NCBI GenBank assembly: GCA_903899015.1
Contig: CAIUHP010000089.1
Location: 1 to 52,250, forward strand
Source of the DNA: an uncultured Armatimonadota bacterium
GTDB lineage: Bacteria; Armatimonadota; Fimbriimonadia; Fimbriimonadales; Fimbriimonadaceae
Direction: 5' to 3'
Length of the DNA: 52,250 bases
Part shown: positions 1 through 52,250 of the stretch, one piece after another
Position numbering within the stretch: position 1 is the stretch's first letter
How the letters are laid out: the number at the start of each line of letters is the position of its first letter
Position numbers and translations under genes: made by a program
The notes under the pieces: model-generated
Database searches by the model: none
What the model saw: the letters and a program-made list of their open reading frames with translations, nothing else
What the model was told of the DNA's origin: nothing

Positions 1-61
1 CGCGAGAGGCCTCAGAAAGGATCTTTACAATCTGATCCTCAGTGAACTTTGATTTCTTCAA
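1..61 (-). CDS. IS3-family transposase OrfA, N-terminal fragment
   Basis: Twenty codons are visible before the window edge, reading (M)KKSKFTEDQIVKILSEAS. This matches the opening of IS3-family OrfA proteins (KKSRFTEEQI-type), the helix-turn-helix subunit that is made alone or fused to the OrfB integrase by frameshifting. The start codon is TTG at 61-59. A GGAG ribosome site lies five bases upstream (67-70 on the + strand), which decides the start. Only the first helix of the protein is present here, so the element's integrity cannot be judged. Confidence 0.75.
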   Translation of the reverse strand, partial: MKKSKFTEDQIVKILSEASR

Positions 62-112
62 TGCAACTCCTTACGTCTTCAAGACGAGGAGACTAATCTA
101 ACGGCTGGTACA
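1..112 (-). mobile_element. End of an IS3-family insertion sequence (rest lies left of the window)
   Basis: Read on the minus strand, position 112 begins TGTACCAGCC, a TG-starting end as expected for IS3-family inverted repeats. About 50 bases further in is a transposase OrfA start. The bases just right of 112 continue an open BcsB reading frame, which places the junction at or very near 112. The other end, the inverted-repeat partner and the target duplication are outside the window, so the exact boundary is inferred. A short palindrome (CGTCTT, one base, AAGACG, 74-86) sits between the end and orfA. Confidence 0.7.
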
Positions 113-165
113 GATTTCTGAGGAGCACTCCAGAAGAACCGATCGGATCCCGTGCGCTGAATGAC

Positions 166-1848
166 ATGTCGCATTCTTCGCAACGCTGGAATATCCTGCT
201 ACCCAAAAAATTCATCAAAGAAGGATTCAATGAGGTTACGATTGCTTCTCAAACTCGCTCAACGGAAGGGCCCTGCCGAGATGATGACGATTTAAGGAAC
301 TGGATTCGAATCCTGCCCACCACCGTCATAACCTTGGACTTGGCTAACCAAGCTCCATTTCCACTCATTGCTTTTCCGTATCCGTACATCAACTGGCTTT
401 CTCAAACGGCTTCCAGTGTTCCCATCGTCGTGTCGCCAAATGCGACAAGTAGCACTCTTTCCGAAGCTCTCAATTTGTCATCAGGATTCGGTAAACGACT
501 GACCGATAAACCCGTCCAAATACGATTAACGCACACCCCATCCGGCAAAATGAATGTGCGATTTGGATTGGCAGCCGATCTTGGAAATTTAGCACCAAAG
601 TCGAACATTGAATCGAGACTCGACGGACTTTGGATAAGTGGACCAAACGCGAACGCCCTGCGCGACACGGTAAACACGCTCAATAATCCTTCCCTCATCA
701 GCCAGATGATTGGCACGGTGGCTAACTTATCGACTTATGTTCCCAAACCGGCAGTTGCTTCAACTCGAATTGGAACCGCCACGTTTAGTGAGATTGGCTT
801 CCCAAGCATCAATCTCAACGGAGTCGGCACTCAAACGTCTTCACTTGTTCTCCATCGCCCACTTCTCATTCCGTTAGGGCGAGGTGGAGAATTAAGGATT
901 AAATTCCGACACGCGGCAACCCTCATGCGGGTTCGCTCGCTGCTCTCGGTTACCATCAACGATCAGCCCTTGGCGAGTGTCAACATGACACCTGAAAACG
1001 CTAACGATGGTGAATTGGTTTGTAACGTTCCCATTGAAATCGTAGATTCCAACGAATGGCGCATACAGATCACGGCTCATAACGAACTCGCAAATGCAGA
1101 TTGCTCCAAATCCTACGATGATGTTGCGTGGACAAACATATTAGGCAGCTCAAGTTTTCAGCTTCACGAAGGAGCCTTGCCGAACACCCCGTACCTCGAT
1201 GGATTTCCTTACCTAAGGGGCAAAGACGGAAAACTTCCTGAAACGCTCACGCTTAACGCCGGCAAACAGCAGACCGATACGATGCTGACACTTGCAGCGA
1301 CCACAACGGCACGTGCTTCGCAAATGAATCGAGCGCTAACCCATTGGGCCCTTTCGACCGAAGCTGTTACAGGTAACGAGGATGTTATTGTCGGCTATCT
1401 CAATGATGAAGAGAGATTCAAAGCCATCGCATCTCGACTGCTGATCGTTCCTAACAAACATGGAATTCCGATGATCAGCAAAGAGATACCCGTTCTAGCT
1501 TCATCGCTTACTGACGCGGTCGTTGTTCAAGCAATTCCAAAGACATCTGGCGGCGCTTGCTACGTTATCTTAGGAGCATCCGACGAAGCTATCGCTCGAT
1601 TCTTAGATTACATAACCAGTCTAAAGGGTTTTAACGCAATGTCGGGCCAAGTTGCGGTGTATTCAAAACAGGGCGAAATGTTTGTTTTCGATACCGTGAC
1701 TCAAGCAGATCGACTTGCAGCAGAAGAGAACGAGATGAGCCGGTACCGGCCATCCATGACACTCGCGATGAGCATCGTTGGAGGGCTTTTCGTTCTTCTC
1801 ATCATCTTCATTGCTAGTAAGTTCGTAAAGCGAAAGCCAAAGGCATAG
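166..1848 (+). CDS. 5'-truncated BcsB-like periplasmic polysaccharide-synthase subunit (IS-interrupted)
   Basis: This is the periplasmic membrane-anchored partner of a polysaccharide synthase, of the BcsB family (cellulose synthase subunit B). The visible part has 560 residues from the first ATG. It holds the end of a first carbohydrate-binding module (LLPKKFIKEGFNEVTI, then PCRDDDDLRNW), a second module near residues 220-340 (PLGRGGELRIKFRHA; LSVTINDQPLASVNM), and a C-terminal membrane helix at about 530-552 followed by KRKPKA. Full BcsB proteins are usually 700-800 residues and begin with a signal peptide, and both features are missing here. The frame stays open upstream of the ATG to the IS junction at 112 (RFLRSTPEEPIGSRALND) and meets a stop inside the IS at 94-96. 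The gene was therefore cut by the insertion. Any product would lack its export signal and is probably non-functional. Ten bases separate it from the glycosyltransferase downstream. Confidence 0.8.
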   Translation: MSHSSQRWNILLPKKFIKEGFNEVTIASQTRSTEGPCRDDDDLRNWIRILPTTVITLDLANQAPFPLIAFPYPYINWLSQTASSVPIVVSPNATSSTLSEALNLSSGFGKRLTDKPVQIRLTHTPSGKMNVRFGLAADLGNLAPKSNIESRLDGLWISGPNANALRDTVNTLNNPSLISQMIGTVANLSTYVPKPAVASTRIGTATFSEIGFPSINLNGVGTQTSSLVLHRPLLIPLGRGGELRIKFRHAATLMRVRSLLSVTINDQPLASVNMTPENANDGELVCNVPIEIVDSNEWRIQITAHNELANADCSKSYDDVAWTNILGSSSFQLHEGALPNTPYLDGFPYLRGKDGKLPETLTLNAGKQQTDTMLTLAATTTARASQMNRALTHWALSTEAVTGNEDVIVGYLNDEERFKAIASRLLIVPNKHGIPMISKEIPVLASSLTDAVVVQAIPKTSGGACYVILGASDEAIARFLDYITSLKGFNAMSGQVAVYSKQGEMFVFDTVTQADRLAAEENEMSRYRPSMTLAMSIVGGLFVLLIIFIASKFVKRKPKA

Positions 1849-1858
1849 GACTGAATCT

Positions 1859-3925
1859 ATGACACTCAACGGTTATGACTTCCTGATTATGCTTCGCGAC
1901 TTTTTCGCGTGCATGACTTGGGTGGTATCAATCGTCTACTTCCTGAGTGGTTCTCAAGATTTTGTTTACGATATCGGTGCGTATTGGTTACGTTTTTGGC
2001 GGCAGTACACCTATCGTAGGCAGCCTCGATTGACTCTTGAAAGACTTCGAGCCAAGGAACAACAGCGGATCGCGGTCATGGTGCCAGCTTGGAACGAGGG
2101 CGAAGTTGTCGCCAGCATGGTTGACAACATCATCAAACGGGTCGAATATGACAATTACTCGATCTTTGTTGGCACCTATCCCAACGACCCGGCAACCCAG
2201 TCCTGTGTCGATCGCCTCTCAAAGGAATATCCGCAGATCATCAAGGTGGTTACGGCTCGTCCAGGGCCGACTACGAAAGCCGATTGTCTTCACAACGTAC
2301 TTTCGACCATTCGAAACAAAGAAGAAACGGAAGCGATTAGCTACGACATCATCCTCATGCATGATGCCGAGGACTGGGTTCATCCTCAAGAGTTTTTGTT
2401 ACACAACTACCTCATTCCGCAGGTCGACGTCGTTCAGCTTCCTATCCTCCCCTTCCCGACGAAGTGGAATAAGTGGGTGCATTGGATCTACGCGGATGAA
2501 TTCAGCGAAAACCATATGAAGGATGTTCCGGTCCGAGAGAAGATCTCGGGCTTCGTGCCGTACGCAGGCACGGGAACCGGATTTTCCCGAAAGGTCATCG
2601 ATTTTCTTTCGGAAGAGCATGACGGTCACGTATTCAACGAATCGTCAATGACCGAGGACTACTCGATGTCCAAGAAGATTCGAGAAGCCGGTCTTAAATC
2701 AGTCTTCGTAAACGTGGTTCTGGGAGATGACGACTCTCCTTGGTGGAAGCCCCTATGTAAGCGTCCGATGTTCGTCTCGAATTGGTCTTACTTCCCAATG
2801 GACTGGACTCGATCTGTACGCCAGAAGTCTCGCTGGATTATTGGTATCTCACTTCAAGAGTGGGAGCAATCAGGATGGGAAGGCAGTTGGCTCATGAAGG
2901 AGAACTTCGTGAAGGACCGCAAAGTTTTCGTTGCGGCATCGGCGTCTTTTCTTGGCTATTTCATCCTGCTCTACTTCGTAATCTATGCCATGGGGCAAGC
3001 AGGCTGGCTTCCTTTTAGATTGCTTTCCATTCTTAAACCAGGAACTGCGCTTGCCAACTTAGTTAAGTTCTGCACTTTCTTCATGGTCTTGCGAATTACC
3101 CAACGTATCACGTGGGTGAGTCTTACCTATGGTCTCGGTGCCGGGCTCTTGTCGGTCCCGCGATTGATGGTTGGAAACGTGCTGAATGGCCTGGCAACTT
3201 TCCGAGCTCTCAAAGTCTTCTCAGACTCTCGTAGCGGCAAAGCGGCTGTTCGATGGGACAACACTCAGCACCTTGAGGGTATCGGTGACATGGGCGGCGA
3301 AGATCGCACCAAGCGCAAGGTCGTCGTTCAAGTCGTTCCCCTCGATCAGGTTATTGCAGGTCTGATTTCAGGCAATCCTGATGAAATCGTCAAGTCACTA
3401 AGAAACATTCCTAGCCAAGTAGACGACCTGGAACGTGCTGAAATCATTGCTTATATTCGGCCACTCGTTTCAAGTGAATCTCTGAAAGTTCGGGCTGCGC
3501 TTGCACAAACTTTAGGAACACTTATTTGGCGTGAGCTAACTCCAACTCTGTTTCACATGCTCAGTGATGAGGACAACGTGGTACGTATGAACGCCGCTCG
3601 GGCACTTGTAGAGCGCCCAAAGGTGGGAGCACTTCTTGAGCAGGCTTTCATTTCCCAAGGGCCACGCGCGGTCGAGACTTTGGTTCGAGTCATTGAGATG
3701 GATCGCAAGCGGCAGCGTCAGCTCTTCGACCTGATCGGCCGCGAGAACTTAACGGTCACGAAGACAACGATCATCATGTCGTCACCCATCCTTCGTAAGC
3801 GTTACGCCAAGTACTTAGAATCACAGACCATTGACCCAGGCACGAGCGTTGCGGCGGTTCAGATGGAACCTCCGGCCATCGAACCGGCTCCTGCTAAATC
3901 AGAAGCATTCGTACATCTCCCCTAA
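1859..3925 (+). CDS. NfrB-like family 2 glycosyltransferase with C-terminal HEAT-like repeats
   Basis: This is an inner-membrane processive glycosyltransferase closely resembling the GT2 part of E. coli NfrB, which makes an N-acetylmannosamine-rich exopolysaccharide used as phage N4 receptor. Shared segments include IAVMVPAWNE (71-80), FVGTYPNDP (103-111), ARPGPTTKADCL (133-144), the metal-binding DAED (169-172), the TED catalytic triplet (265-267) and the product-binding QKSRW (322-326). Membrane helices lie near 9-29, 358-380 and 395-425. NfrB ends in a cyclic-di-GMP-binding MshEN domain. Here residues ~495-640 instead look like alpha-helical HEAT repeats (ESLKVRAALAQTLGTL; DNVVRMNAARALVERP). 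No PilZ RxxxR motif is seen. The gene follows the BcsB-like gene after ten bases, with AGGA upstream of the ATG, so the two formed an operon. After the IS insertion it may rely on a promoter in or near the IS. The sugar substrate is unknown. Confidence 0.82.
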   Translation: MTLNGYDFLIMLRDFFACMTWVVSIVYFLSGSQDFVYDIGAYWLRFWRQYTYRRQPRLTLERLRAKEQQRIAVMVPAWNEGEVVASMVDNIIKRVEYDNYSIFVGTYPNDPATQSCVDRLSKEYPQIIKVVTARPGPTTKADCLHNVLSTIRNKEETEAISYDIILMHDAEDWVHPQEFLLHNYLIPQVDVVQLPILPFPTKWNKWVHWIYADEFSENHMKDVPVREKISGFVPYAGTGTGFSRKVIDFLSEEHDGHVFNESSMTEDYSMSKKIREAGLKSVFVNVVLGDDDSPWWKPLCKRPMFVSNWSYFPMDWTRSVRQKSRWIIGISLQEWEQSGWEGSWLMKENFVKDRKVFVAASASFLGYFILLYFVIYAMGQAGWLPFRLLSILKPGTALANLVKFCTFFMVLRITQRITWVSLTYGLGAGLLSVPRLMVGNVLNGLATFRALKVFSDSRSGKAAVRWDNTQHLEGIGDMGGEDRTKRKVVVQVVPLDQVIAGLISGNPDEIVKSLRNIPSQVDDLERAEIIAYIRPLVSSESLKVRAALAQTLGTLIWRELTPTLFHMLSDEDNVVRMNAARALVERPKVGALLEQAFISQGPRAVETLVRVIEMDRKRQRQLFDLIGRENLTVTKTTIIMSSPILRKRYAKYLESQTIDPGTSVAAVQMEPPAIEPAPAKSEAFVHLP

Positions 3926-3961
3926 AGGTTTCGAACTCGATAGGGTGTGAGCTAAAAACAA

Positions 3962-3993
3962 GTGGGGGGCGAAGAATCACCTTTGCCCCCCAC
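3962..3993. terminator. GC-rich hairpin between convergent genes
   Basis: GTGGGGGGC (3962-3970) pairs perfectly with GCCCCCCAC (3985-3993) across a 14-base loop. It lies between the stop codons of the glycosyltransferase and the convergent PQQ protein. Short T-rich stretches on each side fit a bidirectional terminator. Confidence 0.7.
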
Positions 3994-4013
3994 CTTTGCT
4001 TATGAGACCTCGT

Positions 4014-7000
4014 TTATCGAATTACCCAGAAGCTACCACCGGATGAACCGATGTAGACTCGGCCATCTGCAGCAATCGACGGAGAACTCTGTCCGTAAGT
4101 GTTTCCGGTGAGGAACCTCCACTTCGGCAATCCATTTGGACTGACTGCATAGAGGTTGGAGTCCTGCCCTTGGAAGTAGATTGATCCGTCGGATGCAACT
4201 GACGGTGAGCAAGAGATTGAGTAGTAGGTTGGGAACGTCCACTGCCCTTCGCCAGCGACGCTAATGCAATATAGATTGCCATCATACGAGCCAACGTAGA
4301 TCATTTTGCCATCGGGCGAGAGCGCGACAGACGATTCAACTTGAGCCCCCAAAGTCATGGCCCAAAGCTTGGTTCCGTCTGATTTTAGAGCGTAAACATT
4401 GCTGTCTGACGAACCAAAATAGATGTTCCCGTTTGCATCGATAGTCGGAGTGGAGTGAATGGGGCCACCTGCTTTAAATGCCCACTTCTTCGTACCGTTT
4501 GAGTTCAGAGCGTAGAGATTTCCATCGTCCGATCCAATGTAAATCGTACCGTCGCTTCCGATAGCGGGTGACGAGGTACCGTTTTGAGTTGATCCAGTAG
4601 CGAACTGCCAGACCTTATTACTTCCCGCGATCGCATAGACAATGCCGTTTGTCGATTGAAAATAGACGTTGCCATTTGCTCCGATAGCGGGAGACGAAGC
4701 GACGGGACCAGAAGCTTGGAAGGCCCAGTTCTTCGCTCCTGAGCTTGAAACGGAATAAACAAATCCGTCGAGCGATCCAACGTAGACTGATCCATCCGCA
4801 GCAACCGCTGGTGAAGAAATCACTTCGCCATTTGTCGCGAAGGCCCACTTCTGGGACCCGTCCGGGTTGCCTGCCATGAGTTTCGATCCGACGCCTACGT
4901 AGATCGTTCCGTCAGATCCAAAGCTTGGAGAAGACAGGATTCGCGTTCCAGCTTGCTGGCTCCAATTCTTGGTTCCATCTGGCTTCACGGAGTAAAGAAT
5001 TCCGTCGTCAGAGCCAAAGTTAATCGAGCCGTCAATTCCAACCGTCGGTGACCCTTCAATGGTGTTACCCGTCTTGAAAGTCCATTTTTGAATGCCTGAC
5101 GAGCTTACTGCGTAGACATTGGAATCATAGGATCCGATATAAATGTTGCCCGTTACGTCAATTGCTGGGGATGACATTCCTGTCTGATCGCCTGTTATGA
5201 ACGTCCATTTTGGACTGCCATTGGAACTGACCGCATACAGAACATTTGTCCACGCTCCTACGTAGATCGTGCCATCTGGGGCGACAGCAGGAGTAGTGTC
5301 AATTGCCGAGCCAACCAAAAACTGCCACTTCATAGAGCCGTTGAGGTTGATGTCGTAAAGATATCCGTCGTCTGAACCGACCAGGACCGTTCCATCCTTT
5401 GCAAATGCGGGCGATCCGTTGACGAAGCTACCAGTTGGGAAAGTCCACTTGAGAGATCCGTCAGCCTTAATCGCGTAGACGTTGTTGTCCCGCCCACCGA
5501 AATAGACCGTTCCGTCGGTTCCAACTTTGGGTGATGAGTAGATCGGAATATGAGTGGCGAAGGACCATTTTAGAGTTCCTGCCGAAGTTACGGCATAGAG
5601 ATTGCCATCGTCGGAACCGACATAGACGGTTCCGTCGGCCGCCAAAGCTGGCGAACTGTTGATTTGGTCTCCGGTCTTAAATGCCCACTTCTTCGATCCA
5701 CTTGTGGAAAGGGCGTACAGATTGCCATCGCCTGAACCAACATAGATCGTTCCACCCGAAGAGATCGCCGGTGTAGAAACGGTTGCAGCGTTGGTCTGGA
5801 ATTGCCAAATAAGTTGCCCGGTGGCACTCACCTTCACAACGTAACCGCCGGAAGTTCCGGCGACTAATGATCCGTCTGAAGCATAGACAATGTTGGTTGA
5901 GATGTTGCCAACGCCACCGGCATTGAACGAAAGCGCTCCCGTCGCACCAAAGCCCTTACCAACGGCAGTGTTCGCAGAATTTCCTCTGAATTTGGGCCAG
6001 GCAGTATTAGCCAAGCCGTAAACAACATTGGTAACGGTGAGCGTTGCCTTTAGGGGTGATCCCGACAACGGTGTCGCTGTGATATTAGCCGTCGTCGTCG
6101 CGCCAACAGATGATGTCCCAATCGTGAAGGTTGCCGTTGTCGCTCCGCTACCAACCGTTACGGATGTAGGAACGGTTACTGCGGCATTATCACTTGCCAA
6201 ACTAACCTTATATCCACCCGTTGGAGCCGATCCGGATAAGGTGACAGTGCCAGTTGAAGAAGAGCCATTGTTAACGGTTGTTGGGCTGACCGTAAAGGAC
6301 TGAAGTGAAACGGAGTTAATCGTCAAGGTAAGTGCGATTGAGGTCGCACCCGATTTAGCGGTGATCTTTGCAGTAGTCGGTGATGAGACTGTCTTCGTAG
6401 TCACCTGAAAATTGGCGGAGCTTGCTCCCAAAGGAATCGTGACTGAAGCCGGCACGGTCGCAACCGTCGACGACGATGTAAGTGTCACTTTTACGCCGGT
6501 TGAAGCAGCTTTCCCGTTGAGAGTGATCGTGCCTGTACTTGAACCACCACCACCCACCGTCATAGGCGAGAGAGTGAAACCATTGAACGTGGCTGCCTTA
6601 ATTGTTAGTGGAGCTGACACCTTCGTGCCTGCCGCCGACCCAACGACTATCGCAACGGCATTTGCAGAAACGCCAGTTGTGTTGCATGTGAAAGTGGCCG
6701 ATGTTGATTGACCAGGGATCACGACAAAGGACGGACCACCCCATGCCTTATTAGAAGAGGTCAACGTAACGGTAAGGCCGGAAGCCGGGGCGGGTGAACT
6801 GATCTTAACCGTTCCGGTGGCAGCTGCTCCTCCAAACACGGAATTTGGACTAAACGTCATGCTTGTGAGCTTTGGCGCCTGAATCGTTAAGTTTGCGGTA
6901 GCGGAACTTGAACCGAGCGTCGCTTTAATCGGTGCGGTTCCGGTCAATTGAACAGGGACTGTTTGCACCATAAAAGTTGCAGTTGTTTTGCCACTTGCAA

Positions 7001-7223
7001 CGGTTACCGAACTTGGAACGGTGGCATTGGGGTTCGTGCTTGATAGGTTAACAACCGCACCCGTCCCACCTGCTTTCGCAGACAGAGTCACCGTGCCTGT
7101 CGAAGAAACGCCACCCACAACGGTGGGAGGAACAAAGGCGACTTTTGTGACTTTCTGCGCCAAACAGAACGGAGCCAATAAGGCACAACTGACAATCAAA
7201 GCAATTTTCAAAAGGGGTTTCAT
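4014..7223 (-). CDS. Secreted protein with four Ig-like repeats and sixteen PQQ-type propeller blades
   Basis: The exported protein has 1069 residues. The start at 7223 is chosen because MKPLLKIALIVSCALLAPF forms a clean signal peptide; an in-frame ATG at 7253 adds ten residues that spoil it. Residues ~25-400 hold four ~90-residue Ig-like beta repeats, each opening like FSPNSVFGGAAATGTVKIS. Each has a following TATF or SATF strand typical of such domains in Armatimonadota and Acidobacteria. From ~410 to the end come sixteen blades of ~39 residues with the pattern DGTIYVGSDDGNLYAL plus a KWAF-like strand, that is PQQ/quinoprotein-like propellers, possibly two eight-bladed rings. No catalytic dehydrogenase signature was seen, so a binding or surface-scaffold role is more likely than enzyme activity. 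Substrate and partners are unknown. It is transcribed alone and convergent with the glycosyltransferase. Confidence 0.85.
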   Translation of the reverse strand: MKPLLKIALIVSCALLAPFCLAQKVTKVAFVPPTVVGGVSSTGTVTLSAKAGGTGAVVNLSSTNPNATVPSSVTVASGKTTATFMVQTVPVQLTGTAPIKATLGSSSATANLTIQAPKLTSMTFSPNSVFGGAAATGTVKISSPAPASGLTVTLTSSNKAWGGPSFVVIPGQSTSATFTCNTTGVSANAVAIVVGSAAGTKVSAPLTIKAATFNGFTLSPMTVGGGGSSTGTITLNGKAASTGVKVTLTSSSTVATVPASVTIPLGASSANFQVTTKTVSSPTTAKITAKSGATSIALTLTINSVSLQSFTVSPTTVNNGSSSTGTVTLSGSAPTGGYKVSLASDNAAVTVPTSVTVGSGATTATFTIGTSSVGATTTANITATPLSGSPLKATLTVTNVVYGLANTAWPKFRGNSANTAVGKGFGATGALSFNAGGVGNISTNIVYASDGSLVAGTSGGYVVKVSATGQLIWQFQTNAATVSTPAISSGGTIYVGSGDGNLYALSTSGSKKWAFKTGDQINSSPALAADGTVYVGSDDGNLYAVTSAGTLKWSFATHIPIYSSPKVGTDGTVYFGGRDNNVYAIKADGSLKWTFPTGSFVNGSPAFAKDGTVLVGSDDGYLYDINLNGSMKWQFLVGSAIDTTPAVAPDGTIYVGAWTNVLYAVSSNGSPKWTFITGDQTGMSSPAIDVTGNIYIGSYDSNVYAVSSSGIQKWTFKTGNTIEGSPTVGIDGSINFGSDDGILYSVKPDGTKNWSQQAGTRILSSPSFGSDGTIYVGVGSKLMAGNPDGSQKWAFATNGEVISSPAVAADGSVYVGSLDGFVYSVSSSGAKNWAFQASGPVASSPAIGANGNVYFQSTNGIVYAIAGSNKVWQFATGSTQNGTSSPAIGSDGTIYIGSDDGNLYALNSNGTKKWAFKAGGPIHSTPTIDANGNIYFGSSDSNVYALKSDGTKLWAMTLGAQVESSVALSPDGKMIYVGSYDGNLYCISVAGEGQWTFPTYYSISCSPSVASDGSIYFQGQDSNLYAVSPNGLPKWRFLTGNTYGQSSPSIAADGRVYIGSSGGSFWVIR

Positions 7224-7233
7224 GGAAGATTCC

Positions 7234-7260
7234 GACTCCAAGCCAATTAACATTGGAGTC
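7234..7260 (-). promoter_or_regulatory. 5'-leader stem-loop covering a GGAG ahead of the propeller gene
   Basis: GACTCCAA (7234-7241) and TTGGAGTC (7253-7260) form a perfect eight-pair stem with an 11-base loop, ending 11 bases before the ATG at 7223. In the transcript the downstream arm contains the only GGAG near the start, so folding would hide it. The rest of the 7224-7530 gap holds the divergent promoters for this gene and the oxidoreductase. A TTGACA at 7393 has no convincing -10 partner, and nothing else firm is seen. Confidence 0.4.
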
Positions 7261-7530
7261 TATCACGCGCCTCGCCGAAACAGGTGTTTCAGCGTGCGGT
7301 TCGAGTGTCAGGACGGATTCGAAAGAACAATTTGTTCGGTCCCTCCACGTAAGCTGAGTGGCGGAAACAATTTAGTGTCTTTCAGGTCTAATTTGACAGA
7401 AACAAGATGAACACGGCCAAACATACCGATCGCCTGACAACCTTGTTTTCAACCCGTTTCCAAAAACCTGCTTCGCAAGCTCAGACAGATAAGTCACCAT
7501 GAGCGTAGAAGCGAAAGGATTAAGTTAAAC

Positions 7531-8457
7531 ATGAAAGCACTTAGATTTCACGAGTATGGGGGACCAGAGGTTCTCAAGATCGAAGACGCTCCCATTCCAG
7601 AACCGGGCGAAGGTCAGATTCAAGTAAAAGTCTGCGGATCGGGAATCAATCCAATCGACTGGAAACAGAGAGAAGGTTATCTTGAAGCCTATTTCCCCGC
7701 GACCTTCCCCGTAACTGTTGCAAGAGAGTTTTCGGGAACCGTCTCCAAGCTCGGTAATGGCGTGACAGAGTTCTCAATTGGCGACCAAGTTTATGGGATC
7801 GCGCCATTCGGAACGACCGCTGAATTTACGATTGCTGACGTATCGGCAACCGCTTTGAAACCCGTCAGTATGGATTTGGCAGACGCGGCATCCATTCCGC
7901 TCGCGGGAATGACCGCATGGCAAGCCCTTTTTGATGTAGCCAATTTACAGCCCGGACAGAAAGTTTTTATCCAAGCAGCAGCAGGCGGCGTGGGAACATT
8001 TGCGATCCAATTTGCAAAATGGCAGGGCGCTTATGTTGCGGGTACTGCTTCAAAGAAGAACCATCATCTCTTAATGGAAATGGGGGCCGATGAACTGATT
8101 GACTACAATACCACTGACTATTCAACCGTTCTAAAGGATTTTGATGTTGTCCTAGAAGCCGTAGGAGGAGACGAGAACATGCGCAAGTCCCTCTCCATTC
8201 TCAAACCAGGCGGCATCCTTGTGTCGATCACATCGGCGGAGCCAACCGAAGAAGCGGAAGCCCAAGGCAAGCGTGCAGCTCACCTGTTTATGCAACCCAG
8301 CACCAAAGATCTCACAAAGATTGCTGACCTCGTCCAGGACCTTAAGGTCAGGCCGATCATCGATGCGGTCGTGCCATTTAGCCGAGCGATCGAAGCTCAA
8401 AAAGAAAGCCAAGCAGGACATATCGTCGGCAAACTCGTTGTCGACGTTACTCGCTAA
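7531..8457 (+). CDS. Zinc-independent medium-chain dehydrogenase (quinone oxidoreductase-like)
   Basis: The 308-residue soluble enzyme belongs to the MDR superfamily, quinone oxidoreductase branch, and uses NADPH to reduce quinones or activated alkenes. The family signature is plain: MKALRFHEYGGPEVLKIED at the N-terminus, a GroES-like fold to ~residue 115, and the nucleotide-binding loop QAAAGGVGTFAIQFAKW at ~149-165. FDVVLEAVGG (~208-217) and the closing AGHIVGKLVVDV complete the match. The catalytic-zinc cysteine and histidine of alcohol dehydrogenases are absent, as expected. The ATG at 7531 follows AAAGGA by about 11 bases. It stands alone, with a strong terminator immediately downstream. 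The physiological substrate cannot be told from sequence. Confidence 0.88.
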   Translation: MKALRFHEYGGPEVLKIEDAPIPEPGEGQIQVKVCGSGINPIDWKQREGYLEAYFPATFPVTVAREFSGTVSKLGNGVTEFSIGDQVYGIAPFGTTAEFTIADVSATALKPVSMDLADAASIPLAGMTAWQALFDVANLQPGQKVFIQAAAGGVGTFAIQFAKWQGAYVAGTASKKNHHLLMEMGADELIDYNTTDYSTVLKDFDVVLEAVGGDENMRKSLSILKPGGILVSITSAEPTEEAEAQGKRAAHLFMQPSTKDLTKIADLVQDLKVRPIIDAVVPFSRAIEAQKESQAGHIVGKLVVDVTR

Positions 8458-8468
8458 TTCGAGTGAAA

Positions 8469-8504
8469 GAACCCAAGGCGATCCAAGCCTTGGGTTCCCC
8501 TTTT
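8469..8504 (+). terminator. Rho-independent terminator of the quinone-oxidoreductase-like gene
   Basis: GAACCCAAGGC (8469-8479) pairs perfectly with GCCTTGGGTTC (8487-8497) across a seven-base loop and is followed by CCCCTTTT. The stem starts 12 bases after the stop codon. Confidence 0.85.
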
Positions 8505-8555
8505 CAGCCGCTTTAACCTTTTTGTTAACACGCGAGACCTGGTTATTTTATGGGC

Positions 8556-8576
8556 GGCACAGCTCGATGCTGTGCC
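8556..8576. terminator. Short hairpin just past the old yellow enzyme stop codon
   Basis: GGCACAGC (8556-8563) pairs with GCTGTGCC (8569-8576) around a five-base loop. It lies at the 3' end of the minus-strand gene that stops at 8578. There is no T-run on the minus-strand side, so termination is only a suggestion. Confidence 0.4.
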
Positions 8577-8577
8577 C

Positions 8578-9681
8578 CTAAACCAGAGATGCCAGTGCTT
8601 CCTTACTGAATCCGATGAACTCTGAAGTGCAGGAGTCTTGTACCTTTTTAACCCAATCCGCATCCGAAATCAGAGCTCGTCCCACAGCTACGAGGTCGAA
8701 GTCACCACGATCCATTCTTCGGTGAAGTTCATCAAGCGATGCTGGCTGACTAGCTTCTCCTTCTCGTAAAGCGGACATAAACTCACCGGATAGTCCAACC
8801 GATCCGACTGTGATTGTTGCCTTGCCGGTCACTTTCTTTGCCCATCCCGCAAGGTTTAGGTCAGATCCTTCAAATTCTGCATCCCAAAATCGACGTTGCG
8901 AGCAGTGAAAGATATCAACACCTGCCTCAGCAAGTGGAAGTAACCATGCTTCCAATTCTTGGGGGGTGTTCGCAAGTCGAGCATCGTAGTCGGCTATTTT
9001 CCACTGCGAAATTCGAAGCGAGATTACGAAATCCCCACCAACTGCCTTCCGAACCGACTTAACTACGTCGATTGCAAAGCGAGATCGTTCCGCTAAAGTT
9101 GCGCCGCCGTACGCATCGGTTCTTTTGTTTGTGACTTCCCAGAAAAATTGATCGATCAGATAGCTGTGTGCGCCATGAAGCTCAACCATGTCAAATCCAA
9201 GGCGCTTGGCATCTTCAGCAGATCGGCCAAATGCTGAGATTGTGTCGGCAACATCATCCGCGCTCATGACTCGGCCAACTTTCTCTCCTGATCCCGATAG
9301 ACCTGAAGGCCCTTCGAATTCACTTTGAGAAAGAGGGTCGGGCCCACCTGGCTTAACGATCCCCACGTGCCAGAGTTGAGGGCCCATTTTGCCTCCCGCA
9401 CTGTGGACACTATCGATCACTCGATTCCATGCCTTCAGCGGCCGATTTCCGTAGAAGTTCGGATAGTCACGATTATTTCCTGAAGCCGTTCGCTCAATGA
9501 CTGTTCCTTCCGACAGGATAAGTCCCACGTTTCCTTCCGCGCGTTTCCGGTAATAATCCGCAACTTCCGAAGTTGGAACACCATCCGGAGAAAACGCTCG
9601 AGTCATCGGCGCCATCACAAAGCGATTTTTAAGGGAAAGTGATTTTAATGAAAAAGGCTGAAAAAGAAGATCTGATGACAT
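8578..9681 (-). CDS. Old yellow enzyme family NADH:flavin oxidoreductase
   Basis: This FMN-dependent ene-reductase of the OYE/NemA type uses NAD(P)H to reduce activated C=C bonds or nitro compounds. The TIM barrel begins LFQPFSLKSLSLKNRFVMAPMTR. The active-site pair appears in ELHGAHSYLIDQFFW (HGAH, where family members have HxxH or HxxN), followed by NKRTDAYGG. The phosphate-binding end is DLVAVGRALISD. Family alignment favours the ATG at 9681; an upstream in-frame ATG at 9738 would add 19 residues without resemblance to the family, and neither has a good ribosome site. It is convergent with the quinone-oxidoreductase-like gene, so two alkene/quinone reductases sit side by side. Physiological substrate unknown. 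Confidence 0.87.
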   Translation of the reverse strand: MSSDLLFQPFSLKSLSLKNRFVMAPMTRAFSPDGVPTSEVADYYRKRAEGNVGLILSEGTVIERTASGNNRDYPNFYGNRPLKAWNRVIDSVHSAGGKMGPQLWHVGIVKPGGPDPLSQSEFEGPSGLSGSGEKVGRVMSADDVADTISAFGRSAEDAKRLGFDMVELHGAHSYLIDQFFWEVTNKRTDAYGGATLAERSRFAIDVVKSVRKAVGGDFVISLRISQWKIADYDARLANTPQELEAWLLPLAEAGVDIFHCSQRRFWDAEFEGSDLNLAGWAKKVTGKATITVGSVGLSGEFMSALREGEASQPASLDELHRRMDRGDFDLVAVGRALISDADWVKKVQDSCTSEFIGFSKEALASLV

Positions 9682-9801
9682 AAGAAGTTGGGGTGATGTC
9701 AGTCTACTTGGGATCACCAACTTGGAAATCACTTTCATGGGTTCGAATGAGGAATCGCGCGTCTTCCCTTAACGGATCACTTAGATTGGCAGTTCTTTCG
9801 G

Positions 9802-9813
9802 TATCGTAGCCAA
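9802..9813 (+). promoter_or_regulatory. -10 box for a leaderless metalloprotease transcript
   Basis: TATCGT (9802-9807) ends exactly six bases before the ATG at 9814, and no ribosome site is present. The same spacing recurs at several other genes in this window. No good -35 hexamer is seen. Confidence 0.4.
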
Positions 9814-12252
9814 ATGCTCCCTGTTGCTGCGATTCTGTTTGTCACTTTTGGATCTTTCCCACAACAAGAGCCCTCAACACCCAAGCAAGTAACCATTGCA
9901 GAAAGAACCAAGGGACTCACATTCCGCCAAGGTCTCATCGACAGCTTTATTGACCAACGACAAGGCAAAGCGTATCTCAAACTTCCGCCTCCCACCCAAA
10001 ATTCCGGAGAGGTGGGCCAGTTCCTTTATGTTGAGAGCCTGGTCACGGGGATCGGTTCGAATGATATCGGAGTCGACCGGACCCAGTTCGGGAACACCTA
10101 CGTGCTGGACATCAAGGAGATCGGCGGCAAGGTGCTCTTTCAAGTTCCGAACCAGAGTTTCCGCGCCGACGCGGGGAGCCCTGAAGAACAAAAGTCAAAC
10201 CTTGCCAACTTTGCGACCTCAATCATCTGGGCAGGCCCGATCTCAGCTTCCGACCAAGACGGTTCCGCTCTAGTGGACATTACGGATTTCCTTGTGCGGG
10301 ATGCTCACAATGTCAGCTCAGCTCTGCAACGCGCATCTGCTGGTGAATACCGACTCGATAAGAACCGAAGTGTGCTGAATCCCGAGGGGTGCAAAGCCTT
10401 TCCCGAGAATCTCGAGTTCGAGGCATTGCTGACCTACGAAACCTCCAAACCGGGAGAATCGATCGCGAACCACGCACCTGATAGTCGATCGATCACCCTC
10501 ACTCAAAGACATTCGTTTGTGCAGTTGCCAGATTCAAACTACCACCCTCGCAAGTTCGATCCACGGTCAGGAAGCTTCTCGATTTCCTATATGGATTTTT
10601 CCACGCCCCTTGGGGCGTCGCTTTGGAAGCAATGGATCTGTCGGCATCGATTGGAGAAGATTGATCCAACTGCAGCCCGCTCCAAGGTGAAGAAACCGAT
10701 CATCTATTACGTTGATCGTGGAATTCCAGAACCCATTCGCAGCGCACTCATCGACGGAGGGAATTATTGGACTAAGTCATTTGAAGCAGCCGGATTCATT
10801 GATGCATTCCGAGTGGAACTCATGCCCGAAGGGGCAGATCCGATGGACCTTCGTTATAACATCGTCTCTTGGTTAAACCGCTCAACTCGCGGTTATGCAT
10901 ATGGTCAATCTGTCGTTGACCCTCGAACCGGAGAGATCCTGAAGGGGGCAGTCAACTTGGACTCTCAACGAGTGCGTCAAGACATTACGATCTTCGAAGC
11001 ATTGCTTGGCTTAGAACATGAAGGGAAAGGCGGTCCAGCCGATCCCATCGCCATCAGCTTGAGCCGGATTCGCCAATTAGCTGCCCATGAAATTGGTCAC
11101 ACATTAGGTTTCCAACACAACTTCGCAGCAAGCACCTACGGCCGTGCATCGGTCATGGAATATCCCGCTCCATTAGTCGATATCAAAGACGGGAATCTTG
11201 ATTTAAGCCATGCCTATGCCGATGGCACCGGAGCTTGGGACGACCTCGCAGTTCGTTACGCATATTCCCAATTTACGAGTCCACAAGAAGAAGATCGCGA
11301 GCTTCCGATGATTGTTTCGAGGGGGATCAAGAATGGACTTGTTTTCCTCAGCGACGAGGATACCAATGAAGCAGATGGTGCCGAGCCTAAGACCAATCGT
11401 TGGGACAATGGTAAAGACCCCATTGAGAGCCTTCTTCACTCACTGAAGGTGAGATCCATCGCGATGAGTCGCTTTGGACTTAGAAATCTGCACAACGGAC
11501 AACCCGTCGCCCAACTCGAACTTACTTTCGGGCCTCTCTATTTCTTCCATCGTTACGACATCGATGCGGTAGCAAAAATGGTTGGTGGCTTCCATTACTT
11601 GCATGCCGTAAACGGAGATGGACAAGTGCCTCAAACAAGTATTTCAAGTAGCCGTCAACGCCAAGCTTTGAGAGCACTTTTAGATTGCATAAGACCAGAA
11701 GTTTTGATGGTTCCAGCCTCGATCGCAAGCTTAATCGGGCCCAGACCAAACGAGTCGCCACGCAGCTCTGAGCTGTTTGCACGCAAGGCATCTTACGTGT
11801 TCGACTCCCTAACCGCGGCCAATTCGGCAAGTGACCTTGTGCTGATGCGTTTACTCAACCCGGCACGTTGTGCACGAGTTTCTGAGCTATCGTCGCGAGA
11901 TAATTCTCAGCCCAACCTTAACGAGATATTGGACACGATGCGGCAGGCAATCATCAAAGTGCCAGTAGGCACCGTTCGCGAAATTGAAATTGAATGGGGC
12001 ACTCAAAGCGTTTTTGTTACACGGCTCATGGAATTAGCGGACGCCGATTCAACGCCTTCAGTGTTAGCAAGTGCAGATAAGGCGCTCGTTGATACTCTTT
12101 CGGCTGAAAGGGAACTGGCAAAGTGGGATAAATCCGGACATGCTGCCCATCTTTCACGCGTCATTAGCCGGTTTCTTAGCCGTCCCGAAAGTGATGCCAA
12201 GAAGCCGAGATCCATTCCACCTGCGCTCGCGGGAGCACCTATCGGGGGATGA
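9814..12252 (+). CDS. Secreted zinc-dependent metalloprotease (DUF5117/DUF4953 type)
   Basis: The 812-residue exported metallopeptidase begins with a short signal sequence (MLPVAAILFVTFGSF). The catalytic motif HEIGHTLGFQH (425-435) fits HExxHxxGxxH, giving three histidine zinc ligands and the general-base glutamate. Upstream segments YLKLPPP, FLYVESLVTGIGSNDIG and DRTQF are typical of the DUF5117 domain. Downstream, SVMEYPAPLVDIKDG and GAWDDLAVRYAY fit the DUF4953 catalytic region. Substrate unknown. No ribosome site precedes the ATG; a -10-like TATCGT six bases upstream suggests a leaderless message. The TIGR03790 gene follows after 39 bases on the same strand, so the pair is probably co-transcribed. 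It is divergent from the old yellow enzyme gene. Confidence 0.85.
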   Translation: MLPVAAILFVTFGSFPQQEPSTPKQVTIAERTKGLTFRQGLIDSFIDQRQGKAYLKLPPPTQNSGEVGQFLYVESLVTGIGSNDIGVDRTQFGNTYVLDIKEIGGKVLFQVPNQSFRADAGSPEEQKSNLANFATSIIWAGPISASDQDGSALVDITDFLVRDAHNVSSALQRASAGEYRLDKNRSVLNPEGCKAFPENLEFEALLTYETSKPGESIANHAPDSRSITLTQRHSFVQLPDSNYHPRKFDPRSGSFSISYMDFSTPLGASLWKQWICRHRLEKIDPTAARSKVKKPIIYYVDRGIPEPIRSALIDGGNYWTKSFEAAGFIDAFRVELMPEGADPMDLRYNIVSWLNRSTRGYAYGQSVVDPRTGEILKGAVNLDSQRVRQDITIFEALLGLEHEGKGGPADPIAISLSRIRQLAAHEIGHTLGFQHNFAASTYGRASVMEYPAPLVDIKDGNLDLSHAYADGTGAWDDLAVRYAYSQFTSPQEEDRELPMIVSRGIKNGLVFLSDEDTNEADGAEPKTNRWDNGKDPIESLLHSLKVRSIAMSRFGLRNLHNGQPVAQLELTFGPLYFFHRYDIDAVAKMVGGFHYLHAVNGDGQVPQTSISSSRQRQALRALLDCIRPEVLMVPASIASLIGPRPNESPRSSELFARKASYVFDSLTAANSASDLVLMRLLNPARCARVSELSSRDNSQPNLNEILDTMRQAIIKVPVGTVREIEIEWGTQSVFVTRLMELADADSTPSVLASADKALVDTLSAERELAKWDKSGHAAHLSRVISRFLSRPESDAKKPRSIPPALAGAPIGG

Positions 12253-12291
12253 GACAACGAATGATGCATTAGCCAAAGGTATCGTCAGAAA

Positions 12292-14316
12292 GTGAAGCTT
12301 CGTTGGAATCTTTCTGCCCTTTGCCTGGTTGCTAGTTCGATGGTGTCAGTGCACGCGCGAGCAAGCATTGGTCCTGAAAATGTCGCCGTTGTTGTGAATG
12401 GAGACAGTCCGGACTCCATTCGAGTCGCGAACGAGTATGGCCGTTTGCGCGACATACCAGCGTCTCATTTCATCGTGCTTCATCATGTCTCGGGAACCGA
12501 GTTCACGGATGTGGACCACTTCCGCGACGAGATTCTCAAGCCGACTTTGGAGACCTTAAAGTCGCGCGGGCTGACCGCCCAGATTGATTGCATCACTTAC
12601 AGTACGGATCTGCCCTACTCCATCAACGTGGGAAGTGACATCAATGGTCGGCCAATGCCCATGGTGATCACTCAGCCAGCGTCCATAAACGGTTTGACCT
12701 ATTTAAATGACTGGGTGCTCAAGAAGGATATCGATTATCTGAGACTGGATATCAACCGTTATGCTCGGAGACTTACACCCTTACCACAAGGAAAGGATCT
12801 CACTCCATCCGAGCAAACCGACTATGCGATGGCCTTAAACGCCTACAGCAAGAAGAACTATCCAATGGCGATCAAAGGCTTGTTAAAGCTGCTGGAAGTA
12901 CCACGCAATGATCCGAACATTGCCTACAATCTCGCATGCAGTCAGGCACTTCAAGGAGAACCCGACGCGGCAATAAAGTCTTTAAGAATCGCGATTCGCG
13001 CGGGGTGGCGAAACTACGGCCAGACAGCATCAGACCCTGATCTTGCTTCACTTTCAAAGATTGAAGAGTTTCAACAAGTTCTGCACGTGCTTCAGCATTC
13101 CGATATCCAAGTTCAGCCCGGAGTGCCCTTCAACAGTCAGTCCGCCTGGAACTCCGCAGGGGCAATGGACGCATCGGGCCACCACTATATGCTGAGCACC
13201 GTCTTAGGTGTCACGACCGGTCGCGGAAACTCTGTGGACGAAGTTCTCACCTATCTGCGCCGCTCACAGATGGCTGATTTCACCTCACCGAAAGGAACCA
13301 TTTACTTCGAGCGAAACGGGGACGTAAGGTCGAAAACTCGAGAATGGGGATTCCAACCGGCAGCCGATGAACTCAAAAAGCTGGGTGTCAATGCCGTCGT
13401 CGAAGATGGCATCTTGCCTCAGGGCCGCAGCGATGTCGCCGGGGCAACGATCGGAACAGCCGGCTTCGATTGGCCCGCAAGCCATAGTGTGATCCTGCCG
13501 GGCGCCATCTTAGAGCACCTTACGAGTTTTGGCGGAGTTCTCAGTAAAGGAGCCGACCAAACACCCTGCACGGAATTCATGAAGAACGGCGCTTCAGGCT
13601 CTTCGGGAACAGTCACTGAGCCATACGCACTGCAAGAAAAATTCCCGACGCCTTTCATCCATGTGCAATATGCCAAGGGCTTTACACTGGCAGAGTCGTT
13701 TTATCTCTCCCTGACCGGGCCGTACCAACTACTGATCTTAGGGGATCCGCTCTGTAGACCTTGGGCAAAGGCATTATCGGTTCATGTCGCAGGACTGCCT
13801 GCAAATTTACTGTTGAAATCACCCGTCAAATTGAAGCCCACCCTATCGAGTAATGCCTTGGTGACGCGTTATCAGCTCTTCTCAGATGGTAAGTGGCTCA
13901 AGGATTCCAAACCGGGTGAACCGCTCATTCTCGACCCTCAAATCTTGGGATTAGGTTGCCACCAAGTCACGGTCGTCGCAGAATTAGGTGATGCTCCGAA
14001 AAGTAAATATTCTTTCCGTTCTCCTATCTGGGTTTCGAGCGATAAATACAAGATTGAAGCGCCTGTAAAGGTGGAAACGCTTCTAAAAGGAAACATCATG
14101 ATTCCCATTACCGCCAAGGGAGCTACAAGCGTCGAGCTGTTCCACCTTGGCCGATCCGTCGTATCTTTGAAGGCTGACCATGGACTTATCGCCATCGCAA
14201 GCTCGGATATTGGCAACAGTGCTTGTTCAGTGATTCCCGTTGCGCACTACCTGGTCAACGGAAAGTCTGTGAGCATCCAGGGCGCTCCCATAAACATCGC
14301 TCCTCAAAAGGGCTAG
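12292..14316 (+). CDS. TIGR03790-family secreted protein with an inserted TPR segment
   Basis: The 674-residue protein starts at GTG, with a signal peptide over residues 1-24 (LSALCLVASSMVSVHARA). The region VAVVVNGDSPDSIRVANEYG, RDIPASHFIVL and CITYSTDLPYSI is characteristic of TIGR03790, a family of unknown function found in Planctomycetes, Cyanobacteria, Acidobacteria and Armatimonadota. Residues ~171-270 do not belong to that core. They resemble TPR helices (AMALNAYSKKNYPMAIKGLL; IAYNLACSQALQGEPDAAIK) ending with a WRNYGQTASDPDLASL stretch like TPR end-of-group motifs. The C-terminal ~180 residues look like beta-rich Ig-type domains. The gene follows the metalloprotease after 39 bases. 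Its 3' end overlaps the convergent HemG-like gene by four bases. Function unknown; a surface or processing role alongside the protease is a guess. Confidence 0.75.
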   Translation: MKLRWNLSALCLVASSMVSVHARASIGPENVAVVVNGDSPDSIRVANEYGRLRDIPASHFIVLHHVSGTEFTDVDHFRDEILKPTLETLKSRGLTAQIDCITYSTDLPYSINVGSDINGRPMPMVITQPASINGLTYLNDWVLKKDIDYLRLDINRYARRLTPLPQGKDLTPSEQTDYAMALNAYSKKNYPMAIKGLLKLLEVPRNDPNIAYNLACSQALQGEPDAAIKSLRIAIRAGWRNYGQTASDPDLASLSKIEEFQQVLHVLQHSDIQVQPGVPFNSQSAWNSAGAMDASGHHYMLSTVLGVTTGRGNSVDEVLTYLRRSQMADFTSPKGTIYFERNGDVRSKTREWGFQPAADELKKLGVNAVVEDGILPQGRSDVAGATIGTAGFDWPASHSVILPGAILEHLTSFGGVLSKGADQTPCTEFMKNGASGSSGTVTEPYALQEKFPTPFIHVQYAKGFTLAESFYLSLTGPYQLLILGDPLCRPWAKALSVHVAGLPANLLLKSPVKLKPTLSSNALVTRYQLFSDGKWLKDSKPGEPLILDPQILGLGCHQVTVVAELGDAPKSKYSFRSPIWVSSDKYKIEAPVKVETLLKGNIMIPITAKGATSVELFHLGRSVVSLKADHGLIAIASSDIGNSACSVIPVAHYLVNGKSVSIQGAPINIAPQKG

Positions 14317-14894
14317 TCGAGCTGTGGGACCGGTGTACGGGGCTGCTGGTCCGATACGATATCGGCAAATGACTGAGCAAAGCTCTTCACAGCGTTCCAA
14401 TTCGTTAACTCGTGATTAACAGAGGTATCGGTTGGTCCGCCCGCGGTGCGAGAGATACGGCGAAGAATCCACTTTTCGAAGAAACCGTACTTGCGATAGT
14501 GGATTGCTCCGATGAAGCTAGCCGAGAGGTCGGGATCGAGTCCAGTATGTTCCAAGAATTCGTTTATGATTCTTGTATCTTCGCTTCTCGCTTCTGGCCT
14601 CTTGTCTGCCGCATTCAGGCTAACGGTAAAGAATCCAACTGGCACTTCGTTCAGCCATTCAGCGTGAGTCTTTGTCCATCGTTGCAGTGGAACTGGAAGG
14701 CTACCAACATAGACCGGTCCACCCACAATAAAGGCATCAAATTGGTCGAGACGCACCTGGCTCAGTTCGCTCTCATTCGTGACAATAAAGAGGCGCACGT
14801 ATTCGTCAAATTCTTCTAACACGCTGCGAAGACATTCCGCAATCTTCAGCGTTTGCCCATATTGGCTGGAAATGACAATGGCGACTCGTTTCAT
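14313..14894 (-). CDS. HemG-like flavodoxin-domain protein (protoporphyrinogen oxidase family)
   Basis: The 193-residue FMN protein resembles HemG, which oxidises protoporphyrinogen IX with menaquinone in the last-but-one step of haem synthesis. The flavodoxin phosphate loop is SSQYGQTLKIAECL. The aligning HemG features are FDAFIVGGPVYVGSLPVPLQ, VGFFTVSLNAADKRPEARS, SASFIGAIHYRKYGFFEKW and TAGGPTDTS near the C-terminus, where E. coli HemG has SGGETDT. The start at 14894 is set by AGGAG seven bases upstream; an in-frame TTG precedes it. The stop codons of this gene and the convergent TIGR03790 gene overlap. No other haem genes are nearby, so a general flavodoxin-type role is also possible. Confidence 0.8.
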   Translation of the reverse strand: MKRVAIVISSQYGQTLKIAECLRSVLEEFDEYVRLFIVTNESELSQVRLDQFDAFIVGGPVYVGSLPVPLQRWTKTHAEWLNEVPVGFFTVSLNAADKRPEARSEDTRIINEFLEHTGLDPDLSASFIGAIHYRKYGFFEKWILRRISRTAGGPTDTSVNHELTNWNAVKSFAQSFADIVSDQQPRTPVPQLD

Positions 14895-14953
14895 CAAACT
14901 TCTCCTACTCCGGGAGTGTGTCTATTATTCTCATCCAAATTAAGGCATTCTGG

Positions 14954-14968
14954 TAGTCACTAGTTGAC
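14954..14968. promoter_or_regulatory. Candidate operator between hemG-like and HTH-PAS genes
   Basis: The imperfect palindrome GTCACTAGTTGAC (14956-14968) contains GTGACTA on the minus strand (14960-14954). The same heptamer occurs in an inverted repeat ahead of the universal stress gene, and ATGACTT occurs in one ahead of the second HTH-PAS gene. Binding by one of the local regulators is an inference. Confidence 0.35.
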
Positions 14969-15035
14969 CGTCCAGAGAAAACATGACATAAATGTGGTTT
15001 TCAAAGGTAAAACTGCCCGACAACCTTAATGTGCG

Positions 15036-15707
15036 ATGTCCCGAAATTCGCCAAAGATTGTGCCCTCCACCCCCAAAATGAGCCAAGTACCCAAAAAGGA
15101 GATCAGTAAAAAAGATCGCGAGATTCTCAAGCAATTGAGCACAGGAAAAACTGATCTTGAAGTCTGCCGCGCTTTGGGTCTGCTTCCGTCTCAGCTAGAA
15201 CAAGTGATCCGACGGGCTACGCAATGGGTTGACTCTCACGAAACCGAAAACAGCGACATGTTCATGGTGGAACGTGCCTTGCGAAAACGATCCGAGAATC
15301 TTGCTCGTTCGCTTGACTCCAGATTTGCGGCACTCATTGACATTTCCCCCGAGGCCATTTTGGTAGTCAATGCGTTAACAGGTTTGATCAAACAAGCCAA
15401 TGAGAATGCGGCGAACATGTTTGGGTACGCGCTTGAGGATCTTCTGAACCGTTCGATGGAAGATCTTGTTCCTGTAAAGTACCGAGGGATTCACCCCGCA
15501 TATCGTATCGGATTTCTTTCGAGCTCCCGCAAACGACAGATGGGCTACCATCCTCCTATTTTTGGCGTCAAATCGGACGGAACGGAAGTGGAAATTGCCA
15601 TCGCAATCACTTCCGCCACCGACGAAGACGTGATGGTAATTTGCACGGAATTCGCAACCTGGTCGGCTTTCCATGCCAGCGAAACGGTAACCGCTAAAAC
15701 AGGTTAA
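15036..15707 (+). CDS. HTH-PAS regulator (N-terminal LuxR-like HTH, C-terminal PAS)
   Basis: The 223-residue protein combines a LuxR-like helix-turn-helix (ISKKDREILKQLSTGKTD, LEVCRALGLLPSQLEQVI; ~23-70), a helical linker (~80-100) and a PAS sensor domain (~100-210). PAS features include ALIDISPEAILVVN, QANENAANMFGYALEDLL and LVPVKYRGIHPAYR, with GVKSDGTEVEIAI in the last strands. The order is the reverse of most LuxR regulators, where the HTH is C-terminal. The gene at 16680-17390 on the other strand has the same architecture. No ribosome site is obvious; an in-frame ATG at 15078 is an alternative start. Its stop overlaps the convergent universal stress gene by four bases. It probably senses redox state or a small ligand, but no cofactor-binding residue can be assigned. 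Confidence 0.7.
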   Translation: MSRNSPKIVPSTPKMSQVPKKEISKKDREILKQLSTGKTDLEVCRALGLLPSQLEQVIRRATQWVDSHETENSDMFMVERALRKRSENLARSLDSRFAALIDISPEAILVVNALTGLIKQANENAANMFGYALEDLLNRSMEDLVPVKYRGIHPAYRIGFLSSSRKRQMGYHPPIFGVKSDGTEVEIAIAITSATDEDVMVICTEFATWSAFHASETVTAKTG

Positions 15708-16585
15708 ACCGGGCGAAGCAGCAAGACCGGATATCTCTCAAAGATCACTTCGTGGAGCGAGACGCTCCCCGAAATGACACGGTCGACAAAACTGTGTCCT
15801 GGAGATCCCATGACCAGTAGGTCCGCTCCACTCTCAACCATTGCTTGGTGAATTGAAACATCAATGCCTCCAATCACCACTTTGGAATGCGTTGGAATCC
15901 CAAATTCAATGAGCTTCCGCGCGAGTCTCTCTCCGTTTTCTGAGATTGCCGAAGAATGATCTGGTGCGATCGACTGATGCGAATGTCCGATGCCGAATAG
16001 ATGACGATGATCGCTCTTGCTTTCGACGACGGTTAGAATCGTTGCTTCTGAGATGCCTTTGGGAGCCCACTTGACGAGGAGATCCAAGCACTGATTACAA
16101 TATTCTGATTGGTCTACCGCAAAGACGATCTTTAAAGGACCATTCTTTAGTTCACTTTCGCGTGCAACCAAAATCGAGTGCTTGGCAGCAATAGCTAACC
16201 CCCGCGCTACGCTTCCCCCAAATACGGCCCCTAAAGTGTTCGAAATGGTTGAGGTCACACAAATTAAGTCGACTGCGGAATCGTCTGCGAAGTCGATCAG
16301 GGAACGAATTGGAAAGCCGTCTTCCATCCGTGTTTTTGGGTTCAGACCGAATTCATTTGCTTTCGCTTCGGCAGCCGCTAGATTCGCTACTGCCGATTCC
16401 TTTAGCTTAGCTAGGAACTCATCTGCCTCCACCAAAACTCCGTATGCACTATAGGGCAGCGTGAGAGAATAGGGCTCAGTTACGTGGAGCAATGTCGTTT
16501 CGGTGATTCCAAAATTCAACCGACCGAGTAGAGAAATAGCCGAACTGTAGTTCTGCTCCAAATCAATTCCAACGACCGCTTTCAC
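15704..16585 (-). CDS. Tandem-domain universal stress protein (UspA family)
   Basis: This cytoplasmic stress protein has two UspA domains, ~residues 1-140 and 150-293. The first opens VKAVVGIDLEQNYSSAI and ends NTLGAVFGGSVARGLAIAAK and HSILVARE. The second opens LKIVFAVDQSEYCNQCLDLL and ends DLLVMGSPGHSFVDRVISGS and YPVLLLRPV. The second half keeps the GxxGH-like ATP-loop pattern (MGSPGHSF). The GTG at 16585 is preferred over an upstream ATG (16615) because AGGAG lies eight bases before it and the first beta strand then starts at residue 1. It lies 94 bases downstream of an HTH-PAS gene in the same direction, and an inverted repeat (16599-16625) sits just before its ribosome site. Regulation by the flanking HTH-PAS proteins is likely but inferred. 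Confidence 0.88.
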   Translation of the reverse strand: MKAVVGIDLEQNYSSAISLLGRLNFGITETTLLHVTEPYSLTLPYSAYGVLVEADEFLAKLKESAVANLAAAEAKANEFGLNPKTRMEDGFPIRSLIDFADDSAVDLICVTSTISNTLGAVFGGSVARGLAIAAKHSILVARESELKNGPLKIVFAVDQSEYCNQCLDLLVKWAPKGISEATILTVVESKSDHRHLFGIGHSHQSIAPDHSSAISENGERLARKLIEFGIPTHSKVVIGGIDVSIHQAMVESGADLLVMGSPGHSFVDRVISGSVSLHEVIFERYPVLLLRPV

Positions 16586-16598
16586 TTGACACGCTCCT

Positions 16599-16625
16599 GT
16601 GACTAACACATTCAAGTTAGCTCAC
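16599..16625. promoter_or_regulatory. Inverted repeat upstream of the universal stress gene
   Basis: GTGACTAAC (16599-16607) faces GTTAGCTCAC (16616-16625) across ACATTCAA; one extra base is in the right arm. It ends immediately upstream of the AGGAG of the gene starting at 16585. The half-site GTGACTA recurs at 14954-14960. It could be an operator or an mRNA stem. Confidence 0.45.
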
Positions 16626-16679
16626 GGAATAGAGTCAAGCAAGTCGAATTTTCCGCGTCATCCGTTCCACCGACAGTGC

Positions 16680-17390
16680 TTATTCGGCCATCGATTCGCC
16701 TTGAGGTGTATGAATAGAAAAGGCCAAAAGCGTATCCGTCAAATCTTGAATAACGCAGGTTGTAAAGAATCCGCTAGAAGATTCCGTAGCACTTAAAACG
16801 GCGGCCATCGGAAACTGAGATCCGTCTTTTCGAATCGCATAGGTAGCCAGATGCTCACCCATTTTTCGTTTCACCGGGTTCTGTCGATAGACTTTTCGTT
16901 CATCAACGTGTGAACGACGATGCTGCTCAGGCACGAGTTCTTCGACTGTGAGTTCAAGCATTTCACCTGGCTCAAAGCCAAACATTCTCTCGCATTGGGG
17001 ATTGGCAAGCTGAATCTCACCGGTTTCGCTTACGATGAGAATTGCGTGAGGAGCCGTTTCAATCAGCCCATTAAACAGGTCTAACTTGGTCTGCATTACC
17101 TCAACATTCCGTGATTGCTCTTCAATTTGATCCAGCAATCCCTGGTTCTCTTGCTTGAGCGATTCCAAAATGAGAGTCGCATGCTCTTGAAGGAACAAGG
17201 CAACCAACTCCGTTCGGTTGAGGGGACCAAACTTAATTCGAACTCGCCCCCAGTAGGTTCCGACGGTCGCTAAACTGATTCCAAGGCGGTGAGCAATGGC
17301 CGTATCGGTAAGACCTTTAGAAGCAAGAACTACTAACTGACGCTCACGCTCAGACAAAGACTCCGCCATTGCCTGAGCGCGTTGCTGCAT
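16680..17390 (-). CDS. HTH-PAS regulator (LuxR-type HTH first, PAS second)
   Basis: The 236-residue regulator has a clear LuxR-type HTH at ~10-65 (LSERERQLVVLASKGLTD; IAHRLGISLATVGTYWGRVR), a coiled-coil-like linker (~70-110) and a PAS domain (~112-230). The PAS domain shows APHAILIVSETGEIQLANP, CERMFGFEPGEML, LVPEQHRRSH and KMGEHLATYAIRKDGSQFP. This is the canonical sensory PAS of bacterial kinases joined in unusual order to a DNA-binding domain. It is a distant paralog of the 15036-15707 protein. It is transcribed toward the universal stress gene, 94 bases apart, probably as one unit. A perfect palindrome lies 25-39 bases upstream of its start. The start at 17390 is the first ATG; a second in-frame ATG lies at 17369. 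Confidence 0.78.
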   Translation of the reverse strand: MQQRAQAMAESLSERERQLVVLASKGLTDTAIAHRLGISLATVGTYWGRVRIKFGPLNRTELVALFLQEHATLILESLKQENQGLLDQIEEQSRNVEVMQTKLDLFNGLIETAPHAILIVSETGEIQLANPQCERMFGFEPGEMLELTVEELVPEQHRRSHVDERKVYRQNPVKRKMGEHLATYAIRKDGSQFPMAAVLSATESSSGFFTTCVIQDLTDTLLAFSIHTPQGESMAE

Positions 17391-17414
17391 ATAGCTTTAG
17401 GATACAGCTTGAAG

Positions 17415-17429
17415 ATGACTTAAAGTCAT
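17415..17429. promoter_or_regulatory. Perfect palindrome upstream of the HTH-PAS gene
   Basis: ATGACTT (17415-17421), one base, then AAGTCAT (17423-17429) forms a perfect 15-base palindrome 25 bases upstream of the minus-strand start at 17390. Its half-site resembles the GTGACTA of the two neighbouring sites. Autoregulation is the simplest reading. Confidence 0.45.
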
Positions 17430-17516
17430 TTCTAATTCAGCAGGTATCGGCATTTACAGAAAAGGACCCCACGGTGCCGAAATCTCATCCCGCTTCCTTC
17501 GAGTCCCAATCGCTTG

Positions 17517-18935
17517 TTAGCCTTCTAACAAGTAACGAACAACATCCGCAGCCCGATAGCTCGTCTTTCCTGGCTCGATAAATTTTGAAAGGTTCGAGAT
17601 GTCGTCTCCGGCAGTGACCAGTGGAGCTTCAACGCTTCCGTCCTTTCGCTTTTGGCCAAAGCCAATGGTCGAGAAAAGTCCATTACAAACGCACTTTCTA
17701 TTCGCAAGTTCTTCGGGTTTTCCGCCTTTCGCAATGTAGTCTTCTGGCGGCTCTGCCGGACACCGATAACCTAGCGTGCCGTCTTCCTTTCGATAACACT
17801 GTCGCAGATAACCAAGGTCGCAAATGCGGCCCCGATTCTCGTAAATATCTGGCTCGGAAAGTGTGCCTTCCAGCTGAAGCACTTTGAAAGGAAATCCGGT
17901 TGGCGAAGCCAATGGATCGGTGAAAACGTCCAGTTTTCCACTCAGACTCTGATCGACGACCTTTTGTTTGATCGACGGTTCAATTCCCGATTCCTCACAG
18001 AAAGCGAACGCGGTTCCCACTTGAATTCCGGTTGCCCCAAGTTCAAGAGCTTCTTTCAATTTAGATGGATCCGCATAAGATCCGGCGAGCCAGAACGGCA
18101 AGCCTAATTCCGCTATTTCCTTGAGGTCAGGAACGTCTCGAGGACCGTAGATAGGCTCGCCGGATTCACTTAACTGCATCGCGCCACGAGGTGGGGCATT
18201 GTGACCTCCTGCGGTTTGGCCCTCGACAACAAACCCGTCAACCTTTCCAGTGCCTTTGCGCACGAGAGTGATCGCAAGAGTTGACGAAGAAATAATGGCT
18301 AGGAAGTTGGGTCTTGGTACCCCGGTGCAGTTTTCAGGCACATATTCCTTAGGCACGAAATCGACCAAAAACTCTTCTCCGGGCTTTGCTCCCGAGACAT
18401 CCAACTTCAATTGCGTCGGTTCCAGCAAAGACATCTTGTCCAAAATCGCAGGAATGGCACGGGGAATGCCTGCGCCCATCAATACGTAATCTACGTTTGC
18501 GAGCATTGCGCCAAACAATGAGGGCAATGTTGGCAATTGAATCTTCTCAAGTAAGTTGATGCCGACGACCCCATCATGTCCGTGTTTGGCGAGAAATACT
18601 TCGACGAAATTTGCGACGACTGTGAGTTCCAATAAAGCCTTAGTGGAATGCTGCGCCATCATGGGCTTGCTTTTATAGGCCTTAGCTGGTTTCTTGCCCC
18701 CGTCGACAAAGTAACGCTCCCAAATGCGTTCCGCCATCTCTTTTATCGGAAAGTTATCAAGAGCAAGGCGCATCTGTCCGTCGGGATCGCCGGCCTGCAG
18801 CCGCCTCGTCAAAACCGCATCAAGGCCCGTTCCCGAAACCACTCCTAGTTGCCCACACTGCGACACGGCGCGTGCGAGTCGCCAAGAAGAAACGGCGACA
18901 CCCATGCCACCCTGAATAATCTGAGGAAACCCCAT
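17517..18935 (-). CDS. Nitronate monooxygenase-type flavin oxidoreductase with Cys-rich tail
   Basis: The 472-residue protein of the NAD(P)H-dependent flavin oxidoreductase / nitronate monooxygenase family is an FMN TIM barrel. Signatures are PQIIQGGMGVAVSSWRLARA at the start, EGQTAGGHNAPPRG (with the active-site-type GGH), PFWLAGSYADPSKLKEAL, and ATGIQVGTAFAFCEESGI for phosphate binding. Canonical enzymes are about 310-360 residues. This one has an extra ~100-residue C-terminal segment with five cysteines (C372, C380, C392, C415, C417, ending CVC), which could bind metal or an iron-sulfur cluster. It belongs to the longer subgroup whose substrate is not established, so nitronate oxidation is only a family label. 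It is a single gene on the minus strand. Confidence 0.82.
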   Translation of the reverse strand: MGFPQIIQGGMGVAVSSWRLARAVSQCGQLGVVSGTGLDAVLTRRLQAGDPDGQMRLALDNFPIKEMAERIWERYFVDGGKKPAKAYKSKPMMAQHSTKALLELTVVANFVEVFLAKHGHDGVVGINLLEKIQLPTLPSLFGAMLANVDYVLMGAGIPRAIPAILDKMSLLEPTQLKLDVSGAKPGEEFLVDFVPKEYVPENCTGVPRPNFLAIISSSTLAITLVRKGTGKVDGFVVEGQTAGGHNAPPRGAMQLSESGEPIYGPRDVPDLKEIAELGLPFWLAGSYADPSKLKEALELGATGIQVGTAFAFCEESGIEPSIKQKVVDQSLSGKLDVFTDPLASPTGFPFKVLQLEGTLSEPDIYENRGRICDLGYLRQCYRKEDGTLGYRCPAEPPEDYIAKGGKPEELANRKCVCNGLFSTIGFGQKRKDGSVEAPLVTAGDDISNLSKFIEPGKTSYRAADVVRYLLEG

Positions 18936-19051
18936 GCTACTGAATTACCCGCGTTTACACGTCTAATTCTGTAGCTACTTTCACTGACAGCCTAGAAAGC
19001 ACCTTTGCTCGAAAGCGTGATTTGAACCTAAATTCTCTGATTTCTAAGCTC

Positions 19052-19909
19052 TTACCAACGAATTTCTGCCGGGAAGAACTCCGAAATTAGGTCCTCATAA
19101 TACGGTCTTAGCTTCTGTACGTCGGGCTTGATGTCGGTTTTTGTATAAAGATCGTACTTGTTAAATTCCTTGATCCAAGGCATCATGCTTCTATCGTAGT
19201 CTGACGCTAGATGATCGTATGCGCCTTCTCGGTGCCAAGGATAGAACGAGTGGTATCGGATCATGTACAGAGCTTCGTCTGGCATGTAGTCGCGAGCGAC
19301 GTGATACATATACTCGTCATGACCAAAAGAGATGTCGACTTTGTCTAGACCACATCCTGGTTCATAGATTCCGTTTTCTGTTTGGTAAATATCGACCTGC
19401 GAATCTGGATTTTGCTTAAAGAACTCGGAAAAAACGACTTTGTCTGAGAAGCGACAACCGGTTGCAAAAGTATCGCCGACAACTGCCCATTGAGGCTCGC
19501 CATAGAGACAGAGAACCTTCCCAAGATCATGCAAGAGCCCGGTCAAAATGAACCAACGGGGATGCCCATCGGCTCGAATTGATTCCGATGTCTGCATCAG
19601 ATGCTCGATTTGAGTCGCATCGGTATCGGGATCGCTGTCATCTACGAGCGTGTTGAGGAACTCCATCGCTTCCCAAACCGACATTTTCTTAGAGTTCAGC
19701 GAGCAATACTGAGCCTTCTTTGCCTTGACGAAATCGTGAGTCTGATTCGTGTGATTGAGCCGATAGAACTCCTTTACGGAAGGTCGCACTTCAGCCGCAT
19801 AGTCTCGAAATGTATGCTCCTTCGTTGGATATCGCTCCAGCAGGTCATCTTCCCACTCATGAAGTGAGGTCAAAGGCTTCGACGATGAGATCTCTTGAGA
19901 CGCATCCAT
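19052..19909 (-). CDS. myo-Inositol oxygenase (MIOX)
   Basis: The 285-residue non-haem di-iron oxygenase converts myo-inositol plus O2 to D-glucuronate. The match to animal and plant MIOX is strong along the whole length: [76 protein letters not shown] and [15 protein letters not shown]. All six di-iron ligands appear to be present (H116, H127, D128, H197, H220, D253, the last in FNKYDLYTK). No signal peptide, so the enzyme is cytosolic. The start at 19909 has no ribosome site; TATAGT six bases upstream suggests a leaderless transcript, with a 22-base palindrome just behind it. The upstream neighbour on the same strand is a secreted GH2 glycosidase. Together they suggest use of inositol- or uronate-containing plant material. 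The eukaryote-like sequence raises the possibility of old horizontal transfer. Confidence 0.92.
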
Positions 19910-19915
19910 ATCTTT

Positions 19916-19945
19916 ACTATATCGCGTTATAAGGGCTTATATCGC
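19916..19945 (-). promoter_or_regulatory. MIOX promoter: -10 box plus 22-base palindromic operator candidate
   Basis: On the minus strand TATAGT (19921-19916) ends six bases before the ATG. Immediately upstream GCGTTATAAG (19924-19933), two bases, then CTTATATCGC (19936-19945) pair at nine of ten positions. The palindrome covers the usual -35 zone and no -35 hexamer is seen, so it may bind an activator or repressor. Confidence 0.5.
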
Positions 19946-20036
19946 ACATCCAACTCAAGCATTTAGAACCGGGCTCGAGATTTAGCAATAGACCTTCAGT
20001 TACGTTCCAACTCGCACATATCGAGACGAACGGCTT

Positions 20037-22943
20037 TTAGTTCGCGAAAACGGTGGTACGTCCGATTCCCCCATTAGGCAAGATGGCAAACACGTGTATG
20101 GCGCCCTTATGAAAATTGGCTCGAAAAAGTACGGCCGCAATGCCTGCTTCCGCATGAACTTGACTTTCACCAATGAACTCACCGTAATCCGATTTGAACT
20201 TAACGGTTCCGTTATATTGCGAGTCCTTAACACCATTTTTATCAACGACTTCCGCGTAAATAAACACCGCATCGGCCCCATCCGCCTTGAGAGAACGACC
20301 TGACAGATCGACCGCGGGACGCATCTTCACTGGCATGCCGGGAGTTCGAACGGAGTAATGTGCGACGGCTTTGCCTTTAATCTTGCCAAATGCTTCTAAC
20401 AGTCCCGCTTGATATGGGACATTGACGAATGTGAATGCTGGGTGAGCAACATGAAGACCGTTGCCACCATCCCATGGGTTTCCACCTCGATCGTAGTTAC
20501 CATACGGGGTGTCTGGTCCTTGGTCCGGCTTTTGTTCGGCAATTCGTCTCCCATTGACACGGAGTTCAACGGAATCGCAATTTGAGAACACGACGACTTT
20601 TTGAGGAGATGATGGGTGCTTCCAATAGTTTGCGATGAAGGCCATTGGATGGCTTGCTGAAGCATAGGGGTCTCGCTGAGACTGGAAATAGAAATAGGAA
20701 AATCGGGGTAACCGCATGTTGTCGGCAATGCCGCTGCGCTCCAATATTGGACTACAACCTCGGTTGTAGTCGTACATCACCCAGGTGCCATCGCCAACCG
20801 TCCAAGGAAAGTTCCCTGCGTTGAGATTGTGGGACCAAGCAAAGTTCCAAGCCGCCTGCAGCTCTGCGACCTCACCTTGGCCGCGACTGATCCGTGTTGT
20901 CGATCCCTCTCCACCGAATTCGTAATCACCATATTCACGAATGTATCCTGGCTTGGCCGGCATTCCTGTTTGGGGTCGAGAATGGGCGGCATCATCCCAA
21001 CTGTTGTACGCCATGTCCCAAGGTTGCCCCGACCCAGAATCGCCGACGGTGTAAAAATTACCGCCGATGAATTCGTCATGGGCATCTTGATTCCAACGTT
21101 TCGCGATCGGAGGACCAACGTAGGTCTCATTGAGGGATGCCTCCCACATCAGGACAGATGGGTGATTCCTGTGCCAACGCACGAGCTCGTGGATATCCTG
21201 GTCGACACGCTTCATGAACCGCTCATCGTGATTCACAAATTGCCAGCCAGCGGTTGCGGGAATCGCGAAAATTCCCAGCTCGTCACAAGCATCCATGACC
21301 GCAGGATCTTGGGGGTAATGGCTGAGCCGAACACAGTTGAAGCCCGCGTTTTTGATTTTGACCATGTCACGGTAACTCATGTCCCGCGTCAGAGCATTTC
21401 CCAAATACGCCGTCTCTTGGTGTCGGTTTGTTCCGACGAGACGCAAGGGTTTTCCGTTTAGTATCAGACCTTGATCTCGTGTGAAGCGAATGGATCGAAT
21501 TCCGACTCGAGTCTCAATACGGTCAAGTAAGGTGGATCCTTTTTGAACCTTTGTCACCAACCGATAGAGATAAGGGGAATCGGGAGACCAGAGGTGCGGG
21601 TGAGTGACCATCAACGACTGTAATGTCTGAACGGACGCGCCCTGAGTCAACCTTTGAAGCCGTCGATCGGTTGCGACCACTTTGCCGTTTGCGTCTAGCA
21701 GTGTTTGAATAACGCGCAAAGTCGAGTCTGAACGATCACTTTCGTTTGCAAGGTGAGTCCGAACATCCACTACCGAGACATTCGGACCAACAGTTGGTGT
21801 GGTGACATAGATGCCACCACTCTTAGGTTGGTTGACGAGCATGGTGTCCGTAATATGGATCCTCGGAGTGATCGTCAGAAAGGCATCCCGGTAAAGCCCG
21901 CTGTAATAGCTGAAGTCTAGGTTTCGGTAAGGTTTGCCGGGCGGTACGAGGGGATTGTCCTGGCAATCCAACCGAACGAGAATTCGATTCGTTGTCCCCC
22001 ACTGGAGCTTGTCAGTGAGATCGATTACCACCGGTAAATAGCCGCCCTTTCGACCACCGATATGAACACCGTTGAGCCATAAATCTGACACTTGCATCGC
22101 CCCATTCAGCGTCAGAACGACTCGCTTATCTTTCCAAGATGGAAGAGTTGGAATTTCCTTTTGGTAGTAACAAACCCCTTGCCAAACCGTCTTGGCGTCT
22201 CGCGCCTCCAAATGAGCGGTGTGGGGCAACGTTACTTTCTCCCAGACCTTCGATTCTAAATGTTTGAACTCGTCGATTCGGATCTGCTCGAGGATCTTCG
22301 TCGTTAAGTCATACTTCTCGGCACCTAAGTTGACGTTTTCGATGTTATATTGAGACGCCCAACTTCGCTTTTCCTCGGGCCCAATCGGCCTCGCTAACCC
22401 AATCTCGGAAAGCACGCAGAATTGGTCATATCCCGATAATGCGAGAAATCGAAGGTATCGACCTCTTTTAGGTCTATTAAATTTGATCTGGATCGGCGAA
22501 ATGCTTCGAGCAAATTCACCCGACGCCGCTGGAGCCCCCCAATCGTTCAAGCTGTCGCTCAGAAAGACTTGGAATTGCTTAGGGATTCCGTTTTGAGCGC
22601 CCGACTGTCGAGGCATCGCACGAAATGCGGTAGCGGTAACTTGCTTACCAAGATCAACGACCAGTTCGTGGGGATAACTTGCGGGCGTCTTTGTCCAGCG
22701 CGAGTGCCAAAACGTATTCGGATTTCCATCCCAAGCATTGGATGCCTTACCGTCGTCGCCCGACATTTCTTGGCTACTGACTCTCACCAACTTCCAGGAA
22801 CTGGTCGGAATGGCGTCTGGGAACGCCAGAGCGTTCGGTGCTGCTTTTACTCGTACAAACTGCCAACCTTGGTTGAGGTTAACGACTTGTCGACCAGTCG
22901 GTGAAGTCAGAGATAAGGCCAGGAAAGCAATCGTTGCTAGCAC
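20037..22943 (-). CDS. Secreted glycoside hydrolase family 2 enzyme with F5/8-type (CBM32-like) insert
   Basis: The 968-residue retaining glycosidase has a signal-like N-terminus (MLATIAFLALSLTS). The order is: first strand of the GH2 sugar-binding domain (VNLNQGWQFVRV); an inserted discoidin/F5-8 type C domain at ~48-185 (NAWDGNPNTFWHSRW; YLRFLALSG; SEIGLARP); and the rest of the sugar-binding domain (WEKVTLPHTAH, GVCYYQKEI). Next come the Ig-like middle, the TIM barrel (LRLVGTNRHQETAYLGNAL) and beta domains at the C-terminus. Catalytic residues are likely E606 (acid/base, SLNETY) and E670 (nucleophile, REYGDYEF). Activity could be beta-galactosidase, beta-glucuronidase or another; the sequence does not decide. 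The start is GTG at 22943, with TATTTT six bases upstream and no ribosome site. It lies 127 bases upstream of the inositol oxygenase gene, same strand. Confidence 0.85.
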   Translation of the reverse strand: MLATIAFLALSLTSPTGRQVVNLNQGWQFVRVKAAPNALAFPDAIPTSSWKLVRVSSQEMSGDDGKASNAWDGNPNTFWHSRWTKTPASYPHELVVDLGKQVTATAFRAMPRQSGAQNGIPKQFQVFLSDSLNDWGAPAASGEFARSISPIQIKFNRPKRGRYLRFLALSGYDQFCVLSEIGLARPIGPEEKRSWASQYNIENVNLGAEKYDLTTKILEQIRIDEFKHLESKVWEKVTLPHTAHLEARDAKTVWQGVCYYQKEIPTLPSWKDKRVVLTLNGAMQVSDLWLNGVHIGGRKGGYLPVVIDLTDKLQWGTTNRILVRLDCQDNPLVPPGKPYRNLDFSYYSGLYRDAFLTITPRIHITDTMLVNQPKSGGIYVTTPTVGPNVSVVDVRTHLANESDRSDSTLRVIQTLLDANGKVVATDRRLQRLTQGASVQTLQSLMVTHPHLWSPDSPYLYRLVTKVQKGSTLLDRIETRVGIRSIRFTRDQGLILNGKPLRLVGTNRHQETAYLGNALTRDMSYRDMVKIKNAGFNCVRLSHYPQDPAVMDACDELGIFAIPATAGWQFVNHDERFMKRVDQDIHELVRWHRNHPSVLMWEASLNETYVGPPIAKRWNQDAHDEFIGGNFYTVGDSGSGQPWDMAYNSWDDAAHSRPQTGMPAKPGYIREYGDYEFGGEGSTTRISRGQGEVAELQAAWNFAWSHNLNAGNFPWTVGDGTWVMYDYNRGCSPILERSGIADNMRLPRFSYFYFQSQRDPYASASHPMAFIANYWKHPSSPQKVVVFSNCDSVELRVNGRRIAEQKPDQGPDTPYGNYDRGGNPWDGGNGLHVAHPAFTFVNVPYQAGLLEAFGKIKGKAVAHYSVRTPGMPVKMRPAVDLSGRSLKADGADAVFIYAEVVDKNGVKDSQYNGTVKFKSDYGEFIGESQVHAEAGIAAVLFRANFHKGAIHVFAILPNGGIGRTTVFAN

Positions 22944-23049
22944 GCGATAAAAATAGCACGATTGCGATTAAGACCTCTGGCGCAAACTAAAGCGCCGATG
23001 AAAAGCTCACACTTTTCCCTACCGCAATCCCTCGCGACTGAAATCGAAA

Positions 23050-23568
23050 TTATCTCTTCCGAATTTCAACCGGGATGCCGTCGATCACGTTTTGAAATGC
23101 CTTTACGGGACTCCATGCGGGACCACTTGGGCTGTGGTTCAACATCCGGGCTAGCTGAAGTCCATTGAAAACGTGTTCACCACCGGCATGGTAGGTGATG
23201 TCCAATATATATCGACTCAAGAAACTAACTGCGGTTCGATCGTTGGTGCGACAAACGATGGAATCTCGAATCTCTTCTTGAACCTTGCTAATTTGAGCTT
23301 CGGTGAACCCATCCTCTTTCATTAGGTGCAATAGATCCAGGCGAATCAACTCAGGAATCTGTTGGATCTCTGCCCGACTCATGAACAGCCCTACAACGCA
23401 ATATCCAGAAGCGGCGTTCATCATGACCACACACTTCTTGCCCTCCAAATAGAACAAGTGGGCGTACCAAGTTCCAATAGAGTTACCTTCCTCGGGTTTG
23501 GGGGCTTGATTCGACTTCAGTCTAAATTCCGTCAGGAGTTTTGACGTGCAGCAGATTTGACAGGGCAT
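23050..23568 (-). CDS. DUF6933-like protein
   Basis: The 172-residue soluble protein has an N-terminal half of the pattern CTSKLLTEFRLK, GTWYAHLFYLEGKKCVVMMN and VGLFMSRAEI. This resembles the DUF6933 family (KLL start, WxANL, KCVLFTN strands), a family of unknown function. The C-terminal half (FTEAQISKVQEEI; ALSRY-like AVSFLSRYILDITYHA) is helical. No membrane segment or signal peptide is present. A TAAACT box lies seven bases before the ATG and AAGGGA overlaps it, so either leadered or leaderless start is possible. No partner can be assigned. Confidence 0.6.
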   Translation of the reverse strand: MPCQICCTSKLLTEFRLKSNQAPKPEEGNSIGTWYAHLFYLEGKKCVVMMNAASGYCVVGLFMSRAEIQQIPELIRLDLLHLMKEDGFTEAQISKVQEEIRDSIVCRTNDRTAVSFLSRYILDITYHAGGEHVFNGLQLARMLNHSPSGPAWSPVKAFQNVIDGIPVEIRKR

Positions 23569-23877
23569 GTCCCTTAGTTTAAAGGATTTGAAGCGGTGAG
23601 ATGGGTGTTAAGTGGCGCGCGAAATTACCAATTGAATGTAAGCATGTGATCTCTGAATAGCCCAAGCCGGCTTTCAAATTTCGCGAACCTTGCATTCGAA
23701 ACGTGTGACACCTGTCCGCCCCGGATAGTGGTTCGCGAGTTTCAACCATTGAATGCACTTTACTTAACCGGTTTACTCTGGACCCCGAATAAATACCCAG
23801 TAAATTTACAGGCAAATCGAGCACAATTTCGCAATTTTCTGCTTGCTCGAACCACGATTAGGTGGTTCAATGATGGC
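23569..23877. other. Divergent intergenic region
   Basis: About 300 bases separate the DUF6933-like and nucleotidyltransferase genes. The frame of the nucleotidyltransferase is open upstream of its likely start, but that stretch has no family resemblance. It lies between two outward-reading genes and must hold their promoters. Beyond the TAAACT box next to 23568, no convincing promoter, repeat or RNA structure is seen. Confidence 0.4.
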
Positions 23878-24723
23878 ATGACGGAGATCGAACAGACTCG
23901 TATCCAAGAACGAGAAGCCCTCATTGCTCGCATCTCTAATTTGCTAGAGTCGGACCAACGCTTTCTTGCCGCGTGGTTAGAAGGATCTTTAGGTCGGGGT
24001 TCCTTTGACGCTTGGAGTGATATTGACCTTTGGACGGTCGTGCGAGACGAGGATTTCGCCCAAGTTGTTTCTGATCGTTATGCGATCATGGAAACTATGG
24101 GGAGTTGCGTCCTAAAAGTAGAGTCTCCTCAGAATGGACCGGCTAACGGGATCTATCTGATGGCCGGGTTCGAAACGGCCTCTGGGATTCAGCTGGTCGA
24201 TTGGTATTGCCAGCCGGCTAGTCAGGCATGCCGCTCAAATTCTCTTGCAGTGTTCTTTATCCGGCCAGAACTTTCTCGCATGGAATCATGGAGATCTTCG
24301 ATGCCAGAAGACGGTATCAGTGCGATCTTTAGTCGTTCACGTCAGGGGGAAGATTCTCTCCGCAGCGATGAGCCCTACGTTGCATGGCATCCAAACACTG
24401 AACAAGATGCGTTAAATGCTGGAAACCTCGCGTGGGCGATGGTGATGATTCAGGCCAAACATATTTTCCGACACCCAAATGAACCCGGACTTCCCTTCGA
24501 GAGTTTCCTAAGCAAACTCGTGAAAAAGGCAAGCGGAGGGGTTCAAACGCTTCGCCCTTCGACGATCGATATGGAAGGTCCGAGCGACCGGCTCGATCGA
24601 CTCGTTGACATAACAGGGGGCATTATCCGGGCCGTCCCCGCCGATACCAAATTGAAAGATGGAATCATCCGTTACCTCAACGCAGTTCGGCAAGCATTGC
24701 CTATGGACGCTCGCGCCAGATAG
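23878..24723 (+). CDS. Nucleotidyltransferase-fold protein
   Basis: The 281-residue protein has the nucleotidyltransferase signature AAWLEGSLGRGSFDAW followed by SDIDLWTVV: G-S near residue 30 and the D-x-D metal pair about 11 residues later. This fold includes aminoglycoside adenylyltransferases and DNA polymerase beta-like enzymes. The C-terminal two-thirds are helical (NAGNLAWAMVMIQAKHIF), as in aminoglycoside-type or MNT-HEPN fused proteins. The ATG at 23878 is favoured because it starts directly with the first helix (MTEIEQTRIQEREALIARIS); in-frame codons upstream show no similarity. Only a weak TTAGGTGG lies upstream. Substrate unknown; resistance should not be assumed. Confidence 0.72.
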   Translation: MTEIEQTRIQEREALIARISNLLESDQRFLAAWLEGSLGRGSFDAWSDIDLWTVVRDEDFAQVVSDRYAIMETMGSCVLKVESPQNGPANGIYLMAGFETASGIQLVDWYCQPASQACRSNSLAVFFIRPELSRMESWRSSMPEDGISAIFSRSRQGEDSLRSDEPYVAWHPNTEQDALNAGNLAWAMVMIQAKHIFRHPNEPGLPFESFLSKLVKKASGGVQTLRPSTIDMEGPSDRLDRLVDITGGIIRAVPADTKLKDGIIRYLNAVRQALPMDARAR

Positions 24724-24738
24724 CGAAACCCTGCCTGC

Positions 24739-24774
24739 TTGACAACTCACCCGAGCCGTCGCCATAGTTGCGAC
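24739..24774 (+). promoter_or_regulatory. Promoter of the GH172 gene giving a leaderless transcript
   Basis: A perfect -35 TTGACA (24739-24744), an 18-base spacer and CATAGT (24763-24768) place transcription start at or next to the ATG at 24775. The -10 box ends six bases before that ATG and no ribosome site exists, so the mRNA should be leaderless. Confidence 0.6.
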
Positions 24775-25872
24775 ATGGCATTCAACGGGCTTGGCATGCA
24801 CCTCGGCAATCTATCATTGCTTTCAAAGGCGAAAACGCGATCGATTTCCCCTGAAAACCTAAACGGTGAAAAGGGAAAGGGTGGCATGGCTACCGAGGGA
24901 ACGGGCGCCCGAGCCGCTCGCGACCTCGGTTTGGGCTGGAAGGTAAACCCCTGCGTTCGCATTCTTTCAGGAACGACATATGTCATTGCCGACATTGAAG
25001 GGCCCGGGGCGATTCAACAAATCTGGATGACTCCCACCGGAACCTGGCGTAACTCGATCATTCGCTTTTATTGGGATGATGAAGAGACACCTTCCGTGGA
25101 ATGCCCAGTTGGAGATTTCTTTGCATGCGGATGGGGACAATTCGCCCAAGTCACATCGTTGGCTGTGTGCGTTAATCCGGGCAGCGCGTTCAACTGTTAT
25201 TGGGAGATGCCATTCCGTAAGCGATGTCGTATCACGATGGAAAACATCGGTGACGACATGACGCTCTACTATCAGGTCAATTACACCCTCACTGAAGTGC
25301 CAGACGACGCAGCCTATTTTCACGCTCAATTTCGCCGTGTGAATCCACTTCCCTACAAAGAGGTTTTCACCGTCCTAGATGGTGTTAAGGGCCAGGGGCA
25401 ATATATTGGTACCTATCTTGCTTGGGGCGTCAACAACAATGGTTGGTGGGGTGAGGGTGAGATTAAGTTTTTCATGGATGGCGACACGGATTTTGCTACC
25501 ATCGTCGGCACCGGCACGGAAGATTATTTTTGTGGTTCCTATGACTTCGACGTGAAAGGCAAGAACGCTTATGGAGTTGAGACTTTGGAATACCAAGAGT
25601 TCAATACCCCCTATGCCGGAATGCCTCAGGTGATCCGCGGCGACGGGCATTATCAAGTGCAGCAGCGATTCGGAATGTACCGCTGGCACATCATGGACCC
25701 AATTCGGTTTGAGCAGGACCTTCGGGTAACGATTCAAGCACTCGGATGGCGATCCGGTGGCCGCTATCTACCGCTCCAAGACGACATTGCATCGGTCGCA
25801 TTCTGGTACCAAGCCGAGCCACACGCTCCGTTCCCGTCCCTACCAGACAAGGACGGACTCGAGGTTATTTAG
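24775..25872 (+). CDS. GH172 (DUF2961) family glycoside hydrolase
   Basis: The 365-residue protein belongs to DUF2961, now glycoside hydrolase family 172. Characterised members are alpha-fructofuranosidases, difructose-anhydride synthases and alpha-D-arabinofuranosidases. Hallmarks are RSISPENLNGEKGKGG at the N-terminus, GPGAIQQIWMT, IRFYWDDEETPSVECPVGDF, and GTGTEDYFCGSYDF with the probable catalytic E249, then a second acidic cluster (VETLEYQEF). FGMYRWHIMDPIRFEQDLRV completes the double beta-jelly-roll. There is no signal peptide, so it acts inside the cell unless a different start applies. The ATG at 24775 is chosen because a good promoter ends six bases upstream of it. Its 3' end overlaps the convergent lipoprotein gene by eight bases. 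Confidence 0.85.
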   Translation: MAFNGLGMHLGNLSLLSKAKTRSISPENLNGEKGKGGMATEGTGARAARDLGLGWKVNPCVRILSGTTYVIADIEGPGAIQQIWMTPTGTWRNSIIRFYWDDEETPSVECPVGDFFACGWGQFAQVTSLAVCVNPGSAFNCYWEMPFRKRCRITMENIGDDMTLYYQVNYTLTEVPDDAAYFHAQFRRVNPLPYKEVFTVLDGVKGQGQYIGTYLAWGVNNNGWWGEGEIKFFMDGDTDFATIVGTGTEDYFCGSYDFDVKGKNAYGVETLEYQEFNTPYAGMPQVIRGDGHYQVQQRFGMYRWHIMDPIRFEQDLRVTIQALGWRSGGRYLPLQDDIASVAFWYQAEPHAPFPSLPDKDGLEVI

Positions 25873-26653
25873 TGGTCTGAGTGGAAGGTTTTTCCCATCG
25901 TTGTAGGAAACTTTTCACCTTATCCAAGTAAGGGCCGGCGGCCGTTGACTTGGCCGCGATGAGCGTGGAGGAGCCATGAACTCCTCCCGGGATTGCCCAA
26001 GAGACCTTGTCTTTGAAGTGGATCGAGTCAAAGAGTTCCGACCTGCCATCGTGCCACTCGTCTTCTGTGCAAGCGAAGAAAACCGGCACTTTGACCTTTG
26101 CTGCCCAAGTCGAGACGATCTGCTTATCAGGCATGTATTCGCCCGGCGAAAACGAAAGAACGCCTTTAACGCTCGGATATTCTGAGGCAAGTTTGAACAC
26201 GAGGGAAGAGCTATAGCTGCTTCCCCAGACAAGTATGGTGCTGTATTGTTTTGATCCCGCATAGGCCACAGCTCCGACCAGGTCGTTGTAAGCCTCAAGG
26301 TAAGTTCCGGTACCAGACTTATTCATCGTTCGGTTGACTCTTCCCCACATGTCGCCGCCCGATCGCTGGTCTACCGCTATGCAATCAAATCCAAGGGCAG
26401 CAATCTTCGGTGCAATCGTTTCATATTCGCTGGCGTTCGATCCAGCTTGATGGAACATGAGAATCACGGCCTTAGAGCCTTTAGGTTTTGAAGGGATCAA
26501 GTCGGCATAAACGAGATGACCATCAGATGCCTTGAATATCAGTTCGTTAGATGATGGTTGGGCACCCACTGGCATTTGAGGAACCGGTTCTTCCTGGGCA
26601 GAGCATCCACCGATAACAAGTGAAATCGCGCATGCGTAAATCGTCGCCTTCAT
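25865..26653 (-). CDS. Alpha/beta-hydrolase lipoprotein
   Basis: The 262-residue exported hydrolase starts at 26653, where MKATIYACAISLVIGGC forms a lipoprotein signal with lipobox VIGGC; longer in-frame starts would bury it. The alpha/beta-hydrolase fold shows AVILMFHQAGSNASEYE (oxyanion region), IAALGFDCIAVDQRSGGDMW, and the nucleophile elbow VWGSSYSSSLVFKLAS with GSSYS in place of the usual GxSxG. The acidic residue is probably in ACTEDEWHDG and the histidine in PGGVHGSS. It most resembles dienelactone-hydrolase or peptidase-like enzymes; substrate unknown. It overlaps the convergent GH172 gene by eight bases. Confidence 0.8.
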   Translation of the reverse strand: MKATIYACAISLVIGGCSAQEEPVPQMPVGAQPSSNELIFKASDGHLVYADLIPSKPKGSKAVILMFHQAGSNASEYETIAPKIAALGFDCIAVDQRSGGDMWGRVNRTMNKSGTGTYLEAYNDLVGAVAYAGSKQYSTILVWGSSYSSSLVFKLASEYPSVKGVLSFSPGEYMPDKQIVSTWAAKVKVPVFFACTEDEWHDGRSELFDSIHFKDKVSWAIPGGVHGSSTLIAAKSTAAGPYLDKVKSFLQRWEKPSTQTTK

Positions 26654-27170
26654 GACCTGACATAGTGACGCCAATTCACCAGTCACGCCAAGTACCGAGA
26701 ACAGAATCGTCTCTGGAAGTGATCGCAATTTGAAATTTCAAAGCGTAGACTCCGCATCGCCGTACTGATCGGCTAGGTAAACGACTCATCTATCTCTTGT
26801 CCGATTCGGATGATTGGTCTGTTGCCAAAACAGATGAGGTTATTTGCACTCAGGCGGACCCTTTTTCTTTGACGACTTCTCTTAAGTTATGCACTTACAG
26901 ATTCTTGATTCTAGAAGCTCATGAAGGAGATTAACTCATAAGATATCGATCCCGTTTTTCGAATCCAGCCCAGCAAATTCTAAGAGAAGTATTCCAACAA
27001 TGAGTTGCATTGAAGACGATTAGTTTCTCTAAAATCGCATGAAATGTTGATATACATGACATATTCTAGTATCGTAGTCTGAATTAGTTTGACATCGAAT
27101 GATTCCCTATACCTTGGAATTTTCTCATTATGCAAATTCATTGAGTTATATTAAACTATGTGTCTGACTA
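26654..27170. other. AT-rich intergenic strip
   Basis: This gap of about 500 bases separates the lipoprotein and HEPN genes. By hand count, 27001-27180 is about 31 percent GC, against about half in neighbouring genes. It contains TTGACA at 27089-27094 without a well-spaced -10 box. No open frame with family resemblance, no convincing hairpin and no insertion-sequence ends were seen. The base composition suggests recent acquisition or a relic of deleted genes. Confidence 0.5.
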
Positions 27171-27590
27171 ATGGTGTTAACGAAAGTTGCTAAGGGAGTT
27201 GGTTTGCCGATTCATATACCTAGAATAGAGAAGCTCAAGAGGTCTCTTTGCACGCTTGATGAATTCATTCAAGAACCAGCTGTTTCGAGGAGAGATTTAT
27301 CCGGCTTGATTTTTGCGTTTGTCGCCACATTTGAGCATGCGTGGAAGTGTCTTGAGGATCGAGTTTCGGACTTAGGATATTCCACTCGTAAGATTCAGCC
27401 GATACTAGATGCAGTAGTCAAGGCCGGTCTCATTTCTGCAGCTGAGAAGGAGATTTGGATGCAGATGCTTGAGGATAAGAACTTGGCATGGCACGTTTAC
27501 AGTGACTCAAGCTCAAAAGAATTAGCTAAAAGAATCCGGGAGACGCATTTCGTAGCGCTAGGTTCGGTACACGAGCGCTTGCGAGGCTAA
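27171..27590 (+). CDS. HI0074-type HEPN domain protein without nucleotidyltransferase partner
   Basis: The 139-residue all-helical protein resembles the HI0074/HepT family (nucleotidyltransferase substrate-binding-like, HEPN). The matching parts are FVATFEHAWKCLEDRV, KIQPILDAVVKAGLISAAEK, WMQMLEDKNLAWHVY and KRIRETHF. In the HepT-MntA toxin-antitoxin pairs HEPN is an RNase using an Rx4HxY motif, and the Tyr is adenylylated by the nucleotidyltransferase. Here the motif reads K103-N-L-A-W-H108-V-Y110: the catalytic Arg is Lys, while His and Tyr are kept. No MNT gene lies next to it: upstream is AT-rich non-coding DNA and downstream a secreted peptide. It may be an inactive orphan. No clear ribosome site precedes the ATG. 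Confidence 0.75.
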   Translation: MVLTKVAKGVGLPIHIPRIEKLKRSLCTLDEFIQEPAVSRRDLSGLIFAFVATFEHAWKCLEDRVSDLGYSTRKIQPILDAVVKAGLISAAEKEIWMQMLEDKNLAWHVYSDSSSKELAKRIRETHFVALGSVHERLRG

Positions 27591-27649
27591 TGGGATTTTC
27601 TAACCACGTGGGAACTTGTGCTGAATTTCTAACGCCTTAAAGGTTAGTA

Positions 27650-27925
27650 ATGTTTAAATCTATACTTTTAGCTTCGGTCCTTATCGGTGTTTCGATCGCG
27701 GGTGCTGCAGAACCTGTTCAAAAGAAAGACGACAAGACAATCCATCATTCGGCGATGCATGCCGAAAAGTGGCTTGACCGTCATGTAAGTGCTCCGCACA
27801 AACATGTTAAGAAGAAGCATCGCGTGATTCACCACAAGAAGAGCAAGACCGTCCATCACGCTGTCATGCACGCCGAGCATTGGGTGGACCATCACGTAAG
27901 TGCCCCACACAAGAAAAAGGGCTAA
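27650..27925 (+). CDS. Small secreted His/Lys-rich protein with an internal duplication
   Basis: The 91-residue protein has a signal peptide (MFKSILLASVLIGVSIAGAA) and a mature part made of two near-identical units of about 25 residues: KTIHHSAMHAEKWLDRHVSA then PHKHVKKK, and KTVHHAVMHAEHWVDHHVSA then PHKKK. The units are joined by a basic HRVIHHKKS linker. Histidine and lysine make up nearly half the mature protein. No known family is recognised. The regularly spaced HH, MHAE and HxxxH groups suggest metal binding, or electrostatic binding to surface polymers or nucleic acid; both are guesses. AAAGG lies six bases before the ATG. It sits between the HEPN gene and a propeller lipoprotein, all on the + strand. 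Confidence 0.75.
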   Translation: MFKSILLASVLIGVSIAGAAEPVQKKDDKTIHHSAMHAEKWLDRHVSAPHKHVKKKHRVIHHKKSKTVHHAVMHAEHWVDHHVSAPHKKKG

Positions 27926-27967
27926 AGTTGCGGTTTATTTGACTCCCGTCTATTCGGGCAACTGTGT

Positions 27968-27979
27968 TACTATTTCTGG
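27968..27979 (+). promoter_or_regulatory. -10 box for a leaderless lipoprotein transcript
   Basis: TACTAT (27968-27973) ends exactly six bases before the ATG at 27980. There is no ribosome site, and a -35 hexamer is not evident. Confidence 0.4.
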
Positions 27980-29611
27980 ATGCAGTTGTCCCGACTATGC
28001 TTGGTGTTCTTAGCCTTACCTCTAGCGTTGAGTGCCATCTCTTGCGGAGGTGGAGGTACCAATGTCGGACAATCGATTATTGCTCCCAAAGTTCCGATTA
28101 GTTGGGGACCCCGATCGCGAGAATTCGGCGGACCGGGGTCAGCACAGTCGGCAGTCGTGGTCTTCGAAAAGGCTGGAGTAAAGGGCCAAGACATTTCCTT
28201 TTCGGTTGATCGAGACTCCGCTACCGGAACTTACAATCAAACATACACGGCGCCGGTTAAGATGCGTCCATCGAATGTGGTGATGCACGTTCGATTCCAC
28301 GCCCAGGCGGGCGGGTTGGGTGATCTGGTTGCGAGTGCGGACGGAAGCTTTCAAGTAACTCCAACGGGTGAAATAAAGCGTTCTAATGGGTCTGCTTTAG
28401 GGACAATTAAGGCAAACGGAACAATTTCCTGGGTCACCGTCAACGGTGGACAAGTATTAACGGTCGGCCTAGCGTCGGACTTACAAGTTTCCGCATTCGA
28501 TACGACGAATAATTTAATTGCGGTTAGTCCCGGCTCCATCTTTTACCAAGTGACACCGGGAACGGGAACAGCGCTTGTTACTTCAAGCGGACAACTTCAG
28601 GGTCTCACACAAGGGATGGTGTCGGTTGTAGCAACGATCGACTCAGTGGCGAGCTATCCGGCAACCATCGGCGTCGTTGCTCCAGCTCTCAGCACCAACT
28701 CGATTGCTCAAAAAACCAATGCCATGGTGTACGATTCGGCGACTGGGCACTTATGGGCTTCAGTTCCAAGTTCAGACACGACCTATGGTAATGACGTCAT
28801 TGAAATCGATCCTACGAGCCGAGCCATCGTTTCTAGCATCTACGTTGGGAGTGAACCTAATGCACTCGCCCTCTCAGATGACAATACGACACTCTATGTC
28901 AGTTTAGTAGGGGCTCGATCGGTCCGAAGAGTCGATTTAACCACACGCACTGCGGGTGCTTCATTTACAGTAACCGGGGACGGATTCACGACCAACCCGT
29001 ATGCTTACGCGATTGCTGTACAACCTGGTAATCCAAACGTCGTTGCCATTACTCGGCAAGACATCAATGATTCAGGCTCTACCGGTCCCGTCATTTTTAA
29101 CAACGGAGTTCAGCTACCAAACACGCTTGGAGTTTACGAAGGACTCACCTTGGCATTCACGTCCCCAACCACGCTTTGGTCGGCGATGGATTTCAGCCCT
29201 TCCCAACTGTTCCGGGCGACCGTAGATGGGACTGGTGCCACCAAGACTGCGACCTATCAAGTTAGTGGGGGCAACATGAAGGTGTTTGGTGGGAATATCT
29301 ATCTCAATAGTGGCCAAGTCGTTGACGGAACAAGTGGCTCACTTCTAGGCACCTTTGATACTTCCGGTGAATTTGCGGTCGATGTTGCTGCCAACCGAGC
29401 ATTCTGCCTTGCCTACCTACCCATCAGTAACAGCGTCCAGCTAAGCGTATTTGATAACTCTACGTTCCGATCCATTACAACGACTTCGATTGTGGGCTTC
29501 ACCTACGATCCGTATTCCAGGTCGAACAGCTTCCTACGTTGGGGTTCGAAGGGCCTCGCGTTCCGAGATGCGAACTCTATCTATATCGCGACGACAGCTC
29601 CCGGACTTTAA
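27980..29611 (+). CDS. Lipoprotein with C-terminal YVTN-like beta-propeller
   Basis: The 543-residue envelope lipoprotein has signal MQLSRLCLVFLALPLAL and lipobox SAISC, followed by a GGGG spacer. Residues ~30-235 are beta-rich and include an Ig-like segment (TYNQTYTAPVKM; SGQLQGLTQGMVSVVATI). The remainder resembles a YVTN-type propeller: NAMVYDSATGHLWASVPS, VIEIDPTSRAIVSSIYVG and EPNALALSDDNTTLYVSLVG, then three or four weaker blades. Such proteins typically bind surface ligands or matrix; no catalytic residues are identified. Translation is probably leaderless. A hairpin lies 17 bases past the stop. Confidence 0.78.
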   Translation: MQLSRLCLVFLALPLALSAISCGGGGTNVGQSIIAPKVPISWGPRSREFGGPGSAQSAVVVFEKAGVKGQDISFSVDRDSATGTYNQTYTAPVKMRPSNVVMHVRFHAQAGGLGDLVASADGSFQVTPTGEIKRSNGSALGTIKANGTISWVTVNGGQVLTVGLASDLQVSAFDTTNNLIAVSPGSIFYQVTPGTGTALVTSSGQLQGLTQGMVSVVATIDSVASYPATIGVVAPALSTNSIAQKTNAMVYDSATGHLWASVPSSDTTYGNDVIEIDPTSRAIVSSIYVGSEPNALALSDDNTTLYVSLVGARSVRRVDLTTRTAGASFTVTGDGFTTNPYAYAIAVQPGNPNVVAITRQDINDSGSTGPVIFNNGVQLPNTLGVYEGLTLAFTSPTTLWSAMDFSPSQLFRATVDGTGATKTATYQVSGGNMKVFGGNIYLNSGQVVDGTSGSLLGTFDTSGEFAVDVAANRAFCLAYLPISNSVQLSVFDNSTFRSITTTSIVGFTYDPYSRSNSFLRWGSKGLAFRDANSIYIATTAPGL

Positions 29612-29628
29612 GCGCGTTCACCATCGAC

Positions 29629-29661
29629 GGCTCCAATCTAAGTAAAATCTAGGTTGGAGCC
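29629..29661 (+). terminator. Hairpin after the propeller lipoprotein
   Basis: GGCTCCAATCTA (29629-29640) pairs with TAGGTTGGAGCC (29650-29661), with one G-T pair, around a nine-base loop. No T-run follows, so termination efficiency is uncertain. Confidence 0.5.
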
Positions 29662-29707
29662 AATATCTCACTAGGACTTTGGGGCCGTTTCTAGGCTAGC
29701 GCTTTAA

Positions 29708-29786
29708 CGTGCATGAAGCTGTGCACACGTCCGTGCACGTGCCCCGATTACTCTCTTCATTGTATTCAGTCGTACTGTCGACTGAA
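29708..29786 (+). promoter_or_regulatory. Operator-like direct and inverted repeats ahead of the BTAD regulator
   Basis: Three copies of YGTGCAY (CGTGCAT at 29708, TGTGCAC at 29720, CGTGCAC at 29732) recur every 12 bases. Then TTCAGTCG (29765-29772) and CGACTGAA (29779-29786) form a perfect eight-base inverted repeat around six bases, ending before the AAAGGAG ribosome site. SARP/AfsR-type regulators are known to bind short direct repeats, so autoregulation is plausible. Confidence 0.5.
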
Positions 29787-29810
29787 CGAAATTGAAAGGA
29801 GAAAAGTCTG

Positions 29811-32732
29811 TTGCAACTCATCGACCAAGAGCCTGAGCAAGCAAATAAGGAAATGGCTACCCACACGCCCAAGCAAGGCGGATACTTATTACGCTTGTTC
29901 GGGCCCATGGTTCTCGAGGGTGGCGATCGTCTTTATACAAAGTTTCCCACTAAGCGATCCGCACTTTTACTTGCTTGCCTCGCAGTAGCAAGAAGTCAAA
30001 GAATCGGTCGCGACGAATTGGCCGAAATGCTTTGGCCGGATGACTATCTGGACCTTACGCGTATTCGGTTACGACAAGAACTCCGTCGGCTCAGGCAGGC
30101 AGTCGATGGCTTTGAGAACTGTCTCAATGCCGACCGCCAGTGGGTAGAAATTGAGCCCGGATGCCTTCGAACGGATGTCCAAGAATTCGACGATGCGATT
30201 GCGGCGGCCAACCTTGCCCAGACCGTTGAAGGAAGAATTCATCAGCTAACCCGTGCGGTCGAGCTACTCAATGGACCATTCCTAGCTGGGCACCAAGATC
30301 CGTGGGTTCATGCCACCCGTCGAACTTACGGCGAAAAAGCGCGACGAGCATGGCTCAGTCTTGCTGACGCGTATCAAGAACAAGACCAGAACGAAAGAGC
30401 GCTCGACGCAACGATTAACGCAGTTCGACATGATCCGCTCGATACAGACGCTAATGCGATCCTCATTCGGCGCCTCATGGACCGTGGACAAGGCGCACGA
30501 GCACGTCAGGCATATCTGGAATTCGATGCAATGCTCTTCCGGGAATTGGGTTACCACGCGCCAGCTTCGGTAAAGTCCGCGCTGGGAGTCGTTACTCAAG
30601 AAGAGGAAGAAACCCCGCACAACTCGGAAGCAACGTCAAAATCCCGAGTATCTCGACCTCTGCAAACCTTTGGAAGAGACCGACTTTTGGATACGATCCG
30701 AGGAGCACTTTCACGACCGAGCGCGTCAGTTTTGCTAGTCGGTTGTGCTGGAGTCGGTAAGTCTCACGTCATTCGAGAGTTCGCGTGGACTTTTTCTCAG
30801 GCCAACGACCTACCAATTCAGTTTGGCGGAGCGCCAGAACCGGTCGTGGATGGACTGTATGTGATCGACCAACGTCTCGATCCCGGGCTGATTGCAGATT
30901 CCATTCTTCGTGCCACGGAAATGGGTTGGCGTGTTTTGGCAGAATCGCGAACAAAACTCGACCAAAGTGGCACCGAAGTGATTCTCGTGAACCCGCTTCC
31001 ATCGCCAACCTCGATGATGTCGACTCAGGATGTCAAATCAAATCCGTCAATACAGATTCTGGAGTCGCAAGTTCTCGAGCAGGGTTATCCGGCATCAAGC
31101 TTAGGTGGCCCGAGCGCCTTGTCGGAATTAGCTACAAAATTGGAAGGACATGCGTCCGCGTTAAGGTATTTCGCTTACCGACTGTTGATGGAATCGCCTG
31201 AGCAAATTCTCCAAGGCTTTGACGAGCGTATTGAAAGGTTCGTGACTGAGTCCTTCGTAGAAGGGGAATCGATCTCCTCTTCGGTCCAGGATTCGATCAA
31301 AGATTTGCCAGGTTATGTCGTTGACGCCTGGATCGCACTCTCGATCATGGACGGAGCATCCTGCGAAGTCGCCAGTCAACTCTCTCAACCCTACGATTGT
31401 TCCGAAGTCTGGCATTTACTTGAGAAGAAATCACTCATCACAGTGCGTGGGAATGGCTCCGCGAGGCGAATACGAGTCCCCATTCCATTTGCTTTCGCGA
31501 TTCGATCAATCGTGGATCCCATCCGATATGCGGAACTGCAGGCACGAGCCTGGTCGAAATTCGTCGATTGGGCTTTCACGTCCTCGCGATTGCTCACCGG
31601 AGTGAAACAAGACGTCGCGTTCACGATGATTTCGCAAGAGTTCGGAAACATCCGCCGATGCTTAGAATGGGGCATCAGCTTCGAACCCTCGTTGGCTGCC
31701 CGTCTTACAGTTGCCTCATGGCGTACCGTGTGTGCACGGGGCAACCCATCCAGTGAAAGCAAACTTCTTTATCAGGCTGCCAACGCAGGCGCAGAGTTTC
31801 TTCCACCGATCATGGCCGGCGAAGCTTGGATTGGGGCTGCCATCAGCCTATCCGTCATCGGAAATCTTGAATTAGCGGATGGTGCTTTCAAGATCGGAAT
31901 TGAGACCTATTCCAATGCGGGGCTCAAAAACAAGACGGCCTGGGCATTGAACAACTATGCCGTCTTAGTGGTTGCGGCGTCGGATAAAACCCGTGCGTCT
32001 CAAATGCTCCTTGAGGCCGCTGATTTGGCGGAAGATCTCAAGAGTCGAACATTGGCGCTTTCCGACTATGCACTTATCCTGGCTTCCATTGGTGGCATCG
32101 GCGAGGCCATCGAAGTTGCTGAGCAAGTATTTGCAACCCGGCTTCAAAGTAATGACGCGACCGATCTGGCCCGCGCTTATGGGGACTTGGGAGAGCTTTA
32201 TTACGTCTCCGGCCGATCCAGCGCGGCAAGGCCGCTCATCATCGAAGGCATCCGTAGAATGCGAGAAGCGGGTATTCAAAATATGCTGCTGGATAAGTTG
32301 ATTTGTCTCGTCGAAATCAGCCTCGCCGACGATGTGGTGGATGTTGAAGACGTTACAAAACTTCTCCACGAAGCCGCTTGCATCGCTACCCGCATCGGTG
32401 CAAAGCAACAACTACTTGCAACCTCCCGCCTACGACTCGCTTTTGCTTCTCGATATGAAGACAAGAGCGCGATGATTCACGCCATCGAAGAGTGTTTTCG
32501 CCTGACTCAACTCAGTCAAAACGTCGAGGAACGTTGCGAGTCTTTTCGAACGCTCGCCTCTGAGCTCGCCCGCCACGAAAAAACGGATTACGCCAGCGCT
32601 ATACTCGCCTCAATTGGAGACTCACTCATATGCGAGCCTCATAAGGGTTGGAAAGCGTTGCTCTCCACTCAATCAAACGTAACTCTTTGCGTCTTGGCAG
32701 TCGTGCTAGCTAAAGAAGCTCTCATGGCTTGA
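29811..32732 (+). CDS. AfsR/SARP-like transcriptional regulator (BTAD, P-loop ATPase, TPR)
   Basis: The 973-residue multi-domain regulator contains: a winged-helix DNA-binding region (~25-105; RSALLLACLAVARSQRIGRD, DELAEMLWPDD, RIRLRQELRRLRQAV); a bacterial transcriptional activator domain of TPR type (~110-260; ALDATINAVRHDPLDTDA); a P-loop NTPase with Walker A GCAGVGKS (311-318); and a long TPR-like helical C-terminus (~620-960; NYAVLVVAASDKTRASQML; RAYGDLGELYYVSGRSSAAR). This is the AfsR/MalT-like STAND layout, which switches on ATP and ligand binding. The start is TTG at 29811, set by AAAGGAG nine bases upstream; the next ATG (29853) has AAGGAA directly against it. Targets are unknown. 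It is monocistronic, with a strong terminator 28 bases after the stop. Confidence 0.86.
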   Translation: MQLIDQEPEQANKEMATHTPKQGGYLLRLFGPMVLEGGDRLYTKFPTKRSALLLACLAVARSQRIGRDELAEMLWPDDYLDLTRIRLRQELRRLRQAVDGFENCLNADRQWVEIEPGCLRTDVQEFDDAIAAANLAQTVEGRIHQLTRAVELLNGPFLAGHQDPWVHATRRTYGEKARRAWLSLADAYQEQDQNERALDATINAVRHDPLDTDANAILIRRLMDRGQGARARQAYLEFDAMLFRELGYHAPASVKSALGVVTQEEEETPHNSEATSKSRVSRPLQTFGRDRLLDTIRGALSRPSASVLLVGCAGVGKSHVIREFAWTFSQANDLPIQFGGAPEPVVDGLYVIDQRLDPGLIADSILRATEMGWRVLAESRTKLDQSGTEVILVNPLPSPTSMMSTQDVKSNPSIQILESQVLEQGYPASSLGGPSALSELATKLEGHASALRYFAYRLLMESPEQILQGFDERIERFVTESFVEGESISSSVQDSIKDLPGYVVDAWIALSIMDGASCEVASQLSQPYDCSEVWHLLEKKSLITVRGNGSARRIRVPIPFAFAIRSIVDPIRYAELQARAWSKFVDWAFTSSRLLTGVKQDVAFTMISQEFGNIRRCLEWGISFEPSLAARLTVASWRTVCARGNPSSESKLLYQAANAGAEFLPPIMAGEAWIGAAISLSVIGNLELADGAFKIGIETYSNAGLKNKTAWALNNYAVLVVAASDKTRASQMLLEAADLAEDLKSRTLALSDYALILASIGGIGEAIEVAEQVFATRLQSNDATDLARAYGDLGELYYVSGRSSAARPLIIEGIRRMREAGIQNMLLDKLICLVEISLADDVVDVEDVTKLLHEAACIATRIGAKQQLLATSRLRLAFASRYEDKSAMIHAIEECFRLTQLSQNVEERCESFRTLASELARHEKTDYASAILASIGDSLICEPHKGWKALLSTQSNVTLCVLAVVLAKEALMA

Positions 32733-32760
32733 GAGCTAAAGGGACTCTGAAACAAAAAAA

Positions 32761-32793
32761 CCGGGGCTGTCTCTCAACGAGAGACAACCCCGG
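32761..32793. terminator. Strong bidirectional terminator
   Basis: CCGGGGCTGTCTCTC (32761-32775) pairs with GAGAGACAACCCCGG (32779-32793) with one G-T pair and a three-base loop. Seven A residues precede it and ATATTTT follows, so it serves both the BTAD gene and the convergent pilin/lipoprotein operon. Confidence 0.85.
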
Positions 32794-32808
32794 ATATTTT
32801 CGCTCAGC

Positions 32809-32973
32809 CTACTGAGGTCGTTCTTCGCGGTTTGGATCTTTGTGATCGTTCGCGAATTTCTCGAGGGAGTCCTTCTTGGCCTTCTGCTGATCGGCAGAGA
32901 CTTCTCCCGCACTGCAGCCGATGGCTGAGAATGCGAAAGCGGTTGCAAGAAGAGCTAGAACCAATCTCTTCAT
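32809..32973 (-). CDS. Very small lipoprotein coupled to the pilin-like gene
   Basis: The 54-residue product has signal [19 protein letters not shown] and the lipobox cysteine at position 20 (SAIGC). The mature 35-residue tail is highly charged (QQKAKKDSLEKFANDHKD) and ends REERPQ. Its ATG overlaps the stop of the pilin-like gene by one base (TAATG) and no ribosome site is seen, so translation is probably coupled to the upstream gene. No family is recognised. A membrane-bound accessory or assembly factor for the pilin-like protein is a reasonable guess. A strong terminator lies 16 bases past the stop. Confidence 0.72.
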   Translation of the reverse strand: MKRLVLALLATAFAFSAIGCSAGEVSADQQKAKKDSLEKFANDHKDPNREERPQ

Positions 32974-33923
32974 TATTGAAGACCCCACATTGGCCAAGGC
33001 TGAGTCCAAGCAGGAGTTCCATGACCGTAGTAAGCAGCGGTAATGGAGCACAGATCAGATCCGAAACCAATGCCGTACTGAGAAGCAGTCGGCGTGTTTG
33101 CAAGGAACTGACCAACCGCAAGTGTCTTAGCATGACCATCGCAGTAGCTGATCGGAACCTGAGCTGCAAAAGGAGCAGTTGTTGGGTCCTGAACGCCTAC
33201 CTGCTCGCCGCAGCTACCAGCGCCGCCGGTCTTGTAGAAGTATCCGGACCAATGCTCTCGCACGGCTAACGGATAGTAGCTGAGACTTAGTTTATTTGCA
33301 GTCGTTCCTGACTCATAGCCTCCCACGACTGAAGAAGTGATCTGCTCCATGATGAGCATCGTGTCAGCAGGTCCAGGTACCGATGTCTGTGAACCACCGA
33401 GCCAAGACTTTCGATCGCCGAAGCTAGCAACGGTTCCTGAACCGTCCATTTTGACGTTCAATGCACCTGTGATCGACAAGTTCAAGGCATAACCACCAGC
33501 AAGCTCACCGAACGTAGTCCAGGATGTTGGATCCTTTTGGATGACTGGGTGGAAGAAAAGCTGTTGGCTCTTGGTGTAAGGAACAACCCACTTGTACCAC
33601 TCATAGTGGTTGTCTCGGAAAGCGTATTTACCAGTTGAAACCGTACCAGCGCACCAAGGAAGCGGATTCGTTCCTGCAGGTTGAATGTTGAAAGCTGGGT
33701 TGAACGAGTCGTTCAACGTACAACCGTCTTCTCGAGGGTACTGATCGTCGTAATCGCCCGAATACATAATGAGCGAGAGGCCCATCTGCTTTTGGTTCGA
33801 GATCGAAACGGCTTTCTTAGCTGCCTGCTTTGCTTGAGCAAAGACTGGGAAGAGGATGGCGGCAAGGATCGCGATAATCGCGATGACGACGAGAAGCTCA
33901 ATAAGCGTAAATGCTTTCTTCAT
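32973..33923 (-). CDS. Type IV pilin/pseudopilin-like protein (DUF1559-type prepilin)
   Basis: The 316-residue prepilin starts MKKA then [19 protein letters not shown] and FPVFAQAK, with the prepilin peptidase site before Phe5 and the conserved Glu9. This is the N-methylation helix of type II secretion/type IV pilin proteins. The large C-terminal domain is as in planctomycete and Armatimonadota prepilins ([20 protein letters not shown]). A final H-X9-DG-like box is seen as [13 protein letters not shown]. Four-plus cysteines (C66, C91 region; CGEQ; DLC) may form disulfides. The ATG at 33923 is fixed by AGGAG five bases upstream; in-frame codons further up are not part of the protein. It overlaps the small lipoprotein gene by one base. 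A plausible promoter is at 34007-34035 and a 12-base palindrome (33946-33957) lies in its leader. Confidence 0.9.
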
Positions 33924-34006
33924 GATTTCTCCTGAACACCGGAAATAATGGCCATTAGGGCGTGATGATAAGTATGAACCCCTTTGTTCGAAGACTCCCA
34001 ATTTTA

Positions 34007-34035
34007 ACATTAATTTCCGGTTAAGAACACGTCAA
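34007..34035 (-). promoter_or_regulatory. Candidate sigma-70-type promoter of the pilin-like operon
   Basis: On the minus strand TTGACG (34035-34030), a 17-base spacer and TAATGT (34012-34007) precede a leader of about 75 bases. The leader includes the perfect palindrome TAATGGCCATTA (33946-33957), a possible operator. Confidence 0.4.
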
Positions 34036-34101
34036 GAAGTGCTGAATTTCTGGTAAGAATTCGAGCAATTGACTCTTCTTTTTGAAAGTTTTCTCACCCT
34101 T

Positions 34102-35952
34102 TCACAAAAGATTACGGAACTCTTCAAGCCAAGGCTCGTACCTCTTCCAACGCTCGACAGAACTAGTATAAATAGGTTGTCTTACTTGCCAAAGGCTGGG
34201 AGTATTTACGTTGCGGCGATTCTGTTCGTGGTGAAGGAGGGCATCGTCCCACTCAAGCCCAATGAGTTTGAGCATCCGTTCAATCTGAGTTTGCCGATCA
34301 GAAACGACGTCCTCGTAATTCACTTCGATAAAGCGATCTTCGGGCAAAACGGATCGCCAGTGTTCCATCAATCGCAGATACTCTTGGTACGCAAAAACAA
34401 TGTTCGCTCGGTCGTAGGCGTAATCCACCGGAACTCGATTGGGAGTGGCGTATATAGAAACACACGTATCCAGCGGATGCCTGCGCATGTGAATGATCCT
34501 CGCGTTGGGTAAAGCTAAGTGAATCGGGCCAAGATATTCGTAGTTAGCCGGCATCTTGTCCGTAACATGGCGACCTGCGGGTGCAACCGCTTTCAGAGCC
34601 TGTACATAGCGCTCGCCGTAGTGACGCAGCGTGTCCGCTCGAAATCCTTGTCCGCCTGCTCCGAAAATTGTTGGCGCATTCTTAGGCCAGAAGCGATGCT
34701 CGCCAGCCGCCGCAACTGCGGGATGGGATGAAAGAATTTGCTCTGCAAGGGTTGTGCCGGAGCGCATCATTCCAACAATAACAATCGGTAGCGAACTGGG
34801 ATTGCCTAGCGGTCGATGCTTTTGGATGAATTCCTCGGTGAAAGTCTCGATCATCCAATCGACGCTGCGTGAATACTTTTTTCGATCAAACGGCATGTCG
34901 CCGAACTTGATCTTCCGCGCCAATCGGTTCGCTTCGTCGAAATTGGCCATCGCCTTTTCATATTCTTTGAGGCCCTCAAATGCTTTGCCTAAGCCGTAAT
35001 AGAGAAAGTCCATTTCCCGGGGAGGCAGTCCGCCTTCAGTGACGAGCCTCTCCATCGTTTCAACAAGCGGTCGATCTTGCTCGGAGACTTTGTTGTTGTG
35101 CACGTAGGCAAAATAAGCGAAGCCTTGTTTGGGCTCTAACTTCATCGACTCACGCAGATGATGATTGGCTTCTTCAAAGCGACCCATCGACTGATACCGT
35201 TGCCCTAAAAGAGCGTGAGCCTTTGCATCTTGCGGGTCAAGGGCAACTGCTCGTTTCAGGTGATCTTCGGCTAGATCCGCCTGACCGTTTTCCACTAGCG
35301 CACTTGCCATGAGCAACTGAGCCGTTGCCGATTTCGAGTTCAGAGCAATGGCCTTCTTAGCGCAGACGATGGCGGCTTCTGGGTTGGTCTGACTGATAAG
35401 AACTTGCCCTAGGCTTAGGAATGACTCGATGCTGTGAGGCGCAATCGCAAGCGCCAGATCAAACGCTTTGGCCGAATCCAAATCTCGCCCGACGAGGTAA
35501 AGAGCGGTCCCCAAGTTGTAGAAGATTGGAGCCATGTCTGCCCGCACTGACGCCGCTTTTTGGAAACAAACAATCGCTTCCTCAAGGCGTAAAAGGTCCA
35601 TGTAACACATGCCAAGGTTGTTGTTGGCAAACGCATCGTTTGGACGCAGTTCCAACGCCTTGAGCGCGAAGGAAAGAGCGACGTCAAGGTGTTTCTGTTG
35701 CCGCTCCAGCATAGAGAGCCAGAAAAGGGATTCGAAGGAATGAGGGATTTGAACCAGCACTTTTTCGAAGTGCTCGATCGCCAAGTCGGGTCGCCCTGTC
35801 TTACCGGTGAGAACTCCGAGTAAGAGGTGAATTTGAGGGTTCTCAGGTTCCAACGCTAATGCCTGGCGAGCGAACGATTCGGACTCCGTCAACTTACCGG
35901 AGACATGAGCCTGGTTGGCGCGATTGAGTAGATCGTCAGTAGGGCCTGGCAT
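34102..35952 (-). CDS. TPR-sulfotransferase fusion protein
   Basis: The 616-residue protein combines about nine TPR repeats (residues ~5-350; for example ALALEPENPQIHLLLGVLTG and ANNNLGMCYMDLLRLEEAI) with a C-terminal sulfotransferase domain (~385-610). The domain's 5'-phosphosulfate loop is PIVIVGMMRSGTTLAEQIL, with the G at 394. The 3'-phosphate region is RIIHMRRHPLDTCVSIY, and the closing RQPIYTSSVERWKRYEPWL segment is common to the family. It transfers sulfate from PAPS to an acceptor. TPR-fused members resemble tyrosylprotein sulfotransferases and probably recognise a protein or glycan, but the acceptor is unknown. The ATG at 35952 is preferred over an upstream TTG; TATACT lies ten bases before it. 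It lies downstream of the M28 peptidase gene on the same strand, 68 bases apart. Confidence 0.86.
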   Translation of the reverse strand: MPGPTDDLLNRANQAHVSGKLTESESFARQALALEPENPQIHLLLGVLTGKTGRPDLAIEHFEKVLVQIPHSFESLFWLSMLERQQKHLDVALSFALKALELRPNDAFANNNLGMCYMDLLRLEEAIVCFQKAASVRADMAPIFYNLGTALYLVGRDLDSAKAFDLALAIAPHSIESFLSLGQVLISQTNPEAAIVCAKKAIALNSKSATAQLLMASALVENGQADLAEDHLKRAVALDPQDAKAHALLGQRYQSMGRFEEANHHLRESMKLEPKQGFAYFAYVHNNKVSEQDRPLVETMERLVTEGGLPPREMDFLYYGLGKAFEGLKEYEKAMANFDEANRLARKIKFGDMPFDRKKYSRSVDWMIETFTEEFIQKHRPLGNPSSLPIVIVGMMRSGTTLAEQILSSHPAVAAAGEHRFWPKNAPTIFGAGGQGFRADTLRHYGERYVQALKAVAPAGRHVTDKMPANYEYLGPIHLALPNARIIHMRRHPLDTCVSIYATPNRVPVDYAYDRANIVFAYQEYLRLMEHWRSVLPEDRFIEVNYEDVVSDRQTQIERMLKLIGLEWDDALLHHEQNRRNVNTPSLWQVRQPIYTSSVERWKRYEPWLEEFRNLL

Positions 35953-36020
35953 GGACCAATTGAGTATATCTCTTGCCCCCAAAATCGCTTTGGAGGCAAG
36001 AATATCCTGTTTGGGAGAGC

Positions 36021-37748
36021 CTAACTTCCGCTGCTCAGCGGTTTGCGTGGAAGCATTTCGTCTCGCATGGCGGTGTTATAAAGGAACGAAGCAATGATGA
36101 CCGACGCCTGTTTCAAATCATCACCCTGAATGCGATCGAACACATCCTGATTGGAGTGGTGGGTCCTCGTATCGTATTCAATCACGTCCTGAATAAATTG
36201 GAATCCCGGAACGCCGACGCCATCAAAGGATACGTGGTCCGTGCTTCCCGTATTCCGAATGGTCACTGTCGTCGCTCCCATTTCCTTGAACGGAGCGAGC
36301 CATTCCGAGAAGATTGGCCCCACTTTCTCGTTGCCTTGCAAGTAAACGCCCCGGATCTTGCCGGTTCCATTGTCGAGATTGTAGTAAGCACTCACCTTAT
36401 CCCATTCCGCTTTCTTGGTCAGCGGTCCACGATTGGCAACGGGACCGCCTCCGAAATTAGGTGTCGTGCCGGGTGCAGGAGGCGGATAACTGCCAAGGTG
36501 CTCTGCCGCGTAGGCGCGCGAACCAAACAGGCCCTGCTCTTCACCACTCCAAAGCGCAACTCGGATCGTGCGCCTGGGTTTCAAGTCCAACGCTTTGATG
36601 ATGCGAACCGCTTCCATCGCAACTGCGACACCCGCACCATTATCAGTGGCTCCTGTACCGGAGTGCCAGGAATCCATGTGACCTCCAACCATAACGATTT
36701 GATCCTTGAGATCCGTGCCCGGAATTTCAGCCACGGTGTTATACGCCATCAGGTCTTTGTCGAAGAATTGTGCCTTAAGGTCAACAGTCATCTTCAGGTT
36801 CACGCCTTGCTTAATCATGCGAACCATTCGGTTGTAGTGCTCAGCCGACACCGTGATCTGGGGAAGTGTCTTGGGAGCCGATTTATCCCAAACCGATGTT
36901 GCCCGGCGAGGTGCTTGAGGCGCCGGTCCGACATCCAAACCAGACGAAGCCTTCATGCCCGCAGCAGTAGAAGGAGCAGGCTTGTCAACTGGCGGCGGAA
37001 CCGAAGCAGATTGAACAAAAATCGTTCCATCGTCGCCTCGTGATTCGTCCAAGACCGCGACCGCTCCCTCATCCATGAAGAACCTCAGGCGGGCAGCCGC
37101 TAGCGCTGCTTGAGCCCGGAAGTTATTCGGCTGGTTTCGTTGCCCTGGACCTCCAGGACCATTGGGACCTCCCGCGCCTCGAGTACGAGGGGCTTCTGGC
37201 TCCTCCATCGCGGCAAGTTCCTTGTCAGTGTAGCGACTGCCCTGCGAAACGAACCGAGCAGGTATCGGGCGTTCGCCACCGCTTAAAACGATCTTGCCCT
37301 TTAATTTGCCCTTCAATTTCAGAAGTTCTGCCTCATCTGCGACGTCTACTAGCACAACTTCTGCAGTAACGGGATGGCCAATACTGGGCGACCACGCCTT
37401 AGGAAAGGCAATCAGTGGAATCGCTTGCGGTTCCACAACCTGGGCCGAGAAGCGATCAAGCTGCCAGCCCCGTCCAAACGGGCCCCAAGCTTCAAGATGG
37501 GCGTTCTGCAATCCCCATTTTGCAAGGGTTTCCTTTGTCCAATCATTGGCTCTTTTCAGGCTGGGCGATCCTGTTAATCGTGGACCTATCACATCGGATA
37601 GGTAACTAAGAGTCTGCATCACCTGAGAATGGTGCAGACCTTCCTCTTTGATTCGATCAACGACTTGGGAGTCAGCGGATTGCGCGATCGCAGCATGCGA
37701 AGCGGCTGCCGCAAGAAGGAAAGCTAGGGTTCGATACGATTTGGCCAT
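36021..37748 (-). CDS. Secreted M28-family zinc aminopeptidase/carboxypeptidase
   Basis: The 575-residue exported peptidase has a signal peptide (YRTLAFLLAAAASHAAIA). The catalytic domain carries the two-zinc ligands of M28: H357 (GGHMDSW), D369 (TDNGAG), the catalytic glutamate and ligand pair E403/E404 (WSGEEQG), an aspartate in YYNLDNGTG and a histidine in DTRTHHSNQD. A protease-associated domain and a Pro/Gly/Arg-rich, low-complexity insert (RGAGGPNGPGGPGQR) lie between ~110 and 280. It resembles carboxypeptidase Q-type enzymes that cleave dipeptides. No strong ribosome site. Probably in one unit with the downstream sulfotransferase. Confidence 0.87.
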   Translation of the reverse strand: MAKSYRTLAFLLAAAASHAAIAQSADSQVVDRIKEEGLHHSQVMQTLSYLSDVIGPRLTGSPSLKRANDWTKETLAKWGLQNAHLEAWGPFGRGWQLDRFSAQVVEPQAIPLIAFPKAWSPSIGHPVTAEVVLVDVADEAELLKLKGKLKGKIVLSGGERPIPARFVSQGSRYTDKELAAMEEPEAPRTRGAGGPNGPGGPGQRNQPNNFRAQAALAAARLRFFMDEGAVAVLDESRGDDGTIFVQSASVPPPVDKPAPSTAAGMKASSGLDVGPAPQAPRRATSVWDKSAPKTLPQITVSAEHYNRMVRMIKQGVNLKMTVDLKAQFFDKDLMAYNTVAEIPGTDLKDQIVMVGGHMDSWHSGTGATDNGAGVAVAMEAVRIIKALDLKPRRTIRVALWSGEEQGLFGSRAYAAEHLGSYPPPAPGTTPNFGGGPVANRGPLTKKAEWDKVSAYYNLDNGTGKIRGVYLQGNEKVGPIFSEWLAPFKEMGATTVTIRNTGSTDHVSFDGVGVPGFQFIQDVIEYDTRTHHSNQDVFDRIQGDDLKQASVIIASFLYNTAMRDEMLPRKPLSSGS

Positions 37749-37829
37749 AGAAGATCACCGAAAGGAAATGAGAAAAGGGAGCTTATCTCATGATTCATCG
37801 GTGATCGTTCAGCGAAACGTAAGACAACA

Positions 37830-38606
37830 TTAACCTTTTTGAGTTCGCCCGCCGCCTTGGTCACCTTGCAAGGAGCCCATTCTCACCAGTTTCAAGTCAG
37901 ACTTTTGAACCTTAAACGTTTGCATGCCTCGAACGATATAGAGGAATTTGCCATCCTGAGTCACGACCGTATCTTCATGAGTCGTCACCGATGGCATCTC
38001 CATCGGTCTTATTCCGTGGTTCGGAAAAGTAGATGGTGGAAACTCATTCGAAAAGATCATGTAAACACCGCCGTCCACTCGATAGGATGCATTTGCCTGA
38101 CGAAGAATGTTCGAAAGCAGGGTATCAAACGAGATGTCTCTCAGGTTAAGAGTAACTGTGCCTTGCACTTCAGGTGCGATCGTGTACGAAACATTCATCG
38201 TCCTAAATGCTTCCCTGATCGCTTCACGTACATCGACATTATCAAACTGGATCTGAGCCACATTGCTCGAGGCATTTTGCTTGGGAATGATGGAGAAAAC
38301 GCCTCCTGCTACCCGGTAAGTTGCGTCTACTTGCCGCAAAACGTTTTCGAGTGCAGTCTGAAAAGTTACGTTCCTAAGGCTAAGGGTCACTGTTCCGTGC
38401 ACCTCGGGAGCAATGGAATAGGAAACTCCGACTAGCTTGAAGAGGTCGTGCAACACGACACGAACATCAGCTTGGTTCATCTCGAATTTGCCAACCGATG
38501 ATTGCGAAACATCTCGCTGGCCAACAGCTCTCGACGAAGCGCCTAAACAGAGAAGCACCACTAAAAGCGCGGCAAATGAACATTGTGCAAGGGTCTTGAT
38601 CGACAT
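37830..38606 (-). CDS. Secreted protein with two STN (secretin N-terminal) domains, no secretin barrel
   Basis: The 258-residue exported protein starts at 38606, set by GGAGG five bases upstream, with a signal anchor (FAALLVVLLCLGASS). It carries two consecutive copies of the secretin/TonB short N-terminal domain: EMNQADVRVVLHDLFKL to YRVAGGVFSIIPK, and QFDNVDVREAIREAFRT to YRVDGGVYMIFS. Each copy has GVSYSIAPEVHGTVTLSLR-like core strands, and the copies are clearly duplicated. The C-terminal tail (VVTQDGKFLYIVRGMQTFKV) is a beta strand-rich end. PilQ and GspD carry such domains ahead of an outer-membrane barrel; here the barrel is absent. It may be a stand-alone periplasmic adaptor to the pilus or secretion machinery. 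It is convergent with nothing; the downstream stop is 80 bases from the M28 gene start. Confidence 0.8.
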   Translation of the reverse strand: MSIKTLAQCSFAALLVVLLCLGASSRAVGQRDVSQSSVGKFEMNQADVRVVLHDLFKLVGVSYSIAPEVHGTVTLSLRNVTFQTALENVLRQVDATYRVAGGVFSIIPKQNASSNVAQIQFDNVDVREAIREAFRTMNVSYTIAPEVQGTVTLNLRDISFDTLLSNILRQANASYRVDGGVYMIFSNEFPPSTFPNHGIRPMEMPSVTTHEDTVVTQDGKFLYIVRGMQTFKVQKSDLKLVRMGSLQGDQGGGRTQKG

Positions 38607-38757
38607 TCCAACCTCCAAGGTCATCTGAATAGACGAACTCAATGCAAAAACGTGACGCCGTGTTCGCAAGAATCACTAGTAGCATACGTATCGTCTTTAC
38701 CGTTCTGGATCTCTAGCGGATTCGTCCGCTTGAGCAACCTTAGCTCTCTCGAACTCC

Positions 38758-40629
38758 ATGCAAAAACGTTTCTTTACAAATTGGCGGATAGGACTGATCT
38801 TGGTCTTTGCATTCTCGATCTTCCTGTACTTACCGGCGATGACTGGCGGAACAATCTGGGATGACGACGATCTCGTCTCCGGGGCCGCGTTTGGGGGAAA
38901 CAATCTGCTTTCGGCGTTCACACATCCGTTTCTCGGTCACTACTTTCGCCCGCTGACTTCGGCGTCTTTTGTGATTGACTCTTGGTTTGCCAAAGGAACT
39001 CCGTTCTACTTCCACCAAACAAACATGCTCTTGCATGCCATCACCGCGGTGCTCATTGCGTGGCTGACTCTTCTGGTTACGAAAAAGCAGATCGCGGGCT
39101 TTTTGGGGGGATTGTTTTTCGCGACTCAACCCCTTCAAGTTGGCGCAGCCGCTTGGATCGGAGGCAGAACTGATGTGCTTTCCACATGTTTTCTTGCCGC
39201 CTTCATGGGAAGCATCATTCGGTACCACCAAACAAATTCCAGTTGGTGGCTCCTCGGATCAAACGTTCTGTTCTTGTTGGCTGCCCTCTCCAAAGAGCAG
39301 GCAGCCGCAATGCTACTGGCAGTGCCTCTCTCGGTGTTCGTATTTGGCTCGAAAGAATGGAAGGACGTTTGGAAGTTATGTAAGCCATTTGGCGTTACCG
39401 TCATTGTCTACATCATTCTGTGGTGCATCGATGCACCCCCACCTTATGGTGCGCACAACTCTCTTATTCACACAGTGACTCTTGCCCTGCGTACGGCCGC
39501 TCATTACGGCTTGGCATTTCTTACGCCAACTCACTCCCCACTCCTCACATTCACCCTTGAAAATATGAGGAACCCGGTCTGGATGCTTGTCGGAGCTGCT
39601 CTAGTCGCAGCTTTCCTTTTCTTCCTGAAGCTAACTTGGAAAAGTCATCGGCCCCTCTTTTGGGTTTCGATTTGCGGGTTGCTGGTTTACATGCCCGTTT
39701 CGAATTTTCCAACCGTACCATCGTTCGTGGTCGGACCCTATCGATGCGCAGAAGCTGGCACGGCGGTTGCTGTCGTTTTCGGTGCAATTGCCGCCTATGG
39801 ACTCACTCCGAAGCGATTTCCAGTTGCGATACTTGCGGGCGCGAACTTGGTGGTTGGCACGTTAGTAACTTGGTGGGGAGTCCATATTTGGACGACGCCT
39901 CTCGACCTCTTTACGAGGGCTGCCAAGATCGACCCACACTTTATGGTTGGGGTTGGTAACTATGCTCATGCTCTCGACCTCAACAACAATAGTCCAGAAG
40001 CACTCGCTATCACCGATAAAACTCTCACTTGGATCTTTGGAACCAAAGATTGGTCCAGAAAGATCGAAACAAAGAAACGAGACGCATTGACTCCCGATGT
40101 CTTGGACCGCTTGCGAACGAATGGTGGCATTCCTGATGTAAAAGCCCTCGGATGGTTCATCAGCTGCAACTCGGCATCGCTGGCCCGGCTGAATCGTTTG
40201 CCCGAGGCACGAAAGATTTGCAAGGAAGCGCTCGTCATGGCCCCCCGGGACGCTCGAATCAATTTCGCCTACGCCCAACTCATTGAAGATCTTGATCGAA
40301 AGGAAGCCATTCACTACATGGAGCTCGCGATCAAAGTGGCTCCTAAATATGCGGCAGCTGCCATTGCTCTCTCCCACGAACGGGTAAAGGACAAGCGCTA
40401 TAGCGAAGCACTTAAGGTCCTCGAACCGGTTTTGAAAGATGTCACTTGGAACAGCAATGTTCTTCTGGATATTGCGGAAGCCAAGGCTGGACTCCATGAC
40501 TTCAAAGGTGCTCTTCAAGCACTCGATGAGGCCCAACACGCCCTTTTTGTCCGGAAGAAGGAACTCATTCAAGAGAAGAAGCTCAAGATTCTAGGCCTCG
40601 AAAAGCAGTTCGAAACAAAGCCAAAGTAG
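38758..40629 (+). CDS. TMTC-like GT-C membrane protein with C-terminal TPR
   Basis: The 623-residue protein has about nine or ten membrane helices over residues 10-400 and a soluble TPR part from ~420 (ARKICKEALVMAPRDARI; KEAIHYMELAIKVAPKYAAA; YSEALKVLEPVLKD). Two motifs match TMTC-type O-mannosyltransferases of the GT-C superfamily: an acidic first-loop cluster IWDDDDLVSG (34-37) and GAAAWIGGRTDVLSTCFLA, the counterpart of WIVGRADLLA. Such proteins transfer sugars from a lipid carrier to proteins on the outer face of the membrane; donor and acceptor are unknown here. No ribosome site is evident before the ATG. A hairpin follows at 40679. Confidence 0.78.
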   Translation: MQKRFFTNWRIGLILVFAFSIFLYLPAMTGGTIWDDDDLVSGAAFGGNNLLSAFTHPFLGHYFRPLTSASFVIDSWFAKGTPFYFHQTNMLLHAITAVLIAWLTLLVTKKQIAGFLGGLFFATQPLQVGAAAWIGGRTDVLSTCFLAAFMGSIIRYHQTNSSWWLLGSNVLFLLAALSKEQAAAMLLAVPLSVFVFGSKEWKDVWKLCKPFGVTVIVYIILWCIDAPPPYGAHNSLIHTVTLALRTAAHYGLAFLTPTHSPLLTFTLENMRNPVWMLVGAALVAAFLFFLKLTWKSHRPLFWVSICGLLVYMPVSNFPTVPSFVVGPYRCAEAGTAVAVVFGAIAAYGLTPKRFPVAILAGANLVVGTLVTWWGVHIWTTPLDLFTRAAKIDPHFMVGVGNYAHALDLNNNSPEALAITDKTLTWIFGTKDWSRKIETKKRDALTPDVLDRLRTNGGIPDVKALGWFISCNSASLARLNRLPEARKICKEALVMAPRDARINFAYAQLIEDLDRKEAIHYMELAIKVAPKYAAAAIALSHERVKDKRYSEALKVLEPVLKDVTWNSNVLLDIAEAKAGLHDFKGALQALDEAQHALFVRKKELIQEKKLKILGLEKQFETKPK

Positions 40630-40678
40630 TCAGATTTTCTGACTCAACCCTCGATTGATGGGCCGCTCAAACGCAAGG

Positions 40679-40702
40679 CCACACTGTTGACGAACAGTGT
40701 GG
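40679..40702 (+). terminator. Hairpin after the GT-C/TPR gene
   Basis: CCACACTGTT (40679-40688) and AACAGTGTGG (40693-40702) form a perfect ten-pair stem with a four-base loop, followed by ATATTTG. It lies 49 bases past the stop. Confidence 0.6.
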
Positions 40703-40766
40703 ATATTTGCTGTAAATCTGATTGCCTGGTTAGGATTCTTATTAGCTGTACAGATAATTCCACTTA

Positions 40767-41354
40767 GTGTTGGACCGATCAACCGTTGTAGTGGGATGTT
40801 GGTTAGCAAGTATTTGCATTGGCGGATTTACGCTCATGCGATATGAACTCACGCCCGGGCAGGAGGCGCAAGCTCCGCTTCATATCGCACAGACAAATCT
40901 CAATACTGCAGGAAGTCTCGTTCTGTTTGTTCATCCCAAATGTCCATGCACACGCGCAACCATCGCGGAACTCGCCCGCATTCTTCGGACGACGAAGAAT
41001 AAGCTTTGTACCACCATCTACTTTTACTGTCCAAGTCGTGAGCCAAATACTTGGTGCACCGATTCAAACCTTTGGAATGAATCAAAACTCTTACCGGGTG
41101 TAACCACCAAAATTGATTGGGATGGCAAGTCTGCTCGGTCCTTTGGGGCGCACTGCTCCGGCCAAATCCTTCTTTACCGATCATCCGACGGCAAGCTGAT
41201 GTTCAGTGGCGGCATAACGTCGGGGCGCGGACACGAGGGAGACAGTGCAGGGCAAGACGCGATCATCGAGTTTGTTAATACCGGCAAGTCATCGATTTCA
41301 TCGACCCAAGTATTTGGCTGCTCCATCGGGGATGAGTGGACCGCTCCAACCTAG
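40767..41354 (+). CDS. RedB-like membrane-anchored thioredoxin-fold protein
   Basis: The 195-residue protein has one N-terminal membrane helix (VVVGCWLASICIGGFTLM) and a thioredoxin-like domain outside. The active-site motif FVHPKCPCTRATIAEL has a C59-P-C61 pair, as in RedB and related proteins. Those proteins have the HPxCPCxRA signature and are usually next to a hybrid histidine kinase in Planctomycetes. Additional cysteines lie at KLCTTIYFYC, NTWC, AHC and FGC. The strand LLYRSSDGKLMFSGGIT fits the redox fold. The start is GTG, with GATAAT eight bases upstream, so it may be near-leaderless. The hybrid kinase begins 17 bases after its stop. A role as redox sensor for that kinase is inferred. 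Confidence 0.78.
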   Translation: MLDRSTVVVGCWLASICIGGFTLMRYELTPGQEAQAPLHIAQTNLNTAGSLVLFVHPKCPCTRATIAELARILRTTKNKLCTTIYFYCPSREPNTWCTDSNLWNESKLLPGVTTKIDWDGKSARSFGAHCSGQILLYRSSDGKLMFSGGITSGRGHEGDSAGQDAIIEFVNTGKSSISSTQVFGCSIGDEWTAPT

Positions 41355-41370
41355 TATTCCGAGCCTGAGC

Positions 41371-43635
41371 ATGGTTAATCAGTCATTAGATTTAGAAATT
41401 GAGAAGCGGTCGCAGCAACTGCTTCAAGACGACCTCGATAGGGTCCATCGCCAAACAGACAAGTTAATGTGCGTGCTGATGATATGTCAGTGGCTGTTCG
41501 GAATTTTGGCTGCGCTGTGGATTAGCCCTCGCACGTGGTCGGGAGATCAATCTACAATCAGCCTCAACGTTACGTTGGCGGTTTTCTTTGGCGGCGCGAT
41601 GAGCGCATTTCCAATTTTGCTCGCAAGATTGCGTCCCGGCCACGTTATTACTCGGCATGTGATGGGAATTAGCCAGATGCTGTGGTCTGCCCTCCTTATT
41701 CACCTGACCGGTGGGCGAATTGAGACTCACTTCCACATCTTTGGCTCGCTCGCATTTCTTGCCTTTTATCGCGATTGGAGAGTGCTCGTTTCTGCCACTG
41801 CCGTCGTAGCCGCCGATCATATCTTGCGCGGAATTTACTTCCCTCAATCAGTGTTCGGAGTGGACGCGACGAGCCATTGGCGATGGCTTGAACATGTGGG
41901 ATGGGTTCTCTTTGAAGACGTTGTGCTCATTCGCTTCTGTTTGAAGGGTCTCGAGGAAATGAAACTCATTGCGGACCGGCAAGTTCGGGTGGATGTCGCA
42001 AAAGACGTTACCGAGCACGAAGTTGAGCGTCGAACCGTGGAGTTGAAAGAAGCGGTTCTCGCTTCTCAAGAAGCCAGTAAAGCAAAAAGCGAGTTTCTGG
42101 CTAACATGAGCCACGAAATTCGAACGCCGATGAATGGAGTCATCGGCATGACTGAGTTGCTCCTGTCCACCGATCTCGACCCAGAACAAAGAGACTTCGC
42201 AAGAACGATCGAGAACAGTGCGGAATCGCTACTCTCGATCATTAACGACGTCCTGGATTTCTCTAAAGTCGAATCCGGAAAGATGGATCTCGAGGTAATC
42301 GACTTTGACCTTCGAGACTTGATTGAACAGATCGGCACCATTTGTGCTCATTCTGCTCACGCAAAAGGGCTTGAGTTTGTGCTTGCCATTCCAGTCCGGT
42401 TGCCCTCTCTAAAAGGAGATCCACTTCGCATTCAACAAATCTTGACGAACCTTGTCGGCAACGCGATCAAATTTACGAAGCGGGGAGAAATTGTGTTACG
42501 GGTGGACGTTCGGTCGCTCACCGACCATTCGGCCGACATCCGTATCGGCATCACGGATACGGGAATTGGAATCCCCACTTCCCGACTTTCCGCGATCTTT
42601 GAAAGCTTCACTCAGGCAGATGGTTCCACCACACGGCATTTCGGTGGTTCTGGGCTAGGACTTGCGATTAGCAAGCGGCTCGTCGAATTGATGGGAGGCA
42701 CGATTGATGTCGAGAGTCAAGTCGGCAAAGGTAGCCACTTTTGGATCGACCTCGAACTGCCTTTCGGTGACTCCGTCAAGGAGAACGTCGCCAGCCAAGT
42801 TCCTTCTGGTTGCCGCGTATTGGTAGTGGACGATAACCCCACGAATAGAAAACTGCTCCTTACCGTGCTTCGAGAATGGGAATGCGAAGTCGTTATCGCA
42901 GGCAACGGAGATGACGCGCTTGAGCAAGTTGAGGGCCGAGGAGCTTCCGGCTTTGACCTCATTCTAACGGACTACCTCATGCCCGGTATGGATGGCATCC
43001 GACTTGTCGCAGAGCTTAAGAATCGGTGGGGCAATAAGCTTCCGCCCGTAGCCCTTCTCTCGTCGGCGGCTGACATTCGGGCTCGCAACGATTGGAAAGA
43101 GGTCGGAATCGCTTCGTGCCTATCGAAACCCGTGCGACAGTCTCATTTGCTTCGAGTCATTTGCCAGGCGATGGGACGTACTCCCTTGCAGGAGAAAGTG
43201 CCAGATGCTAAAGATCCTTTTGGTGAGAGCCTTGGTCTGAGCGTCTTGGTTGCGGAAGACAACTTGGTTAACCAGCAAGTTGCCGAAGCCATGATTGAGC
43301 GATTTGGGTGTACGGTTCGCACGGTGTCGGATGGTGAAGGAGCGATTTATGCCTCCCAGTCTCAAGACTTCGATGTCATTTTGATGGACATGCATATGCC
43401 CGGAACAGATGGCATTCAAGCCACCCGCTCGATCCGACTTCTCGAACAGGAGACCGGCAAGCATGTTCGAATCGTCGCGATGACTGCCAGTGCTCATGAG
43501 GCCGACCGACAAGCTTGCATCGTTGCAGGAATGGATGATTTTCTTAGCAAACCCATCAAACCATCTGAATTGGCGATCGTCCTTGGCCAGTCTCGAAAAG
43601 TCGAACTCATCGCACCTGCTATAGATTCCAACTAG
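41371..43635 (+). CDS. Hybrid sensor histidine kinase with two receiver domains
   Basis: The 754-residue membrane kinase has, after ~40 residues, a five-helix membrane sensor (~40-190; [35 protein letters not shown]) of the type found with RedB proteins. It continues with a coiled linker, then the H-box [17 protein letters not shown] with H248, N-box ([13 protein letters not shown]), G1 (ITDTGIGIP) and G2 ([11 protein letters not shown]). Two receiver domains follow: phosphoacceptor D534 ([13 protein letters not shown]) and D673 ([13 protein letters not shown]). The second receiver ends with the family's final Lys ([10 protein letters not shown]). The start at 41371 best fits homologs; an in-frame ATG at 41332 would overlap the RedB-like gene. 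No output regulator is encoded adjacent. It probably acts with the RedB-like protein. Confidence 0.88.
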
Positions 43636-43732
43636 GCTCACAATCGGGCACTTCTGCTCGAAAACCATTATATTTGCGCGTCAAAAATGGTTTTCGTGGC
43701 CCTCCTGCGAAGACATAGTGCTTGAGGAGAAA

Positions 43733-44239
43733 ATGAGTTTGGCGATCAATTGGCTTAGAACACAGAAGGGAGAGGACCCGATGGTTTATCTCGACGACGT
43801 GTATCGCTACGTTGCCGTCCGACTCGGTAACAGGGAAGACGCAGAAGACATCGCAATTGAAGTGGTTCAAGCACTTCCGAATCCATGCCGAAAAGCGAAT
43901 TTGCGAATGTATATGCTCGGCATGGCCCGTCGGAAAGTCGTGGATCGTTTGCGACGCAAAAGACCTACTGTTGCTCTCCAAGAGGCTGACATTGCGATTC
44001 GCTTTGACCGAGATTCAGACGAAGCAACATTAGTCAACGCGGTCATGCAGACCCTTACCGATGATCATCGTGAGGTGCTTACCCTTAAATACTACGCGGG
44101 GCTCTCCAGCGCAGAAATTGGCGCGATGCTCTCAAAGAATCCTGAAGCAGTAGACAGCATGCTCCAACGAGCCCGGTCAGCATTTGAACAAAGCTGGCGG
44201 CAAGTTACCGGAGACGAGGTGAAAGATGAAAGAAAATGA
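43733..44239 (+). CDS. ECF-type RNA polymerase sigma factor
   Basis: The ~168-residue sigma-70 family protein has region 2 as VYRYVAVRLGNREDAEDIAI and ARRKVVDRLRRK, and region 4 as MQTLTDDHREVLTLKYYAG, LSSAEIGAMLSKNPEAV and DSMLQRARSAFEQ. This is the usual two-domain layout of extracytoplasmic-function sigma factors. The ATG at 43733 follows AGGAG by only three bases; a GTG at 43718 would add five residues, and an ATG at 43781 has GAGAGG before it but leaves region 2 very short. The next gene starts 14 bases inside this gene's 3' end, so the two are translationally linked and the partner is likely its regulator. The controlled promoters are unknown. Confidence 0.88.
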   Translation: MSLAINWLRTQKGEDPMVYLDDVYRYVAVRLGNREDAEDIAIEVVQALPNPCRKANLRMYMLGMARRKVVDRLRRKRPTVALQEADIAIRFDRDSDEATLVNAVMQTLTDDHREVLTLKYYAGLSSAEIGAMLSKNPEAVDSMLQRARSAFEQSWRQVTGDEVKDERK

Positions 44240-45698
44240 AGTCGAACGCTTGATTCAGTCCTACGGCAATTCCTTCGAGCCGATCAACCGCTCGGTGAAG
44301 CAAAAACAACCCAGTCGTTGGAGAAAACCGCTCACCTTTGGCTTGGTGGCAGCCACCGGCATGACCATGTTTGTGTTGGTTATGATTCCGAGAAATGCCA
44401 CCGCGAGGACGATCGAAAGCATTCAGCATGCCATTAGCGATGCGAACTCAATGGAAGTCTTCTCGTCAATGAAGCTTCCTTCCGGTTGGCGTCCCTATCT
44501 CCACATTTACTACGCCAACAACATGTGGCGGCATGAGGCACAAATGGGAACTGGGGTTGAGCGCACGATTATCATGCGCGATGGAATGGTTTTGCAGGAC
44601 AGCGCAGCAGATGATTTTGCCATTCTCTATCCTAAGGATCCAAGTACGGACCAAATGTTTGATGGCGTTGGTCAAACAGCCCTGGACTTTGCCAAGGGCA
44701 TGATCAATAGCGGAAGCTCAGAAAATCCCAAACAAATCACGATTCACGAGCATTCACCGATCAATGGTCGAGACACCTATGCGGTCCATCTTGATAATGA
44801 AATTGAGCATTATCATGCCGAAATTCTTGTCGATCAAGAAACCAACCTACCCTTCCAAAGTGATATGCAAACCGATGACGGCAGGCCGAATTTTAAGGGC
44901 TTGAGGCAGGCGATTCACGTTGAATACAAGTTCAACCAGAAGCTGTCACCGGATCTTTTCGCATTGAATTCTAAGAAACGTATCATCAAGAGCGACGAAG
45001 CCATGAAGTCCATCGCGAAGATGTGGGCGGTTCCCTTATCCCATGTGCGTGACACAGAAATTCGTGACGTAACCATCACGTCTGACGGAACAGTTTGGAT
45101 TGCGTTCACGGAAGCTCATAAGGAACCTAAAGTCACGCTTCCCTCAACGCTAACGGACAATCTGGGAACAACCTACGTTCGGACTCTCGATCTTAATCCT
45201 AAGATGTCGAACGGGAGTTTTGCCTTTTCAGTTATGGATGACAAATCAGTGTGTATCGTTGGATTTGTTCCTCTGATGACTCACACCACGATTCCCTCGC
45301 AGGTTCAAGTTGGTTTTGCAAAGAGCCAAAGTGACCGAAATTGGGGCATCGCATCCAAGCAAGTTGAAGTCGTGGATCAAACTTTGTCATTCACGCCACT
45401 GCATTCGTCGAATGAACTACCTGAATACTTTCCCTTGCTTGGAATGGGAACAAGCCAATTCCAGTTCAAGTCGATGATATGGAACTCACGGGCCAAAGCG
45501 CTAGAAGATCGTAAAGACTGGCTTCACGCTGCCCAAGCATACGACGAATATGCAAAAGCCCGGTATCGCTGGGTGAAATACTCCGCCTTTGAACCGATGC
45601 TGAAGGAAGCTTTTTGCTACCGACAGCTTGGACAAATCGCCAGGGCAGACGAAATTACAAAGCAGGCAGAAGCCCTCAAGAATTCGATGGAGCGGTGA
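44226..45698 (+). CDS. Single-helix membrane protein, probable anti-sigma factor
   Basis: The 490-residue protein has a short cytoplasmic tail (1-36), one membrane helix at ~37-54 (FGLVAATGMTMFVLVMI) and a large outer domain. The outer part resembles LolA/MucB-type beta sheets (TIESIQHAISDANSMEVFS; YLHIYYANNMWRHEAQMG; PINGRDTYAVHLDN), which in RseB/MucB sense envelope stress. From ~415 on there are TPR-like helices (LEDRKDWLHAAQAYDEY, CYRQLGQIARADEI). It overlaps the sigma gene by 14 bases, with GAGGTG four bases before the ATG. No HxxxCxxC zinc anti-sigma motif exists, so the sigma-binding segment, if present, must be the short tail. The assignment comes from the overlap and topology. Confidence 0.68.
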   Translation: MKENEVERLIQSYGNSFEPINRSVKQKQPSRWRKPLTFGLVAATGMTMFVLVMIPRNATARTIESIQHAISDANSMEVFSSMKLPSGWRPYLHIYYANNMWRHEAQMGTGVERTIIMRDGMVLQDSAADDFAILYPKDPSTDQMFDGVGQTALDFAKGMINSGSSENPKQITIHEHSPINGRDTYAVHLDNEIEHYHAEILVDQETNLPFQSDMQTDDGRPNFKGLRQAIHVEYKFNQKLSPDLFALNSKKRIIKSDEAMKSIAKMWAVPLSHVRDTEIRDVTITSDGTVWIAFTEAHKEPKVTLPSTLTDNLGTTYVRTLDLNPKMSNGSFAFSVMDDKSVCIVGFVPLMTHTTIPSQVQVGFAKSQSDRNWGIASKQVEVVDQTLSFTPLHSSNELPEYFPLLGMGTSQFQFKSMIWNSRAKALEDRKDWLHAAQAYDEYAKARYRWVKYSAFEPMLKEAFCYRQLGQIARADEITKQAEALKNSMER

Positions 45699-45734
45699 AA
45701 GGCAACATATCCGATGCTTAGCAATCTATCATCG

Positions 45735-45765
45735 TTGCATCGCTCATCATATTTGAGCGATGCAA
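45735..45765. promoter_or_regulatory. Perfect 12-base inverted repeat ahead of the TSUP exporter
   Basis: TTGCATCGCTCA (45735-45746) and TGAGCGATGCAA (45754-45765) pair perfectly around TCATATT, ending nine bases before the ATG at 45775. It lies 36 bases after the previous stop and has no T-run. It could be a metal- or thiol-regulator operator overlapping a CATATT -10 box, or a hairpin in the message. Confidence 0.5.
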
Positions 45766-45774
45766 TGACCATAG

Positions 45775-46515
45775 ATGAATCCGCTGACGTACCTGGGCCT
45801 CGCTTCTTGTGTTTTGATTGCCGCCACCGTGGGCGGACTTTTTGGCATCGGTACCGCTTCGATTCTTCTGCCCATTTTGTCGTACTACATGGGAGTTCGG
45901 TTCGCCGTTCCGGTCGTGGGAATCGGAATGATTTTCGCGAATGTATCTCGCGCAATATTCTCTTGGAGGAGCGTGGATTGGAAGGCAGTGATCGCCTTCT
46001 CCTCGGCCGCCGTCCCGACCAGCATTATCGGCGCACTCATTTTTGTCGGCTCCTCTCCTCAATGGATCGGCGCTTTTGTTGGCATCACGATTTTGGTGTT
46101 AGTACCGTTGAGGCGACTGACGAACCGATGGAATGTTCACACTCAGCTCAAGCACCTCCCGATTGTTGGAGGGACAATCGGAATGATTTCTGGAATGGGT
46201 GGGGCTACCGGTCCGGTCGCGGCACCTTTTCTCATTAGCTATGGCCTAGTCAAGAGCAGCTACTTGGGCACGGACGGGGTCAACGCCACGCTGATGCACT
46301 CCATCAAAACGATTGTCTATTGGATGAATGGGTCCGTTAACCAAGCACAACTTCAGCTTGGTTTAGTTTACGGAGCCATCATGGTTTTGGGATCCTATCT
46401 CGGGCGTCGCCTAGTCGACCGGCTAAACATCCAGACCTACACCATCTCGATCGAATGTTGCACACTTGCACTGGGCTCCGCGATGCTCCTCCAAACGATC
46501 TTCCACCCGAAATAA
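45775..46515 (+). CDS. TSUP-family (TauE/SafE-like) membrane exporter
   Basis: The 246-residue integral membrane protein has about eight helices. Two homologous halves each carry the TSUP glycine motif: GLFGIGTASILLPILSYYMG near 22-40 and GMISGMGGATGPVAAPFLIS near 137-157, the usual GxGGG-like loops. The family moves sulfite, sulfoacetate, thiosulfate or other small organic anions. The SAFE domain relatives export sulfite. Substrate is not determined by sequence. It follows the membrane partner of the sigma factor, separated by a perfect inverted repeat, and precedes a redoxin gene by 57 bases. This makes sulfur or thiol stress a reasonable theme. Confidence 0.86.
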   Translation: MNPLTYLGLASCVLIAATVGGLFGIGTASILLPILSYYMGVRFAVPVVGIGMIFANVSRAIFSWRSVDWKAVIAFSSAAVPTSIIGALIFVGSSPQWIGAFVGITILVLVPLRRLTNRWNVHTQLKHLPIVGGTIGMISGMGGATGPVAAPFLISYGLVKSSYLGTDGVNATLMHSIKTIVYWMNGSVNQAQLQLGLVYGAIMVLGSYLGRRLVDRLNIQTYTISIECCTLALGSAMLLQTIFHPK

Positions 46516-46572
46516 TCGCAATGTGATCGATTGAAACGAAGCCCTAACATTTGGGGTAGATAATCGACAGGA

Positions 46573-47130
46573 ATGGTCGGTTCATGCGTGTTCATATTGA
46601 GCCTATTCATGGGCAGAAGCAGGTCTTCTTCCGTGGCGGGCGTCGACGGTCGCATGCATCAACTTATTGAAGAGGCGAAGGGCAAACCGCACGTCATTCT
46701 CTTCATCAGCCACGATTGTCCAATCTGCAACGCGTATGCGCCGGAGATTGGTCGGATCCAGAATCAGTTCGGGAAGCAAGTGACGATTGACCTTGTCTAT
46801 TCCGAAACACGTATCACGGCGGCCGTCGCAAAAACTCATGCCAAAGAGTTCTCGATCAATCGAAGCTCGCTGTTTTTGGATCCCAACGGCAGCTTTGCCC
46901 AATACTGCAAGGCCACGGTTACTCCCCAAGCGATTGTTTACGACTCCAACGGGACGCCCGTTTACTCTGGACGCATTGACGATCGATACTTGTCGCTCGG
47001 CAAGCAACGCACGAATCCAACCTCACACGATCTTCGCAACGCGCTAGAAGCGGTGCTCGCTCATAAACGTCCTTCAATCAGCCGAACAGCGGCGGTAGGA
47101 TGTTATATCGTTCTTCCTTCAACCTCATGA
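46573..47130 (+). CDS. Redoxin-domain (thioredoxin-like) exported protein
   Basis: The 185-residue protein has an N-terminal hydrophobic stretch (MVGSCVFILSLFMG) and a thioredoxin-fold domain. The active site is CPIC (SHDCPICNAYAPEIGRI), followed by the cis-proline strand (TVTPQAIVYDSNG) and YSGRIDDRYLSLGKQR. This close match is to planctomycete redoxins encoded next to cytochrome/copper-monooxygenase genes, where the two are often fused. GATAAT ends eight bases before the ATG; AGGA directly abuts it. Its last four bases overlap the start of the next gene (ATGA), so the two are made together. It probably supplies or senses thiol redox state for the copper enzyme. Confidence 0.8.
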   Translation: MVGSCVFILSLFMGRSRSSSVAGVDGRMHQLIEEAKGKPHVILFISHDCPICNAYAPEIGRIQNQFGKQVTIDLVYSETRITAAVAKTHAKEFSINRSSLFLDPNGSFAQYCKATVTPQAIVYDSNGTPVYSGRIDDRYLSLGKQRTNPTSHDLRNALEAVLAHKRPSISRTAAVGCYIVLPSTS

Positions 47131-48683
47131 ACCTTCTTCGCACCTCCATCGCCGTCCTATCGGGTTCCGTACTTTGCGTGACCGCTCTGCCTCATAGTGA
47201 CAAAGCCAAACCGCATCTGAAGACGGTACCGAGCTTTGCGAAAGACGTCGCGCCGATTCTGTATTCAAAGTGCGCGCCATGTCACCACGCGGGCGAAGTG
47301 GCTCCCTTCACTCTCACGAGCTATGAAGATGCACGTGCGAAGGCGCCGACGCTTGCAGCGGCTGTAAAAAGTAAGTTCATGCCGCCTTGGCAGGCAATTA
47401 CCCATGGTGAATTCAGAAACGAACGAACGTTAACGACCGCACAAATTCAAACTCTAGAAGATTGGGCCGCGGCGGGAGCACCCAAAGGCGATCTCAAGCA
47501 AGCACCCAAACCTCCCGTTTACACGCCCGGCTGGATGATGGGAACTCCCGACCTGGTTGTGCGGCCCCCTCAGCCTTATGCGGTTGCTCCGGAAGGTGCA
47601 GATGAGTACCGATGCTTCGTGATTCCCACTCACTTCCCAGAGGGAAGATTTGTCACCGACGTAGAGACCCGACCCGGAAATCGAAATGTGGTTCACCACG
47701 TTCTGATCTACGTCGATACAAGCGGAGTCGCTAGAAGCAAAGACGGTAAAGATGGCAAGCCAGGCTACGAATCTTTCGGCGGCCCGGGATTTGTTCCTGC
47801 GGGTTCGCTGGGGGGCTGGGCACCCGGCTTGCTGCCGCAGTCTTTACCAAAAGGAATCGGCATGTGGCTTCCGAAAGGTGCCGACATTGTGATTCAAGTT
47901 CACTATCACAAAAATGGGAAGGCTGAGTATGACCAAAGCCAAGTTGGACTCAAGTTTGCAACCGGCCCGATCGATAAAAAGGTCCGTTGGGAATCGGTAG
48001 ACAACGAGTTCATCTCGATCAAACCAGGCGAGAAGAACTACGAAGTCAAAGCCGACATCGACCTAAAAGCTCCCGTGACGGTGCTAGATGTGATTCCTCA
48101 CATGCACCTTCTCGGCCACGATATGACGGTTACAGCCACGTTGCCCGATGGCACGAAGCGGGAAATGATTCACGTCGAGCCTTATGATTTCAACTGGCAG
48201 ACACGTTACACATACAAAGAACCGGTCCACCTGCCGAAAGGAACGCATCTATCACTCGTCGCCCATTACGATAATTCCAGCGACAATCCTCACAACCCCA
48301 ATAACCCTCCAAAACACGTTCGATTTGGCGAACAGACGACGGACGAGATGTGCTTTGCCTTCTTCACTTACACGTTTGATGGCGAGCACCTCACCCACAA
48401 CATCGTAGCCAATGACCTTGATGGTTTAGGCGGTGGAACGCTAGGAGCCATTATTGACCGCATCTTTGATCATTACGACACGAACCACGACGGAGCATTG
48501 GACGAAGCAGAATTGACCCAGGTGATCGAGTTTGTTCAAACCACCATGCACGACAACAACGCAAAAGCGACAGCACAAGACCCGAAGGCGGCCGCTAAGT
48601 TCGTGATCTCAATGTATGGCAAAGCGAAGAAGGGCCAAGTGACTCGAGAAGAGTTCAAGAAACTCGCTCACTTCCTGCGCTGA
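47127..48683 (+). CDS. Cytochrome c - copper type II monooxygenase-like - EF-hand fusion protein
   Basis: The 518-residue exported protein has four parts. A signal peptide (LLRTSIAVLSGSVLCV) comes first. A planctomycete-type cytochrome c stretch follows, with haem motif CAPCH (49-53) and a FMPPW region. Next is a peptidylglycine hydroxylating monooxygenase-like double jelly roll, with copper-site motifs NVVHHVLIYVD, QVHYHKNG and PHMHLLGHDM. Last is an EF-hand calcium pair (DHYDTNHDGALDEAEL; GQVTREEFKKL). PHM-like enzymes hydroxylate carbon centres using two coppers and a reductant; the fused haem suggests electron delivery. The substrate is unknown. The start at 47127 overlaps the redoxin stop as ATGA; an upstream in-frame codon was rejected because the signal peptide begins here. 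Confidence 0.84.
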   Translation: MNLLRTSIAVLSGSVLCVTALPHSDKAKPHLKTVPSFAKDVAPILYSKCAPCHHAGEVAPFTLTSYEDARAKAPTLAAAVKSKFMPPWQAITHGEFRNERTLTTAQIQTLEDWAAAGAPKGDLKQAPKPPVYTPGWMMGTPDLVVRPPQPYAVAPEGADEYRCFVIPTHFPEGRFVTDVETRPGNRNVVHHVLIYVDTSGVARSKDGKDGKPGYESFGGPGFVPAGSLGGWAPGLLPQSLPKGIGMWLPKGADIVIQVHYHKNGKAEYDQSQVGLKFATGPIDKKVRWESVDNEFISIKPGEKNYEVKADIDLKAPVTVLDVIPHMHLLGHDMTVTATLPDGTKREMIHVEPYDFNWQTRYTYKEPVHLPKGTHLSLVAHYDNSSDNPHNPNNPPKHVRFGEQTTDEMCFAFFTYTFDGEHLTHNIVANDLDGLGGGTLGAIIDRIFDHYDTNHDGALDEAELTQVIEFVQTTMHDNNAKATAQDPKAAAKFVISMYGKAKKGQVTREEFKKLAHFLR

Positions 48684-48685
48684 TC

Positions 48686-49429
48686 CTAAAAATTCCGATT
48701 CATCTCTAACGTTCGAACCGCGTTTGCCACCATGTCGATTGGCTGGTGGAAAGCGCGGTTCTTTTGTTTGGGGGTGATGATGGATGTGAGCTTGGCAATA
48801 TACGTGTAGCCAGTGCCATCGCCGTTATCCGTGGTGTCTTTCAACATCACGAAATTCCCTGTTTCAGGAGCAACCCAGGAGATCGACTTATCCGAAACGC
48901 CATCCGACCGTTTAGCCGTTTGGTTAATGATCCAGCAACTGTAAACCCCATTCGGCGTGCTGACATTTTGAGCGCCCGTGATTTTATAAGTCTCCGCAAT
49001 CGTCAGTCCGCTGTTAAATGTAAGCGTTCCGGATGCTGAATTTCCGATCGCAAGTGGGCTAGGCACACTAAGCGTGTTGGAGGAAACGACCTGCACCACG
49101 GCATTCACGGTCTCGGCCAGCAGTTGACCCGACGGGCTGAATTCCGCATAGCTTGTGATGGTGGACGGGCCGGTTTTGAGTGCGAGGTTAAAGACGCTTG
49201 TCTTCTTGATGCTCGGAGACCCGTTGTACGTGTCATCGCTAAAGCTCTCCGTTAACGTCCCAGAGTAAGCACCGAAACGACCAAAGTCAATTTGAACGGA
49301 ATAATCCCATGCGTCGCCGGGACCGTTTGCCCGATAGGTTGTGGCCGGTAATACTTCAACCTGGCCTCCGCCACCTCCGCACGACGCCAGCGTAACCCCG
49401 CAGCCAATCAACAGCGCGACTCGTTTCAT
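48686..49429 (-). CDS. Glycine-rich-anchor lipoprotein of unknown function
   Basis: The 247-residue envelope lipoprotein starts at 49429 with signal MKRVALLIGCGVTLASC and the lipobox LASC, then a GGGGG spacer seen in many Armatimonadota lipoproteins. The mature part is beta-rich (AWDYSVQIDFGRFGAYSGTL; GVYSCWIINQTAKRS; GNFVMLKDTTDNGDG), like lipoproteins that form small beta-sandwiches. No family recognised. It ends two bases from the convergent copper-protein gene. A ten-residue longer start (49459) would spoil the signal. Confidence 0.65.
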   Translation of the reverse strand: MKRVALLIGCGVTLASCGGGGGQVEVLPATTYRANGPGDAWDYSVQIDFGRFGAYSGTLTESFSDDTYNGSPSIKKTSVFNLALKTGPSTITSYAEFSPSGQLLAETVNAVVQVVSSNTLSVPSPLAIGNSASGTLTFNSGLTIAETYKITGAQNVSTPNGVYSCWIINQTAKRSDGVSDKSISWVAPETGNFVMLKDTTDNGDGTGYTYIAKLTSIITPKQKNRAFHQPIDMVANAVRTLEMNRNF

Positions 49430-49507
49430 TCCATTTTGTAGGTTATCACTAGACGGCACATACTTTTCCTGAGTTGGAAAGTTTCGTAGTGGAATTGACC
49501 TCAGACT

Positions 49508-50560
49508 TTAATGCTTCTGGATGGGATGCCCTATCTTCATCGATTGGTGCTCCCCTAAGAGAACGATATCCATATCCGCATATTGATGCAGGATCTTTCC
49601 CGTATCGCTTGCGCGGACTTCTCCATTTGATAGGTGAATGCATGCTCCGTCGGGTGAAAAACATTTGAATGTTGCCCCGACCGACTCGGGGACTGTCCAT
49701 CGAATACTGCCAGTTTGGGATTCAATAAGGTCAAGCTGAACTCCGTAATAACCGGTGTCCCCTCCTTGACGCCTGATCAGGTGCGATCGAGTTACCAATA
49801 TCCACTTCCCTCCTGGCGAGACGACTTCGGTCGTGCTGACGAAGATGTCGCCGGTAGGTTTGATCGGAATGTGGAGCTTGCGTTGGCGCTCCTTGAGGTC
49901 CCAAAAATCCAGCCAGCCGATTCCGCCTCCAACGGCCCAATTGCCATCGTCGCTCATCTTGTCCAGATTCATCCAAGGAAGCGTCAAAGCTCGCTTCTTT
50001 CCATTTCGAGCATCAAAATCTTTCACCGTCAAACCTGCCAATCGAACGGTTGAGTCGTGGTCCCGAAAAACCAAGCTCGTCACTGTTTCGTAAGGATCAG
50101 TCCGGATCTCTTTCACCATTTGACCGGTTGTGGTGTCCCAAATCGAAAGGATTCCATCCGTCGGCCCGGACCGAGATCGCCGCTCCCGCATCATGTTTCC
50201 CACCGCGAGTCGTTTGCCGCTGGATGAAAACGCCAGCGGATAAACCACGCCCGATAAATGCCCTTGGTCCGCATCCACCAGTTTCAGGATGAGGCGCCCG
50301 GTCGAAACCTCCCATAGTCCCACTTCCCCGAGCATATTTGAACCCGCAACCAGCTTTCCGTCCGGTGAAAACCGTGTGTAATAGGGACCAAACGAGAGGC
50401 CCTTTAACTGGCTCGTGACGTGCCCGCTTGAAGTCTCGACCACACTGACAATCTTAGTTTCTGAGTCGTAAGCCGCGTAGCTCGCACCATCCGACGACAA
50501 GGGAGTCGCCGAAGCGAATCGGTGTTGAACAGCCAAGAAGAGCGCGGCGATGAAGATCAT
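49508..50560 (-). CDS. WD40-like beta-propeller protein, exported
   Basis: The 350-residue protein opens with a hydrophobic stretch (MIFIAALFLAVQ, probable signal). Seven or so WD40-like strands follow: TRFSPDGKLVAGSNMLGEV, GLWEVSTGRLILKL, AFSSSGKRLAVGN, LSIWDTTTGQMVKEI, WAVGGGIGWLDFWDL and CFSPDGACIHLSNGEV. The pattern (SPDG...LWDxxTG) is that of bacterial WD40 domains, used for protein binding. The start at 50560 is an ATG directly after an in-frame TTG, without a clear ribosome site. No partner is adjacent on this strand. Confidence 0.78.
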   Translation of the reverse strand: MIFIAALFLAVQHRFASATPLSSDGASYAAYDSETKIVSVVETSSGHVTSQLKGLSFGPYYTRFSPDGKLVAGSNMLGEVGLWEVSTGRLILKLVDADQGHLSGVVYPLAFSSSGKRLAVGNMMRERRSRSGPTDGILSIWDTTTGQMVKEIRTDPYETVTSLVFRDHDSTVRLAGLTVKDFDARNGKKRALTLPWMNLDKMSDDGNWAVGGGIGWLDFWDLKERQRKLHIPIKPTGDIFVSTTEVVSPGGKWILVTRSHLIRRQGGDTGYYGVQLDLIESQTGSIRWTVPESVGATFKCFSPDGACIHLSNGEVRASDTGKILHQYADMDIVLLGEHQSMKIGHPIQKH

Positions 50561-50647
50561 CAAGGTTCAGACGCGGGATAACGATCTTTGGGTCATCGAG
50601 TTCCTCAGAAACTCTAGATGTTCGATCTCAGTTCATCCATAGCAAAA

Positions 50648-50680
50648 AGGAAGCACTTGGCTCCGTTGCCAGTGCTTCCT
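50648..50680 (-). terminator. Terminator of the lactonase-propeller gene
   Basis: AGGAAGCACTTGGC (50648-50661) pairs with GCCAGTGCTTCCT (50668-50680), one bulged base, six-base loop. On the minus strand the stem is followed by five T residues (the AAAAA at 50644-50648). Confidence 0.78.
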
Positions 50681-50708
50681 CTTTTCAAGCTAAGTAGCTT
50701 ACTTGCTA

Positions 50709-51797
50709 TCAGCGAGCAACTAAGCCACTCGTTCCGTTTGGAAGCCCAGTTTGAGTATCGACGATGGTGAGCGTGCCGCTTGCGCTGACTCGGAAAGTCG
50801 TGATGACTTGATTGACGCTTGATAGGGCATAGAGGAATTCGCCATCGTTTCGCATCGTGAGGTCAATGGTGTGGCCGCCGGTGATACCGCTAACTCCTGT
50901 CGAATCGATGAGGTTAAGCGTGCCGTTGGTGCCGATTCTAAAGCCCGATATGTTGCCGCTACCTGCGTTGCCGGTGTAGACGAATCGACCATTTGGCGAA
51001 ACCACGTCCCAGCATGCAGCCGACTGATTAGTCTTAGCGCTACGAGTCAGAGTGTTGAGACCCAGTTGCTTGTTGAACGAGTAGCTGGAGATGGTGCTAG
51101 CGTTTGCAGCACCGCCGGCAGCTTCGGTGATGAATAGGTCGCCCTTGCTGTTGAAATCGAATCCGAACGGTGTTTTGCCGTTTGAGATTTGATAAGATAC
51201 ATCGGACGGGATGCCTCGATTATCGAGTGCGAACGTGTCGATGTAGTTGGAAACCTTTTCTGCCACCACGAGCCCAGAACCGTTTGGGGTGAACTTGATT
51301 TCAACCGGAATCACACCAACTCCGCTCAAAGGAGCGGTGGCTCGAGGAATCGGAATCAGTTCGCCTAGGAAGTTGACAAACCCTTGAATGTTGCCTGCGG
51401 TCGAGGTTGTTCCCTGGTTTACAACGTAAACCAAACCTCCGCTCTCAGTGACACTGACGGGGGAATTGCCGCCAGTTTTTTGAACATCGAGAAGGGTGAG
51501 GGCGCCGTTGTTGACCGAGAACATTGAAACGGAATTGTCACCTGCGTTGACTGCGTAGAGGTAACGTCCACTCTGAGAGAGGGCTAACCCGCCCTGGCTT
51601 CCCAGCCCCGCACCAGTCCCAAGTCCGCCCGTAGCGGTCTGTCCCAAAACCTTGAGTTTGCCGTTTGTGCCCTGAACATAACTGAGGACGACGTTGCCTG
51701 ACTTCTGATTGAGAAGGGCGTAAACGTGGTGGTTCGTATCCGCAAGTGCCAGACCTGGAGCGAGCATTCCGATGAGGAGAAACGTTGATTTTTTCAT
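50709..51797 (-). CDS. Secreted lactonase-family seven-bladed beta-propeller protein
   Basis: The 362-residue exported protein starts at 51797, where MKKSTFLLIGMLAPGLALA is a clean signal peptide. An upstream open frame reaching 52064 adds 89 residues without family resemblance. The mature protein shows repeated blades: HHVYALLNQKSGNVVLSYVQ, GLALSQSGRYLYAVNAGDN, SVSMFSVNNGALTLLD, SPNGRFVYTGNAGSGN and MRNDGEFLYALSSVNQVIT. These match the lactonase/6-phosphogluconolactonase-like (YVTN-type) fold. Export argues against a role in sugar phosphate metabolism, so binding or matrix function is more likely. Confidence 0.8.
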   Translation of the reverse strand: MKKSTFLLIGMLAPGLALADTNHHVYALLNQKSGNVVLSYVQGTNGKLKVLGQTATGGLGTGAGLGSQGGLALSQSGRYLYAVNAGDNSVSMFSVNNGALTLLDVQKTGGNSPVSVTESGGLVYVVNQGTTSTAGNIQGFVNFLGELIPIPRATAPLSGVGVIPVEIKFTPNGSGLVVAEKVSNYIDTFALDNRGIPSDVSYQISNGKTPFGFDFNSKGDLFITEAAGGAANASTISSYSFNKQLGLNTLTRSAKTNQSAACWDVVSPNGRFVYTGNAGSGNISGFRIGTNGTLNLIDSTGVSGITGGHTIDLTMRNDGEFLYALSSVNQVITTFRVSASGTLTIVDTQTGLPNGTSGLVAR

Positions 51798-52250
51798 AGT
51801 AATCTTCTTGTTCCCGGCCAGCATTCTTGCCAGCGCGGATTCACCTGCTCGAAATACACACCACCCCTCATAAGTTCCAAGTTTTGAACATTCCTCTCTC
51901 ATTTTTCGATATTTGGAGGGGCGGAGTGTCCAGAGATCGACAGACAAACGGAAGCAATTGCAGCCGACTTCGCACCTAAGCCCCTCACCTTCGTGGGTTG
52001 AAACTAAGAGGCGCGTGAAGGTCCCCTGTGCTTCCAGATACGGATGCGTATTCGCATTGAGCAACTATTGCCCAGTCGTGCTACGGCTCCCGATCCACGC
52101 GTCAAGTTAGGACTTTTAGTAGAACGAAATTGAAGCGGCGATTACTCAACTCAGGTTTCGTAGACCGAGTCAGGCTCTCCCTCGCACCGTTAGAGCTCGA
52201 GACGATATTCGTATTCGCACGCGCTAGACTTTAATTTGGAGGATGGCTAA
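51798..52250. other. Non-coding right end of the window
   Basis: Upstream of the lactonase gene no convincing promoter was found: the leader contains AAGAAG-like purines near the start and two direct GCCAGC repeats (51822, 51831). An ATG at 52243 has GGAGG touching it and hits no readable frame before the edge. Nothing else recognisable. Confidence 0.4.

Follow-up and report, generated by a model that had tools for sequence, protein, structure and literature searches.

The window, as we call the whole 52,250-nucleotide stretch of Armatimonadota DNA analysed here, encodes an NfrB-like glycosyltransferase (GT) that has lost any recognizable c-di-GMP domain and carries a HEAT-repeat solenoid at its position, beside a gene of the BcsB family (Table 1). 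We consider it probable that cassettes of this type specify an NfrB-type polymerase that, with a BcsB-type partner and a HEAT tail, makes and exports a sugar polymer. c-di-GMP is a common activator of synthase-dependent exopolysaccharide systems, the cellulose, PGA and NfrB systems among them (PMC8669469), and the tails of NfrB-type GTs offer a testable case of synthase re-wiring.

Table 1 Features of the cassette and its surroundings in the window
Feature	Position	Strand	Evidence
Insertion-sequence end (left end)	1..132	-	at least 8 genome copies, contig-end location, divergence after 132-136
bcsB-like gene, 5'-truncated	133..1848	+	PF03170 1.5e-26; tblastn against L033 BcsB
C-terminal transmembrane anchor of the BcsB-like protein (predicted)	1756..1812	+	hydropathy; helix 620-644 in L033 model
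NfrB-like processive family-2 glycosyltransferase with HEAT tail, 688 aa	1859..3925	+	Pfam, NCBIfam, alignment, AlphaFold2
DAED motif; D169 aligns with catalytic D169 of E. coli NfrB	2363..2374	+	alignment
TED motif; D267 aligns with E. coli NfrB D267	2651..2659	+	alignment
QKSRW (QxxRW) motif; W326 aligns with E. coli NfrB W330	2822..2836	+	alignment
C-terminal membrane helices of the synthase core, residues 344-458 (predicted)	2888..3232	+	AlphaFold2 helices
HEAT-repeat solenoid, residues 493-657, at MshEN position of E. coli NfrB	3335..3829	+	Pfam, AlphaFold2, profile and fold matches
Convergent neighbour, 1079-aa protein with PQQ-type beta-propeller repeats	4014..7253	-	homologues beside several cassettes

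An NfrB-like synthase core

The product of the 1859-3925 reading frame matched GT2 Pfam models (8e-36) and the NCBIfam PRK15489/NfrB models (E values of 2e-135 and 2.6e-124), both of the latter below their curated cut-offs. Against the model for the c-di-GMP-activated glycosyltransferase NfrB (NF008411), it reached 416 bits over residues 16-471 only, far below the equivalog cut-off of 1170 bits, whereas the E. coli NfrB control scored 1333. The core nevertheless shares 40% identity with NfrB of the E. coli NfrBA-YbcH system, which synthesizes the N4 glycan receptor (PMC8669469, PMC8669472), and has the same GT2 core with the DAED, TED and QKSRW motifs at matching positions; mutations of D169, D267 and the QxxRW tryptophan of the E. 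coli enzyme have been tested (PMC8669469). The family matches and the placement of the catalytic residues bear out the call of an NfrB-like transferase made in the initial annotation.

Across 15 homologues, the GT alignment had a mean column identity of 70%. In the predicted structure, more than 300 residues of the synthase core could be superposed on BcsA and hyaluronan synthase (9fmv: Z 12.7, rmsd 6.3, 321 residues; 8snc: Z 12.5, rmsd 7.1, 322 residues), and one of the modelled C-terminal helices, at residues 357-375, was also called a membrane helix by hydropathy. Because the AlphaFold2 model of the GT has weak stretches (mean pLDDT 62), the chain channel is modelled only indirectly.

HEAT repeats in place of MshEN

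Beyond the core, the tail matched HEAT_2 (PF13646; 35 bits against a gathering score of 27.7, E 1.8e-8) and HEAT (PF02985; 30.9 bits against 23.5, E 2.3e-7), and AlphaFold2 modelled residues 493-657 as a solenoid made up entirely of helices, most of it at pLDDT 80-90. A family profile retrieved alphaRep/HEAT chains from the PDB (down to 6e-22), and Foldseek and VIA-align matched the fold of the tail to alphaRep and HEAT structures, including 5dcq (Z 13.4, rmsd 4.9, 146 residues) and 6veh (Z 12.9, rmsd 3.9, 145 residues). These sources agree on the HEAT-like repeats that had been proposed at the MshEN position, and the proposed span of residues 490-640 was correct to about 20 residues. Searches of the tail with Pfam (including PF05157) and NCBIfam (including NF053729) gave no MshEN or PilZ match at E values up to 1, whereas the E. 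coli NfrB control was detected by both PF05157 (MshEN; 3.8e-14) and NF053729 (MshE-related c-di-GMP motif; 1.4e-18). A single KVGALL string was all that a crude pattern for the start of MshEN picked up in the tail, and we rejected an MshEN or PilZ domain there.

Mean pairwise identity was 0.38 in the tail versus 0.69 in the core, and tail pN was 0.22-0.30 versus pS of 0.65-0.87; we compared pN and pS in place of dN/dS because synonymous sites were saturated in most pairs. By these values, the tail evolves faster than the core, yet under purifying selection. The Armatimonadota copies that we checked, and Anaerolineaceae too, keep a HEAT tail; in one relative (L071) the tail consists of TPRs, and many NfrB-like GTs of other phyla stop near residue 470, with tailless enzymes of 455-476 aa in Ignavibacteriota/Bacteroidota and other relatives. 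Because the sensor position holds HEAT repeats, TPRs or nothing, the C-terminus behaves like a control part that can be swapped while the polymerase core is conserved.

The bcsB gene of the window is truncated

The reading frame upstream of the GT (166-1848), annotated initially as a BcsB-like subunit, does belong to the BcsB family (PF03170; 93.4 bits against a gathering score of 21, E 1.5e-26), but it is a fragment cut by an insertion sequence (IS) and not the whole gene. The frame extends back to base 133, where it starts with EEPIGSRALNDMSHSS, and is cut at 132/133; by tblastn, window positions 136-1836 align with residues 82-648 of a complete BcsB from a congener (L033) at 49% identity. 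Since the frame runs to 133 and the alignment begins at residue 82, the 166-1848 frame is a bcsB lacking its 5' part, and the ATG at 166 lies inside the gene. The lost portion comprises the signal peptide and the first part of CBD1, approximately residues 1-81 in the complete homologue.

Bases 1-132 lie outside bcsB and form the end of an insertion sequence. Base 1 of the window is also base 1 of contig C89, and these 132 bases recur in at least eight copies in the same genome at 99-100% identity; every copy examined sits at a contig end, and the copies part from the window sequence directly past base 132-136. On the minus strand, the IS end begins with TGGAGTGCTCC and encodes a 20-aa piece, LKKSKFTEDQIVKILSEASR, which we take to resemble the start of an IS3-type OrfA, the IS family being our guess. 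Pfam and NCBIfam gave no convincing family match for this piece, and a DNA search of plasmids returned a single weak partial match and nothing more. Neither the missing 5' part of bcsB nor the gene that precedes bcsB in relatives was found elsewhere in the 99.9% complete assembly, the search for the former returning only the other two bcsB copies of the genome. A simple IS insertion with an unassembled flank and an IS-linked deletion may each account for the truncated gene, and both fit it equally.

Complete BcsB homologues scored 118-144 bits with PF03170. The modelled L033 protein aligned with E. coli BcsB (6yg8) over 507 residues (Z 19.5, rmsd 8.4), compared with Z 10.4 for the best unrelated row of the structure search, and Foldseek gave 1.9e-29; with a C-terminal transmembrane helix at 620-644, the model indicates a genuine BcsB fold (CBD1-FD1-CBD2-FD2-TM), whose full set of domains is found in L033 but not in the window copy. 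We found no BcsA-type partner for the Armatimonadota BcsB, the partner here being NfrB-like.

BcsB accompanies the transferase in Armatimonadota

The genome holds three cassettes: the window's own, one on contig C69 (77%) and one on contig C45 (55%). The C45 cassette is intact; the C69 bcsB contains an in-frame TAG, for which we rejected recoding, as a pseudogene or a consensus error explains one stop in one metagenome-assembled copy more simply. Each of four congeners carries two or three cassettes. Among 291 Armatimonadota genomes, 11 carry the GT; BcsB is present in 10 of these 11 and in none of the other 280 (Fisher test, 1e-17 by genome and 6e-6 by genus, both ignoring relatedness). GT and BcsB distances are correlated as well (r = 0.95 over 14 pairs; 0 of 5000 permutations). 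In family f1 the two genes are adjacent in most cassettes, with gaps of approximately 4-62 bp where both are present, whereas in family f26 BcsB is present but unlinked to the GT. The supposition that the gene pair is conserved in relatives therefore holds.

BcsB is typical of the cassette but dispensable in the branch to which the window belongs. Of the five species in the window's own orthologue group, three (L036, L039 and L042, which keep the GT and a zinc-ribbon gene) lack bcsB, and the window copy is cut, such that BcsB is dispensable for this branch's GT; the sole intact cassette of the group is that of G013. In Anaerolineaceae, no BcsB was seen near the HEAT-type GTs. With its bcsB interrupted, the window cassette therefore probably either operates with no BcsB of its own, relies on the BcsB of a paralogous cassette (such as the intact C45 copy) or is decaying.

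In most cassettes of the genus, a gene for a zinc-ribbon membrane protein of 184-284 aa lies upstream of bcsB or the GT. Its product has a CPxC in the N-terminal part and a CxxC in the C-terminal part, flanking a hydrophobic segment; it matched no family model above cut-off, and a distant relative is encoded elsewhere in the genome, on contig C106.

Proposed mechanism and alternative explanations

The product of 1859-3925 would be an NfrB-type GT2 polymerase that acts processively in the inner membrane, draws on a cytosolic nucleotide sugar and leads the elongating chain through its own membrane helices. In a typical cassette, the BcsB-type protein, anchored by its one C-terminal helix, would receive the chain in the periplasm, where its carbohydrate-binding-like domains would take the chain over, and the HEAT tail, which would lie in the cytosol, may, to judge from its fold, dock a regulator. 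A different control mechanism had been suggested initially for this synthase: the loss of the c-di-GMP domain stands, and the mechanism that replaces it is what we infer. More tentatively, with somewhat less than even confidence, we suggest that Armatimonadota have a distinct class of BcsB-partnered synthases in which HEAT docking replaces allosteric c-di-GMP control, probably with the zinc-ribbon protein as a further subunit, so that a protein partner switches polymer export.

The HEAT tail could instead be a purely structural or oligomerization element on a constitutive synthase, any control being transcriptional. Tailless NfrB-like GTs demonstrate that the core does not need a tail, and the lower conservation of the tail than of the core fits this explanation too; however, the checked Armatimonadota copies and Anaerolineaceae have retained the repeats, the tail is under purifying selection, and we regard a solely structural role as unlikely. 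c-di-GMP control might also persist by means of a separate receptor docked on either the HEAT tail or the zinc-ribbon protein, for which the receptor YdaK, which regulates the putative exopolysaccharide synthase YdaM/YdaN, provides a precedent (PMC7064775). Because the genome encodes five GGDEF proteins, such indirect control of the synthase is possible. Yet we found no PilZ match in this genome, its three MshEN matches lie in 535-595-aa open frames on contigs other than the cassette's, none of them linked to a GT, and no GGDEF protein was noticed among the annotated neighbours of the cassettes inspected, which together make a separate c-di-GMP receptor rather improbable in our estimation.

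The pairing itself could reflect shared inheritance of a gene block, with the NfrB-like GT acting alone and BcsB not belonging to the same machine. The three cassettes lacking bcsB, the unlinked genes of f26 and the Anaerolineaceae GT copies without BcsB nearby are all consistent with separate machines, but the co-occurrence in 10 of 11 genomes persists even where the genes are unlinked, BcsB is confined to GT carriers among the genomes surveyed, and the f1 cassettes with both genes keep them within a few tens of base pairs. The correlated divergence of GT and BcsB also argues for a joint function, although it is partly expected from common descent. We therefore give separate machines little credence and retain the BcsB-partnered, HEAT-tailed polymerase as the preferred reading.

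Relation to known systems

Relative to E. coli NfrB, the window GT has a HEAT solenoid where the former has MshEN, and its neighbour is BcsB rather than NfrA/YbcH, in keeping with the different partner first proposed for it. The pair is not, as also suggested at first, an undescribed system. Sellner et al. 2021 (PMC8669472) briefly mentioned that the nfrA-nfrB-wecB cluster of Achromobacter xylosoxidans includes a BcsB homologue; that cluster joins NfrB and BcsB homologues, as here, but also has NfrA and WecB, unlike here. A Legionellaceae locus (L082) likewise brings together an NfrB-like GT, a WecB-like ORF and a BcsB-family ORF. In the sfz cluster of stalk-forming, iron-oxidizing Zetaproteobacteria, proposed to function in stalk formation, a BcsB-like protein adjoins a GT2 protein with an accessory domain (Sfz1/Sfz2), as in our cassette; by the published description, Sfz2 is set apart by an N-terminal EpsE/T2SS-type (IPR007831) domain, compared with the C-terminal HEAT repeats of the window GT (PMC8250860). 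Bacterial cellulose synthase, BcsA-BcsB, shares the BcsB fold and a GT2 synthase with membrane helices, whereas the GT here is of the NfrB type and has no PilZ match. YdaN of Bacillus subtilis is BcsB-like as well. By its description, the YdaM/YdaN pair, a putative exopolysaccharide synthase encoded in one operon, resembles our cassette but differs in being under the control of a separate c-di-GMP receptor, YdaK (PMC7064775).

A limited literature search returned nothing on HEAT repeats together with a glycosyltransferase and BcsB, or on NfrB in Armatimonadota, and no paper on Armatimonadota exopolysaccharide synthases within the terms tried. The pairing of NfrB and BcsB is thus already known, and the features that we have not found described are the HEAT tail in place of a c-di-GMP domain and the Armatimonadota cassette.

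Any assignment of the polymerized sugar would be by inference: E. coli NfrB is thought to use UDP-ManNAc (PMC8669469, PMC8669472), and the genome studied here encodes one WecB-type epimerase, remote from the cassettes. The PQQ-type protein convergent with the GT is, purely by association, a possible matrix partner of the cassette, and dTDP-rhamnose-type genes adjoin three C45-type cassettes.

Neighbouring genes and related loci

Convergent with the window's cassette lies a gene for a 1079-aa PQQ-type beta-propeller protein, and ORFs adjoining cassettes in four homologous loci (L034, L037, L039 and L040) fall into the same similarity cluster. C45-type cassettes, resembling one of two paralogues in the window's genome, are found in three species near convergent dTDP-rhamnose type genes (rfbB, rfbA and rfbC-like). 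In the other paralogue, C69, bcsB carries an in-frame TAG past which the frame stays open, reflecting either a pseudogene or a MAG consensus error. A small split-zinc-ribbon membrane protein precedes bcsB or the glycosyltransferase gene in most cassettes of the genus; no known family matched it above a cut-off.

Beyond this lineage, three coding regions adjoin one another in a Legionellaceae locus: one for an NfrB-like glycosyltransferase, a WecB-like epimerase ORF, and one for a protein of the BcsB family. On a contig binned as Methanofastidiosum, a UDP-GlcNAc 2-epimerase gene is immediately followed by an NfrB-like glycosyltransferase with a TPR tail, which may reflect mis-binning or gene transfer.

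Coordinates of these features
Feature	Position
dTDP-rhamnose type genes	L032:3533-6050; L038:13667-16197; L041:2331-4867
TAG region, C69 bcsB	L031:10900-11080
Beta-propeller gene	window 4014-7253
Zinc-ribbon gene (congener)	L033:8680-9234
Legionellaceae genes	L082:3589-10905
Epimerase and TPR-tailed glycosyltransferase	L071:6821-9992

Follow-up and report, generated by a model that had tools for sequence, protein, structure and literature searches.

FG214 of Fimbriimonas ginsengisoli, reported in a March 2026 preprint, is a one-component switch of the HTH-PAS type that has been purified and crystallised (PDB 10JX and 10JY; PMC13060918). According to the portion of the preprint available, the protein purifies with heme b, liganded by His156 and His175, Met172 being an alternative ligand; it passes from monomer to dimer upon ligand binding, and its HTH is freed by reduction. 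The inverted repeats that it binds are built from a G-rich half-site, GGGGCGGGG, and ligand dependence is clearest with a 2-bp spacer. The authors state that heme-binding PAS domains were previously unreported in a one-component context. In the same portion of the text the cellular role and targets are left open, no native operator is given, and universal stress proteins, Hsp20 and operons go unmentioned (PMC13060918). A literature search by title for FG214 or a Fimbriimonas regulon returned no other relevant title. The DosR regulon includes heat-shock proteins, universal stress proteins and a nitroreductase, as far as the available parts of two reports describe it (PMC10034137, PMC5309233).

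We analyzed a window of 52,250 nucleotides, contig C89 of a 4.94-Mb genome of an uncultured member of the Fimbriimonadaceae. Two regulator genes flank a gene for a tandem universal stress protein (USP) in this window, just as the first-pass annotation had called them: R1 (15036-15707, forward strand), USP (15704-16591, reverse strand) and R2 (16680-17390, reverse strand). The USP ORF is open up to position 16615; the GTG at 16591, with AGGAG 5' of it, is the likelier start. Pfam divides the product into two Usp stretches (15758-16132 and 16160-16498), and the Pfam match is above the curated cut-off (E 2.8e-22). The neighbours, all on the reverse strand, are a flavodoxin/HemG-like gene (14313-14897), a nitronate monooxygenase-like gene (NMO, 17517-18935) and a myo-inositol oxygenase gene (MIOX, 19052-19909), and the interval between R2 and NMO is free of genes. 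Synteny with genome G013 extends to all three neighbours, and for NMO to G004 and G005 as well. The G013 locus (L062) repeats the window's order flavodoxin-USP-R2-NMO-MIOX, with an Hsp20 gene added between R2 and NMO and with R1 missing. A scan for consensus sigma-70 promoters around the trio found none; a TTGACT-17-TTGAAT pair (16638-16610), seen by eye before USP as a candidate -35/-10 pair, was for that reason discounted and carries no evidential weight.

Relatives of R2 at E<=1e-10 were found in 36 of 61 genomes, 34 of which belong to the window's family, some of the matches covering a single domain. Within the genus, full-length HTH-PAS matches from 16 of 20 genomes make up 30 clusters. 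A USP gene lies within 6 kb of 10 of these clusters, compared with 0.21 expected (Poisson p 4e-14), and an Hsp20 gene within the same distance of 8 (0.21 expected, p 9e-11). The trio is an instance of a bacterial unit found repeatedly, in which a DNA-binding protein predicted to sense oxygen or redox state through heme is encoded beside stress-protein genes. The earlier proposal of a sensory switch controlling the USP gene thus holds in that a sensory one-component regulator adjoins USP in linkage far above expectation; control of USP by that regulator is probable. One genome, G008, encodes FG214 exactly, was taken as F. ginsengisoli from that match, and belongs to the same genus as the window. 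Its FG214 gene (8514-9173 of locus L053) has an R1-type gene 21 bp away, and L053 also carries two USP genes, at 5367-7271. Since the FG214 gene is accompanied by R1-type and USP genes, the set of genes in the window is that of the FG214 cluster. The layout, which had been presented as one not recognised, is therefore known in kind: FG214 is a characterised HTH-PAS heme protein, on the available text of PMC13060918, and has the same gene neighbours.

The first-pass annotation had both regulators carrying the HTH first and the PAS second. For R2 this order is borne out by Pfam, which places a LuxR/GerE-type HTH (GerE) at residues 10-65 and PAS_9 at 114-219, and by an AlphaFold2 model (mean pLDDT 89); the HTH is followed by a long helix and a PAS region that we delimit at 104-219. 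Pfam detected only these two domains, with no receiver domain, and domain searches found no kinase or phosphodiesterase output domain. By sequence the closest solved relative of R2 is 10JX/10JY, that is FG214, with a match across the coiled coil and the PAS (E 1e-23), followed by the FixL PAS (1e-9), DosP (7e-5) and the DosR HTH (3e-4). A Foldseek search with the R2 model likewise returned 10JX at the top and the FixL and DosP heme domains next. R2 is about 44% identical to FG214 and has Glu at the position of FG214 His159. The ligand columns of FG214, proximal His156 and distal Met172 and His175, are kept in most of 55 aligned family members (His156 in 53, Met172 in 51, His175 in 50), and both proteins of the window have His, Met and His there: His153, Met169 and His172 in R1, and His161, Met177 and His180 in R2. 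From these comparisons R2 is predicted to be a one-component heme-PAS switch like FG214, and it would bind heme as FG214 does.

A single histidine in the proximal place is common among PAS S-box domains, and the PAS of R2 could sense another ligand, or free heme, without using heme as a gas or redox sensor. Free heme as the signal would also suit the hemA promoters that carry the operator described below in two species. We judge such a sensor decidedly unlikely, given that both the proximal and the distal positions of FG214 are kept in at least 50 of the 55 relatives, both window proteins included, and that FG214 itself purifies with heme b according to the available text (PMC13060918).

The sister protein, R1, fits the HTH-PAS description less well. 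Its PAS is conserved and is the only domain detected by Pfam; the N-terminal HTH is degenerate, indicated by profile-profile alignment with R2 (99.8% probability) and by a structure model of lower confidence (pLDDT 74) whose N-terminus has three helices. The R1 proteins, 10 of the 55 rows in the tree, form a single group with 100/100 support, and the nearest relative of the window's R1 is the R1 that adjoins FG214. The window's R2 falls on a branch with proteins from G013:C44, G004:C39 and G005:C153, and FG214 on another. An R2-type gene lies within 1 kb of 8 of the 10 R1 genes; the two exceptions are L055, a 16-kb locus without an R2-type gene, and L058, where R1 is near the contig end. The recognition helix is identical throughout 17 R2 proteins, as one shared operator would require. 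Its mean identity is 24% among the R1s versus 88% among the R2s of the same clusters, yet for the PAS the R1s are the more conserved (57% versus 43%). These figures argue that R1 has kept the sensor and lost the common DNA-reading surface. At the level of sequence R1 and R2 are not equivalent, the conserved recognition helix being missing from R1, and R1 most likely acts on R2 as a co-sensor or partner. R1 could otherwise be a full DNA-binding regulator with a cluster-specific site of its own, which would also vary its recognition helix and would agree with the HTH fold still predicted at its N-terminus. We regard this as doubtful in view of the opposite trends in helix and PAS, and of the absence of the R2-associated operator from all 9 R1 promoters examined.

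That operator was derived from promoters of R2 relatives. The motif GTCATGGTTTCCAATGAC, allowed 3 mismatches, and the pattern GTCAT-N8-ATGAC led to the first promoters; as a genome-wide marker the former gave many matches inside genes. The promoters share GTC half-sites in the arrangement GTCA-N10-GTCAT-N8-ATGAC, located between the divergent Hsp20 and R2 genes. The simpler GTCAT-N8-ATGAC was rejected as a genome-wide marker, its counts failing to separate genomes with R2 from those without, and in G018 the matches to a three-GTC array pattern came overwhelmingly from a GTCAGTG tandem repeat. A matrix built from 11 of the dyads, which are left out of all counts called non-training here, found more sites at USP and other promoters, with a chance rate of 0.96 sites per Mb at score 19. 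Because GTCATGGTTTCCAATGAC fell inside genes and GTCAT-N8-ATGAC did not separate the genomes, a longer profile was built from 30 sites of other genomes, the window's genome not being part of the training. These sites read GTCATGGG-AT-CCCATGAC and are accompanied by a third half-site at a distance of 14-15 bp.

The top match in both window and genome is a predicted operator upstream of USP, in the USP/R2 gap (16641-16686, reverse strand). It consists of the dyad GTCATCCGTTCCACCGAC at 16657-16674 (as read on the forward strand) and a half-site AAGTC at 16641-16645. Its matrix score of 21.0 is the best in the window, where the runner-up (15.6) lies inside a gene; twenty random 52-kb sequences gave one site at 22.5 and no other above 18.5, and in a null of 3.1 Mb no site reached 21. 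With the profile the operator has an E value of 0.00027 in the 52-kb window, the next independent match having 0.45, and across the 4.94-Mb genome it ranks first with a modest E of 0.026. Lower-ranked genome matches lie beside an R2-like gene (C113), at another USP promoter (C44) and in an Hsp20/R2 cluster (C16). Between flavodoxin and R1 (14956-14987, forward strand) a spacing that weakly resembles the operator, GTCA-N10-GTC-N12-ATGAC, is not significant (score 11.4, profile E 2.7). Unlike several of its relatives, the window's R2 has no operator at its own promoter, and the promoter of R1 is likewise without one.

The first-pass annotation had taken inverted repeats in the three gaps, at 14954-14968, 16599-16625 and 17415-17429, as a site shared by both regulators within a closed switch of three genes. 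The third of these, ATGACTTAAAGTCAT, is indeed a perfect 7-bp inverted repeat with ATGAC and GTCAT arms upstream of R2, and about 10% of equally long random sequences contain one as good. At 16599-16625 only 5 of 13 positions pair about the centre, at 14954-14968 none of 7, and even the best inverted repeat of either gap is of a quality expected by chance (P 0.60 and 0.79). A half-site common to the gaps is unsupported, because the three share no 7-mer and no excess of shorter words over random sequence (P 0.28 and 0.29 for 5-mers and 6-mers). The operator profile lends no support to any of the three repeats. As a regulon site the palindrome of 17415-17429 was rejected: it has one exact copy in the 4.94-Mb genome, and its matches with 2 mismatches are scattered. 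The gene trio recurs, the motif named with it lacks support, and since the operator occurs at many other promoters the switch does not appear self-contained either. We consider the closed three-gene arrangement highly improbable. The palindrome, which is not the conserved operator, may be a separate or rearranged site.

To ask whether the conserved operator belongs to R2, we compared genomes with R2 (R2+, a relative match at E<=1e-25) and without it (R2-) for the placement of non-training profile sites, a subset picked by hand from the profile list with the genes not looked at; L260 (too short), L305 (two sites), and L256-L259 and L261-L268 (repeats of training sites or of other rows) were left out. 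In R2+ genomes 38 of 57 sites are intergenic and 5 more overlap a start, compared with 1 of 18, and 1 more overlapping a start, in R2- genomes. The base rate of intergenic placement is 13.5% (binomial p 4e-20), and the difference between R2+ and R2- genomes is significant (Fisher p 4e-6). The lone intergenic site among the R2- genomes comes from G029, a genome with a distant HTH-PAS match (E 5e-20). Non-training sites at score 17 precede 7 of 33 USP genes versus 18 of 735 other genes (p 4e-5), leaving 26 of the 33 USP promoters without a site at that score. The mere presence of a non-training profile match at E<=0.05 gave no separation (4 of 12 R2+ genomes versus 8 of 37 R2- genomes). The operator centre, two 8-bp halves with 2 bp between them, has the spacing of the best ligand-dependent repeat of FG214. 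Of GGGGCGGGG itself the inner GGG alone matches the operator, the outer letters being different, and GGGGCGGGG is not enriched in the window (8 matches with up to 1 mismatch, 10.2 expected).

LuxR-family response regulators bind similar inverted repeats with a 2-bp spacing, and the operator might therefore belong to another regulator, such as a NarL- or DosR-type response regulator, with the HTH-PAS genes merely among its targets. One operator does precede a LuxR-type regulator gene, in G028 (L269), and R2 is placed on the operator by inference. Against this, intergenic placement of the sites follows the presence of R2, and the sites cluster at R2-linked promoters and, in relatives, at the promoter of R2 itself. 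Another owner is thus unlikely, and the conserved operator probably serves R2, for which these patterns of occurrence are strong if indirect evidence.

The genes behind the predicted sites, identified by Pfam, include USP, Hsp20, R2 itself and ECF sigma factors. Others occur in pairs of genomes: PEP synthase/PPDK-like genes (G008 and G025), nitroreductase (G013 and G004), multiheme cytochrome c (G005 and G028), HemA (G004 and G005), protoglobin-coupled chemoreceptors (G001 and G019), PEPCK (G002 and G005) and an OadA-like carboxylase (G005 and G012). Also found were a cation P-type ATPase, alcohol dehydrogenase, cytochrome bd subunit I, an SDR, FeoB, fumarase, formate-THF ligase, a molybdopterin oxidoreductase, acetyl-CoA hydrolase and a CBS-domain protein. 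Predicted sites in G008 lie at 3520-3535 kb and elsewhere. The recurrence of the same kinds of genes across species is an argument that the predicted sites are real; a counterargument is that other sites fall within genes or precede ones with no evident relation to the rest, for example a zinc carboxypeptidase gene (L288). This content suggests a low-oxygen or redox regulon that would work like that of DosR without being DosR; by this analogy the likeness is one of content, not of membership. No paper on a low-oxygen locus with USPs in Burkholderia came up in a literature search.

We propose the following model, which draws on computed results for gene content and linkage, for homology and ligand positions, and for the operator and its occurrence alongside R2. 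Oxidised R2 would be an off-state monomer, and a change at the heme, by reduction or by ligand, would free its HTH. R2 dimers could then bind the 18-bp inverted repeat (half-site GTCATGGG, 2-bp centre) together with the third half-site 14-15 bp away. Since the site at 16641-16686 is just upstream of USP, R2 bound there probably switches USP on as oxygen or redox potential declines, activation being the direction we infer, and USP would belong to a wider low-oxygen regulon. R1, with a similar predicted heme site and a decayed DNA-reading helix, would modulate R2 as a co-sensor or partner. Taken as a whole, this model of an FG214-kind R2 that binds the operator and activates USP within a low-oxygen regulon, with R1 as its partner, seems to us reasonably probable. 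More tentatively, and with the balance against it, the FG214-type switch could be the master low-oxygen regulator of the Fimbriimonadaceae, a single protein doing through this operator the work of DosS/DosR or FixL/FixJ, and R1 a heme sensor with a disarmed HTH that tunes R2 through mixed dimers, as a bacterial counterpart of HLH-PAS partner and inhibitor subunits.

The heme-PAS sensors FixL and DosP share with R2 the PAS fold and the proximal histidine, but their kinase or phosphodiesterase part is missing from R2, whose output is the HTH in the same chain. DosR/DevR of Mycobacterium dormancy has an HTH like that of R2 (E 3e-4), and USP, heat-shock and nitroreductase genes are among its targets as among those predicted here, as far as the available accounts of DosR go; R2, however, has neither a receiver domain nor a kinase partner. 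The DosR box, TTSGGGACTWWAGTCCCSAA, is unlike the operator and has no match in the window with up to 3 mismatches. Regulators of the PAS-HTH type typified by EL222 (LOV) resemble FG214 in joining a PAS and a LuxR HTH in one chain and in an effector-release mechanism, but have the opposite domain order and a flavin cofactor, as described in the available portion of PMC13060918. FG214 itself agrees with R2 in fold, in the order of the domains, in the ligand positions and in its gene neighbours (an R1-type gene and two for USP), and departs from it in tree branch, in the roughly 44% identity and in having His159 where R2 has Glu. The unit is a variant of a type whose first description dates from 2026; its companion family and its regulon were not found described in the literature searched by title. 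With its conserved heme-type PAS and decayed HTH, the R1 family would represent a novel type of companion subunit, and the findings point to an oxygen or redox regulon built on a one-protein sensor in a little-studied phylum. With gene company, operator and target list in hand, the cellular targets left open for FG214 become testable at named promoters.

The predicted operator of the HTH-PAS switch, an inverted repeat with a third half-site, precedes ECF sigma-factor genes in four genomes, at position 8417 of locus L051, 6413 of L073 (where the gene was assigned by similarity to that of L051), 6875 of L200 and 6500 of L197 (each locus in its own coordinates). This placement suggests a regulatory cascade through ECF sigma factors downstream of the operator. 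Predicted operator sites also lie upstream of protoglobin-MCP genes, encoding globin-coupled receptors, in genomes G001 and G019 (L280, about 1501-1527; L318, about 1451-1477).

The window's own genome (G000) carries a second Hsp20/R2/R2/R1/USP cluster on contig C16 (L052, 6215-9897). This cluster looks decayed: stop codons interrupt the R1-like and USP reading frames. A further branch of HTH-PAS proteins has a conserved neighbourhood (L070, L071, L072, L074, L076 and L077), which includes a peptidase-like gene and a 509-aa gene and lacks both USP and Hsp20 in these loci; its targets may differ.

Tandem GTCAGTG heptamer repeats occur at several places in genome G018, for example on C53 (228233-228411), and on other contigs. 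In G000, one and the same 15-mer lies equally far from the starts of two contigs (C80 and C96, both 76-90) and occurs twice in C94 (15938-15952 and 18425-18439), a pattern that points to a repetitive element located where the assembly breaks.
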